From: Malachius bipustulatus
Taxonomy: Eukaryota; Arthropoda; Insecta; Coleoptera; Melyridae
Assembly: GCA_910589415.1 (NCBI GenBank)
Contig: OU342639.1
Span: forward strand, 4,782,268 to 4,846,267
Reading direction: 5' to 3'
Length of the DNA: 64,000 bases
In this document: one piece after another, positions 1-64,000 of the stretch
Position numbering within the stretch: position 1 is the first letter of the stretch
Layout of the letters: each line of letters begins with the position of its first letter
Made by a program: the position numbers and the translations under genes
The notes under the pieces: model-generated
Told to the model about the DNA's origin: nothing
Database searches by the model: none
Seen by the model: only the letters and a program-made list of their open reading frames with translations

Positions 1-3000
1 CAGGATCGCAGAGAAGCTAGGAGATTTTTCGACGAAGGAAAAAGATCGCCTCGCATATTTCTGTGATCCTGGTCGGGGATTTTGCAAATATTATTTCATG
101 AAATTCCTTGTCAGCAGTGCTCGAGTGAAATTGAAAAATCCCTATCAGGATCGCAGAGACGCGAGGAGATTTTTCGACGAAATGAAGGAAAAAGATATCC
201 TCGCATTTCTGTGATCCTGGTCGGGGATTCTCCAATTATTATTTCATCAAATTCGTTGTCAGCAATGCTCGAGTGAAATTGAGAAATCCCTATCAGGATC
301 GCAGAGACGCAAGGAGATTTTTTGCCGAATTTAAGGAAAAAATCTCCTCGCATTTCTGTGATCCTGGTCGGGGATTTTGCAATTATTATTTCATGAAATT
401 CGTTGTCAGTAATGCTCGAGTGAAATTGATAAATCCCTATCAGGATCGCAGAGAAGCGAGGAGATTTTTTGCCGAATTGTAGGAAAAAATCTCCTCGCAT
501 TTCTGTGATCCTGGTCGGGGATTTTGCAATTATTATTTCATGAAATTCCTTGTCAGCAGTGCTCGAGTGAAATTGAGAAATCCCTATCAGGATCGCAGAG
601 ACGCAAGGAGATTTTTTGCCGAATTTAAGGAAAAAATCTCCTCGCATTTCTGTGATCCTGGTCGGGGATTTTGCAATTATTATTTCATGAAATTCGTTGT
701 CAGCAATGCTCGAGTGAAATTGAAAAATCCCTATCAGGATCGCAGAGACTCGAGGATATTTTTCGGCGAAATGAAGGAAAAAGATCTCCTCGCATTTCTG
801 TGATCCTGGGCGGGGATTTTGCAATTATTATTTCATGAAATTCGTTGTCAGCAATGCCCGCGTGAAATTGAGAAATCCCTATTAGGATCGCAGAGACGCG
901 ACGAGATTTTTCGACGAAATGAAGGAAAAAGATCTCCTCGCATTTCTGTGATCCTGGTCGGGGATTTCCTATTATTATTTCATCAAATTCGTTGTCAGCA
1001 ATGCTCGAGTGAAATTGAAAAATCCCTATCAGGATCGCAGAGACGCGAGGAGATTTTTTGCCGAATTTAAGGAAAAAGATCTCCTCGCATCTCTGTGATC
1101 CTGGTCGGGGATTTTGCAATTGTTATTTCATGAAATTCGTTGTCAGCAATGCCCGCGTGAAATTGAGAAATCCCTATTAGGATCGCAGAGACGCGACGCG
1201 ATTTTTCGACGAAATGAAGGAAAAAGATCTCCTCGCATTTCTGTGATCCTGGTCGGGGATTTCCTATTATTATTTCATCAAATTCGTTGTCAGCAATGCT
1301 CGAGTGAAATTGAAGAATCCCTATCAGGATCGCAGAGACGCAAGGAGATTTTTTGCCGAATTTAAGGAAAAAATCTCCTCGCATTTCTGTGATCCTGGTC
1401 GGGGATTTTGCAATTATTATTTCATGAAATTCGTTGTCAGCAATGCTCGAGTGAAATTGAAAAATCCCTATCAGGATCGCAGAGACTCGAGGATATTTTT
1501 CGGCGAAATGAAGGAAAAAGATCTCCTCGCATTTCTGTGATCCTGGGCGGGGATTTTGCAATTATTATTTCATGAAATTCGTTGTCAGCAATGCCCGCGT
1601 GAAATTGAGAAATCCCTATTAGGATCGCAGAGACGCGACGAGATTTTTGACGAAATGAAGGAAAAAGATCTCCTCGCATTTCTGTGATCCTGGTCGGGGA
1701 TTTCCTATTATTATTTCATCAAATTCGTTGTCAGCAATGCTCGAGTGAAATTGAAAAATCCCTATCAGGATCGCAGAGACGCGAGGAGATTTTTCGGCGA
1801 AATGAAGGAAAAAGATTTCCTCGCATTTCTGTGATCCTGGACGGGGATTTTTCATTTATTATTTCATGAAATTCGTTGTCAGCAATGCTCGCGTGAAATT
1901 GAAAAATCCCTATCAGGATCGCAGAGACGCGAGGAGATTGTTTGCCGAATTGGAGGAAAAAGATCTCCTCGCATCTCTGTGATCCTGATCGGGGATTTTG
2001 CAATTATTACTTCATTGAATTCGTTGTCAGCAATGCTCGCGTGAAATTGAAAAATTCCTATCAGGATCGCAGAGACGCGACAAGATTTTTTTCGAATTGG
2101 AGGAAAAAGATCTCCTCGCATCTCTGTGATCCTGGTCGGGGATTTTGCAATTGTTATTTCATGAAATTCGTTGTCAGCCATGTATGAGTGAAATTGAAAA
2201 ATCCCTATCAGGATCGCAGAGACGCGACGAGATTTTTTTCGAATTGGAGGAAATAGATCTCCTCGCATCCCTGTGATCTTGGTCGGGGATTTTGGAATTA
2301 TTTTTTCATGAAATTCGTTGTCAGCAATGCTCGAGTGAAATTGAAAAATCCCTATCAGGATCGCAGAGACGCGAGGAGATTTTTCGGCGAAATGAAGGAA
2401 AAAGATCTCCTCGCATTTCTGTGATCCTGGGCGGGGATTTTCTTATTATTATTTCATGAAATTCGTTGTCAGCAGTGCTCGAGTGAAATTGAAAAATCCC
2501 TATCAGGATCGCAGAGACGCGAGTAGATTTTTCGACGAAATGAAGGAAAAAGATCGCCTCGCATATTTCTGTGATCCTGGTCGGGGATTTTGCAATTATT
2601 ACTTCATTAAATTCGTTGTCAGCAATGCTCGCGTGAAATTGAAAAATCCCTATAAGGACCGCAGAGACGCGAGTAGATTTTTTGCCGAATTGTAGGATAA
2701 AGATCTCCTCGAATCTCTGTGATCTTGGTCGGGGATTTTGCAAATATTATTTCATGAAATTCGTTGTCATCCATGTATGAGTGAAATTGAAAAATCCCTA
2801 TCAGGATCGCAGAGACGCGAGAAGATTTTTTGCCGAATTGGAGGAAAAAGATCTCCTCGCATCTCTGTGATCCTGGTCGGGGATTTTGCAATTATTATTT
2901 CATGAAATTCGTTGTCAGCAATGCTCGCGTGAAATTGAAAAATCCCTATCAGGATCGCAGAGACGCGAGGAGATTTTTTGCCGAATTGGAGGAAAAAGAT

Positions 3001-4587
3001 CTCCTCGCATCCCTGTGATCCTGGTCGGGGATTTTGAAATTATTATTTCATTAAATTCGTTGTCAGCAATGCTCGCGTGAAATTGAAAAATCCCTATAAG
3101 GACCGCAGAGACGCGAGGAGATTTTTTGCCGAATTGGAGGAAAAAGATCTCCTCGCATCCCTGTGATCCTGGTCGGAGATTTTGCAATTATTATTTCATG
3201 AAATTCGTTGTCAGCAATGCTTGACTGAAATTGAAAACTCCCTATCAGGATCGCAGAGACTCGAGGATATTTTTCGGCGAAATGAAGGAAAAAGATCTCC
3301 TCGCATTTCTGTGATCCTGGGCGGGGATTTTGCAATTATTATTTCATGAAATTCGTTGTCAGTAATGCTCGAGTGAAATTGAAAAATCCCTATCAGGATC
3401 GCAGAGACGCGAGGAGATTTTTCGACGAAATGAAGGAAAAAGATATCCTCGCATTTCTGTGATCCTGGTCGGTGATTTTCCAATTATTATTTCATCAAAT
3501 TCGTTGTCAGCAATGCTCGAGTGAAATTGAGAAATCCCTATCAGGATCGCAGAGACGCAAGGAGATTTTTTGCAGAATTTAAGGAAAAAATCTCCTCGCA
3601 TTTCTGTGATCCTGGTCGGGGATTTTGCAATTATTATTTCATGAAATTCGTTGTCAGTAATGCTCGAGTGAAATTGAGAAATCCCTATCAGGATCGCAGA
3701 GACGCAAGGAGATTTTTTGCCGAATTTGAGGAAAAAATCTCCTCGCATTTCTGTGATCCTGGTCGGGGATTTTGAAATTATTATTTCATGAAATTCGTTG
3801 TCAGCAATGCTCGAGTGAAATTGAAAAATCCCTATCAGGATCGCAGAGACTCGAGGATATTTTTCGGCGAAATGAAGGAAAAAGATCTCCTCGCATTTCT
3901 GTGATCCTGGGCGGGGATTTTGCAATTATTATTTCATGAAATTCGTTGTCAGCAATGCTTGACTGAAATTGAAAAATCCCTATCAGGATCGCAGAGACTC
4001 GAGGAGATTTTTCGGCGAAATGAAGGAAAAAGATCTCCTCGCATTTCTGTGATCCTGGGCGGGGATTTTCCTATTATTATTTCATGAAATTCGTTGTCAG
4101 TAATACTCGAGTGAAATTGATAAATCCCTATCAGGATCGCAGAGAAGCGAGGAGATTTTTTGCCGAATTGTAGGAAAGAATCTCCTCGCATTTCTGTGAT
4201 CCTGGTCGGGGATTTTCCAATTATTATTTCATCAAATTCGTTGTTAGCAATGCTCGAGTGAAATTGAGAAATCCCTATCAGGATCGCAAAGACGCAAGGA
4301 GATTTTTTGCCGAATTTAAGGAAAAAATCTCCTCGCATTTCTGTGATCCTGGTCGGGGATTTTGCAATTATTATTTCATGAAATTCGTTGTCAGTAATGC
4401 TCGAGTGAAATTGATAAATCCCTATCAGGATCGCAGAGAAGCGAGGAGATTTTTTGCCGAATTGTAGGAAAAAATCTCCTCGCATTTCTGTGATCCTGGT
4501 CGGGGATTTTGCAATTATTATTTCATGAAATTCCCTGTCAGCAGTGCTCGAGTGAAATTGATAAATCCCTATCAGGATTGCAGAGAC

Positions 4588-4652
4588 GCGAGGAGATTTT
4601 TTCCTTCATTTCGGCAAAAAATCTCCTGAAATGAAGGAAAAAATCTCCTCGC
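4588..4652. repeat. 169-bp satellite variant with a perfect 25-bp hairpin
   Basis: This monomer carries about 21 extra bases that turn its centre into a perfect inverted repeat: arms 4,588-4,612 and 4,628-4,652 (GCGAGGAGATTTTTTCCTTC and onward) around a 15-base spacer GGCAAAAAATCTCCT. The same variant lies at 6,084, 8,909, 13,211, 15,448, 18,568 and 20,805 (positions of the left arm), carried along by the higher-order duplications. Confidence 0.9.
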
Positions 4653-5289
4653 ATTTCTGTGATCCTGGTCGGGGATTTTGCAAATATTATTTCATGAAAT
4701 TCGTTGTCAGCAATGCTTGACTGAAATTGAAAACTCCCTATCAGGATCGCAGAGACTCGAGGATATTTTTCGGCGAAATGAAGGAAAAAGATCTCCTCGC
4801 ATTTCTGTGATCCTGGTCGGGGATTTTCCAATTATTATTTCATCAAATTCGTTGTCAGCAATGCTCGAGTGAAATTGAGAAATCCCTATCAGGATCGCAG
4901 AGACGCAAGGAGATTTTTTGCAGAATTTAAGGAAAAAATCTCCTCGCATTTCTGTGATCCTGGTCGGGGATTTTGCAATTATTATTTCATGAAATTCGTT
5001 GTCAGTAATGCTCGAGTGAAATTGATAAATCCCTATCAGGATCGCAGAGAAGCGAGGAGATTTTTTGCCGAATTGTAGGAAAAAATCTCCTCGCATTTCT
5101 GTGATCCTGGTCGGGGATTTTGCAATTATTACTTCATGAAATTCCTTGTCAGCAGTGCTCGAGTGAAATTGAAAAATCCCTATCAGGATCGCAGAGACGC
5201 GACGAGATTTTTCGACGAAATGAAGGAAAAAGATCTCCTCGCATTTCTGTGATCCTGGTCGGGGATTTTGCAATTATTACTTCATTAAA

Positions 5290-8200
5290 TTCGTTGTCAG
5301 CAATGCTCGAGTGAAATTGAGAAATCCCTATCAGGATCGCAGAGACGCAAGGAGATTTTTTGCCGAATTTAAGGAAAAAATCTCCTCGCATTTCTGTGAT
5401 CCTGGTCGGGGATTTTGCAATTATTATTTCATGAAATTCGTTGTCAGCAATGCTCGAGTGAAATTGAAAAATCCCTATCAGGATCGCAGAGACTCGAGGA
5501 TATTTTTCGGCGAAATGAAGGAAAAAGATCTCCTCGCATTTCTGTGATCCTGGGCGGGGATTTTGCAATTATTATTTCATGAAATTCGTTGTCAGTAATG
5601 CTCGAGTGAAATTGAAAAATCCCTATCAGGATCGCAGAGAAGCTAGGGGATTTTTCGACGAAGGAAAAAGATCGCCTCGCATATTTCTGTGATCGTGGTC
5701 GGGGATTTTGCAATTATTATTTCATGAGATTCGTTGTCAGTAATGCTCGAGTGAAATTGAAAAATCCATATCAGGATCGCAGAGAAGCGAGGAGATTTTT
5801 CGACGAAATGAAGGAAAAAGATCGCCTCGCATATTTCTGTGATCCTGGTCGGGGATTTTGCAATTATTATTTCATGAAATTCGTTGTCAGTAATGCTCGA
5901 GTGAAATTGATAAATCCCTATCAGGATCGCAGAGAAGCGAGGAGATTTTTTGCCGAATTGTAGGAAAAAATCTCCTCGCATTTCTGTGATCCTGGTCGGG
6001 GATTTTGCAATTATTATTTCATGAAATTCCTTGTCAGCAGTGCTCGAGTGAAATTGATAAATCCCTATCAGGATTGCAGAGACGCGAGGAGATTTTTTCC
6101 TTCATTTCGGCAAAAAATCTCCTGAAATGAAGGAAAAAATCTCCTCGCATTTCTGTGATCCTGGTCGGGGATTTTGCAAATATTATTTCATGAAATTCGT
6201 TGTCATCCATGTATGAGTGAAATTGAAAAATCCCTATCAGGATCGCAGAGACGCGAGAAGATTTTTTGCCGAATTGGAGGAAAAAGATCTCCTCGCATCT
6301 CTGTGATCCTGGTCGGGGATTTTGCAATTATTATTTCATGAAATTCGTTGTCAGCAATGCTTGACTGAAATTGAAAACTCCCTATCAGGATCGCAGAGAC
6401 TCGAGGATATTTTTCGGCGAAATGAAGGAAAAAGATCTCCTCGCATTTCTGTGATCCTGGGCGGGGATTTTGCAATTATTATTTCATGAAATTCGTTGTC
6501 AGTAATGCTCGAGTGAAATTGAAAAATCCCTATCAGGATCGCAGAGACGCGACGAGATTTTTCGACGAAATGAAGGAAAAAGATATCCTCGCATCCCTGT
6601 GATCCTGGTCGGAGATTTTGCAATTATTATTTCATGAAATTCGTTGTCAGCAATGCTTGACTGAAATTGAAAACTCCCTATCAGGATCGCAGAGACTCGA
6701 GGATATTTTTCGGCGAAATGAAGGAAAAAGATCTCCTCGCATTTCTGTGATCCTGGGCGGGGATTTTGCAATTATTATTTCATGAAATTCGTTGTCAGTA
6801 ATGCTCGAGTGAAATTGAAAAATCGCTATCAGGATCGCAGAGACGCGACGAGATTTTTCGACGAAATGAAGGAAAAAGATATCCTCGCATTTCTGTGATC
6901 CTGGTCGGGGATTTTCCAATTATTATTTCATCAAATTCGTTGTCAGCAATGCTCGAGTGAAATTGAGAAATCCCTATCAGGATCGCAGAGACGCAAGGAG
7001 ATTTTTTGCAGAATTTAAGGAAAAAATCTCCTCGCATTTCTGTGATCCTGGTCGGGGATTTTGCAATTATTATTTCATGAAATTCGTTGTCAGTAATGCT
7101 CGAGTGAAATTGATAAATCCCTATCAGGATCGCAGAGAAGCGAGGAGATTTTTTGCCGAATTGTAGGAAAAAATCTCCTCGCATTTCTGTGATCCTGGTC
7201 GGGGATTTTGCAATTATTACTTCATGAAATTCCTTGTCAGCAGTGCTCGAGTGAAATTGAAAAATCCCTATCAGGATCGCAGAGACGCGACGAGATTTTT
7301 CGACGAAATGAAGGAAAAAGATCTCCTCGCATTTCTGTGATCCTGGTCGGGGATTTTGCAATTATTACTTCATTAAATTCGTTGTCAGCAATGCTCGAGT
7401 GAAATTGAGAAATCCCTATCAGGATCGCAGAGACGCAAGGAGATTTTTTGCCGAATTTAAGGAAAAAATCTCCTCGCATTTCTGTGATCCTGGTCGGGGA
7501 TTTTGCAATTATTATTTCATGAAATTCGTTGTCAGCAATGCTCGAGTGAAATTGAAAAATCCCTATCAGGATCGCAGAGACTCGAGGATATTTTTCGGCG
7601 AAATGAAGGAAAAAGATCTCCTCGCATTTCTGTGATCCTGGGCGGGGATTTTGCAATTATTATTTCATGAAATTCGTTGTCAGTAATGCTCGAGTGAAAT
7701 TGAAAAATCCCTATCAGGATCGCAGAGAAGCTAGGGGATTTTTCGACGAAGGAAAAAGATCGCCTCGCATATTTCTGTGATCGTGGTCGGGGATTTTGCA
7801 ATTATTATTTCATGAGATTCGTTGTCAGTAATGCTCGAGTGAAATTGAAAAATCCATATCAGGATCGCAGAGAAGCGAGGAGATTTTTCGACGAAATGAA
7901 GGAAAAAGATCGCCTCGCATATTTCTGTGATCCTGGTCGGGGATTTTCCTATTATTATTTCATGAAATTCGTTGTCAGTAATGCTCGAGTGAAATTGAAA
8001 AATCCCTATCAGAATCGCAGAGAAGCGAGGAGATTTTTTGCCGAATTGTAGGAAAAAATCTCCTCGCATTTCTGTGATCCTGGTCGGGGATTTTGCAATT
8101 AATATTTCATGAAATTCGTTGTCAGCAATGCTCGAGTGAAATTGAGAAATCCCTATCAGGATCGCAGAGACGCAAGGAGATTTTTTGCCGAATTTAAGGA

Positions 8201-10935
8201 AAAAATCTCCTCGCATTTCTGTGATCCTGGTCGGGGATTTTGCAATTATTATTTCATGAAATTCGTTGTCAGCAATGCTCGAGTGAAATTGAAAAATCCC
8301 TATCAGGATCGCAGAGACTCGAGGATATTTTTCGGCGAAATGAAGGAAAAAGATCTCCTCGCATTTCTGTGATCCTGGGCGGGGATTTTGCAATTATTAT
8401 TTCATGAAATTCGTTGTCAGTAATGCTCGAGTGAAATTGAAAAATCCCTATCAGGATCGCAGAGAAGCTAGGGGATTTTTCGACGAAGGAAAAAGATCGC
8501 CTCGCATATTTCTGTGATCGTGGTCGGGGATTTTGCAATTATTATTTCATGAGATTCGTTGTCAGTAATGCTCGAGTGAAATTGAAAAATCCATATCAGG
8601 ATCGCAGAGAAGCGAGGAGATTTTTCGACGAAATGAAGGAAAAAGATCGCCTCGCATATTTCTGTGATCCTGGTCGGGGATTTTGCAATTATTATTTCAT
8701 GAAATTCGTTGTCAGTAATGCTCGAGTGAAATTGATAAATCCCTATCAGGATCGCAGAGAAGCGAGGAGATTTTTTGCCGAATTGTAGGAAAAAATCTCC
8801 TCGCATTTCTGTGATCCTGGTCGGGGATTTTGCAATTATTATTTCATGAAATTCCTTGTCAGCAGTGCTCGAGTGAAATTGATAAATCCCTATCAGGATT
8901 GCAGAGACGCGAGGAGATTTTTTCCTTCATTTCGGCAAAAAATCTCCTGAAATGAAGGAAAAAATCTCCTCGCATTTCTGTGATCCTGGTCGGGGATTTT
9001 GCAAATATTATTTCATGAAATTCGTTGTCATCCATGTATGAGTGAAATTGAAAAATCCCTATCAGGATCGCAGAGACGCGAGAAGATTTTTTGCCGAATT
9101 GGAGGAAAAAGATCTCCTCGCATCTCTGTGATCCTGGTCGGGGATTTTGCAATTATTATTTCATGAAATTCGTTGTCAGCAATGCTTGACTGAAATTGAA
9201 AACTCCCTATCAGGATCGCAGAGACTCGAGGATATTTTTCGGCGAAATGAAGGAAAAAGATCTCCTCGCATTTCTGTGATCCTGGGCGGGGATTTTGCAA
9301 TTATTATTTCATGAAATTCGTTGTCAGTAATGCTCGAGTGAAATTGAAAAATCCCTATCAGGATCGCAGAGACGCGACGAGATTTTTCGACGAAATGAAG
9401 GAAAAAGATATCCTCGCATCCCTGTGATCCTGGTCGGAGATTTTGCAATTATTATTTCATGAAATTCGTTGTCAGCAATGCTTGACTGAAATTGAAAACT
9501 CCCTATCAGGATCGCAGAGACTCGAGGATATTTTTCGGCGAAATGAAGGAAAAAGATCTCCTCGCATTTCTGTGATCCTGGGCGGGGATTTTGCAATTAT
9601 TATTTCATGAAATTCGTTGTCAGTAATGCTCGAGTGAAATTGAAAAATCGCTATCAGGATCGCAGAGACGCGACGAGATTTTTCGACGAAATGAAGGAAA
9701 AAGATATCCTCGCATTTCTGTGATCCTGGTCGCGGATTTTCCAATTATTATTTCATCAAATTCGTTGTCAGCAATGCTCGAGTGAAATTGAGAAATCCCT
9801 ATCAGGATCGCAGAGACGCAAGGAGATTTTTTGCAGAATTTAAGGAAAAAATCTCCTCGCATTTCTGTGATCCTGGTCGGGGATTTTGCAATTATTATTT
9901 CATGAAATTCGTTGTCAGTAATGCTCGAGTGAAATTGATAAATCCCTATCAGGATCGCAGAGAAGCGAGGAGATTTTTTGCCGAATTGTAGGAAAAAATC
10001 TCCTCGCATTTCTGTGATCCTGGTCGGGGATTTTGCAATTATTACTTCATGAAATTCCTTGTCAGCAGTGCTCGAGTGAAATTGAAAAATCCCTATCAGG
10101 ATCGCAGAGACGCGACGAGATTTTTCGACGAAATGAAGGAAAAAGATCTCCTCGCATTTCTGTGATCCTGGTCGGGGATTTTGCAATTATTACTTCATTA
10201 AATTCGTTGTCAGCAATGCTCGAGTGAAATTGAGAAATCCCTATCAGGATCGCAGAGACGCAAGGAGATTTTTTGCCGAATTTAAGGAAAAAATCTCCTC
10301 GCATTTCTGTGATCCTGGTCGGGGATTTTGCAATTATTATTTCATGAAATTCGTTGTCAGCAATGCTCGAGTGAAATTGAAAAATCCCTATCAGGATCGC
10401 AGAGACTCGAGGATATTTTTCGGCGAAATGAAGGAAAAAGATCTCCTCGCATTTCTGTGATCCTGGGCGGGGATTTTGCAATTATTATTTCATGAAATTC
10501 GTTGTCAGTAATGCTCGAGTGAAATTGAAAAATCCCTATCAGGATCGCAGAGAAGCTAGGGGATTTTTCGACGAAGGAAAAAGATCGCCTCGCATATTTC
10601 TGTGATCGTGGTCGGGGATTTTGCAATTATTATTTCATGAGATTCGTTGTCAGTAATGCTCGAGTGAAATTGAAAAATCCATATCAGGATCGCAGAGAAG
10701 CGAGGAGATTTTTCGACGAAATGAAGGAAAAAGATCGCCTCGCATATTTCTGTGATCCTGGTCGGGGATTTTCCTATTATTATTTCATGAAATTCGTTGT
10801 CAGTAATGCTCGAGTGAAATTGAAAAATCCCTATCAGAATCGCAGAGAAGCGAGGAGATTTTTTGCCGAATTGTAGGAAAAAATCTCCTCGCATTTCTGT
10901 GATCCTGGTCGGGGATTTTGCAATTAATATTTCAT
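5290..10935. repeat. Higher-order repeat, two tandem copies, 2,825-bp period
   Basis: Monomer order and private variants recur at an offset of exactly 2,825 bp. The 169-bp palindromic monomer at 6,084 recurs at 8,909, and the block of monomers at 6,203-7,800 recurs at 9,028-10,626 with the same substitutions. The unit corresponds to about 19 monomers. A shorter offset of 2,088 bp links 4,870-5,980 with 6,957-8,070, so the block was assembled by more than one unequal exchange. Boundaries are approximate because monomers are alike. Confidence 0.85.
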
Positions 10936-11537
10936 GAAATTCCTTGTCAGCAGTGCTCGAGTGAAATTGAAAAATCCCTATCAGGATCGCAGAGACGCGA
11001 GGAGATTTTTCGACGAAATGAAGGAAAAAGATATCCTCGCATTTCTGTGATCCTGGTCGGGGATTTTCCAATTATTATTTCATCAAATTTGTTGTCAGCA
11101 ATGCTCGAGTGAAATTGAGAAATCCCTATCAGGATCGCAGAGACGCAAGGAGATTTTTTGCCGAATTTAAGGAAAAAATCTCCTCGCATTTCTGTGATCC
11201 TGGTCGGGGATTTTGCAATTATTATTTCATGAAATTCGTTGTCAGCAATGCTCGAGTGAAATTGAAAAATCCCTATCAGGATCGCAGAGACTCGAGGATA
11301 TTTTTCGGCGAAATGAAGGAAAAAGATCTCCTCGCATTTCTGTGATCCTGGGCGGGGATTTTGCAATTATTATTTCATGAAATTCGTTGTCAGCAATGCT
11401 TGACTGAAATTGAAAAATCCCTATCAGGATCGCAGAGACTCGAGGAGATTTTTCGGCGAAATGAAGGAAAAAGATCTCCTCGCATTTCTGTGATCCTGGT
11501 CGGGGATTTTGCAATTATTATTTCATGAGATTCGTTG

Positions 11538-14500
11538 TCAGTAATGCTCGAGTGAAATTGAAAAATCCCTATCAGGATCGCAGAGACTCGAGGAGATTTT
11601 TCGGCGAAATGAAGGAAAAAGATCTCCTCGCATTTCTGTGATCCTGGGCGGGGATTTTCCTATTATTATTTCATGAAATTCGTTGTCAGTAATACTCGAG
11701 TGAAATTGATAAATCCCTATCAGGATCGCAGAGAAGCGAGGAGATTTTTTGCCGAATTGTAGGAAAGAATCTCCTCGCATTTCTGTGATCCTGGTCGGGG
11801 ATTTTGCAATTATTATTTCATGAAATTCCTTGTCAGCAGTGCTCGAGTGAAATTGAAAATCCCTATCAGGATCGCAGAGACGCGAGGAGATTTTTCGACG
11901 AAATGAAGGAAAAAGATATCCTCGCATTTCTGTGATCCTGGTCGGGAATTTTCCAATTATTATTTCATCAAATTCGTTGTCAGCAATGCTCGAGTGAAAT
12001 TGAGAAATCCCTATCAGGATCGCAGAGACGCAAGGAGATTTTTTGCCGAATTTAAGGAAAAAATCTCCTCGCATTTCTGTGATCCTGGTCGGGGATTTTG
12101 CAATTATTATTTCATGAAATTCGTTGTCAGCAAAGCTTGACTGAAATTGAAAAATCCCTATCAGGATCGCAGGGACTCGAGGAGATTTTTCGGCGAAATG
12201 AAGGAAAAAGATCTCCTCGCATTTCTGTGATCCTGGTCGGGGATTTTGCAATTATTATTTCATGAGATTCGTTGTCAGTAATGCTCGAGTGAAATTGAAA
12301 AATCCATATCAGGATCGCAGAGAAGCGAGGAGATTTTTCGACGAAATGAAGGAAAAAGATCGCCTCGCATATTTCTGTGATCCTGGTCGGGGATTTTGCA
12401 AATATTATTTCATGAAATTCGTTGTCAGTAATGCTCGAGTGAAATTGAAAAATCCCTATCAGGATCGCAGAGACTCGAGGAGATTTTTCGGCGAAATGAA
12501 GGAAAAAGATCTCCTCGCATTTCTGTGATCCTGGGCGGGGATTTTCCTATTATTATTTCATGAAATTCGTTGTCAGTAATACTCGAGTGAAATTGATAAA
12601 TCCCTATCAGGATCGCAGAGAAGCGAGGAGATTTTTTGCCGAATTGTAGGAAAGAATCTCCTCGCATTTCTGTGATCCTGGTCGGGGATTTTGCAATTAT
12701 TATTTCATGAAATTCCTTGTCAGCAGTGCTCGAGTGAAATTGAAAATCCCTATCAGGATCGCAGAGACGCGAGGAGATTTTTCGACGAAATGAAGGAAAA
12801 AGATATCCTCGCATTTCTGTGATCCTGGTCGGGGATTTTCCAATTATTATTTCATCAAATTCGTTGTTAGCAATGCTCGAGTGAAATTGAGAAATCCCTA
12901 TCAGGATCGCAAAGACGCAAGGAGATTTTTTGCCGAATTTAAGGAAAAAATCTCCTCGCATTTCTGTGATCCTGGTCGGGGATTTTGCAATTATTATTTC
13001 ATGAAATTCGTTGTCAGTAATGCTCGAGTGAAATTGATAAATCCCTATCAGGATCGCAGAGAAGCGAGGAGATTTTTTGCCGAATTGTAGGAAAAAATCT
13101 CCTCGCATTTCTGTGATCCTGGTCGGGGATTTTGCAATTATTATTTCATGAAATTCCTTGTCAGCAGTGCTCGAGTGAAATTGATAAATCCCTATCAGGA
13201 TCACAGAAATGCGAGGAGATTTTTTCCTTCATTTCGGCAAAAAATCTCCTGAAATGAAGGAAAAAATCTCCTCGCATTTCTGTGATCCTGGTCGGGGATT
13301 TTGCAAATATTATTTCATGAAATTCGTTGTCATCCATGTATGAGTGAAATTGAAAAATCCCTATCAGGATCGCAGAGACGCGAGAAGATTTTTTGCCGAA
13401 TTGGAGGAAAAAGATCTCCTCGCATCTCTGTGATCCTGGTCGGGGATTTTGCAATTATTATTTCATGAAATTCGTTGTCAGTAATGCTCGAGTGAAATTG
13501 AAAAATCCCTATCAGGATCGCAGAGACTCGAGGAGATTTTTCGGCGAAATGAAGGAAAAAGATCTCCTCGCATTTCTGTGATCCTGGGCGGGGATTTTCC
13601 TATTATTATTTCATGAAATTCGTTGTCAGTAATACTCGAGTGAAATTGATAAATCCCTATCAGGATCGCAGAGAAGCGAGGAGATTTTTTGCCGAATTGT
13701 AGGAAAGAATCTCCTCGCATTTCTGTGATCCTGGTCGGGGATTTTGCAATTATTATTTCATGAAATTCCTTGTCAGCAATGCTTGACTGAAATTGAAAAC
13801 TCCCTATCAGGATCGCAGAGACTCGAGGATATTTTTCGGCGAAATGAAGGAAAAAGATCTCCTCGCATTTCTGTGATCCTGGGCGGGGATTTTGCAATTA
13901 TTATTTCATGAAATTCGTTGTCAGTAATGCTCGAGTGAAATTGAAAAATCCCTATCAGGATCGCAGAGACGCGACGAGATTTTTCGACGAAATGAAGGAA
14001 AAAGATATCCTCGCATTTCTGTGATCCTGGTCGGGGATTTTTTAATTATTATTTCATCAAATTCGTTGTCAGCAATGCTCGAGTGAAATTGAGAAATCCC
14101 TATCAGGATCGCAGAGACGCAAGGAGATTTTTTGCCGAATTTAAGGAAAAAATCTCCTCGCATTTCTGTGATCCTGGTCGGGGATTTTGCAATTATTATT
14201 TCATGAAATTCGTTGTCAGCAATGCTCGAGTGAAATTGAAAAATCCCTATCAGGATCGCAGAGACTCGAGGATATTTTTCGGCGAAATGAAGGAAAAAGA
14301 TCTCCTCGCATTTCTGTGATCCTGGGCGGGGATTTTGCAATTATTATTTCATGAAATTCGTTGTCAGCAATGCTTGACTGAAATTGAAAAATCCCTATCA
14401 GGATCGCAGAGACTCGAGGAGATTTTTCGGCGAAATGAAGGAAAAAGATCTCCTCGCATTTCTGTGATCCTGGTCGGGGATTTTGCAATTATTATTTCAT

Positions 14501-17500
14501 GAAATTCGTTGTCAGTAATGCTCGAGTGAAATTGAAAAATCCCTATCAGGATCGCAGAGACTCGAGGAGATTTTTCGACGAAATGAAGGAAAAAGATCGC
14601 CTCGCATATTTCTGTGATCCTGGTCGGGGATTTTGCAAATATTATTTCATGAAATTCGTTGTCAGTAATGCTCGAGTGAAATTGAAAAATCCCTATCAGG
14701 ATCGCAGAGACTCGAGGAGATTTTTCGGCGAAATGAAGGAAAAAGATCTCCTCGCATTTCTGTGATCCTGGGCGGGGATTTTCCTATTATTATTTCATGA
14801 AATTCGTTGTCAGTAATACTCGAGTGAAATTGATAAATCCCTATCAGGATCGCAGAGAAGCGAGGAGATTTTTTGCCGAATTGTAGGAAAGAATCTCCTC
14901 GCATTTCTGTGATCCTGGTCGGGGATTTTGCAATTATTATTTCATGAAATTCCTTGTCAGCAGTGCTCGAGTGAAATTGAAAATCCCTATCAGGATCGCA
15001 GAGACGCGAGGAGATTTTTCGACGAAATGAAGGAAAAAGATATCCTCGCATTTCTGTGATCCTGGTCGGGGATTTTCCAATTATTATTTCATCAAATTCG
15101 TTGTTAGCAATGCTCGAGTGAAATTGAGAAATCCCTATCAGGATCGCAAAGACGCAAGGAGATTTTTTGCCGAATTTAAGGAAAAAATCTCCTCGCATTT
15201 CTGTGATCCTGGTCGGGGATTTTGCAATTATTATTTCATGAAATTCGTTGTCAGTAATGCTCGAGTGAAATTGATAAATCCCTATCAGGATCGCAGAGAA
15301 GCGAGGAGATTTTTTGCCGAATTGTAGGAAAAAATCTCCTCGCATTTCTGTGATCCTGGTCGGGGATTTTGCAATTATTATTTCATGAAATTCCTTGTCA
15401 GCAGTGCTCGAGTGAAATTGATAAATCCCTATCAGGATTGCAGAGACGCGAGGAGATTTTTTCCTTCATTTCGGCAAAAAATCTCCTGAAATGAAGGAAA
15501 AAATCTCCTCGCATTTCTGTGATCCTGGTCGGGGATTTTGCAAATATTATTTCATGAAATTCGTTGTCATCCATGTATGAGTGAAATTGAAAAATCCCTA
15601 TCAGGATCGCAGAGACGCGAGAAGATTTTTTGCCGAATTGGAGGAAAAAGATCTCCTCGCATCTCTGTGATCCTGGTCGGGGATTTTGCAATTATTATTT
15701 CATGAAATTCGTTGTCAGTAATGCTCGAGTGAAATTGAAAAATCCCTATCAGGATCGCAGAGACTCGAGGAGATTTTTCGGCGAAATGAAGGAAAAAGAT
15801 CTCCTCGCATTTCTGTGATCCTGGGCGGGGATTTTCCTATTATTATTTCATGAAATTCGTTGTCAGTAATACTCGAGTGAAATTGATAAATCCCTATCAG
15901 GATCGCAGAGACGCAAGGAGATTTTTTGCAGAATTTAAGGAAAAAATCTCCTCGCATTTCTGTGATCCTGGTCGGGGATTTTGCAATTATTATTTCATGA
16001 AATTCGTTGTCAGTAATGCTCGAGTGAAATTGATAAATCCCTATCAGGATCGCAGAGAAGCGAGGAGATTTTTTGCCGAATTGTAGGAAAAAATCTCCTC
16101 GCATTTCTGTGATCCTGGTCGGGGATTTTGCAATTATTACTTCATGAAATTCCTTGTCAGCAGTGCTCGAGTGAAATTGAAAAATCCCTATCAGGATCGC
16201 AGAGACGCGACGAGATTTTTCGACGAAATGAAGGAAAAAGATCTCCTCGCATTTCTGTGATCCTGGTCGGGGATTTTGCAATTATTACTTCATTAAATTC
16301 GTTGTCAGCAATGCTCGAGTGAAATTGAGAAATCCCTATCAGGATCGCAGAGACGCAAGGAGATTTTTTGCCGAATTTAAGGAAAAAATCTCCTCGCATT
16401 TCTGTGATCCTGGTCGGGGATTTTGCAATTATTATTTCATGAAATTCGTTGTCAGCAATGCTCGAGTGAAATTGAAAAATCCCTATCAGGATCGCAGAGA
16501 CTCGAGGATATTTTTCGGCGAAATGAAGGAAAAAGATCTCCTCGCATTTCTGTGATCCTGGGCGGGGATTTTGCAATTATTATTTCATGAAATTCGTTGT
16601 CAGTAATGCTCGAGTGAAATTGAAAAATCCCTATCAGGATCGCAGAGAAGCTAGGGGATTTTTCGACGAAGGAAAAAGATCGCCTCGCATATTTCAGTGA
16701 TCCTGGTCGGGGATTTTGCAATTATTATTTCATGAGATTCGTTGTCAGTAATGCTCGAGTGAAATTGAAAAATCCATATCAGGATCGCAGAGAAGCGAGG
16801 AGATTTTTCGACGAAATGAAGGAAAAAGATCGCCTCGCATATTTCTGTGATCCTGGTCGGGGATTTTCCTATTATTATTTCATGAAATTCGTTGTCAGTA
16901 ATGCTCGAGTGAAATTGAAAAATCCCTATCAGGATCGCAGAGACTCGAGGAGATTTTTCGGCGAAATGAAGGAAAAAGATCTCCTCGCATTTCTGTGATC
17001 CTGGGCGGGGATTTTCCTATTATTATTTCATGAAATTCGTTGTCAGTAATACTCGAGTGAAATTGATAAATCCCTATCAGGATCGCAGAGAAGCGAGGAG
17101 ATTTTTTGCCGAATTGTAGGAAAGAATCTCCTCGCATTTCTGTGATCCTGGTCGGGGATTTTGCAATTATTATTTCATGAAATTCCTTGTCAGCAGTGCT
17201 CGAGTGAAATTGAAAATCCCTATCAGGATCGCAGAGACGCGAGGAGATTTTTCGACGAAATGAAGGAAAAAGATATCCTCGCATTTCTGTGATCCTGGTC
17301 GGGAATTTTCCAATTATTATTTCATCAAATTCGTTGTCAGCAATGCTCGAGTGAAATTGAGAAATCCCTATCAGGATCGCAGAGACGCAAGGAGATTTTT
17401 TGCCGAATTTAAGGAAAAAATCTCCTCGCATTTCTGTGATCCTGGTCGGGGATTTTGCAATTATTATTTCATGAAATTCGTTGTCAGCAAAGCTTGACTG

Positions 17501-20500
17501 AAATTGAAAAATCCCTATCAGGATCGCAGGGACTCGAGGAGATTTTTCGGCGAAATGAAGGAAAAAGATCTCCTCGCATTTCTGTGATCCTGGTCGGGGA
17601 TTTTGCAATTATTATTTCATGAGATTCGTTGTCAGTAATGCTCGAGTGAAATTGAAAAATCCATATCAGGATCGCAGAGAAGCGAGGAGATTTTTCGACG
17701 AAATGAAGGAAAAAGATCGCCTCGCATATTTCTGTGATCCTGGTCGGGGATTTTGCAAATATTATTTCATGAAATTCGTTGTCAGTAATGCTCGAGTGAA
17801 ATTGAAAAATCCCTATCAGGATCGCAGAGACTCGAGGAGATTTTTCGGCGAAATGAAGGAAAAAGATCTCCTCGCATTTCTGTGATCCTGGGCGGGGATT
17901 TTCCTATTATTATTTCATGAAATTCGTTGTCAGTAATACTCGAGTGAAATTGATAAATCCCTATCAGGATCGCAGAGAAGCGAGGAGATTTTTTGCCGAA
18001 TTGTAGGAAAGAATCTCCTCGCATTTCTGTGATCCTGGTCGGGGATTTTGCAATTATTATTTCATGAAATTCCTTGTCAGCAGTGCTCGAGTGAAATTGA
18101 AAATCCCTATCAGGATCGCAGAGACGCGAGGAGATTTTTCGACGAAATGAAGGAAAAAGATATCCTCGCATTTCTGTGATCCTGGTCGGGGATTTTCCAA
18201 TTATTATTTCATCAAATTCGTTGTTAGCAATGCTCGAGTGAAATTGAGAAATCCCTATCAGGATCGCAAAGACGCAAGGAGATTTTTTGCCGAATTTAAG
18301 GAAAAAATCTCCTCGCATTTCTGTGATCCTGGTCGGGGATTTTGCAATTATTATTTCATGAAATTCGTTGTCAGTAATGCTCGAGTGAAATTGATAAATC
18401 CCTATCAGGATCGCAGAGAAGCGAGGAGATTTTTTGCCGAATTGTAGGAAAAAATCTCCTCGCATTTCTGTGATCCTGGTCGGGGATTTTGCAATTATTA
18501 TTTCATGAAATTCCTTGTCAGCAGTGCTCGAGTGAAATTGATAAATCCCTATCAGGATTGCAGAGACGCGAGGAGATTTTTTCCTTCATTTCGGCAAAAA
18601 ATCTCCTGAAATGAAGGAAAAAATCTCCTCGCATTTCTGTGATCCTGGTCGGGGATTTTGCAAATATTATTTCATGAAATTCGTTGTCATCCATGTATGA
18701 GTGAAATTGAAAAATCCCTATCAGGATCGCAGAGACGCGAGAAGATTTTTTGCCGAATTGGAGGAAAAAGATCTCCTCGCATCTCTGTGATCCTGGTCGG
18801 GGATTTTGCAATTATTATTTCATGAAATTCGTTGTCAGTAATGCTCGAGTGAAATTGAAAAATCCCTATCAGGATCGCAGAGACTCGAGGAGATTTTTCG
18901 GCGAAATGAAGGAAAAAGATCTCCTCGCATTTCTGTGATCCTGGGCGGGGATTTTCCTATTATTATTTCATGAAATTCGTTGTCAGTAATACTCGAGTGA
19001 AATTGATAAATCCCTATCAGGATCGCAGAGAAGCGAGGAGATTTTTTGCCGAATTGTAGGAAAGAATCTCCTCGCATTTCTGTGATCCTGGTCGGGGATT
19101 TTGCAATTATTATTTCATGAAATTCCTTGTCAGCAATGCTTGACTGAAATTGAAAACTCCCTATCAGGATCGCAGAGACTCGAGGATATTTTTCGGCGAA
19201 ATGAAGGAAAAAGATCTCCTCGCATTTCTGTGATCCTGGGCGGGGATTTTGCAATTATTATTTCATGAAATTCGTTGTCAGTAATGCTCGAGTGAAATTG
19301 AAAAATCCCTATCAGGATCGCAGAGACGCGACGAGATTTTTCGACGAAATGAAGGAAAAAGATATCCTCGCATTTCTGTGATCCTGGTCGGGGATTTTTT
19401 AATTATTATTTCATCAAATTCGTTGTCAGCAATGCTCGAGTGAAATTGAGAAATCCCTATCAGGATCGCAGAGACGCAAGGAGATTTTTTGCCGAATTTA
19501 AGGAAAAAATCTCCTCGCATTTCTGTGATCCTGGTCGGGGATTTTGCAATTATTATTTCATGAAATTCGTTGTCAGCAATGCTCGAGTGAAATTGAAAAA
19601 TCCCTATCAGGATCGCAGAGACTCGAGGATATTTTTCGGCGAAATGAAGGAAAAAGATCTCCTCGCATTTCTGTGATCCTGGGCGGGGATTTTGCAATTA
19701 TTATTTCATGAAATTCGTTGTCAGCAATGCTTGACTGAAATTGAAAAATCCCTATCAGGATCGCAGAGACTCGAGGAGATTTTTCGGCGAAATGAAGGAA
19801 AAAGATCTCCTCGCATTTCTGTGATCCTGGTCGGGGATTTTGCAATTATTATTTCATGAAATTCGTTGTCAGTAATGCTCGAGTGAAATTGAAAAATCCC
19901 TATCAGGATCGCAGAGACTCGAGGAGATTTTTCGACGAAATGAAGGAAAAAGATCGCCTCGCATATTTCTGTGATCCTGGTCGGGGATTTTGCAAATATT
20001 ATTTCATGAAATTCGTTGTCAGTAATGCTCGAGTGAAATTGAAAAATCCCTATCAGGATCGCAGAGACTCGAGGAGATTTTTCGGCGAAATGAAGGAAAA
20101 AGATCTCCTCGCATTTCTGTGATCCTGGGCGGGGATTTTCCTATTATTATTTCATGAAATTCGTTGTCAGTAATACTCGAGTGAAATTGATAAATCCCTA
20201 TCAGGATCGCAGAGAAGCGAGGAGATTTTTTGCCGAATTGTAGGAAAGAATCTCCTCGCATTTCTGTGATCCTGGTCGGGGATTTTGCAATTATTATTTC
20301 ATGAAATTCCTTGTCAGCAGTGCTCGAGTGAAATTGAAAATCCCTATCAGGATCGCAGAGACGCGAGGAGATTTTTCGACGAAATGAAGGAAAAAGATAT
20401 CCTCGCATTTCTGTGATCCTGGTCGGGGATTTTCCAATTATTATTTCATCAAATTCGTTGTTAGCAATGCTCGAGTGAAATTGAGAAATCCCTATCAGGA

Positions 20501-22251
20501 TCGCAAAGACGCAAGGAGATTTTTTGCCGAATTTAAGGAAAAAATCTCCTCGCATTTCTGTGATCCTGGTCGGGGATTTTGCAATTATTATTTCATGAAA
20601 TTCGTTGTCAGTAATGCTCGAGTGAAATTGATAAATCCCTATCAGGATCGCAGAGAAGCGAGGAGATTTTTTGCCGAATTGTAGGAAAAAATCTCCTCGC
20701 ATTTCTGTGATCCTGGTCGGGGATTTTGCAATTATTATTTCATGAAATTCCTTGTCAGCAGTGCTCGAGTGAAATTGATAAATCCCTATCAGGATTGCAG
20801 AGACGCGAGGAGATTTTTTCCTTCATTTCGGCAAAAAATCTCCTGAAATGAAGGAAAAAATCTCCTCGCATTTCTGTGATCCTGGTCGGGGATTTTGCAA
20901 ATATTATTTCATGAAATTCGTTGTCATCCATGTATGAGTGAAATTGAAAAATCCCTATCAGGATCGCAGAGACGCGAGAAGATTTTTTGCCGAATTGGAG
21001 GAAAAAGATCTCCTCGCATCTCTGTGATCCTGGTCGGGGATTTTGCAATTATTATTTCATGAAATTCGTTGTCAGTAATGCTCGAGTGAAATTGAAAAAT
21101 CCCTATCAGGATCGCAGAGACTCGAGGAGATTTTTCGGCGAAATGAAGGAAAAAGATCTCCTCGCATTTCTGTGATCCTGGGCGGGGATTTTCCTATTAT
21201 TATTTCATGAAATTCGTTGTCAGTAATACTCGAGTGAAATTGATAAATCCCTATCAGGATCGCAGAGACGCAAGGAGATTTTTTGCAGAATTTAAGGAAA
21301 AAATCTCCTCGCATTTCTGTGATCCTGGTCGGGGATTTTGCAATTATTATTTCATGAAATTCGTTGTCAGTAATGCTCGAGTGAAATTGATAAATCCCTA
21401 TCAGGATCGCAGAGAAGCGAGGAGATTTTTTGCCGAATTGTAGGAAAAAATCTCCTCGCATTTCTGTGATCCTGGTCGGGGATTTTGCAATTATTACTTC
21501 ATGAAATTCCTTGTCAGCAGTGCTCGAGTGAAATTGAAAAATCCCTATCAGGATCGCAGAGACGCGACGAGATTTTTCGACGAAATGAAGGAAAAAGATC
21601 TCCTCGCATTTCTGTGATCCTGGTCGGGGATTTTGCAATTATTATTTCATTAAATTCGTTGTCAGCAGTGCTCGAGTGAAATTGAGAAATCCCTATCAGG
21701 ATCGCAGAGACGCAAGGAGATTTTTTGCCGAATTTAAGGAAAAAATCTCCTCGCATTTCTGTGATCCTGGTCGGGGATTTTGCAATTATTATTTCATGAA
21801 ATTCGTTGTCAGCAATGCTCGAGTGAAATTGAAAAATCCCTATCAGGATCGCAGAGACTCGAGGATATTTTTCGGCGAAATGAAGGAAAAAGATCTCCTC
21901 GCATTTCTGTGATCCTGGGCGGGGATTTTGCAATTATTATTTCATGAAATTCGTTGTCAGTAATGCTCGAGTGAAATTGAAAAATCCCTATCAGGATCGC
22001 AGAGAAGCTAGGGGATTTTTCGACGAAGGAAAAAGATCGCCTCGCATATTTCAGTGATCCTGGTCGGGGATTTTGCAATTATTATTTCATGAGATTCGTT
22101 GTCAGTAATGCTCGAGTGAAATTGAAAAATCCATATCAGGATCGCAGAGAAGCGAGGAGATTTTTCGACGAAATGAAGGAAAAAGATCGCCTCGCATATT
22201 TCTGTGATCCTGGTCGGGGATTTTCCTATTATTATTTCATGAAATTCGTTG
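11538..22251. repeat. Higher-order repeat, two tandem copies, 5,357-bp period
   Basis: 11,538-16,894 and 16,895-22,251 are near-identical copies at an offset of 5,357 bp (about 36 monomers). Rare private variants are shared at the exact offset: GTCGGGAATTTTCC at about 11,941 and 17,298, CAGCAAAGCTTGACTG at about 12,128 and 17,485, and CGCAGGGACTCG at about 12,161 and 17,518. Inside each copy a 2,237-bp offset links about 12,425-13,480 with 14,662-15,715, so the unit is itself internally duplicated. Copies are not fully identical: the palindrome at 13,196 differs from its partner at 18,553. Confidence 0.85.
13196..13290. repeat. Perfect 40-bp palindrome in the 169-bp satellite variant
   Basis: Arms 13,196-13,235 and 13,251-13,290 are exact reverse complements over 40 bases, with the same 15-base spacer as the other 169-bp monomers. 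The sister copies match only over 25 bases, because they read GGATTGCAGAGACGCG where this copy reads GGATCACAGAAATGCG. All four differences are changes towards the opposite arm. Confidence 0.9.
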
Positions 22252-22859
22252 TCAGTAATGCTCGAGTGAAATTGAAAAATCCCTATCAGGATCGCAGAGA
22301 CTCGAGGAGATTTTTCGGCGAAATGAAGGAAAAAGATCTCCTCGCATTTCTGTGATCCTGGGCGGGGATTTTCCTATTATTATTTCATGAAATTCGTTGT
22401 CAGTAATACTCGAGTGAAATTGATAAATCCCTATCAGAATCGCAGAGAAGCGAGGAGATTTTTTGCCGAATTGTAGGAAAAAATCTCCTCGCATTTCTGT
22501 GATCCTGGTCGGGGATTTTGCAATTATTATTTCATGAAATTCCTTGTCAGTAATGCTCGAGTGAAATTGAAAAATCCATATCAGGATCGCAGAGAAGCGA
22601 GGAGATTTTTCGACGAAATGAAGGAAAAAGATCGCCTCGCATATTTCTGTGATCCTGGTCGGGGATTTTCCAATTATTATTTCATCAAATTCGTTGTCAG
22701 CAATGCTCGAGTGAAATTGAGAAATCCCTATCAGGATCGCAGAGACGCAAGGAGATTTTTTGCCGAATTTAAGGAAAAAATCTCCTCGCATTTCTGTGAT
22801 CCTGGGCGGGGATTTTGCAATTATTATTTCATGAAATTCGTTGTCAGCAATGCTCGAGT

Positions 22860-24654
22860 GAAATTGAAAAATCCCTATCAGGATCGCAGAGACTCGAGGA
22901 TATTTTTCGGCGAAATGAAGGAAAAAGATCTCCTCGCATTTCTGTGATCCTGGGCGGGGATTTTGCAATTATTATTTCATGAGATTCGTTGTCAGTAATG
23001 CTCGAGTGAAATTGAAAAATCCATATCAGGATCGCAGAGAAGCGAGGAGATTTTTCGACGAAATGAAGGAAAAAGATCGCCTCGCATATTTCTGTGATCC
23101 TGGTCGGGGATTTTCCTATTATTATTTCATGAAATTCGTTGTCAGTAATGCTCGAGTGAAATTAAAAATCCCTATCAGGATCGCAGAGACTCGAGGAGAT
23201 TTTTCGGCGAAATGAAGGAAAAAGATCTCCTCGCATTTCTGTGATCCTGGGCGGGGATTTTGCAATTATTATTTCATGAGATTCGTTGTCAGTAATGCTC
23301 GAGTGAAATTGAAAAATCCCTATCAGGATCGCAGAGACTCGAGGAGATTTTTCGGCGAAATGAAGGAAAAAGATCTCCTCGCATTTCTGTGATCCTGGTC
23401 GGGGATTTTGCAATTATTATTTCATGAAATTCCTTGTCAGCAGTGCTCGAGTGAAATTGAAAAATCCCTATCAGGATCGCAGAGACGCGAGGAGATTTTT
23501 CGACGAAATGAAGGAAAAAGATATCCTCGCATTTCTGTGATCCTGGTCGGGGATTTTCCAATTATTATTTCATCAAATTCGTTGTCAGCAATGCTCGAGT
23601 GAAATTGAGAAATCCCTATCAGGATCGCAGAGACGCAAGGAGATTTTTTGCCGAATTTAAGGAAAAAATCTCCTCGCATTTCTGTGATCCTGGTCGGGGA
23701 TTTTGCAATTATTATTTCATGAAATTCGTTGTCAGCAATGCTTGACTGAAATTGAAAAATCCCTATCAGGATCGCAGAGACTCGAGGATATTTTTCGGCG
23801 AAATGAAGGAAAAAGATCTCCTCGCATTTCTGTGATCCTGGGCGGGGATTTTGCAATTATTATTTCATGAGATTCGTTGTCAGTAATGCTCGAGTGAAAT
23901 TGAAAAATCCATATCAGGATCGCAGAGAAGCGAGGAGATTTTTCGACGAAATGAAGGAAAAAGATCGCCTCGCATATTTCTGTGATCCTGGTCGGGGATT
24001 TTCCTATTATTATTTCATGAAATTCGTTGTCAGTAATGCTCGAGTGAAATTAAAAATCCCTATCAGGATCGCAGAGACTCGAGGAGATTTTTCGGCGAAA
24101 TGAAGGAAAAAGATCTCCTCGCATTTCTGTGATCCTGGGCGGGGATTTTGCAATTATTATTTCATGAGATTCGTTGTCAGTAATGCTCGAGTGAAATTGA
24201 AAAATCCCTATCAGGATCGCAGAGACTCGAGGAGATTTTTCGGCGAAATGAAGGAAAAAGATCTCCTCGCATTTCTGTGATCCTGGTCGGGGATTTTGCA
24301 ATTATTATTTCATGAAATTCCTTGTCAGCAGTGCTCGAGTGAAATTGAAAAATCCCTATCAGGATCGCAGAGACGCGAGGAGATTTTTCGACGAAATGAA
24401 GGAAAAAGATATCCTCGCATTTCTGTGATCCTGGTCGGGGATTTTCCAATTATTATTTCATCAAATTCGTTGTCAGCAATGCTCGAGTGAAATTGAGAAA
24501 TCCCTATCAGGATCGCAGAGACGCAAGGAGATTTTTTGCCGAATTTAAGGAAAAAATCTCCTCGCATTTCTGTGATCCTGGTCGGGGATTTTGCAATTAT
24601 TATTTCATGAAATTCGTTGTCAGCAATGCTTGACTGAAATTGAAAAATCCCTAT
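22860..24654. repeat. Higher-order repeat, two tandem copies, 888-bp period
   Basis: Six monomers are duplicated at an offset of exactly 888 bp (6 x 148). Both copies share the rare GTGAAATTAAAAATCCC deletion variant at about 23,157 and 24,045, and the same order of GAGATTCG and GAAATTCC variants. The second copy loses homology at about 24,654, close to the array edge. Confidence 0.8.
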
Positions 24655-25233
24655 CAAGATCGCGGAGAAGCGAGGAGATTTTTTGCCGAATTGTAGGAAA
24701 AAGATCGCCTCGCATATTTCTGTGATCCTGGTCGGGGATTTTGCAAATATTATTTCATGAAATTCGTTGTCAGTAATGCTCGAGTGAAATTGAAAAATCC
24801 CTATCAGGATCGCAGAGACGCGAGGAGATTTTTCGACGAAATGAAGGAAAAAGATATCCTCGCATTTCTGTGATCCTGGTCGGGGATTTTCCAATTATTA
24901 TTTCATCAAATTCGTTGTCAGCAATGCTCGAGTGAAATTGAGAAATCCCTATCAGGATCGCGGAGAAGCGAGGAGATTTTTTGCCGAATTGTAGGAAAAA
25001 GATCGCCTCGCATATTTCTGTGATCCTGGTCGGGGATTTTGCAATTATTATTTCATGAAATTCGTTGTCAGTAATGCTCAAGTGAAATTGGAAAATCCCT
25101 ATCAGGATCGCAGAGACGCGAGGAGATTTTAAGGCGAAATGAAGGAAAAAGATCTCCTCGCATTTCTGTAGAATCGTGGGGATTGGATTTGGAGATAAGA
25201 ATGTCAAAAATGAGTCAGTTGAGACCCCATCCC

Positions 25234-25545
25234 CGAGTGTTCGTGAAACTTCTGGAAGGTTCCGGAAGGTTCTAGAATATTCGAGAATATTATGTTTATG
25301 TTCCGAAACGAAATAGTTAGAATTTCTGGAATTGTTAGATATTTGAGAGTGTTCGAAAATAAAACAGGTTTGAGGTTGCTTGAGAATGTTTTAGAATGTT
25401 CGAAAACATTTCGAAATTTTGTTGCTCTAAGATATTATAGAATTTCCAGAATGTTAAAGAATACTCTAGAATAGCCTGCTGGTTTGTTCTTTACTGTTCC
25501 TAAATGTTCTAGAACGTTCTAGCGTGTTCCAGGAATGTTATAAGT
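25234..25545. repeat. 10-bp-period TTCTAGAANN minisatellite beside the satellite edge
   Basis: From about 25,234 to 25,545 the sequence is dominated by TTC and GAA triplets alternating at 5-bp spacing. It is perfect at the left (25,240-25,287), degenerate in the middle (GAATGTTTTAGAATGTTCG near 25,383-25,402) and good again at 25,507-25,519 (TTCTAGAACGTTC). It is the first non-satellite DNA after the array. The 60-aa open frame here has no recognisable content and is ignored. Confidence 0.75.
25240..25287. promoter_or_regulatory. Ten consecutive perfect heat-shock-factor pentamers
   Basis: TTC or GAA occurs at 25,240, 25,245, 25,250, 25,255, 25,260, 25,265, 25,270, 25,275, 25,280 and 25,285, strictly alternating with 2-bp gaps. 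HSF trimers bind inverted nGAAn pentamers and three suffice for a canonical heat-shock element, so this is an unusually long ideal element. Whether it drives transcription, for instance of the adjoining satellite, is inference. It could instead be only a minisatellite that happens to match. Confidence 0.6.
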
Positions 25546-26290
25546 ATATTCTTAAGAATTAAAAAAAGAAGCATTTGGTTTTTGTGATTTCTAATAAAAT
25601 TCCATACATAACACGTCATGAAAGTTAGCTTTTACAGGACTCGGCAGCAAATTGCAGTAAATAAAAGTAGACTATGAAGCTTTTATAAATAATCGAAAAA
25701 CTGAGATCGAAAAATGAAAAAAATAAATAAATAAACTCCGGACAAGCGCGAGTTTGAAATCGTAACTGATATCGGGTATCGGGGTGTTGTGCCATGGTAC
25801 ATGGAGATTCGCTCCGAACGTTTCGTCTACAGCTGCTGTAGATATCATCAGCGGTTACGTATTCAATTTCAAAAGCGATTCCAGTTTCGTTCGATAATAT
25901 AGGCTAGTTGCATAAAAATAATTATAAAAATTCACGAATGATACATTTTGAACGCATGCGGCAGTATTTTTTGACAGTGTTTGGGTTTAAGTGCCTACTT
26001 TTTTTTAACAGATTTACAAAGAAAAATAAATTTCCAACCATTTGAGCGAAGGAAGTTAGGAGAGATAGAGAATAGAGAGAGGAAAAGATGTCCATTTTAA
26101 ATCCGATTCCAGCTATCATTCTTAGGAATTTTTGTTTATTTTCTGTGGAACGTTTCACCCTGTATAACAAATCGAACCCAAGCTGTTGACGAAAGAGGCT
26201 GCCGCATAAAAATTATTGGAAAAATGTAAAAATGGTAAACTGCCGTCTTTGGCAATGCTACTTAATTATTTAAAACTTAGCTATACATAT
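25546..26290. other. AT-rich intergenic DNA, nothing recognised
   Basis: No gene, splice-flanked coding segment or clear repeat was recognised. Short open frames here have no family resemblance. Confidence 0.5.
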
Positions 26291-26538
26291 GGTGTTTACT
26301 GTAAGGTTGGCCAAACTTCACAGGCTGATTCTTCAGACTAAAATAAACAAAAAATTTTCCATTAACATGTGTTTGGAAATGCACCGTTTTTGAGATACAG
26401 GGTGTCGAAGAAATATTATTTTTACAGTTTTTTCAGGATATCTCGGGAACCGTATGAGATACATGTTCAGCTCTTATACACACTATGTACACACTATTTC
26501 CCGTATATTCGTTGTAAAATACAGGTTTTAAAAAAATT

Positions 26539-26596
26539 CAGTGGCGTTGATTTAGGGTATTTTGGGGGTTTCGGCCCCCTAATTTCTACGCCACTG
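26539..26596. repeat. 58-bp mini-palindrome with CAGTGGCGT ends (left arm)
   Basis: It begins CAGTGGCGTTGATTTAGGG and ends CCCCCTAATTTCTACGCCACTG minus its first bases, giving short inverted termini. It lies inside the left arm of the fold-back at 26,291-27,228 and has a counterpart in the right arm. The CAGTGGCGTA terminus is also found at 48,389 and, as GTGGCGTAA, at 55,365. Confidence 0.65.
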
Positions 26597-26919
26597 GAAT
26601 AAATGAGATTTTAAGCAGCGCCTTTGAACCGTCCATGCTTTCTACATCAAAAAGGTACTCTTGGTTAACGGCTCTAAAATGAACCGTTTCCGAGAAAAAT
26701 GTCATTTTATGAGAGAAAACATTAATTGTAGGAATAAGTTTTCACTTACTTTCATTTTTCCAAAATGCTGTTGAAAATCGTTAAAAAGTGGCGTTTTCTC
26801 TCATAAAATGCCATTTTTCTCGGAAACGGTTCACTTTAGAACCATTAACCAAGAGCAGTACCTTTTTGGTGTAGAAAACGTGTGCGGTTCAAGGGCGCTG
26901 CTTAAAATCGCATTTATTC

Positions 26920-26977
26920 CAGTGGCGTAGAAATTAGGGCGTCGAAACCCTCGAAATACCCTAAATCTACGCCACTG
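26920..26977. repeat. 58-bp mini-palindrome with CAGTGGCGT ends (right arm)
   Basis: It begins CAGTGGCGTAGAAATTAGGG and ends CCCTAAATCTACGCCACTG. It is the mirror partner of the mini-palindrome at 26,539-26,596, so the two were present before or were copied during formation of the large fold-back. Confidence 0.65.
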
Positions 26978-27560
26978 ATTTTTTTAAAACCTTTATTTTA
27001 TGACGAAAATAAAGAGATCGGAGAGCACATAGTGTGTATAAGAGCTGAACATTGTATCTCATACGGTTCCCGAGATATCCTAAAAAAACTGGAAAAAGAA
27101 TATTTCCTCGACACTCTGGTATATCTCAAAAACGGTGCATTTCCGGACACACGTTATAATGGGAATTTTTTTGTTTATTTTAGTCTGAATAAGAATCAGC
27201 CTGTGAAGCCAACCTTACAGTAAACACCCTGTATTTAATGACTTAAAATTTCTTGATTTTGTAAGCGGAATTGTAGTACCTTAGGTACCTAGATTATTGA
27301 ACAAATAAGATTCTGGTTAAATGTATTTAAAAGTTTGTTGACTAGCGGAACTGAGACTAGACCAAGAAGTCTGGTAATGGTAAAAACATGTATTGAAATC
27401 AATTCGCTACTTCAATGGTTCCATTTCGCGGCTGGCACTTCTTAATACTTGAAAAAACAATATTTAATCTCAATTGATACAGTTTTCTCTCCTTTTTTCA
27501 CCAATGACTACTTATTGCTTAGTTTGGTGTCGGTTTATTGGATAGAGGGGCTAGAATAAT

Positions 27561-27645
27561 CTATATATTTCTCGGATCATCGGTTCTTCTTTCTATTATA
27601 GTTCATTCATAATTTTTCTTATCTCAGCGAACGAGCATTAAATGG
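27561..27645 (+). promoter_or_regulatory. Possible promoter and 5' untranslated exon of the secreted-protein gene
   Basis: CTATATATTT at 27,561-27,570 could be a TATA box. About 75 bp downstream AATGGTGTAAGT provides a good splice donor, and TTTATTTTAG just before 27,827 provides an acceptor 14 bp upstream of the start codon at 27,841. This suggests a 5' untranslated exon in front of the coding gene. No transcript evidence is available. Confidence 0.3.
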
Positions 27646-27840
27646 TGTAAGTGCTGTGCCCATCTTTCTATCGATTTATCTATAAAAATCATATCAAATC
27701 AAATTAAATTAAACTAAATTAAACTACCCACCCAGTGAATATAATAATTATTTAGTTGTGCTTATTCGTTATATAATATTTCTTTACTTATTTGCTTAAA
27801 ATATTGTGTTTTTTTGTTTTATTTTAGTGTTGAAGACAAA

Positions 27841-30800
27841 ATGATAGTGATTTTTTTAGCCATTTTTGTCTGTAAGTAACTGATTTATTTATTTTATTCT
27901 GCATGCTTTAATTAAGTACATCATATAATAAACTACACTTAAAAAAATATATATCATAACTGTTACCTAAGACCGTTATGAAAATTTTGATGGCACCATC
28001 TTAATAAAAGACGATAACGCCAATCGAAATGAATTTTATTACCAGTGCCGACCTACTGCTCGTTCGACTATGGGGATGTGGAGGTGCTCCAAAACTACGA
28101 CGTGGAGTACGCTGCAATAACCGACAACCAGGGGGGCCAACAAGGGGGCCAGGATATGGGAAAAATTGGTTACAGCTCGGGGAGCAGTCTGAGGAGCATA
28201 GCTGAAGGTTCTTCGGACTCGGCCAACGACGCTGTTAATAACCAGGACGCAGCTGGTCATCAAGCTGCTTATGTCGCGAAAAACACACTCGCCCAAGCTG
28301 CTGGTGCGGTAAGTAATTATGACAGTATTCGATCATGAAACTATTTTTGATTCGATTATAACGAACTGGAACTTGAAATTTTCCTCGCTATAAACGAATT
28401 TCATTAAAAACGATTTTATTTTTGGTACCTTATAGATTTTTTATATTCACTCGTGTAATATTTTTATTTCAGAAAATTTAAATCACCATCTAACATTTAA
28501 TAAAAGGGAGTTTAAAATTAATTAATAAATTCATGAGCGATGCTATAATAGTAGTAGAAGAATAAGTGAGTCATAGACCGCTTAATTATCATTGCTTGCC
28601 TGTAGAACTGTGAAATGAGCATGTAATACTTTACTCATAACGATCCTGCATGAATAATGATTAACTGCTGCAAAATTATAATTAACTCAACGCTTTTTAA
28701 ATCATTTTTATGACCACCCCGCAAAAATTTGTTTAAAAAAAATCTCAATAATCGGAGGAATTCTCCTGAATTTAATTTTCCCCTCTAAAATAAAAAAAAA
28801 TCAATACGTGTTCAAGCCACCCTCACCTTTCCCTTTCCGTGCAGACTTCACATTATTTATTACACGAAATTCCGTTTTTATATTTTGACAGCTTTCAGAA
28901 ACGTTTATCGTTCCCATAAAGCGTTCAAGGACAATTTCTAGAAATTTATCTTAATCGTCTATCAAAAACGCGCCACCAATTTTCGCACATTGACACCTTT
29001 CAAGTGTCAGAAACGTAATTTTGATGCCTGTTTTAAAGCGTCGGCTTGTTTCCCAAAAATTACATTGACATGACATTGTTTTGACAATTTATAGTAGCCT
29101 CCTGTCAGAACCGTCACGTTTTTTTGATCGATTCCAGAGCGTCAGTAAGATCGATTTCGCAAAAGTGGATTTCTCATTTAGGTACTACTTATTTATAAAC
29201 TTTAGGTATTTCACAGCTTCCATTGATCAGAAACGTCAGACGATTCCATCATAGCTTTACCTGAAAATTCCTGCAAAAATTCAAAACGCAGAACGTGTGA
29301 TGAAATTTTCTGGTAAAGTGCTCATTTTATAAAATCTTCTTTTGGTAAAAGTTAAACCTGAAAGAAACGAAATGTTATGCTTCCCAGAGAGCTGTTCGGA
29401 AGGATCTATAATTTTTAAATTTTCAGAGATTTCCGGTTTTGTGAGAAACATCACACTTTTTAGTGTGGAACCTTTGCAAAAAATTATGATCCCATTTCGA
29501 CATCTTCATAATGTCACTTCCTTGCTGTGATTTTTTTACTGTCCAAACTGGCGCAGTCACCACGATGCGAAAAAGTTAAAAAGTGTGAACTTTCTCAAAC
29601 TTCTACTTTTTCAAGCAAAACGTCGACGTTTTAAATCTCTCTACGATCACCAAAAATAATTGAAATGAGCGCGATAAACAGTAATGAACAGTGATGAACA
29701 ATAAAAAACTTCTCTTTGACGCTTTACCGTTCATAGAGGCTTTCTCTCTCTGTGCTGGATGCGCCGTTACTGTCACGCTGAGTTGGGTAATCTGTACGAG
29801 TACATGACATGTCCATGAAACTAAATCAGGACAATTATTTAACAATCAATTGATGTACCGTACGTTTCGGTGCAAAAACTCTAGCCTTGAAAATAAAAAA
29901 GTACCAAACACTTCTGGACTCCGAATACCACAGAAAATATAAAAACCATGAAAAACTGTTATTGGTAACTCCGAGACCATGAAGCCGTGTTAATTTAGTA
30001 ATGATAAATATTGTCTTTTTAAAAATAACTGCCTTATTAGTAGAAGAAAGTCACACAGATCTGAAGACAATTCTTCCAATCTCCGGCTGGTACTGGAGCT
30101 CGGATACTGGAGTAGCGTTCATCTGATCATAGTTTACAGGCTTTTAAAGAATCTTTTCTCAATTCTCAATCTCGGGAAGAGGAAAAAGTCACAAGGATGC
30201 AAGTCAGGCGAATAAAAAGAAGCTGATGAGGAGGCATGAGAGAAAATGTTGCGAGAAAGGCTCATTTTTTTGGTCGATAATGCGATGCTTGGTCTCACAC
30301 GGATGACCAGACCACATTGTCGCATGGAAGTTTTTCAAGAACCTTTCGGTCAATGGGTTGATTGACTGTTTGGCATTGGGTTGCCATTGCATTGACCCAA
30401 GTCTGAAATAAAACCTGATACGATGAGATTCAATCGCAAGTAAGTTACCATGACATGACCACCATGAAGAAACCTTCTGGCTTTTGATATAGGTCGGGAA
30501 TTGCTATAAAGTTGCCTTTAGATGACAAAAAGGTCTTCTCCCAAGGAGAATGGAAACTCCTTCAACGAAGAATCAAAAAATTCGTGTTCTTTAGACTTTT
30601 AGCTCTTTGCTTCTGCTTTTAATTTTCTATAAATTGTTATTGAATTGAAGTAGAAGATGTATTGAATTAATCGGATTATCCCAAACATTTAAATTTTTTC
30701 ATGACTATTTGCTTATTAAAAATTATTCGAAGTTTTTTATGACAATTCATCAGGTAGGTACGTGGTACATTGAAGGACTGCAATAGAGTGGTCTAAATTA

Positions 30801-33800
30801 AAAAAAAAACAAAAGATAATTCAATTAGCTGCCAGAATAATTAGAATGGTTGAATCTTCACGATCATGGTTGAATGATACCCATGCACTCTCTCCTATTT
30901 GGTACCTAATCGGGTTGTCAGTTCTACGGTGCGAAATCAGGTGACCGTCAAAATATTCGGGTGCGTTCAGCAACTAAAACTTTTTTCGCCTATGGGTTCG
31001 TATCTAATTTTAATAATCATACTCATGGAATAATAGTTTCCATTCTTATTGCATGATATATTATTAGTGCATCATTAAAAATAAAAATCGATTAATCTAT
31101 TACCGTATATTGATATAGATGGTGGGGAGGGTGATTACATTATTAAAAACATAATTATTAAAACGACGTTTCAAGCATAACTTTACATAATCCTACTGCG
31201 GATCTAGATAACGTTTCCTCGGTTTAAGAAAATTTAGGTTTGGCCTGTGGTTAGTGCTAAGAATAAATATGCAATAAATATATGCAACATGCAATCTTAA
31301 TTTTGTGTAAATACCTACGCAAACGCAATATCGTAAAAGCTTTCGATCTTACTACACGGATTATAATTCTCTGGTTTACGATAATTTGAATTTTATACTT
31401 TTGTTGCGTAATAACAATGATGCATTACCATTACAATTTCGCTTTTTAATGCGTCGTTTCTTTCATTATTATTGTTACAGGAAAAAGTGTGAAATTGTAA
31501 TTGCGGACAACTAAATCTCTATAGGTAGGTAGGTACTCATTATGACATGCTTCATTTGACATCTTTCAGCTATTTGCATAAATAGTGTTACACAAGTTCA
31601 AGTAGCTTGGTCGTCCAATTTTAACAATCTCACACATTCTCGAATAAAAATGATAAAATATTAATAATTTACAGAGAAATGAAAGTAGGTACTGCATTGA
31701 GTTATGCAGTTCCAGTTCTAGTTGCACTTCACTGAAAATGACCATTTTTTTGCATTTTTTTTACAATGACTCGTACCAGGATACAGTCTAGGAAGCACGT
31801 CGAAGCTCGATCATGGCGAGTGAAATTTTACGGAAGTATTATTGAAAAATGAACTATTAATCAATCACATTGCGAACACGAAATTGTTCAGCAGTTTTTT
31901 CCTTGCGGTTGCCAACATGCCAACTTGTAATATTCTGGAATTCAAGCGACACGACTCACCTCTATCAAGCTCCAACCCAAGCCTCTTGAATTTTTACGTA
32001 CAGGTTCATATACATATACTTACAGGGTGTTTACTGTAAGGTTGGCCAAACTTCACAGGCTGATTCTTCAGACTAAAGTAATGGAAAAAACTTATATACA
32101 GGGGTGTCCGGAAACACTTCCTAAGAAAAAGATACCTACGCCTTCAAAGTTTCAAGAATTTCAGTCTAAAAATTTATTAAACGATAAAAATAATAACGGA
32201 ACAACCTTACAGTCAACACCCTGTTTATAAGAATTATTAGTAACCATTCATTATTAGTAACCATAGCCTCCGTTATTATTTTTATCGTTTCATAAATTTT
32301 TTAAATTAAATTCTTGAAACTTTGAAGGAGTAGGTAGGTCTTTCTTAGGAAGTGTTTCCGGAAATCCTGTATATATATTTTTTTTTCATTATTTTAGTCT
32401 GAAGAATCAACCTGTAAATCAACCTTACCTACAGTAAACTCGCTGTATATGTAAGCGTGTAGACGGTTGTCAAAAAGAGATTTTTCAAAATTCAAATTCA
32501 AATTCCAAGGGGTAGAAACAGCCCTTCATCATTTCTTTCTCTAATCACGTTGTGAACACGACGGTTGTCAGCTTGTATAATTTTCCGGCGACATAACTAT
32601 ATCTCATAAAATGGACTTTTGCTACTAATAAAAAAAATTGAAACGCAGGCATCAGCGACAGCTCAAGCAGCCCTAGCGGGCAAACAAATAATCCTGCAAG
32701 GACTCGAGCAGCAGTACCGTGACGCCCAAGTCGGTCTCCAAGGAGAAAAAGACCAGTTGATGCAAGCCCAAAGGGCGGCGGATGCGACTCGTAAAGCCGC
32801 CCAAGAGGCCAGGCAACATGTCAACGTTCTTACTAACACCCTCAACGCAGCCCAGGTACCCATTGACAGAATAACTTTTATTACAGGATGCGTCATTTTA
32901 GTAAAGACAAACTTTTATAAAAGACAAAAACGAAATACGAAAATAAAAAATCTCTTCACGCTAATAAAATTTTAAATTTTTTTTTCTGAATGTAACTTTT
33001 ATCTACTACCCTACTGTATTAGTACGCATATATGTATACAGGGTAAGTCATTGATATGGGAAAGCTCGATTGCACCTACACCATTAAAGATATCGAAATG
33101 AACCAAAAAGTGCTGTAAATGGGAGGGTAAAGTGCAGTTTGTAAAATTATTTTCAGATACACAGGATGTCCCAATATCGCTGTACGCCATACAACTTTGT
33201 TATTTTAAATAGGACACCCTCTATATTATTACATTTTCATATTGTTTGAGAAAAGTTAAAAAGAATGGTTTGTAAAGTTGAAGTTTGTAATGAGCGATTT
33301 ATGAGTTATAAACAAATGAAAATCGCGATTTTTCATTTTCAAAGCAGCTTATATTGAAAACGGCTCGAGATATGGAAAAACGGTTTACATGTCCCTATCT
33401 TAATTTTTAATTTGGTATCCTATCATGTAGCTGAAATTTTTATACCGAGTGATGAAAATAATCAAATTTTTTACCACTCTGTATAAAAATTTCATCCATC
33501 CAATAGGATACCGCTTGAAAAGTTAAGATAGGAACATGTAAACCGTTTTTCCATATCTCGAGCCGTTTTCAATATAAGCTGCTTTGAAAATGGAAAATCG
33601 CGATTTTCATTTGTTTATAACTCATAAATTGCTCATTACAAACTTCAACTTTACAAACCATTCTTTTTTACTTTTCTCAAATAATCTGAAGATGTAATAA
33701 AATAGAGGGTGTCCCATTTAAAATAACAAAGTTGTATGGTGTACAGCGATATTGGGCCATCCTGTGTATCTGAAAATAATTTTACAAACTGCACTTTACC

Positions 33801-34913
33801 CTCCCATTTACAGCACTTTTTGGTTCATTTCGATATCTTTAATGGTGTAGGTGCAATCGAGCTTTCCCATATCAATGACTTACCCTGTATACAGGGTGTC
33901 AATTTGAAAACTTGCCATACCTGAATTCCTCTTGAAATATTTTTCTCAAAGAAATCTCGAAACAGGTCAATTTTTAAATTTAATTTATGTTCTATTGCTG
34001 TATAATTTTTTCGATACAGGGTGTACCTTATTGGCTCAGTAATGACATTGTCTATTTTTTTTAAGGAGATACCCTGTATATTAATACATTTTCAGATTGT
34101 CTGAGAAAAGCCAGTAAATTAAGAATGGTGTTCACAATAGTTATGGCGTTTAGATTGATTTCTTTGAGAAACATTTTTTTAAGGGAGACTTCGGTCATTT
34201 TCGGGTTTCATGGTCAAGATGATAGGATGACTTTTGGTGGGTCGTCGTAAGTCCATAAATATGAATACGCAGCATAAGTTGATTCAGGTTCTCGTTTCAT
34301 GCATTTGTAACGATGAAAAGCAAAAAGAACATAAAAAAATGTAAAGTCAACCTCATAGAGAAAATTATTAAGAAAAAAAGTGACGCATTCTCTAATATAA
34401 ATAACAAATAGAGAGAGTTTAACAATTTTCAGACCGTTTTGCTTTCTCTAGGCGGCGGCGGACCACGTAACTCAAGCGGCATCGGAGGCGGCAGGTGAGC
34501 TTGCTGCCCAACAAGCCATGGTGGGCTCGGCGCAACAAAGACTCGAGCAGCTCGGCAAACAATTGCATGGGGTGCGCATCGACTTTGAAGCTACGCGAGC
34601 TGCAGCCATGAAAGCTCAAGCTGCCGCTCAAGCTGCCGCTGCTAATGCTGCGGCCGCAGCTGCTGCAGCTGCCGCCGATCTTGCTTCCAAAGCTGGTGGT
34701 AAGACGGCGGGTGGTGGTGGTGGTGGGAAATCTGGAGGCGGAGGAGGCGGCGGAAACGGAGGAGGGAAGAAAGCGGCAGGAGGTGGAGGAGGTGGAAATG
34801 GAGGCGGACAGGGACAGGGAGGGAAGTTCATACAGAGCGTTGCGGGGAATGGTAACGCTGCGTTTGTAGAAACGGAGTTTTATAGTCCGTTTTATTATAA
34901 TGAGAGTGCATGA
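27841..34913 (+). CDS. Secreted Ala/Gln-rich helical protein with Gly-rich tail (4 coding exons)
   Basis: Exons that splice cleanly are 27,841-27,871, 28,046-28,308, 32,649-32,855 and 34,452-34,913, giving 320 residues. Donors are GTAAGT, GTAAGT and GTACCC, and every acceptor is AG. Exon 1 with the start of exon 2 encodes a signal peptide (MIVIFLAIFV and onward). Residues about 12-100 are Gln/Asn/Gly/Ser-rich. Exons 3 and 4 encode a long Ala- and Gln-rich heptad-like helix (ALAGKQIILQGLEQQ, then AAQQAMVGSAQQRLEQL). The C-terminal third is poly-Ala followed by GGGGGGKSGGGG-type Gly repeats, and the end is Tyr/Phe-rich. This architecture recalls insect secreted structural proteins; resemblance to the Drosophila DUF745/Vajk cuticle group is a guess from memory. 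Introns two and three contain fold-back elements. The exact function is unknown. Confidence 0.75.
28840..29260. repeat. Degenerate repeat of TCAGAAACGT motif in intron
   Basis: CAGAAACGT or a one-base variant recurs near 28,896, 29,008, 29,105 and 29,228, roughly 100-120 bp apart, with GCGTC/GCGTT-like companions between. The interval looks like an old tandem or dispersed repeat in the large intron. No gene is seen in the rest of 28,309-30,130. Confidence 0.3.
30134..30330 (-). pseudogene. Mariner-like transposase remnant
   Basis: The minus strand reads FYSPDLHPCDFFLFPRLRIE, the characteristic C-terminal block of mariner transposases (YSPDLAPCDFFLFP in the family), which contains the last catalytic Asp. 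Sequence before it reads in a different frame and the rest of the DDE domain is not recoverable by eye, so this is a short decayed relic. It sits inside the large intron of the secreted-protein gene, antisense to it. Confidence 0.6.
30540..32020. other. Intronic AT-rich DNA, nothing recognised
   Basis: Part of the 4.3-kb intron of the secreted-protein gene. No coding exon, RNA gene or repeat was recognised. Confidence 0.45.
32021..32448. mobile_element. Fold-back element, about 428 bp, same terminus as 26,291
   Basis: It starts TACAGGGTGTTTACTGTAAG and ends with the imperfect complement CTTACCTACAGTAAACTCGC. The arms pair: GTGTCCGGAAACACTTCCTA on the left with TAGGAAGTGTTTCCGGAA on the right, and CGATAAAAATAATAACGGA at about 32,180 with its complement at 32,270. 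An extra internal terminus (CCTTACAGTCAACACCCTG at about 32,205) lies between the arms, so the element may be a nested or rearranged copy. It is located in intron 2 of the secreted-protein gene. Confidence 0.8.
33035..33891. mobile_element. Fold-back element, about 857 bp, TATACAGGGTAAGTCA ends
   Basis: TATACAGGGTAAGTCATTGA at 33,035 is matched by its complement at 33,871-33,890. Both arms stay complementary almost to a centre near 33,465: CAGATACACAGGATGTCCCA pairs with a segment near 33,760, and CGGCTCGAGATATGGAAAAA pairs with one near 33,555. The arms are about 425 bp and perhaps 95 percent alike by eye, making this the best-preserved large palindrome here. It has no coding capacity and lies in intron 3 of the secreted-protein gene. 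Confidence 0.9.
33891..34200. repeat. Decayed partial fold-back related to the preceding element
   Basis: TACAGGGTG-type ends occur at 33,890 and 34,016. ATTTTTCTCAAAGAAAT near 33,940 is inverted as ATTTCTTTGAGAAACAT near 34,157. ATTTTCAGATTGTCTGAGAA near 34,090 resembles the arm of the neighbouring element at 33,233. This is a truncated copy of the same broad family. Confidence 0.5.
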
Positions 34914-34950
34914 TTGTTTGTTGTTATTATTGTTAAGTTTTTTATGTTTA

Positions 34951-34956
34951 AATAAA
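34951..34956 (+). terminator. Polyadenylation signal AATAAA
   Basis: AATAAA lies 38 bp after the stop codon of the secreted-protein gene and is followed by a T-rich stretch, as expected for its 3' end. Confidence 0.6.
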
Positions 34957-34959
34957 TAT

Positions 34960-35434
34960 CTTAAATGTACTTTTGGTATTTATTGTTTTCTATACACTTC
35001 ATTGAGTCCAAATAAATTAATCACAATTCCTTAACTATTTCGAGGGGCATTGAGGGGCATCAATTAATCAACAAAAAATAACCCTCAAATTTATAGCTAT
35101 ACGAATATAACTCAGAACAAAATAAATAATTCATCTAATTTGTAAAAAAAACTAGGTACTACAAGATCTATAATATTAATTAATTAGCTAGTCAGTTGAT
35201 TCATCTCCATTTCGTTCATATTACACGTTGGATATATCATAGGCTAAAACAAATAAAGAAAAAGTGAATAGAAGAAAACAGCCCTCAACCACATCTCTTT
35301 TAGGTAGGTACTATGAGTGCAATATTAGTTTAAGCCAAAACCAAAATAACCTGTAGCATCTACTAAGACTAAAACCTGTAGTAAAGTCTAAAATCTAAGT
35401 AGAATACTAAAAATTTTCGGTCGGAAATTTAGAC
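34960..35434. other. Intergenic DNA between convergent genes
   Basis: The plus-strand secreted-protein gene and the minus-strand receptor gene converge here, so both 3' untranslated regions must lie in or near this stretch. Nothing else was recognised. Confidence 0.5.
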
Positions 35435-36913
35435 CTAGAGAGCTGTGGGTGGTGGCAGCGACGAAGAGGAACGCATAGAATAGGATGGTGAGGTTATTAT
35501 AATCGATGTAGGGGTTGTTACCGGCGATGACTGTGGACTAGAAAGCTTGTGATTCGGTGATCTGCAGGAACAGGAAAAGCAACACAACATCTTACATCCA
35601 TTTCTGTCCAAGTATCGAAATATGACGTAGACGAAAGGATCGATTGTGAAGTATCCGCACATCAACATGTCAGCTACCTTACTTGCCACTGCCAGGGATG
35701 CTGCTTTTGGGTATAACTGCGACATTATTATCATTATCTGGAATGATTAATAAGGATCATGTAATCAAAATAATTGAATTAAATTATATGAAGGCATATC
35801 AACAATTTTAATCTCTCTCTCTTTTATTAAACATAAAGTCAGTCAGTTAAATCTGTATCTGGGACTGATCATACAAGAAAAGTGACACGTGAATTTTTAT
35901 ATCCATTGCCTAATTAGAGATATGTCACAAGAAAAAGTTGTGGAGAGAGTTAAGGAGAATCATTCCATTACACATTTTTTTATGACTCCAAAACAAAAGT
36001 GTTAAAAAATAGTCTGATTTTTAATATATGTCTTACCATCTGAGGTCCCCAACAGCAGATAAAAATGACACAAAGAATCGCCATTAGTTTAGCAAAAGCA
36101 ATCTCTTCAGGTGTTTGATGACTCTTGTTGTTAACTTTATTATTAATAATCGTAGCTTTGCTGACTCTTCTAATCAAAACTCGTCGTTGTCTAATTCTGA
36201 GAAGCTCCCAGATCACCGAAAGGTTGCACAAAGCTATGCATAAGCAAAGAGCGCAGCCTGTAATTACAATTACGGTTAGTAAATAAAATACAGACCTATG
36301 TCAATAGTTATTACCGATTACTAGAAACATGTAAGCGTAAACTAAATCCCAAAAGGATCTAGCATCTTTGTATCTTGCACAATAACCATTTTCATAGTAG
36401 AGACCAAATCCGGCGAATGGGAGATATGACCATAAGAATGCTAACGTCCATAGAATGAATATCGTGTTTCTGATGAATTTATATGTGACGAACTGAGAAT
36501 GAAAATTAATCAATGAAACAAAAATTTATAAAAACAAGAAGAACACTCACCTGTTGATAAAGGAACGGTCTGGTTAATGCAAGCCATCTCTCAACCGCCA
36601 TCACAAGAGCCACACATCCAGACGCGATACCAAAAGCCCTCATCGCAACCAAACTGACACAAATCCATCGTCTCGGGATGCTTTTGATTTTGTTAATATT
36701 AATTGTGGTGAGCATTCCAACAGCAGAAATCAGATCGATCGCTGCCAGACAAGTCAGCATCAAGACGTGCTTCTTGTTCCTGTGTCGTGCGGACCTCTTC
36801 AATATCCAGAGAGCTGCAACATTTCCTATCACTCCTAAGACGAAGGTTGAGGTTATCAGAAGTTCTTTAACTAAGGTGAAACCTGGAAGCTTTGACTCTG
36901 CTCTAGCATCCAT
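35435..36913 (-). CDS. Class A GPCR, prostanoid (PGE2) receptor-like, 4 exons
   Basis: Exons on the minus strand are 36,913-36,551, 36,492-36,315, 36,257-36,037 and 35,737-35,435, with GTGAGT, GTAATA and GTAAGA donors, giving 354 residues. All seven transmembrane helices are present. TM1 has the GN pair (30-31), TM2 has Asp60, TM3 ends in ERW (108-110, the DRY position), TM4 has Trp136, TM6 has CCWGP and TM7 has DPFVY (287-291, the NPxxY position). Cys85 and Cys159 can form the conserved disulfide. The LALTRPF segment after ERW, the LPFAGFG segment at the end of TM4 and the Asp-Pro in TM7 resemble vertebrate prostanoid receptors and the insect PGE2-receptor-like proteins (Drosophila CG7497 is the relative I recall). 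Expected role: plasma-membrane receptor coupled to G proteins. The ligand is inferred. The tail is Cys-rich (likely palmitoylated), then Ser/Pro-rich. Confidence 0.8.
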
Positions 36914-37660
36914 TTGGATTGGATTAGTTGATCATCGTGGTTGTTTCATCAATTAATTATCATCGACGATATTTGGTTCAGGTCTGGAATAAACGAACTA
37001 TTTGGTTTTTGCTTGTCTTCTTTCTCTCTAATTGATATTAAATGGGATATTAAAATTACACATGCGCCTGACAAGAATTATATCGTCTTAGATTACAATT
37101 AACAGGTTGAATTTCTGGTGTATTGAGTTATTAGGTAATAATGGTTATCGGTAATTATGTAATATGGCAAACATTAATTTGTTTACTACTGTTTGAATCT
37201 AATGGCCTATTGACTTACAAATTCTTCAAGAGCATTCAAGGGGTGATTTGGTGTGTAAGCTGCTGATGAGGTTTTAAACACAGACACAAAATAGCCTGCC
37301 ATTATAACACAATCTTGGCAAATTTTACCCTGCCTTTATTTCTCACAATGGTCTAGGACAAATGATATAATTATGCAGCAGTCACTTTTAGGTATATTGT
37401 GATATTTTTAACCATTAATTGTTAAAGGTTCTACAAAGAAGGGGTGATCACACTTTCACTTCCATTCAACTGCGCGAGACAGATGTAGCCAATCCCTTGA
37501 AAAAATTTTTCTGTCAAATAGAGACATTTTGAATTTTCATGGATCCACATTTTCCCAAACAACATTTTGTCCTATAGATTCCTGTCATAATTAAGTAAGG
37601 AATCGTCGCCCTGGCAAAAGAGACATTTTTCATCATAATTTACCATAATTTACTTAAATC
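36914..37660. other. Upstream region of the receptor gene, no motif recognised
   Basis: This should include the receptor's 5' untranslated region and promoter. No TATA box or initiator stands out. Confidence 0.4.
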
Positions 37661-37663
37661 TAC

Positions 37664-38410
37664 AGGGTGATTCATGACTAGTGCGGCATATTTAATTGCT
37701 TGGTAGGAGACATCGAGGCTAGATCTACGACTTTTTTTTGCCAACAGGTACCTACGAAGATACTTATCGACAAATTGAAAATAAAGGATCGTACTCGAAA
37801 TGAAATAGTTTCCTCATTTTAGACAGAAAAGCGGATTTTCTGATCAACTTTCGGATTCGGAAAGTACAGGAAGTACTGGTCGAAGTGTCATGTTCGATTT
37901 AAGAAGCTCATTTCAAAGCATTTTCCTCTACTTTCCGAAATCCGATTGAAAAATGTGCTTTTCCTTAAAGAAAAATGCGAACAACTTTTCTTCAAGTACG
38001 GCCCTGGTTACGAGATTTAAAAGACTGGCAATAGGCTATCCCGTAAATTCGTAGCACGAGTCACGACAGCGTTTGAAATGATTTTCAATAAATTTTGAGA
38101 CACATTTTGTGCGGAAAAATGGAACATTGAAGTTTCGGCAAGTGCGCAAAAATTCTTAATTTTATTTTATTTTGTGAAACTGTTCGAAGTGTGCCATGCG
38201 ATTTAAGAAGCTTATTTCATAGCATTTTTCCTGTAATTTCTGAATCCGATGTCGTTTTTCCAGAAAGCCGATTTGAAAATGAGCTTTTCTGTAAAAAAAA
38301 AATGCAAAACCATTTCTTTTCAAGTACGGTCCTGGATTTTCAATTTATCGATAGGTCATCTTGAAATGCCTTAGTAGAAGAGTGTTTCAGCTAAATTTTG
38401 TAGAATTTCA
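37664..38410. repeat. Decayed fold-back with internal direct repeats
   Basis: It begins ACAGGGTGATTCATGACTAG. GATACTTATCGACAAATTGA near 37,757 is inverted as TCAATTTATCGATAGGTCATC near 38,338, and AAGGATCGTACTCGAAA is inverted as TTTTCAAGTACGGTCCT. Between them GATTTAAGAAGCTCATTTCA (37,896) and GATTTAAGAAGCTTATTTCA (38,201) mark a diverged direct repeat about 305 bp apart. This is an old rearranged element of the ACAGGGTG group. Confidence 0.6.
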
Positions 38411-39500
38411 TCAAACCGTTGCAAAGATTTGCCGTTTAAAATTTAAGCCCAAACAGAAAACAGCCTATATTTTCGTATATGTTTGTAACATGAGGATTTG
38501 TAAAATTAATCAATTGGTCTGAGGTGCGTGAAGTTAGCATGGAAAAATCCAAGCTGGGGGTGAAACATTAATCCATATGTTCAATAGATCACATTTTACC
38601 TTCTCTCATTTTTTTTAATACGAGAGAAACAAATTTTTCGGGTAAAATACAAGAAGTCGAAAAATTTGTTTGAGCGCCTTCCAAAAAAAGTTATTTAATA
38701 CCAAATTTTCCCCTGGAAGATTTGACATCGATGATTTAGTTTTTCTTCCTCCCCTGATACGGATAATATCATTTTTTAAATCAGGTCAAACTTTTGACAT
38801 TGTGCTTAAGCTGAGAGAAGATTTTGACAATTCATAATTTCGTTTTACTCCCCTCTATGAAGTAGCCTGAATGAATGACAACTACATATTAGTAACATTT
38901 CTAAACCCAAGCAATTTCTGAGTGCAGGGAATTAGAAAATAAAGGAGGGGAGAATTTTCCAATGACCATTCCCCATCTCCACATGATCCCGAACAAACCA
39001 CCTTTCTTTTGGAAATCATTTAAAAACTAGGAAGAGCTAAAATCGTCTCTAGATTAGAGAAAAACGAAACGTTATCAACCCCTTCGATGTTTCTCACTTT
39101 ATGAAATTAGTCCACATTTCGAAAAATTTGTAATTTTTCTGGCTTAATTCTCAGGGTATGAAAAACCGATATGGGGCTAAAATCTTCTAGAAGTGTATTT
39201 GGAATGGGAAAAATGTATTCAACCCCGTTCGCTTCAACCCCTTTCATATTTTCCCTTTGAAAAATGTAATTGCCTTGGTTAATTGTGAGGAGGTGAAAAA
39301 ACTAAAGTATGGAGGGTAATATTTTCGAAGGGGGTACTTTTATTCTCTTTTTGAAGTTGGCCCGGATTTTGAAAGTAAGTATGTCAGTTTTTGATTAACA
39401 CTTTTTTCGTCACATTGCAGAAAAAGTTTTGTTATAAAATAACATTTTTTGGGAGGGGGTAAAATGAGATGAATTGTGGGAACAAAAACCTTTTAATCGT
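38411..39500. other. AT-rich intergenic DNA, nothing recognised
   Basis: Only short A/T-rich stretches are seen; no supported gene. Confidence 0.45.
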
Positions 39501-39504
39501 GACA

Positions 39505-39990
39505 GATCGTATGAAAATTGGGCATCGGTTAAAATTGTTGAAATTCAAATATATTTTGACGAAGATTATGAAGTTTGTGAAGTTTGACAAGAAACTGTCA
39601 AAATCTCCCAAATCATAAATATAGAACACATTTCTTAGTTTGTTCTTAGGTTGCTTTTATGGTCGCTTAATTAAATGCTGATGGGTAGAACTGAATTCTG
39701 ACAGGTGCGAATTATGCCTTTTGACAGCTAAATGCCAAAATGTCTCAAAAAATAAAGAAATTGAAGAAAAAATTGATCATATGAAAATTTGGCCTCGGTT
39801 AAAATTGCTGAAATTCAAATATAGTTTGACAAGAAACTGTCAAAATTTCCAAAATCATAGAACCCATATCTTAGTTGATAGGGTTGCTTTTATGGTAGCT
39901 GAATCAAATGGTGATGGTAAAACTGAATTCTGACAAGTGCTAATTGAGGTTTTTGATAGCTAAATGTCAAAATGTCTCAAAAAATCAAAA
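39505..39990. repeat. Diverged direct repeat, about 267-bp period
   Basis: Two copies, about 39,505-39,760 and 39,772-39,990, share TCGGTTAAAATTG, TGAAATTCAAATATA, TTTGACAAGAAACTGTCAAAAT, GGTTGCTTTTATGGT, AACTGAATTCTGACA and AAAATGTCTCAAAAAAT in the same order. They are tandem copies of a dispersed family. Confidence 0.75.
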
Positions 39991-40499
39991 TCATAAAGAA
40001 AGTGACTCTCTCGTTTGAAAATATTGTACTACCGTTGATTGATCGTGATTAAAAGTCTCCATGGGTTTAAATTTAGAAGTATCGACCTGCTTGAGCTTTT
40101 CTATTTATATACAGAGGTGACCCAGATTTAATTGATCAGACCATATGCATTTGAACAATTCAATGGAGTTATAGTGTTAATTACCGTGAACAATTAATTA
40201 GGCCGAAAAAATTAAATAATTAAACAGCACCCAGTTTTTGATATTCGATTCTCGATTTAAATGTTTTTCAGATTCATATGAATGAATCTGATGAACTCCT
40301 ACAAGACTTACAAAGTACTTTTTTCAAAACTTTTTTTAAGGCTTATCTTCAAGACTTCCGTTCATGACTTATTCAGGACTTTTTCTAATTGGCAGGTGGT
40401 AGAACTCAATTCTGGATAAAGCATTGGATTCACCGATCATAAAAAAACCTTTCAACAATTAAAGAAATGCGATCAAAAGAATCGTTGTAATAAATTTTT

Positions 40500-40710
40500 A
40501 CAGTTAGCTGCCAAAAAGCTCAATTTGCACCTACCACCAGAATTCAGTTCTCATTCAGCGACCATAATACCTAGATTGTGGAGATTTTGATTTGTCAGTC
40601 AACTGTCAAAAGTTAACTGACATTGGATTCTGGGACCAATTTTAACAGTTAGCTAGAGATTTGATCACCATCAATAATTGAATTTCAGCAATTTTAACCG
40701 AGGCATGATT
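40500..40710. repeat. Inverted diverged copy of the 267-bp repeat
   Basis: GTTAGCTGCCAAAAAGCTCA, CAGAATTCAGTTCTCATTCA and ATTTCAGCAATTTTAACCGA are the reverse complements, in reverse order, of the landmarks in 39,505-39,990. The three copies together form a large, poorly conserved inverted arrangement. Confidence 0.6.
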
Positions 40711-43700
40711 TCCATTTTTTGATCCGTCATTTTCGTAATGAAAACTGAAAAATCGGAAAACTTTCATTCTTGACAGTTTCGTTAATTGCTGTCATAAAGG
40801 CGTGGGGAATTTTATGGGTCCTTTTCGATTTCATATGATATGGAAAAATAACGTAAAAAAGACCTAAAGTTACCGAGCGTGTGTAAAAAATCCTTTATAG
40901 AAACGTCACATTTCACTTCCCCCAACTGCGAGAACGTTTAGCAATATTCCTCTCACTTCAAATTAAACGTTTTACATTTGCACGATCACGCTTTAAAAAG
41001 AAGAAAAAAAAACTGTGGTATGTAATTATGTAAAAGCGGGTACCAGCGGACGTGGTTGATCCGTTCAAACTGATCTCAAGTTCTTTTTGCAAACAGGCGA
41101 GCACATCAATCAGTGATCATTGCATCCTGTTTATATTAATAACATTTCAATAATTTATTCAAGACACAGGAGACAATAATCGAGTATCGGTGGTATAATT
41201 ATTTGTACTTTAAATTCAAGAGTCGTTGTTATTTTGTTGTCTTTTTTCGCACATCGGGCGGTATCGTACATCTTTGTTCAATGTAGAAGGCGGTCAGAAA
41301 AGATCAAGCATTCTTTAATGATTATTCACTGATGATGGTTGAAATTAAGCCAAAAAGTTGCAATTCCGAGAAGCATCATTATACTCTCAATAATGTCATT
41401 AAAACTTTCCCAGATGATCCTCATCTATAAGAAATGAAAATTTGAAAGGGGGGCACTTGTGGGTAGGTACTTGTAGAGACGCATTTTTTTTTTTGTACAA
41501 ATATAAGGAATTTGACCAGTATTTAAGCCCAAAAGTTCTTCTTCGGGTAGCTATGAACGTTTTGAAGAAGAGCCCATTCGCGATTTTTCTGTTTTCACTT
41601 GAATCGAGAAAAAAATTGACGACTTTAAAAAAAATATATTAAACGTCATAACTTTTTTTACTTCCAAAACCGGTAAAGTAAACTTATTTCATTTAAAAAT
41701 CTCAATACTAGGTAAATCGAGTTTTAAGCTATAGGTCAGCTAAGAAATAGGAACTAGGAGTTCTGCTAGAGAAGAAATTTGCTGAAAGTTCTTCAAAAGA
41801 TGAAGTTCTGAGGTTGTGTAATTTCACATGTTTTTTCCTGTATCCAAGTTCTGTGTAAATTCAAGGAAACGCTCTAGAGCCGCCATTTCTTCCTCTAGGA
41901 AGTAAAAATTTGTCTCCTTTTAAAACGTGCGCGCTTCCAAGAATCCTTTCGAAAATGAATTGAGAAGTAATTTTTTCTGGAATTTAGAATTTTTTTGCAC
42001 CAACCCACCTATCTCGATTTTTCTCGCTAAGAGAATGACGCAGCAAGATTCTACTGACAATGTTTTTTAGGGAAAGCGCAGACCCACTGTGCACGGAACC
42101 TAAAGGAGACGTTGCAATTGTCACGGTTTTTGTTTCTTCCGTAACATCCCAGAATGGATAATGTATCGTTTCTTTTGCAACCACCCGCATGAATCCTAAC
42201 ATAGATGTTACTTTTGAAGTAAAAATGAAACTTTTTTTTTAACGTTTATGAATAATATCTGAAACATTTCTCGAGAGACGCTAATCTGGCACAAGTTTTA
42301 CGATATCTCCAGGTAGCTTTGCCATGTGTATTTCACATGCTGGGACTTAACAGTGTTTGCTGGGTTGTTTCACTAATAAGACTTCTCATGCAACATGTTT
42401 TCAATGTAACGTTTCTGGAACAGTACTTATGGACAGAATTTCAACTGAAACGTTTATGAGGGCGGACCGTTTGATAAACGTTAAACGTCTCTGCATTGTT
42501 ACAGAGACAACACCACCAAACGTTTCAAGCTATCGTGTGTCTTCGTTTCAGCAACGTTACAGATACAGTTATTTGCACAGTATGGGGAGGTGCACATTTT
42601 ATAGAGTATTCTCGAAAAAAGGTATTTGGTATTAAAAAATCGCGATTTTTTGTCACTTTTTATACAGAAAATCAATTGTTTGTTGAATTTTTTTAGACAA
42701 ATCAAAAAAGTAGCAGAAGCGTGTGATAGAGAGGTTCATCGTCTAAGGTCGACAAAACTGACATAAAAAAAGATTGGCGAACATTTTTTTATCAGAAACG
42801 GCGTCCTAACCCAACGAAAAGTTGAATGATAACTTTTTGGGGTTCACCAGAAGCTTTTTTTATTTGATAAATTTCCCCCAAAGTTCGTCGTTTTCCGGAT
42901 ACCTATCTCAAAAAATAGAATATGTCAATTTTAACGAAAATATAAAGTGCAACGTAGATTAGAAAAATACGCGACGGCAGTCTCCAAATTTAAATTAAGG
43001 TTTCAAATTTTTTTTATATATCGGTGGTTTAATAAAAATAGGGTTAGGTGACGTAGAGGGTCAAAAGCGGTATAAAAAAATAACACAAAAAAAGGTGACA
43101 GATTTTTAGTTTGACTAAATCTACTAACTTAAGAAAGGGCCGAAGGTCCGAAGTCGCCAATAGTCTCAATTTTTTATTTTTGAAATTAACCCAAACTTTC
43201 CTCCATAAATGTTAGACACCATCCTATAGGTACCATATGTGCAAGTGCAAGTGATGTCAGATTAAAAGAATAGCGTTTAATATTAGAAAATAAATTTGAA
43301 TTCACTCATTAATAATGCACGCTTCAAACCAAAACCATTATGACCAAAAAAAAAGTAAACAAAAAACGGTAAAATTCAATTAATAAGGAAACTGGTAAAC
43401 AACTCCAATATTTTATGAACGCTCTGTATAAATACCGCGAAGAGTAGGTACCTTACTTCCTATTTAAATTTTGTAAGTGTGTATCCAGTTTAAATAATTA
43501 AAAATCCAGTCACAAACAATCCACATTTGGACTAGATGAGGTATGAGGTAGACACCAGGAAATTCCATTCTTCAGACGATATTATTCTGCTATTTGTTGT
43601 TATTGTTTATTGTTTATTGTCAACCCTTATTACTTATTCGATCTCAGTTAAAAAATAGTAAACAAACTGCAGCATGCAAAAATTATACTCACGGTTAATT

Positions 43701-44640
43701 ATTATTAATTTATTGAAAATACTCACAATAATAATTATTAATTAAGTCATAAATTTTCACTCGATTTTCGTTTTTAGTACTAATAAGTTTAATATTAAAC
43801 TATTCGCGCATCACCGTTCGTTAAATTTAGACACCGGCACGAAGAAGGCGCTTTGAAGAGTCTTTTGCTAATTTTATTTTTAATTATTTCACACAAAGCT
43901 TTGATCGGTAAATTATTATACTCCACACATCAACAGATAATAATTTTTGTGATTCAACTAATATGAGATACGCTATATTAACCCAGCGCGTTTATTATTA
44001 TTCTTATTATCATTATTATTAATAATAAAAATAAAACAACACATGTACACCCTGGAGGGAGTATTTTTTATACTGAAGCTTCTTTTATTGGTATCCAGAA
44101 GCGAAGAATAATCCCATAAATTTTCCAATCCATAACAACCCATTAAACTATAGGGGATCAATGTACTTTAATTAATATAGGAAGTTAACCCTAATTATTT
44201 TATTTATTACAACCCTTAATAAATAATTAAGAAATATAAATTAAAATAATATTATGGGCTTTAAGTTCAACCAGTGACCTGCTACGCTGGACTAAAAGCC
44301 GCTATACTTCAAGGTATGCGCCTGCTACTACCAAAGCTAGGCAACCAGTTATTCACATAATTAGTGGAATGAAGCTGGAAATTTACGTTATAACTCCCAA
44401 AATTTAATTCAGGAAAATTACAAGGAAAAGTGCTACGAAACGGCTGCTGGCCATATAACTGCTGAATTCTGAGCTTTTTGCCACTAATGCCCAATACAAC
44501 TTGCATAACTTATGTTGGCAACAGTTTTCAACCGTGAAGGCGCTGTCAATTTTTCTTTTAACTTACAGCTTATAAACAATAAATGAGGTAAACATTCAAG
44601 AGATGATTAATTGAATTAATTGAGAAGGACGCTTCATTTT
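40711..44640. other. AT-rich intergenic DNA, no supported gene
   Basis: About 3.9 kb without a recognisable coding segment. Open frames of 60-90 residues at 42.0-42.7 kb and 43.9-44.1 kb show no family features. AACGTTT recurs several times at 42,240-42,500, and a TTGTTTATTG-rich stretch lies at about 43,600. Confidence 0.45.
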
Positions 44641-44910
44641 TTTATTTTTTTCATTAAAAAGACACACTCACGGCAGGGAAATCCCTATGACGATCTGGGA
44701 GCGGTGCATGAGCGGAGATATCGCTTCACGTTTACTTTGAATCATTGCAGGTTGTATGCCTCAGGAAACACTTCGCTTGGAATGTTATTCCAAACGGTTC
44801 TGTACATGAATAAAGAAGTCTGAAAATATGGTGGTGCGAGGTGTAACGAGCTGAACCTGATAGTCAGTTGGAGGACTCTTTTCTGAATGGAGTCAAGTAA
44901 TCTCAGGGCA
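44640..44910 (-). pseudogene. LINE reverse transcriptase C-terminal remnant
   Basis: The minus strand reads SLFMYRTVWNNIPSEVFPEA, then YNLQ, a stop, and FKVNVKRYLRS. The order (surface strand, WN.(I/L)P, VFP..YNLQ, FK..V..YLR) is the usual last segment of CR1/Jockey-group LINE reverse transcriptases. A stop codon interrupts it. It is only the 3' end of a dead element. Confidence 0.6.
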
Positions 44911-45178
44911 CTCGTGTGGGGTTTTATTTGTTTCTCCCATCATCGAGCGCGTCCCCAGGAACACAACACAGAGATAAAAAACTGCTGCTGGAACATGGAC
45001 TGAAAAACGTCCAACATGAACACAAAGAAATAAGAGAGAAACTGAATAGTGAGGAAAGATTCCGGAACGATTCTAAAACTCCACGCCAAGCCTCACATAG
45101 AGCAAGCAGAGTGGTCAAACACTGCCTGGCAAGGGACTCAGTAAGGCAACGAAACCTAAGGGGCGCTACAGCGAGGCA

Positions 45179-45935
45179 GTGTCTGGGCTCAAAATGGCGG
45201 TGATAGACAGACGTCATCCTGAATTCACACTGGATCAGGGGAAGGTAGAACTGATCCAGAAAACACTAGTAGATGCGATGGATAGCATACTCTTTGGGGA
45301 GCATCAGTCAAAAACAGGGTTCTATAGATGCGCACTGCGCAAACACACACACAAAAGCCTGGCTCGTGGAAATGGTTGCAATCCTGGGCGGCCTTGACAA
45401 CAGTCGAGGCCAAAGACTAAGAGAGCGAGGGTTCTGGTCTTCATTTTCATCCCAGGGCCAGAAGAAGAGGAACTAGTAAGGATACGTTTAGAAAGGCAAA
45501 ATCCAGGTCTAAACGTATAAAGCTGGCTGCAACTCAGCAAAAAAAAAATCTAGCACATGCAGTAGGACGGCAGCAGTTGCTTTTGCTGTGGCAGTGAGGA
45601 AGTTTGATGGGGCCCTCATTCAAGAACCTTGGATCAATAAAGGTAAGATAATGGGACTGGTAGAAGCGGGAGAACTAATTCAACAGTAGATCCTCTGCAT
45701 CCTCCAGAGCCTTCATATTAGCCAAGAGAGGTCTCAAATAGTTCCGCTAATAAATCTCTCTTCCGGGAACTTAACGGTAGCAAAAATCAAAACAGGCAGC
45801 GGGAATATGTCGAGGGAGATCATTCTCGGATCAGCATATTTCCCGTATGACGCCCTGGAATCGCCACCACACAAGGAGAGAGAACTGTTAGAAGTTCTAC
45901 TGCTGTTACCTATACTCAATCTTAGATTGATAAAG
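45179..45935 (+). pseudogene. Frameshifted LINE fragment: ORF1 domain and start of endonuclease
   Basis: Three frames have to be joined to follow it. The left part reads QGKVELIQKTLVDAMDSI, FYRCALR and, in the next frame, KAWLVEMVAILGGLD, followed by a segment encoding PGPEEEELVRIRLERQNPGL. This pattern is the ORF1-type domain I know from insect LINEs (DUF4780-like, from memory). The right part reads FDGALIQEPWINKGKI (the N-terminal APE endonuclease motif with its Glu), then a stop, then REIILGSAYFPYDALESPP. The last block corresponds to LIVCSAYFPG of the intact LINE at 57.7 kb, so both belong to the same broad group. It is not functional. Confidence 0.65.
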
Positions 45936-47735
45936 GTAAGATCGTGGTAAAATAAAAATAAAAAACACAACGTAGGAGCATGTAAGGTTAATATCGAGAT
46001 AAATCCGATTATAGTTTCTCCTGCTGCTCGCGTGATTGCGAAATTGAGTCGCAATTATAGTCACTATTGGGCCAAAAATTCGTTATAGAAGACATCTTGA
46101 CTGTCTAAAGTTTAAAGGACACCGTGAAATGAGCATTGATTCTGACTTCTAACTCGAAGAACATGAAAATTTAGGTCTGTTGCTATTGTAGCTTCATTGA
46201 TTATCTTAGGTATGATATCTTGGAATCTAGTGAAATTTTGACGGGGAGGAGGACGGGGGGGGTCGAAATTATTACACAATTCTTGCTGGCTCACGTGATT
46301 TATGCATTATACAGTTATCCCCTGAAATTTCACAAAATCAACAAACTAACTATAAATCAATTTTTTTTTTAATCGAACTGATGAAAGAAAGTGGTCCAGT
46401 ATTGCATTCTATAGCTATATCAGCCAACCCGTTTCAAAATAGCGCCTTAGCGTAGCGAAAATTTAAATCATATTATAAACCAAGGCTTCTCGATGAGCTA
46501 CGAGATGGAGACATTTTTCAGTTTTTGAAAAAAAATTTAAATAAAAAAAATTCTCACTGGGTAGTAACGTCGTAGCAAATGTTTTAATTTTTTTGAAAAT
46601 ACACCTCCTGCGGTGGTTGATGCTTGAGAGAAATATTTGATATGCCACGGAAGAGTAAAATGTCAAGATGCAATGATTGAGACAGTGTAAATAAAAAATT
46701 GAAAACCGTATTGATGACGTAAATGAGACTTATAAGCGAAAGAATGATCGCCGAGAAATTTTGTATTCAATAAGCATCTTCGACTGATTTTTTTTCAAGG
46801 CAAACAATGACATTGTTCTATTCTATACAAGGTGTCTTTAATAATAATTATTATATTATATTATATGTATATTGTATACGTATAAATGGTTATTTATTTC
46901 CGGCGCCTGTATACCTATACCCATATTAAAATGTTCTAGATTCCTTAAAAATTGTTACAATTAATTAATAATAATGAAAAATAATATTTACCTCGGAGGG
47001 GTTCACCTCGCGACCAAGTATCACTGACCATTGCTAGCGAATGTTTTTTGGGGGGAACAATTTGGCGTTCATTAATATGTAACAGCCATTTATTTGCCTT
47101 AAATGGGAACCAGGACGTCATTTTGCATACGCTCTCTTTGAAATAATCATATAAGTAATATTGTTCTAAAATATACAGGATGTGTCAGAGTATCACTATA
47201 GTATCAAGAGCCTTACTTTTTATAAGATGATTGAGGTAATAAAATACGTTACGGAAAAAGTTTTAGCAATTACTTTATTTAAAATAAATAAAAAATGTTG
47301 ATATCACATTTGAATGATACACAAAACCTACCATTAGTTGCTGTGGAGAGACAAGGCAGTTCCACCGAAAGTTTTTTTACACATTTTTGGACTTCACTCA
47401 GTGCCTGAGAATTAAAAAAAATCCAAAAATAATGTTACCCAACCAACATTTTGCCTGATTTTGATTGGGGATAACTTTCGAAATTCCCAAGAGATTTCGA
47501 TTTTGTTTTCGCATGTCAGCAGTCCTATCCTTACTTTTCTGTTTTATTGGACCTAAACTCAAAAAAACTGTCAATAAATTTTTTTCAGGGTTATATGTGA
47601 ATGCGTGCAGAAACAAACCGTTAATTAAAATTAAAATTAATTTTGAACTCAACTCTTACCTGAAATGTGGTAAGCATGTTGAAAACATGCATTATTATCG
47701 GAGCTAAAAATTAAGAAAATTTAAATTAAAGTTTT
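45936..47735. other. AT-rich intergenic DNA
   Basis: An AT microsatellite-like tract lies at about 46,845-46,885 (TTATATTATATTATATG). Isolated ACAAGGTGTC and ACAGGATGTG motifs at 46,826 and 47,175 may be worn ends of fold-back elements. No gene was recognised. Confidence 0.4.
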
Positions 47736-47739
47736 ATTT

Positions 47740-48100
47740 ATGAACCGGTTTTCTTCAAAATTTGTGTTTCTCATTTCTTGATCCCATTTAATTTCATTTT
47801 TTATTTCAAAACTGTCTTGACTTCTTCCATGATCTTAGCCTCTGTTTAGAATCTTGGTTTCGAAAATTATCACCATTAGCGCCATAAACTTGTAAATTTT
47901 CCCACTAAAATTTCAATTATACTCCGATTTGGCTCATTTCTTTACGTTATTATAGTTTTTTAGATTTTTTAAATTTTTTAGTTTATAGACTTATAGATTT
48001 AGACTTAAACCAGGTATAGTTTAGACTGTCCTCTCCCTGTGTCCTGTGTTAGAGAACATATCTTGAATACCACCACCACTATTATTGTAATATAAATTTC
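47740..48100. repeat. Diverged long direct repeat, copy 1
   Basis: Landmarks TTCAAAATTTGTG, TTATTTCAAAACTGTCTTGA, GACTTCTTCCATGATCTTAG, GAATCTTGG and AAAATTATCACCATTAGCGC recur in order in 49,115-49,460. Each copy is followed directly by a fold-back element. Confidence 0.65.
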
Positions 48101-48186
48101 AAAAAAAATGTCACCAAATTTTTGATTTTTTTAAGTTATTTCTTTTTCAAACGGCACATCTATAGGTACTCTATTTTTCATATATC

Positions 48187-49062
48187 GGTATCATAAATAT
48201 ACCGACAAACTTTTAGGGGTAGTAGGGGGCGTCAAAACAAACATTTTATTCTCAATAGAAAAATAAAAAATAAAAAGTTTTTTGGTATAACTCCCTGTAT
48301 ATTTGGACTTCTTTTGATGAAACTCGGCATGAACAATAAACAAACAAATATCTTCAATATTGCTATTTCAGGTTTTGTAGAAGTCTGCCAGTGGCGTAGA
48401 CATTCAGAGTTTTTTCTTTTTTGTTACTTTTTTTTATTCCTCTTTTTCATTCCTCTTTTCATTTCCTATTTTTAACTTCACCAGCTTTATTGCAAATAAA
48501 AAAAATGTTATTCAATAGAACAAAAATTATTTCATGTTCTTTTTTTATACGACGCACCGTTTTTGAGATATTTGAAGTTTTCTCAGGTAATGTTGGCTCA
48601 TTTACATTGAAAATAATCGATTATTTTTTATGATTAGTGGGACATTGCCTGAAGAAATTTCAAATGTCTTAAAAACGGTGCGTCGTATGAAAAAATTAAA
48701 GAATACTTTTTTGTTCTAAATAGCAGTAGCTATTGAAATTTTTTTGTATTTGCAATAAAGTCAGTGGCGTAGAAGATAGGTAGGGAAAAGTGGACCCAAC
48801 TCTGAATGTGTACGCCACTGGAAGATATCAATAAAACCTGAAATAGCAGAATTAAACATCTTTGTTTTTTTATTGTTTACGCCTAGTTTCATCAAAATCC
48901 GTTTAGATTTACACGAGTTATTAAAATAACCGAAAACTATATTTTTCAAAATTTCAACCGTGTATTAAAAAAACGAAGCGTTTTTGGACAAATGTTTATT
49001 TTGACGCTCCCTATTATACCCCTAAAAGGTTTTCGGCATATTTATGATACACCTTGTATATT
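48187..49062. mobile_element. Fold-back element, about 876 bp, with CAGTGGCGTA core ends
   Basis: GGTATCATAAATATACCGAC at 48,187 pairs imperfectly with CGGCATATTTATGATACACC ending at 49,062. Further in, CTTTTAGGGGTAGTAGGGGG pairs with the segment near 49,015, and TTGCTATTTCAGGTTTTG pairs with a segment near 48,835. At 48,389 CCAGTGGCGTAGACATTCAG pairs with CTGAATGTGTACGCCACTGG ending at 48,821. The inner pair looks like its own terminal repeat, so a CAGTGGCGTA element may have been captured inside a larger fold-back. Arms are diverged; no coding capacity. Confidence 0.75.
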
Positions 49063-49114
49063 CTTATTAATTTTGAACTCTGGGGTAAAATAAAAAAAAA
49101 AATTGTTAAAGTTT

Positions 49115-49460
49115 TTTTGTTCAAAATTTATGTCTTCCGTTTCTTTATTTATTTCAAACCTGGCTTGAAATTAGCAGGATGACTTCCTCCACTTCCAGCT
49201 AGAACCAAAGCGTGTTTCGAATCTTGGAAAATTATCATCATCGCAGCAGAGCTAAAAACTTGAAAACTTCCTGATTTCCTAATAGCCTCTCAAAATATTC
49301 ACTTATAATCCAATTAGTCTCAAGTTTTTTACTATTTTTGTTTAATCTTTTTGAGCTCACATTTGGATTTTGATTCTGACAATTTTAAAATTTAACAGGA
49401 AACAATTTTACTTTTTACTGCCCTCTTAACGTGTTAGTATCTTTAAAACCACCACTTTCA
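49115..49460. repeat. Diverged long direct repeat, copy 2
   Basis: This is the partner of 47,740-48,100. It contains TTATTTCAAACCTGGCTTGA, GACTTCCTCCACTTCCAGCT, GAATCTTGGAAAATTATCATC and a terminal ACCACCACTT-type segment, in the same order as copy 1. Confidence 0.6.
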
Positions 49461-49463
49461 GTG

Positions 49464-50024
49464 TATACAGGGTGTTCTACAAGCTCTATGACAAACTTTG
49501 ACAGATGGTAGGTTGCTTGATTTTAAACGTATTTTTTTTAATAAACATGGTTCCGATTCGTTTTTGTTTAGAAGTTACAAGCATTTAAAAAATCGTAATT
49601 TTTCAAGTTCAAGGCCCTGTAAAAGGAAGACGGTTCAAGATAGAGAAAAACGGCTTACATGTCCCTATTTTAACTTTTTATGGACTATCCTATGGTATAG
49701 AAACATTTGTACTTTCTTTGATTTTTTTAAATGTGGAGAAATCTCAGATTTTTTCAAATTTTTTATCACCCTGTATAAACATTTCATCTACATCATTGGA
49801 TAGTACATGAAAAGCTAAAATAGGGACATGTAAGCCGTTTTTCTCTATCTTGAACCGTTTTCCTTTTACAGGGCCTTGAACTTGAAAAATTACGATTTTT
49901 TAAATGCTTGTAACTTCTAAACAAAAACGAATCGGACCCATGTTTATTAAAAAAAATATGTTTAAAATCAAGCAACCTACCATCTGTCAAAGTTTGTCAT
50001 AGAGCTTGTAGAACACCCTGTATA
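49464..50024. mobile_element. Fold-back element, 561 bp, TATACAGGGTG ends
   Basis: TATACAGGGTGTTCTACAAG at 49,464 and its exact complement ending at 50,024 bound two arms of about 270 bp that are almost identical. The first 66 residues read in the left arm on the plus strand and in the right arm on the minus strand differ only slightly. The spacer contains ATTTTTTATCACCCTGTATA, another terminus-like motif. It is the youngest-looking fold-back in the window and has no transposase. Confidence 0.9.
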
Positions 50025-50510
50025 ATAAATATAAAAAATGTATTTTTGTTTTTTATTATTTACTTTGACAATTTTTGATTATTATCCGATCTTCCTTATA
50101 CTTGACAGAAATTTTATTTTTTACACGTCTACAAATTTACAACTTTAATCTTGTTGAAATAATAATAAAGTGACCATACTGAGAACTCAAAACTAGAAAA
50201 AATACAAAAAAGCGCCATAAAGTATTTATTTATGATAGTTTTTGTTTTTTTTTACGAATTTTTGAGCTCAAATATCTTTACCTGAAGTAGGATTTTGAAT
50301 CGAAGTATGTAAGTAAGTTGTAGAATGTTACCTTAAAAAAATTGAGGTACTCGACTGTACAATTTCTGGACATTTCGTCAATACTTGACTGTACAGGGGA
50401 GAAAGAAATCAATGCACGAGTGTAGGAAAAAAAATCCAAGACCTGCGAATTATTAAATTGTGCGTAGTTTGAAACTTTACTCATTTTCTCTTTTTAAATG
50501 TATTTCAGGC
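50025..50510. other. AT-rich DNA between fold-back and ribozyme array
   Basis: No gene or repeat recognised. Confidence 0.4.
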
Positions 50511-50522
50511 GTAGTGAAAGGT
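50511..50522. repeat. 12-bp flanking direct repeat, left copy
   Basis: GTAGTGAAAGGT immediately precedes the 450-bp-unit array and is repeated exactly at 53,170-53,181 on its other side. This is the expected signature of a target site duplication made by retrotransposition. Confidence 0.75.
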
Positions 50523-50730
50523 GCATATTAAAAAGCCGAAGTATACTCAAAAGTCACAACAAACCGTAGGTAGGTAGGTCTTAATGAGTATAAAGACAAA
50601 TCAATAGCCTGTCGTATTGGAGTCGGGTTTTAACCCATCGTCCTGACAGTTGTCAAGTCTGGAGCGCCCGAGAACCCAAATAAAGAGTTTTAGACTCAGG
50701 CAGCAACACACATCCAACCAGACTACCAAA

Positions 50731-50775
50731 AGCACGGACGGCCGTTTCGGTCTCATTAGACCTCGTCAGCGTACT
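50731..50775 (-). ncRNA. Type I hammerhead ribozyme, copy 1
   Basis: Read on the minus strand: stem I AGTACG pairs with CGTGCT (six pairs, one G-U). The core is CTGACGA. Stem II is GGTCT/AGACC closed by loop AATG. Then GAA, stem III A-C/G-T with loop GGCC, and cleavage site GTC, with predicted cut between 50,737 and 50,736. Beyond the six pairs, CCAA/TTGG and GACT/AGTC extend stem I through small internal loops. All conserved hammerhead bases are present. The self-complementary ACGGCCGT of the tiny stem III could let two copies dimerise, as known for short-stem-III hammerheads of Penelope-like elements and retrozymes. Confidence 0.88.
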
Positions 50776-51180
50776 ATATTGGAGAGTCTGGAAGGATATG
50801 AATCGCTGCATGAATCGAAAACCCTATATGGAATCTCATTCAACCGGTTACCAGTGACCTCGAGACAGAGCGACATCTATCAAGAGAAACAACAGGCTCC
50901 CAGCAAAACAAAACTCCAGTGTGTAATATGGGTTGCAGACACTCCAGGGGCTACGAGACTGACATCAAATATGCATATTAAAAAGCCGAAGTATACTCAA
51001 AAGTCACAACAAACCGTAGGTAGGTAGGTCTTAATGAGTATAAAGACAAATCAATAGCCTGTCGTATTGGAGTCGGGTTTTAACCCATCGTCCTGACAGT
51101 TGTCAAGTCTGGAGCGCCCGAGAACCCAAATAAAGAGTTTTAGACTCAGGCAGCAACACACATCCAACCAGACTACCAAA

Positions 51181-51225
51181 AGCACGGACGGCCGTTTCGG
51201 TCTCATTAGACCTCGTCAGCGTACT
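51181..51225 (-). ncRNA. Type I hammerhead ribozyme, copy 2
   Basis: Identical core to copy 1, 450 bp downstream; predicted cleavage between 51,187 and 51,186 on the minus strand. Confidence 0.88.
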
Positions 51226-51630
51226 ATATTGGAGAGTCCGGAAGGATATGAATCGCTGCATGAATCGAAAACCCTATATGGAATCTCATTCAACCGGTTA
51301 CCAGTGACCTCGAGACAGAGCGACATCTATCAAGAGAAACAACAGGCTCCCAGCAAAACAAAACTCCAGTGTGTATTATGGGTTGCAGACACTCCAGGGG
51401 CTACGAGACTGACATCAAATATGCATATTAAAAAGCCGAAGTATACTCAAAAGTCACAACAAACCGTAGGTAGGTAGGTCTTAATGAGTATAAAGACAAA
51501 TCAATAGCCTGTCGTATTGGAGTCGGGTTTTAACCCATCGTCCTGACAGTTGTCAAGTCTGGAGCGCCCGAGAACCCAAATAAAGAGTTTTAGACTCAGG
51601 CAGCAACACACATCCAACCAGACTACCAAA

Positions 51631-51675
51631 AGCACGGACGGCCGTTTCGGTCTCATTAGACCTCGTCAGCGTACT
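51631..51675 (-). ncRNA. Type I hammerhead ribozyme, copy 3
   Basis: Identical core to copy 1; predicted cleavage between 51,637 and 51,636 on the minus strand. Confidence 0.88.
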
Positions 51676-52080
51676 ATATTGGAGAGTCCGGAAGGATATG
51701 AATCGCTGCATGAATCGAAAACCCTATATGGAATCTCATTCAACCGGTTACCAGTGACCTCGAGACAGAGCGACATCTATCAAGAGAAACAACAGGCTCC
51801 CAGCAAAACAAAACTCCAGTGTGTAATATGGGTTGCAGACACTCCAGGGGCTACGAGACTGACATCAAATATGCATATTAAAAAGCCGAAGTATACTCAA
51901 AAGTCACAACAAACCGTAGGTAGGTAGGTCTTAATGAGTATAAAGACAAATCAATAGCCTGTCGTATTGGAGTCGGGTTTTAACCCATCGTCCTGACAGT
52001 TGTCAAGTCTGGAGCGCCCGAGAACCCAAATAAAGAGTTTTAGACTCAGGCAGCAACACACATCCAACCAGACTACCAAA

Positions 52081-52125
52081 AGCACGGACGGCCGTTTCGG
52101 TCTCATTAGACCTCGTCAGCGTACT
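52081..52125 (-). ncRNA. Type I hammerhead ribozyme, copy 4
   Basis: Identical core to copy 1; predicted cleavage between 52,087 and 52,086 on the minus strand. Confidence 0.88.
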
Positions 52126-52530
52126 ATATTGGAGAGTCCGGAAGGATATGAATCGCTGCATGAATCGAAAACCCTATATGGAATCTCATTCAACCGGTTA
52201 CCAGTGACCTCGAGACAGAGCGACATCTATCAAGAGAAACAACAGGCTCCCAGCAAAACAAAACTCCAGTGTGTAATATGGGTTGCAGACACTCCAGGGG
52301 CTACGAGACTGACATCAAATATGCATATTAAAAAGCCGAAGTATACTCAAAAGTCACAACAAACCGTAGGTAGGTAGGTCTTAATGAGTATAAAGACAAA
52401 TCAATAGCCTGTCGTATTGGAGTCGGGTTTTAACCCATCGTCCTGACAGTTGTCAAGTCTGGAGCGCCCGAGAACCCAAATAAAGAGTTTTAGACTCAGG
52501 CAGCAACACACATCCAACCAGACTACCAAA

Positions 52531-52575
52531 AGCACGGACGGCCGTTTCGGTCTCATTAGACCTCGTCAGCGTACT
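52531..52575 (-). ncRNA. Type I hammerhead ribozyme, copy 5 (at truncation point)
   Basis: Core and six-pair stem I are intact, but the unit ends at 52,582, seven bases beyond the ribozyme. Only the proximal part of stem I (six pairs plus CCAA) is therefore retained and the outer GACT/AGTC extension is lost. Confidence 0.83.
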
Positions 52576-52951
52576 ATATTGGGTCAGCGTACTTTATTTG
52601 GGTTCTCGGGCGCTCCAGACTTGACAACTGTCAGGACGATGGGTTAAAACCCGACTCCAATACGACAGGCTATTGATTTGTCTTTATACTCATTAAGACC
52701 TACCTACCTACGGTTTGTTGTGACTTTTGAGTATACTTCGGCTTTTTAATATGCATATTTGATGTCAGTCTCGTAGCCCCTGGAGTGTCTGCAACCCATA
52801 TTACACACTGGAGTTTTGTTTTGCTGGGAGCCTGTTGTTTCTCTTGATAGATGTCGCTCTGTCTCGAGGTCACTGGTAACCGGTTGAATGAGATTCCATA
52901 TAGGGTTTTCGATTCATGCAGCGATTCATATCCTTCCGGACTCTCCAATAT

Positions 52952-52996
52952 AGTACGCTGACGAGGTCTAATGAGACCGAAACGGCCGTCCGTGCT
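52952..52996 (+). ncRNA. Type I hammerhead ribozyme, copy 6 (inverted unit)
   Basis: Same motif on the plus strand: AGTACG 52,952-52,957, CTGACGAG 52,958-52,965, GAAAC around 52,979-52,983, cleavage site GTC ending at 52,990 and CGTGCT 52,991-52,996. Predicted cleavage lies between 52,990 and 52,991. Confidence 0.88.
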
Positions 52997-53169
52997 TTTG
53001 GTAGTCTGGTTGGATGTGTGTTGCTGCCTGAGTCTAAAACTCTTTATTTGGGTTCTCGGGCGCTCCAGACTTGACAACTGTCAGGACGATGGGTTAAAAC
53101 CCGACTCCAATACGACAGGCTATTGATTTGTCTTTATACTCATTAAGACCTACCTACCTACGGTTTGTT

Positions 53170-53181
53170 GTAGTGAAAGGT
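53170..53181. repeat. 12-bp flanking direct repeat, right copy
   Basis: GTAGTGAAAGGT, identical to 50,511-50,522. One or two edge bases may be microhomology with the element rather than target duplication. Confidence 0.75.
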
Positions 53182-54630
53182 ATCTACAGATCCCAAAAAT
53201 TTTTCTGAGTATTTTGATATGTAGTTCATTTAGTTTCGTTCAGCATTTAATTTATGGTATCAATAAATACGATAAGCGAATAAATTTATTTTACAGAACA
53301 TAAGGAAGTTATTAAAGCGGTTTATGGTCGTGAATTTCACGTAATATAGCTTTCTGTCAGAGGTACAAATTGTTGACAGAAGGTGCAATTTCCCCTAGAA
53401 AAATCAATTCAGGACGTGGGCGAAAGAGAAAGAGAACAAGAAATCCTGAATTTGAGTTAGGTTTTTAGTTGAAAATTTTTCTTGGAGTTGCCTAAGAGAA
53501 GGGTATTAATTCACTCTAAGTGATTTTCTCACTCCTGCCCTGCAGTAGGTGGTTAACACAACAAAAATTTTTGAAAAGACGATCATTTATTTAAAATTTT
53601 GAATTTTATTTTGGGTATCAATACGTGGGTGGGGCTTTCGAAATCTGACATGTCCTGCTCGACAGGCCAAGGTGATTAATTTTATTTTTTTTATTTTGAG
53701 ACAAGCCATTAGGCAAAAGTAAGATTATAGAGAGTCCCACTGAAGGGGGAAGGAAAAAGGCTTCAATTTATATAGGGATTGTTCCTGGATTGTGGAATAA
53801 AAAGAATATACAGAGTGAGATTTGTTACATTTTATTTATAAACAATGTAATTTTTTAGACATATAAAATTACAACGAAGTATAATCTATTTTTAGTCACT
53901 CTCGTGTTGTTGGTGCTGGTGCTGGTAGTGATGGTATTGCCCTTATAACTCACATGAAAATACAAATGCAAATGTAACATCTACAGGGTGCTATAGTTAT
54001 TTGTTTATATAATTTCGTTGCAATTACAAATTACAAGCTTGTTTTACATGATATACCTGCTGCAGTTGAATGCTTCATTTTTTCAATACACAATACATTT
54101 ACTTATTTTTTTTTTTAGTTATTTTTCGCATTCATCTGCGATATACTTAAAACCCGAAAATATTAAACTGAGAAACTCCTAATTTATTGTACAGTGCGAT
54201 TGACTAGGTGTGTACTTTGTTAGAAATAGTGCGAAAACGTGGATACATCTTAATCTATAGAAGCTGAACAACTGTCTAAGAAATACATTGCGTTATTCCT
54301 ATAATATCAATAAAAGAATACATAGTGCAATATAAATATGTATTAGGTATATGTTTTGGTATATACATTTATTAATATAAGATAAAACAAACATTTTTGA
54401 CGCATTTAACTTTATTAATTAATATTTGTGTGTTATTTTACATAAATAATAAATATCTTCTCTGCAAGAGTCCTCGCATCTTCTTAAACTCAAAATGCGC
54501 ATGTTAACAAGGGAAAGTAACGCCTAGATCGATATGGTAGTCCGACGAGGTCCCTTCAAGGAAGAACCGCATCCAAGAAATACTCAGAAATGAAAAGGAG
54601 AAACGGGAGAGCAATAGAGAAGAATTAAAA
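53182..54630. other. Intergenic DNA; possible His/Gln-rich minus-strand 3' exon
   Basis: Mostly AT-rich without recognised genes. Around 53,893-53,945 the minus strand can be read as GQYHHYQHQHQQHESD followed by a stop, with AATAAA on the same strand about 60 bp downstream (near 53,831-53,836). This could be a last exon of an unknown minus-strand gene, or chance translation of a GGTGCTGGTGCTGGT microsatellite. Confidence 0.25.
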
Positions 54631-54637
54631 AAAAAAT

Positions 54638-55302
54638 GACCCGTATTACGAACATTGCTAATCAATTAGGGCATTGACAAAGAAGAAAAAAACTTGACAG
54701 GCCTAAAATAACAACAATCAGGAAGATAAATTTATATAAGGACTAAGTGGTAGGTATATATGGAAGAAGGGGGAGAGAAATGACCCGTATTACGAACATG
54801 TTAATAAATACAATGAAGAGAGGAAGAGTTTAAGGTTAAAAACCTAAAAATAATAGGAAGGCGGATGAGTGATTGAAACGATTATATAGAAGGAAATTAC
54901 GACCCGTATTACGAACATACAAATAAATACAATGACCGAGAAGGAAAAAAATATTTACCATACTTACAACAACAGGAATATGGAGGACTAAGTATTAGTA
55001 CCTATAAATAGAGAGCTAAAGATTGAAAGTATGAAAGCAATGAATCTACGATGAAATAATGAAAAAGGGGAACGGCGATATCCATACCACGATCATGTGA
55101 ATGAATAAGACAATGCAAAGAAGAAAATTAAAGTTAATTGGATCAAGGTAATAATAATTACCAAGAAAAAAAGACGCGAGACTAGAAACAGATAAGGTAG
55201 AACGTGATTAAAGAGAGAGAATTGATGGAAAACAGCAGAAGTATATTAGAATAGAAAGCTCTGCGGTAGAAAAGATAAAGATAGACCCCGTATTATGAAA
55301 AT
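54638..55302 (+). repeat. Degenerate tandem repeat with GACCCGTATTACGAACAT core
   Basis: The 18-bp core is exact at 54,638-54,655, 54,782-54,799 and 54,901-54,918, and altered at 55,284-55,302 (GACCCCGTATTATGAAAAT). A weaker match, CCATACCACGATCATG, lies at 55,082. Spacing is about 120-200 bp. Read as protein the core is DPYYEH, followed in two copies by a similar NKYN segment. Stops between copies exclude an intact reading frame. It may be a decayed coding repeat or a noncoding one. Confidence 0.6.
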
Positions 55303-55360
55303 GGGATTGATAGCAAGGACAAAGAAGAAGAAGATAGAGTATATATAGTCTGTCTCTGGA

Positions 55361-55468
55361 CGTCGTGGCGTAATGAGCATCTTAAGATTGTTTTTAAAAT
55401 CAGATACGACGTTTTGGCAAAAGAGTCTTAATTCAAACTGGCGTATCTCCCTCAGTTACGCCACTACG
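55361..55468. mobile_element. Small MITE-like inverted element, GTGGCGTAA ends
   Basis: CGTCGTGGCGTAA at 55,361 and TTACGCCACTACG ending at 55,468 are inverted with one mismatch in 13, around a 75-82 bp interior. The terminus resembles the CAGTGGCGTA ends at 26.5, 26.9 and 48.4 kb. Confidence 0.5.
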
Positions 55469-55469
55469 T

Positions 55470-56030
55470 GCGGAGCTCGATATATTATATTTGTATAATA
55501 GAAAGTTTTGTATGTGATATAATATGACATGTAAATACGATTTTTTGTACCAAATCGTGCAAATTTTTGCATCGAAAAATGCTGACAATAATAACTATAT
55601 TATTTCTATTATAATATTGGTAAAGACTTACAATTAATTATGACATTGACATAGATAATATATATATGTATATAATTATATTTGTTATTATTTTTTTTAA
55701 ATGCAAGGTAAGTATGTTTCATATACTTTCGTTATATAATAAACCAGCCCAACTTCTTTAAAGTTCGACACGCCTTCGATCGAGAAACTTCTCACACTTA
55801 CTTTGCCTTTTATTTTATAAAACTCCAATGAATATAAGGTACTAGGGTTACAACTACAGGTACTTGATGAATTAATTATTATTAATTATACTTTAAAGTT
55901 TAATTAAAACAATTAAAATCAAGATTGAGTAGGTAAATTGAATAGTAGGGGGATAACTTAAGTACACAAGCATGCAACATTGAAAACTTAATTGAAACTA
56001 TAATCAAAGACTGTTTATTATGTTTCATAT
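55470..56030. other. AT-rich intergenic DNA
   Basis: Contains AT-rich tracts (TATATATATG near 55,660-55,670) and no recognised gene. Confidence 0.4.
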
Positions 56031-56239
56031 GCTGTGCCAATCCTTCAGTTGATTATCCTTGATAAAGCTGCTAGGATTATCGATGCCAGAAACGGAAGTA
56101 TACTTATGGAAGAAGCTGAAATGTTCAAATCAATAGTTAATTATCACATCACCCCGTCAATGCAACAAGATTCCGAACTTATTTTATTACAGAATCATCC
56201 CAAGCAATTACAAGGACCACGACTCAACGACATAAGCCG

Positions 56240-57667
56240 TTGCAGGTAAAATTAGCGCACATAACGAATAAACCGATTAACATATCATGGAAAAATACGC
56301 GAAGAAGTATTTCGGAAATACGCCGTGGTTATGCTGCGGAAACTATGGAAACTGTGGAGGATTTGGCATCCCGCGTTACGTCAAATCGAAATGAGTCAGC
56401 GTCTGACTCAGGAATCCATGACATCATCGGAGAGACCGGGCCGGTTGCTGTGGTGGAGATGGCTAGAGGAGGGGGTATGACGTCACCCCTACTACACCAA
56501 AATCGAAGACATCTAATCCAGGAAAAATAGAAGCCCGAGTCCCCCAAGCCTCTATCTACCCAAACCTCCCCAAACCCAAACGATGCGAAATATCCCAATT
56601 CGCAGACGATACGACGATTTACTTCTCCAGCGGAAGACCGCAAATAACTCGTGAGAAAAGTCCTCCAAACGGATCTACACAACTGAAACCGATAGTTAGA
56701 AAAATCAAAACGGCGAATCGAAGTCAACGAAACCAAAACAACAGGAATCTACTTCATCAGAGACAACACCCGAGGAAGACAACCGAAATCCAAAGAAATG
56801 ACAATCAAGTGGAAAAGAGAAGCCAAATATCTAGGAGTGATCCTAAACGAATGGTTCGCTTCGAAAAGCAAGCCAGAAAGATCCGGAAAGGAATCAAACA
56901 GGCAATCGGGTCGCTCTACTCACTAATCGGCGGAAAACGCAAGGTGAGCCCGGAAAACAAAATCAAGATAATCAAGACGATACTGATACCCATCGTAACC
57001 TACGCTGGAACGACTTGGCAAGCATGCCAAAAGTCTTACAGGTCAGTTGCTCAGAGCGCAATCAACAAAGCCGCTAGGATGGCAGTCGTGGCGCCCTAGA
57101 TCATGACAAACTAACAAATCAGAGACGAAACGGGATTCGAAGAGCCGAGAGACATCATCACGAGGCAGATCCTTAAACTCGTGAAGTCAATGGAAAGCCA
57201 CGAAAACCCAACAGTGAGACTTGATTCAGCAAACGAATCAAGGAAACACAGAAACGACATCTTCAGCGTGAAAAGATACGTTGAAGAACACGGAATCGAG
57301 ATAAACCCGAAAAGGAAGAGGCCCTGTTAAGCAGCGAAAAACCAAACACCAAAAAGGGACAAAGACACCCCAGTGAGAGAGACATCCAAGCGATACCCTA
57401 AAACGCGAAACCCACCAAATTGCTGTGGAAAAACCAATCGAGAAAACCAACCCCCATAGTGACAAAGACACTCAAAGTGAAACCCCAAAGTGACAGTGAC
57501 AAATCAGTGAAGCGTGAGAAAGTGAAGGCTCCCTCGGTAACAGGCAGGAGAAATCTTGAAATCGTCATCACGGCAAGCAAATGAGGAAGCTTCAGATCTC
57601 AGATCCAGATATCAGTGAACACGAGGAGTGCAAAACGTTCTGAGCAAACCTCCATGGACCACGAAAA
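56240..57667 (+). pseudogene. Decayed Jockey-like LINE, 3' part of reverse transcriptase
   Basis: ISQFADDTTIYFSSGRPQ near 56,590-56,640 carries the FADD catalytic motif of Jockey-type reverse transcriptases. REAKYLGVILNE (about 56,818-56,853) is the palm-end motif. KIIKTILIPIVTYAGTTWQA (about 56,970-57,030) and the QSAINKAARMAV segment up to the stop near 57,099 form the thumb. Frameshifts separate these pieces and the N-terminal half of the domain is absent or unrecognisable (56,240-56,530 is uncertain). 57,100-57,667 is presumably the 3' untranslated part. The following LINE interrupted this one at 57,667, and the remainder resumes at about 61,742. Confidence 0.65.
57037..57667. repeat. 631-bp direct repeat, left copy
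   Basis: It is identical by eye to 61,111-61,741 (offset 4,074). It spans the end of the Jockey-like remnant and its 3' region, ending GACCACGAAAA, exactly where the inserted LINE begins. Confidence 0.9.
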
Positions 57668-60600
57668 CAGCAGAACGGAATTAATCGTCTGCTCAGCATA
57701 CTTCCCGGGAGATAGATCTGCCGAACAACCTCCTCCTACAATAGTGCGAAATCTGGTCGCCTATTGTCGTGGGAACAACTTACAACTTATCGTTGGATGT
57801 GACGCAAACTCGCACCACCTAGCTTGGGGGAGCACGGACATCAACGAAAGAGGTGAGTCGCTTTATAACTTTATAATAGGTGAAAAACTTATTGTGAATA
57901 ACATCGGCTCCAAACCAACCTTCGTCACAAAAAATAGACAGGAGGTACTAGATATAACATTCAGCTCAAACTTTATAAGCAATAGGATAACCAACTGGCA
58001 GGTATCCTCTGAACCTTCCTGTTCAGACCATAGACAAATAGTGTTCGACATCGAAATAGGTCATAGACCTATTGTGGAATATCGTGATCCAAAAAGAACA
58101 GACTGGAGCGGATATGAAAAATCCCTCCAGACTGGACTTGAGACCGTTATCCCCACAATAAAAAATCGTGATGATATTGAAATTGCGGCGGAACAAGTCC
58201 GGAACGCAATAATATCAGCCTATCACGAAAACTGTCCACCAAAAACGAAGAGAAACGACAGGAAAGTCGACTGGTGGAACAAAGACCTAGAGAAAAGAAG
58301 AAAAGAAGTTCGACGACTCTTCAATCGAGCTAAAGAGATGGGTAACTGGGATGAATACAGAACTAAGCTAACGGAGTACTACAAAGAGATCAGACGATCT
58401 AAAAGAGAGTCCTGGAGAAGGTTCTGCGAGAGCATCCATGATCTGCCTCGCAGCGCCAGAATTCACAAGATTCTCTCAAGAGATCCGACACAGCCATTTG
58501 GCTCGATAAAACGACCAGACGGTTCATTTACGGACTCAGAAAAGGAAACGTTAGAACTCCTAAAGGAAAATCACTTCCCAGGTAGCTCGCCTCTGTACAA
58601 TCAGTGGCAGCTGAATTCCGGAGGACGTATAAATCGACCTCAAAAATCGGAATGGAAAGTCTGCCGCTCGATCATTACAGCCAAGGCAATTGAAAACGCT
58701 GTAAAAACTTTTCAGCCTTTCAAGACACCTGGAGAGGACGGCATCTTTCCTGCCCTATTACAAAGGGGCATAAAGATACTGACGTCCTCTCTTATAAAAT
58801 TATTTAGGGCTAGTCTGGCATGGAACTACATCCCATCCAGCTGGGCGGCAACAAGGGTGGTGTACGTTCCCAAAGTGGGCCGTACAGAGCCACACCCTAA
58901 GTCATTCAGACCCATTAGCCTTACATCCTTTATACTGAAAAGTCTAGAGAGAATACTGGATGTACACATCAGGAGGAGTGTCTTAGTTTCACACCCTCTG
59001 AATGTGCACCAGTATGCCTATCAAGCTGGCAAATCAACCGATTTGGCACTTAATAACCTCGTGGGGAAGATCACCAAGTCTCTTGACAACAAAGAGATCA
59101 TGGTGGGAGTCTTCCTCGACATAGAAGGAGCATTTAACAATGCATTACCAAACTCACTGTATGAAGCAGCAGTTTCCAGAGGAATAGAACCGGTCATAAA
59201 CGGCTGGATCCGTAATATGCTAGATAGTAGGATGATAACGACCTCGATGGGAGGAGTTGAAGTCAGTTTCAGGCCGGGGAGAGGGTGCCCACAGGGAGGA
59301 GTACTCTCCCCCCTACTATGGACCCTTCTTGTAGACGACCTGCTGGCGATCCTCTCCCTATGGAGAGTTGAAGTTCAAGCATATGCGGATGACCTTGTAA
59401 TAATGATCAAAGGAAACTCCGAGAGGACAATATCCAATGTCCTTCAGGAAGTTCTTCAAGTCACGTATCAGTGGTGCGAGAGGGAGCAGATGTCTGTAAA
59501 TCCTCGCAAAACTGTTATAGTACCATTCACTAGACGAAAAAGGCTGGAAGACCTTATACCACCTACTCTTCAAGGAGTAGTTATACCATTTGCGGAGGAG
59601 GCTAAATATCTAGGTATCACACTTGATAGGAAGCTACTATGGAACTCCCATCTGGAAAAGATTATCCACAGAGCAAAGCTCTCCCTATGGAGTTGCAAAA
59701 AGATCTGTGGAAGAACTTGGGGCACTGGTCCCAAGCAAATACACTGGATATATGTAACGATCATTAGGCCAATGATCGCATATGGCTGTGTAGCTTGGTG
59801 GTCCAAAGGCTTACAAGCCTTGGCCAAAATGAAGCTGTCAAGTCTGCAAAGACAAGCATGCCTGGCAATCAGTGGAGCAATGAGCACCACACCGTCGGTG
59901 GCTATGGAAATACTTCTGGACCTTCCTCCACTCCATATATACTTGGAAAGAGAGGCCAGATGGACAACTTACAGACTACTACAGGTAGCACGAAGCACAC
60001 AAATGGCTTGTGTCATGGAACGGACCAGTCTACTGGACGACACTCAAAGTCACAGTCTTCTGGGTATGCCCTCAGACATGATGCCATACACAACAAACCA
60101 CTGCACTGCATACAACGTCCTCTTTCCAAGCAGAGACGAATGGGAGCGTAACTCAAACGACCTCCTCAAAGCAGACCTCACGTGGTTTACCGACGGTTCA
60201 AAGACTCCAACGGGAGTTGGATCCGGAGCGTACGACGCTGGGTCAAGACGAGAATTCTTTGCAAACCTGGGTCAGTACGCAACAATATTTCAGGCAGAAA
60301 TTTATGCCATTGTACTCAGCGCGCAGATGCTGGTTGAAACGCACTGCACGCAGAAAACAATTAAAATCTTCTCAGATAGCCAAGCGGCCCTAAAAGCCCT
60401 TTGCTCCATTCGTTGCAATTCCAAACTAGTATGGAACTGTCAAGCAGCACTCAATGAAGTAGCTAAAAACAATAACTTGACTCTGGTCTGGATTCCAGGT
60501 CACTCCGGCCTTGGAGAGAACGAAATAGCCGACTCTCTGGCTAGAAGAGCAACTGAATCCAAATTTACAGGACCGGAACCTGCTCTTGGCATATCCTCAA

Positions 60601-61016
60601 ATACTGCCAAAACAACAATAGACACCTGGGCGGAAAACAAGGTACTTCGGTACTGGCAAACTCTACCAGGATTAACTCACTCTAAGACCTTCATTGAGGG
60701 ACCCTCGAGAAACAGAGCTAAAAAGCTACTGGAACTCAAAAGGACTGACCTAAGGGCCCTAATAGGCCTATACACAGGACACTGCAAAGTGAACCACCAC
60801 TTACACAGGATGAATCTAGCCGATAACGCAGAATGTCGCCTGTGTTTGGAGGATGTAGAAACAGCAGAGCATGTACTATGCAACTGCCCCGCCTTGGGAA
60901 GAACCAGGCACTCAACGTTCGGAAAAGTACTTCTCTCTCCGAGAGACCTGGATACATTCACACCATCTAAGGTCATTAGCTTTTTAAAAAGCAGTGGCCT
61001 GCTAGAGTGGATGTAA
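57615..61016 (+). CDS. Non-LTR retrotransposon polyprotein: endonuclease (truncated), RT, RNase H, zinc knuckle
   Basis: One open frame of 1,133 residues without stops. Residues 1 to about 18 come from the target DNA; LINE sequence starts at 57,668. An APE-type endonuclease follows (CSAYFPG, DANSHHLAWG, SDH at 137-139) but its N-terminal third, with the first catalytic residues, is missing. The reverse transcriptase covers about 350-680, with RPISLTS, FLDIEGAF (Asp502), GCPQGGVLSPLLW and YADD (590-593). RNase H starts at WFTDGSK (Asp860) and includes FSDSQAAL and WIPGHSG. A CRLC...H...C zinc knuckle begins at 1074. The RNase H and C-terminal knuckle point to the I/LOA side of LINEs. No start codon of its own survives (the frame opens at GTG), so it is probably a dead-on-arrival, but recent, 5'-truncated copy. 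Its 3' tail is CTAAC-rich (61,089-61,110). Confidence 0.9.
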   Translation: MNTRSAKRSEQTSMDHENSRTELIVCSAYFPGDRSAEQPPPTIVRNLVAYCRGNNLQLIVGCDANSHHLAWGSTDINERGESLYNFIIGEKLIVNNIGSKPTFVTKNRQEVLDITFSSNFISNRITNWQVSSEPSCSDHRQIVFDIEIGHRPIVEYRDPKRTDWSGYEKSLQTGLETVIPTIKNRDDIEIAAEQVRNAIISAYHENCPPKTKRNDRKVDWWNKDLEKRRKEVRRLFNRAKEMGNWDEYRTKLTEYYKEIRRSKRESWRRFCESIHDLPRSARIHKILSRDPTQPFGSIKRPDGSFTDSEKETLELLKENHFPGSSPLYNQWQLNSGGRINRPQKSEWKVCRSIITAKAIENAVKTFQPFKTPGEDGIFPALLQRGIKILTSSLIKLFRASLAWNYIPSSWAATRVVYVPKVGRTEPHPKSFRPISLTSFILKSLERILDVHIRRSVLVSHPLNVHQYAYQAGKSTDLALNNLVGKITKSLDNKEIMVGVFLDIEGAFNNALPNSLYEAAVSRGIEPVINGWIRNMLDSRMITTSMGGVEVSFRPGRGCPQGGVLSPLLWTLLVDDLLAILSLWRVEVQAYADDLVIMIKGNSERTISNVLQEVLQVTYQWCEREQMSVNPRKTVIVPFTRRKRLEDLIPPTLQGVVIPFAEEAKYLGITLDRKLLWNSHLEKIIHRAKLSLWSCKKICGRTWGTGPKQIHWIYVTIIRPMIAYGCVAWWSKGLQALAKMKLSSLQRQACLAISGAMSTTPSVAMEILLDLPPLHIYLEREARWTTYRLLQVARSTQMACVMERTSLLDDTQSHSLLGMPSDMMPYTTNHCTAYNVLFPSRDEWERNSNDLLKADLTWFTDGSKTPTGVGSGAYDAGSRREFFANLGQYATIFQAEIYAIVLSAQMLVETHCTQKTIKIFSDSQAALKALCSIRCNSKLVWNCQAALNEVAKNNNLTLVWIPGHSGLGENEIADSLARRATESKFTGPEPALGISSNTAKTTIDTWAENKVLRYWQTLPGLTHSKTFIEGPSRNRAKKLLELKRTDLRALIGLYTGHCKVNHHLHRMNLADNAECRLCLEDVETAEHVLCNCPALGRTRHSTFGKVLLSPRDLDTFTPSKVISFLKSSGLLEWM

Positions 61017-61110
61017 ATTACTTAGGTATGAGCCACAATAGACCGCTTGGTCGCAGTGGAGGTGTCACTAATCGACCCACTCATTATATAACTAAACTAA
61101 CTAACTAAAC
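57668..61110 (+). mobile_element. 5'-truncated I/LOA-like LINE insertion, 3,443 bp
   Basis: Left edge: the point where the 631-bp repeat ends (57,667). Right edge: the end of the ACTAAACTAACTAACTAAAC tail, just before the repeat restarts at 61,111. It contains the second half of an endonuclease domain, the complete RT, RNase H and a short 3' untranslated region with a low-complexity tail, as usual for LINE 3' ends. An intact frame and identical flanks argue for a young insertion. Confidence 0.85.
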
Positions 61111-61741
61111 TACAGGTCAGTTGCTCAGAGCGCAATCAACAAAGCCGCTAGGATGGCAGTCGTGGCGCCCTAGATCATGACAAACTAACAAATCAGAGAC
61201 GAAACGGGATTCGAAGAGCCGAGAGACATCATCACGAGGCAGATCCTTAAACTCGTGAAGTCAATGGAAAGCCACGAAAACCCAACAGTGAGACTTGATT
61301 CAGCAAACGAATCAAGGAAACACAGAAACGACATCTTCAGCGTGAAAAGATACGTTGAAGAACACGGAATCGAGATAAACCCGAAAAGGAAGAGGCCCTG
61401 TTAAGCAGCGAAAAACCAAACACCAAAAAGGGACAAAGACACCCCAGTGAGAGAGACATCCAAGCGATACCCTAAAACGCGAAACCCACCAAATTGCTGT
61501 GGAAAAACCAATCGAGAAAACCAACCCCCATAGTGACAAAGACACTCAAAGTGAAACCCCAAAGTGACAGTGACAAATCAGTGAAGCGTGAGAAAGTGAA
61601 GGCTCCCTCGGTAACAGGCAGGAGAAATCTTGAAATCGTCATCACGGCAAGCAAATGAGGAAGCTTCAGATCTCAGATCCAGATATCAGTGAACACGAGG
61701 AGTGCAAAACGTTCTGAGCAAACCTCCATGGACCACGAAAA
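61111..61741. repeat. 631-bp direct repeat, right copy
   Basis: Identical to 57,037-57,667. It starts TACAGGTCAGTTGC directly after the LINE tail and ends at GACCACGAAAA, after which the sequence continues AATCAGCCCGG instead of the LINE's CAGCAGAACGG. Confidence 0.9.
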
Positions 61742-63749
61742 ATCAGCCCGGAATCAACCATGATCTCAAGGGCGTGGTTACCTCAAATCTAGTTTTCACA
61801 GTTCTCACAAGAAATTTGCTTTCCTAGAAAATTTTTTCGAGACGTTCTTACTTTTAGAAACGAGTGAGTACTGCACCAATTCCACCATTACTGGCATCTT
61901 CTTCCTTAACCTTGCCAGGAACAAAAAAGTCGTCTTGAGATGTTTAAACGCTTCTTGGCATTCCTCGCTCTATTGGAATCACATCTTTTCTTCTGTCAGT
62001 CAAGTTTATGGTTTTGGGATGTTAGCAAATCATGGAACAGACCATCGGTGATGGGTACAAAGACTTAGTTTTGGATATGGGTCATTCTTTCATGCATTGA
62101 TTCGATTTTCTGGTTACCTACTGCCACACCACTTCTTCATCGGTGTTTATATTCGAACGTCGTGACCCATGATGACCCTGATCCCGCATCAGTGATGTCG
62201 CGCCAGCTCTCCCTGCCTTCGTAATTCCTTATTATTTTTGCCACTGGGAATTTTTTCCTGGGATGGTCGGCTTCTTCATGCCATCTCATCGAATGACAAT
62301 GCCCCACAAAGGACGTGATACCTAGGATCGAAGACATTTGTTCTATGGGTGGTCCATGGTATTGGTAACATCTTTCTGTAGGATGTCATTTCAAATCCTT
62401 CGATTCGTTTACGGCAATCTGCGTTAAAGGGTTTCAAACCCTTTGTAAGGGGAAAACGGAGCGCAGAATTACTCTCATTTCTCTCGATTTAAAACAAAAC
62501 ATTTTAACGTTCAGTTCACTGTCTTCTGAAAGTCTGGTAATAAACAATGATAGGTGAAAATCGCACGCTGCCCTCTTTTCTTTGCCAACTCCATGTGAAA
62601 ACAACTGAAGTTATTACGGGCGACACAACGTACTTCTTAGGAAGAAGGGTTCTAACCACTTTTGACGATCACATCACGACTAGGCCAAGGGGAAAGGGGA
62701 AAGGAAGTGAGCTTTTCTCACACAGATAAGCGGACCCGGGGTTGGGTGATTACAATAGTTTGGTGAGAGACGTTTTTGTAATTCCTCTTCTCTTTAGTTC
62801 CAGTTGTTTGAAACGCCAGCACTAAGGTAGATAGTGTCTACTTCGACGCTGGTCGCCTCTATCCGGTGTATTAGGTTTCACTTCCGTGAAACTACCACCT
62901 CTACTACAGACTAAATGCTCAAGATACTGCACTTTGAAACAGATGTCATTTCTTGAGACTAAGCTGCAGACCAGAAGCACGCAATCGCTGGAATATCTCC
63001 TTCAAGCTCTTCATGTGGTCTTCAAAGGTATATATATACCACAATATTGCAGAACAGTACCTTCAGTACCGTTTCCATTAATCTTTCAACTAAGGAGAAC
63101 TGCAATTCTGGATGCAGAGGACACAAGAAAGAAGAATGTGGTAAAGTGCTGAGGAGGCTTTCGTCCAGAAATGGACATTGATAGGCTGAGAGAGAGTTTT
63201 ATCGAATACCATGTAAAAAAAGAGACAAAACCACCTAAATTTTAGCTGGTCAGTCGATACACTTCTAACGATTCCTATATGATAGAAAGAGACTATAGCG
63301 TGCAGCAAAGACCCGGAAAATGTAAGAAATAATTTTTTTAAGAAGAAACCCAATTTGGATTATTAAAGGTCAAGACGTAGTGATAGGATTACGCAGTAGC
63401 CTCATACCTGCAACGATTGTGACGCAGCTAAATAAGCGATTTCGGTGTAAGCCAACGTAAGCAACAGTTTCGTTACTATTCTCGTCTAACCCTTAATCAA
63501 TCATAATGATCCGACACATCATAATTAACATAGATTGACGTGTGACGTGTTGTATATTACCAGGACTAGACGGGATATGAAGGAGGAAGGTTTAATATTT
63601 CTAGCGTGTTCTGGACTATTAAATTAATTGCTTATTACCTAGGTACTTTATAGGTATAGCTAAAGGAAGAACTAATAAGGAAATAAGGGATGAAGGATAT
63701 ACTTAGATAAATTACGTGATTTAAAATTGGAATTTAAAAATAAACTCAC
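61742..63749. other. Intergenic or intronic DNA, nothing recognised
   Basis: The first part probably continues the interrupted Jockey-like element's 3' end. A small inverted sequence AAAGGGTTTCAAACCCTTT lies at about 62,426. The region lies downstream of a minus-strand exon, so it may be an intron of that gene. No coding exon could be supported. Confidence 0.4.
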
Positions 63750-63911
63750 CCCCGCAGTAGGATTGTTTTTCCACTAATCCTTCTTGACATGTGCATATTT
63801 TTACATCTGACGTTGGAAGCTCACTGATGGTTCTATTGTTTTTGCTCTTCGGTGGTAGACAATCTGCTCCGTCTATGCACTCATCATCGGTACCGCATAA
63901 ATGTTGAGGGG
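63750..63911 (-). CDS. Internal exon encoding a six-cysteine EGF/EB-like module (partial gene)
   Basis: On the minus strand an acceptor (CTTACTTTTTCAG) precedes 63,911 and a GTGAGT donor follows 63,750. The exon is 162 nt with a phase 1 intron on each side, the classic arrangement for shuffled extracellular modules. It encodes 53 residues with six cysteines: HLCGTDDECIDGADCL, then ICTCQEGL and YCGG. This fits an EGF-like or insect EB-type module of a secreted or membrane protein. The rest of the gene lies in unrecognised DNA to the left and beyond the window on the right, so the product cannot be named. Confidence 0.6.
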
Positions 63912-64000
63912 CTGAAAAAGTAAGTATAGATGTCAAAAAAAAACGTATTCTAAGTATTAGTAAGATATTAAGAGATACCATTATAAAATATCAAGTAACA

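Follow-up and report, generated by a model that had tools for sequence, protein, structure and literature searches.

Positions 50523-53169 of the window, i.e. the whole 64-kb stretch of DNA analysed, are occupied by a single insertion, on either side of which the 12-bp target sequence GTAGTGAAAGGT is exactly duplicated (left copy at 50511-50522, right copy at 53170-53181). The insertion consists of two convergent arms, the outer end of each being of the RNA-3′ type. The first, which we term the B-primed arm (50523-52582; RNA sense on the minus strand), holds 4.58 tandem units, running in sense numbering from 405 to 450, through four full units and from 1 to 214, with its outer end at a site named B. 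The A-primed arm (52592-53169, plus strand) is inverted and spans 1.28 units (sense 52 to 450, then 1 to 179), its outer end lying at site A. At the inner junction, a 9-bp filler (GTCAGCGTA; 52583-52591) duplicates nearby sequence. The original prediction of six ribozymes in a 450-bp repeat had missed the inversion of the final 578 bp, the 12-bp target duplication and the filler. Repeat analysis of the array returned a period of 450 with 4.6 tandem copies, and its units differ by only two substitutions. Each 450-bp unit has a GC content of 45.3% and lacks an LTR; its 126-aa open frame has no Pfam match, and protein coding by this frame was rejected on that ground. Folding of the unit as a circle was strand-specific (z −8.2 for sense vs −2.3 for antisense). 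No similar sequence was found in viral contigs, searched with one pattern, or in phages. For a neighbouring DUF745 exon, nine homologues were found, of which the only named one is from a firefly beetle; this supports the insect assignment indirectly.

Each of the six units carries a complete type I hammerhead motif in the order AGTACG-CTGACGA-GGTCT/AATG/AGACC-GAAAC-GGCC-GTC|CGTGCT, as originally predicted both for the motifs, which lie where they had been placed in every unit, and for the number of ribozymes. Five reside on the minus strand (50731-50775, 51181-51225, 51631-51675, 52081-52125 and 52531-52575) and one on the plus strand, in the inverted arm (52952-52996). Cleavage is predicted between 50737 and 50736 in the first and after 52990 in the last, two hammerheads that are supported by a strict hammerhead descriptor as well as by Rfam matches. 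This descriptor, with matches counted by strand only, hit the 64-kb window as often as there are units (five minus, one plus), and never when the unit was shuffled 20,000 times with its dinucleotides preserved. Rfam matched the five minus-strand units to RF00163 (25.9 bits, E 0.0024; gathering 34) and the inverted unit best to RF02275 (HH9; 52940-53013, 23 bits, E 0.015; gathering 52), no family reaching its gathering cut-off in the 64-kb window. By the rule of the original prediction, which had taken a covariance-model score below threshold as refuting, these scores are a miss. That rule may be too strict, since at locus L073 this genome has a Penelope-like element (PLE) whose hammerhead-like motif is absent from the Rfam matches even at E ≤ 1. 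In the RF00163 alignment and the descriptor all core positions are present and three helices can form. As a caution, a competing GCUG/CGGC pairing replaces the core in the predicted minimum free energy fold of a 72-nt ribozyme piece (−23.7 vs −17.0 to −18.0 kcal/mol). On the strand opposite the ribozymes Rfam reported no hammerhead in a unit, and it reported no other family in the array; one weak lncRNA match (E 8.9) lies outside it. Among the complete copies in the set of loci retrieved from the genome, the hammerhead is intact in ~142 of 149.

Across the 544-Mb genome we examined 41 insertions, drawn from the best 40 of 427 first-look candidates. Two arms were present in 32 of these and one arm in nine, including one (L026) cut by the edge of the retrieved region. 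Of the two-armed insertions, 26 lie between perfect 12-bp repeats of the target and six lack a recognisable duplication; in 25 two-armed insertions the longest repeat measured 12 bp in 20, 13 bp in three, 15 bp in one and 10 bp in one. Empty-site relatives of insertion L043 carry the target once. Aligned target half-sites had a purine at −3 (50/52) and often C at −1 (29/52), defining a roughly palindromic site, YARNC^N12^GNYTR. In 28 of the 32 two-armed insertions one outer end fell at A (near RNA position 180) and the other at B (near 212), with no A/A or B/B combination, while four (L015, L022, L032 and L033) had one aberrant outer end. The longest arms reach 4268 nt, and the B arm tends weakly to be the longer one (18/25, p 0.045).

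The genome also holds PLEs encoding RVT_1 and GIY-YIG domains. In one of six PLE families tested, which encodes a ~823-aa RT plus GIY-YIG protein, the end of element P049 comprises 128 nt homologous to sense positions 85-212 of the unit. The global alignment score was 18, compared with a null mean of −24.5 and maximum of 9 (0/2000 shuffles), for a module whose bounds were chosen after the alignment to the PLE end had been seen; a free local search of the last 300 nt of this PLE against the whole circle scored 20 (null maximum 15, 0/500). The best BLAST block between module and PLE showed 67% identity over 82 aligned columns (E 0.004; 0.032 against a longer PLE). The ends of the five other families scored no better than chance in global and local tests, the ends of two of these controls being not resolved and hence only roughly anchored; as their ends are not homologous to the retrozyme, these families were rejected as helpers. 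Several of them are inserted in TATA repeats, which makes it impossible to position a duplication. Similarity in the tail alone was discarded as evidence, its 18 matches being unexceptional among windows of the same PLE locus (best elsewhere, 21), unlike the 128-nt module. The claim in the original prediction that the unit resembles no described example thus needs amending.

In the B-primed arm, the first module occupies 50525-50652 (minus strand) and recurs at +450, +900, +1350 and +1800. Converted from sense numbering, its reverse transcription start sites lie at 50557 (A) and 50525 (B), and the inverted arm holds one complete module (52625-52752, plus strand) and a second cut at site A (53075-53169). 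In retrozyme and PLE alike, 95 nt separate the start of the module from site A, and another 32 nt separate A from B. Within the first module, alignment revealed a fossil PLE-type hammerhead (50609-50649, minus strand) that keeps the stems CTGTC/GACAG and GGG/CCC and has lost its core (CTGAAGA to AGGACGA, GAAAC to GACTC). All three two-armed insertions of the PLE family examined (the L049 locus, C17 and C6) had A/B ends with 13-base matches, which we take to be 12 bases and one more that is shared; under one of two possible 12-bp readings, each of their six half-sites shows R at −3 together with C at −1. The A/B starts, stagger and target motif are therefore common to the retrozyme and this PLE family. 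PLE motif patterns had no match in the retrieved insertion loci or the window. The homology itself is observed; the module presumably descends from the PLE terminal region.

Taken together, the array is very probably an insertion of a non-autonomous metazoan retrozyme that moves as circular RNA and is mobilised by a PLE protein recognising the borrowed module. Every type I hammerhead would cleave the sense RNA, i.e. the minus strand of the main arm, and so release 450-nt monomers that are then circularised. The resulting rod-like circle would carry the 128-nt PLE-derived module (sense 85-212), to be recognised by the putative enzyme, the ~823-aa RT plus GIY-YIG protein. This protein would nick both DNA strands 12 bp apart at YARNC^N12^GNYTR, as the stagger and motif of the insertions suggest, and each 3′-OH would prime reverse transcription on the RNA, with site A (~180) used by one strand and site B (~212) by its partner, the starts to which the insertion ends point. 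Both cDNAs would lap the putative circle, giving rise to the multi-unit arms from one sequence, and the arms would finally be joined at variable inner points. A more detailed version appears probable to us: a circular-RNA 'SINE of Penelope', tied to its helper by sequence, in which a PLE terminal module bearing an inactivated PLE hammerhead is joined to a live type I hammerhead unrelated to it, and for which a dimeric PLE enzyme would prime the two nicked strands at different fixed sites, 32 nt apart, of a single RNA circle and lap round it.

The choice of template bears on the best-surviving alternative, in which the PLE drives insertion but copies linear, multimeric RNA transcribed from an array already in place, the hammerheads being incidental. 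The Anolis PLE in vitro used unprocessed RNA, and hammerhead mutants were without effect on insertion, in the experiments described in PMC11167929. In two long arrays (L032 and L047) variants are common to some units only, and a few diagnostic sites vary within other insertions, making later duplication or a multimeric template possible. However, differences within most insertions are singletons, and subfamily variants are common to both arms in nearly all cases: at ten diagnostic sites, mismatches amounted to 21/1482 (1.4%) within insertions vs 14655/43294 (33.9%) between them, and in 100 label shuffles within-insertion mismatch never fell below 21.7%. Moreover, arms of 4268 nt would require transcripts escaping up to nine hammerheads. 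We consider the linear template unlikely and, from the variants shared by the units of both arms, infer that a single circle templated them. Variants fixed within insertions also kept pairs by 15 to 3, vs 33 to 49 for later singletons (Fisher p 0.0013), but since transitions alone gave 15/1 vs 32/12 (p 0.15), we give this pairing signal little weight as a sign of selection on the RNA fold.

Twin priming yields inverted 5′ segments. A further alternative is therefore target-primed reverse transcription of the LINE type in which twin priming happens now and then, e.g. by the endonuclease-RT-RNase H element whose open non-LTR frame lies in the window at 57585-61016. Yet inverted arms are the rule (32/41), both outer ends map to fixed positions inside the RNA, most duplications indicate a 12-bp stagger at a palindromic motif, no constant poly(A) was found at the subset of insertion ends inspected, and a PLE family has the same ends, stagger, motif and sequence module. 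This very unlikely explanation, at first considered for the inverted piece, is largely refuted and was dropped once inversion and A/B ends proved general. In rotifer PLEs, palindromes at inverted junctions have led to the proposal that a cDNA primes itself by snapping back (PMC3846280), which could likewise produce an inverted arm; the inner junctions of L015 (342/344) and L037b (439/442) are nearly palindromic, and junctions joining unit positions at most 45 nt apart are weakly in excess (10/26 vs ~5 expected if uniform). However, a copied-back arm predicts the A/A or B/B ends that are lacking among the two-armed insertions, and in 16/26 inner junctions the joined positions are separated by over 45 nt; despite the weak excess of nearby junctions, we rejected self-priming as having very little probability. 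Ordinary satellite DNA, formed by unequal crossing-over and inversion with a fortuitous hammerhead, could account for tandem 450-bp units and has a precedent among insects as far as Dolichopoda pDo500 is described, but is barely credible given the sense-specific fold, the preserved hammerheads and the dispersed, exactly bracketed insertions, whose target duplications (and, for one, the empty site) refute it for the 26 two-armed loci with duplications.

The retrozyme reading, and with it the original prediction of an insect retrozyme with type I hammerheads, is thus supported by the type I core, the extended stem I, tandem 450-bp units, a GC content of 45% and dispersed, target-duplicated copies. 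As characterised in PMC7229834, metazoan non-LTR retrozymes share with our element a type I hammerhead, a tandem arrangement of short units, a GC content under 50%, the lack of an LTR, target duplications longer than 4 bp and a highly self-paired RNA. The same work lists expressed retrozyme RNAs of 170-400 nt, slightly below the 450-nt unit here, and regards PLEs as strong candidate helpers, with circRNA as template (Cervera and de la Pena 2020, PMC7229834). In contrast to the present retrozyme, those in its account are described neither with a sequence tie to a helper nor with two-armed insertions and fixed reverse transcription start sites. Plant LTR retrozymes, as outlined in PMC4918200, are similarly hammerhead-processed and non-autonomous with a circular RNA, which here is putative, but are set apart by their LTRs, type III hammerheads and 4-bp duplications (in the outline of PMC7229834). 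Dolichopoda pDo500, going by its description alone, is an insect satellite repeat with a hammerhead, whereas our element occurs as dispersed insertions flanked by target duplications.

The accounts of EN+ PLEs by Arkhipova (2013, PMC3846280) and Frangieh (2024, PMC11167929) offer further parallels: inverted terminal arms, one of which may bear a 30-40-nt tail, a pair of adjacent internal reverse transcription start sites, nicking and extension of both strands, and a hammerhead beside the start sites. For the Anolis protein, PMC11167929 reports both-strand nicking and extension with starts at two adjacent internal sites, albeit with a preference for ATT rather than YARNC half-sites with a 12-bp stagger; rotifer PLE duplications are given as 8-10 bp (PMC3846280). 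Our element has the inverted arms, one-arm tail and internal starts of a PLE. It has no RT plus GIY-YIG protein, which is encoded elsewhere in the genome; unlike EN+ PLEs, it bears a distinct type I hammerhead of its own, and its version of the PLE hammerhead lacks the core.

In PMC7229834 and PMC11722881, the helper and template of animal retrozymes are treated as a proposal, and PMC3846280 presents the origin of inverted PLE ends as unsettled. This genome offers a matched pair of a parasite, the retrozyme, and its probable helper, the PLE, a pair that yields nucleotide-level predictions: starts at 180 and 212, a 12-bp stagger and YARNC half-sites. If the proposed relationship is true, it would capture hammerhead turnover in action, with a borrowed hammerhead disarmed while a second one drives processing, and the two-ended reaction would account for how EN+ PLEs in general come to have inverted pseudo-LTRs and a 'tail' on one side.

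The 450-bp repeat claimed in the original prediction was confirmed in the window, where its units, differing from one another by just two substitutions, form two arms. With the sense unit numbered from the first base past the GTC cleavage site, the main arm (50523-52582; RNA sense on the minus strand) comprises sense 405-450, four full units and 1-214, and is followed, after a 9-bp filler, by an inverted copy of the unit sequence (52592-53169; sense 52-450 and 1-179). Both arms lie between the copies of a perfect 12-bp direct repeat, GTAGTGAAAGGT, indicating the array to be one insertion. The left of the window holds 25 kb of a 148-bp satellite (1-25169; also called at 295 bp). Three open frames (28033-34910, plus strand) have DUF745 matches; for one of them, the sole named homologue found comes from the firefly Pyrocoelia pectoralis, a hint that the host is a beetle. 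An open non-LTR retrotransposon frame of 1143 aa, containing endonuclease, RT and RNase H, lies at 57585-61016 (plus strand).

Every conserved hammerhead element that had been named is present in all six units. A descriptor combining core, stem I, stem II and a minimal stem III gave six matches in the window versus none in 20,000 shuffled units; in the insertions fetched genome-wide, about 142 of 149 complete copies still satisfy it (one locus giving one match above expected). The proposed Rfam check fell short of threshold: RF00163 matches each of the five minus-strand units along all of its 45 positions, at 25.9 bits against a gathering score of 34; the best match of the inverted unit is HH9 (23 bits vs gathering 52); and a search with 4227 families yielded no gathering-level match in the window. 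Stem I is predicted to extend into a long rod, with a putative 450-nt sense circle folding at -167.1 kcal/mol (z -8.2 versus 100 dinucleotide shuffles; antisense circle, z -2.3). In the best predicted fold, GCUG pairs with CGGC across the hammerhead core, a pairing that would compete with folding into the active form.

The unit of this retrozyme (a non-autonomous, hammerhead-bearing tandem element) has at least 235 matches in the 544-Mb assembly, whose contig C17 includes the window. A first look gave 427 candidates, 40 of them scored; our sample comprised 40 places from the matches listed, the window included, the other 39 being fetched with flanks and mapped, for a total of 41 insertions. 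Thirty-two are two-armed, with arms head to head, left antisense and right sense, so that both outer ends are of the RNA-3′ type. A 12-mer search found an exact 12-bp duplication in 26 of these 32, while a longest-repeat search of 25 insertions returned 12 bp in 20, 13 in three, 15 in one and 10 in one. At locus L043, the empty site is represented by a pair of related target-repeat copies, which can be aligned uninterrupted through the point of insertion and contain the target a single time. One outer end lies at site A (172-185) and the other at site B (210-225) in 28/32 two-armed insertions, as placed by BLAST or duplication-corrected ends, and in 25 of the 26 with an exact duplication. No A/A or B/B insertion occurred among the 32; were each end free to choose A or B, 28 mixed cases in 28 would have a probability of 2^-28. 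In each of the exceptions (L015, 148/212; L022, 179/302; L032, 180/240; L033, 220/150), one of the two outer ends still falls at A or B. Of the nine one-armed insertions, seven start near A (176-191) and two near B, and three carry a duplication, one with a mismatch.

The 26 duplications provide 52 half-sites, with a purine at -3 in 50 (p 7e-16), C at -1 in 29 (G in one) and A at -4 in 34. This preference is seen on both flanks analysed separately, as expected of a symmetric dimeric endonuclease cutting with a 12-nt stagger. At the inner junctions the arms overlap by 0-7 nt (one of 15) or are separated by filler of up to 21 nt; two junctions, in L015 and L037b, are near-palindromic, and 10 of 26 join positions at most 45 nt apart (~5 expected if uniform). 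The two retrozyme arms at L015 enclose (689-1447) an intronless copy, presumably of TRAPPC2/sedlin, whose frame is open, as if captured via template switching. MITE-like sequences interrupt two retrozyme arms (L042:774-1580 and L026:2449-3428), and one with similar ends interrupts an arm of a Penelope-like element (PLE) at L051.

At ten subfamily diagnostic sites, compared in 99 units from 39 loci (minimum length 300 nt; L037 omitted), units of the same insertion, both arms included, mismatched in 21 of 1482 comparisons, versus 14655 of 43294 between insertions; in 100 shuffles of locus labels the within-insertion mismatch was never below 21.7%. Within-insertion differences are mostly singletons, the others falling in L032 and L047, which have the longest arms (up to 4268 nt), and at single sites in L029 and L041. 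Most simply, one 450-nt circle would have been lapped repeatedly by both cDNAs; a homogeneous linear multimer could also have served as template. Transitions make up 80% of the variants fixed within insertions, versus 51% of later singletons (40 of 41 insertions), an excess that might partly reflect RNA editing or RNA-level replication.

Genome-wide, 150 GIY-YIG (PF01541) matches were scored among 775 candidates. Among the matches listed, many lie in 823-855-aa open frames and many in tandem arrays of ~3.3-kb period; opposite-strand neighbours less than 8 kb apart, counted by eye, are minus-then-plus in 23 cases and plus-then-minus in two, both of which combine matches of different scores. This is the polarity of the two-armed retrozymes. 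PLE frames of mostly 833-841 aa form long tandem arrays (~3.3-kb period) on contigs C11, C9, C2 (60.81M) and C3 (53.64M), C11 having more than 20 matches. Six short two-armed examples, P049-P054, were fetched. The arms of P049 (L055+L049+L056) are 99.9% identical, one being 32 nt longer, within a 13-bp repeat flanked by CCAGGC and GTTGAG. Two further two-armed insertions of its family (C17 and C6) each have one A and one B end and 13-bp matches, which we read as 12 bp plus one base shared by chance. The nine outer ends of the family that were examined fall at B (six) or A (three). Under one of two readings per case, the six half-sites of the three P049-family insertions all combine a purine at -3 with C at -1. 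This combination has a background of 0.104 in fetched DNA, giving 1.3e-6, or ~1e-5 once corrected for picking the reading. A family copy on C1 is identified as a PLE by RVT_1 and GIY-YIG in an 820-aa frame; site A lies 17 nt before the PLE ATG (MANNY start) and site B 15 nt inside. P051, P053 and P054 fit a one-sided extension of ~29-56 nt, the length varying with where the duplication is set in their AT-repeat targets; the ends of P050 and P052 could not be placed. Other PLE families (L051, L053 and L054) are apparently inserted in TATATA-type repeats, unlike that of P049.

BLAST aligned the P049 end with retrozyme 85-163 and, at equal spacing, 185-196. Global alignment of the 128 PLE nucleotides ending at site B with retrozyme 85-212, bounds picked after the alignment was seen, scored 18 (2000 dinucleotide shuffles: mean -24.5, maximum 9); a free local search of the last 300 PLE nucleotides against the whole circle scored 20, reached by 0/500 shuffles (maximum 15). 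The other five PLE families gave global z of -0.9 to 1.6 and local scores at chance level, and beyond this module PLE and retrozyme share only E 2.2 matches. Both elements place site A at 95 nt from the start of the module, with site B another 32 nt on. The module's left half is a small hammerhead-like motif belonging to the PLE itself, CTGTC-CTGAAGA-TGGG..CCC-GAAAC..GACAG. The retrozyme retains both stems (CTGTC/GACAG and GGG/CCC) around a core of AGGACGA and GACTC, which we take to violate hammerhead core requirements; judged by its sequence, this copy should therefore not cut.

Frangieh et al. 2024 reported that an Anolis PLE protein nicks and extends both strands, with RT starting internally at a pair of neighbouring sites corresponding to the genomic 'tail'; they noted an ATT preference, saw no strand difference in start site and found HHR cleavage unnecessary for insertion in vitro (PMC11167929). 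In contrast, retrozyme A/B insertions use one start site per strand, suggesting an asymmetric RNA within a symmetric enzyme dimer. Inverted PLE ends were attributed to self-priming, with further experiments called for, by Arkhipova et al. 2013 (PMC3846280); yet an arm copied back in this way should end at the first arm's RNA site, and priming from both strands is favoured by the A/B ends observed. A suggestion made in PMC11722881 is that retrozymes could be reduced PLEs. Within the portions covered of the open-licence PMC literature (including PMC7229834, PMC11167929, PMC3846280, PMC7761336, PMC8490949 and PMC11722881), we found no paper linking a retrozyme to its helper by sequence and no description of the two-armed A/B anatomy of retrozyme insertions. 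The simplest account is that the retrozyme is a parasite of the PLE, inserted by a P049-type protein: it would have acquired the PLE's terminal RT-landing module, retained as a dead but folded hammerhead plus stem-loop, and added its own type I hammerhead, which may yield monomers and circles.
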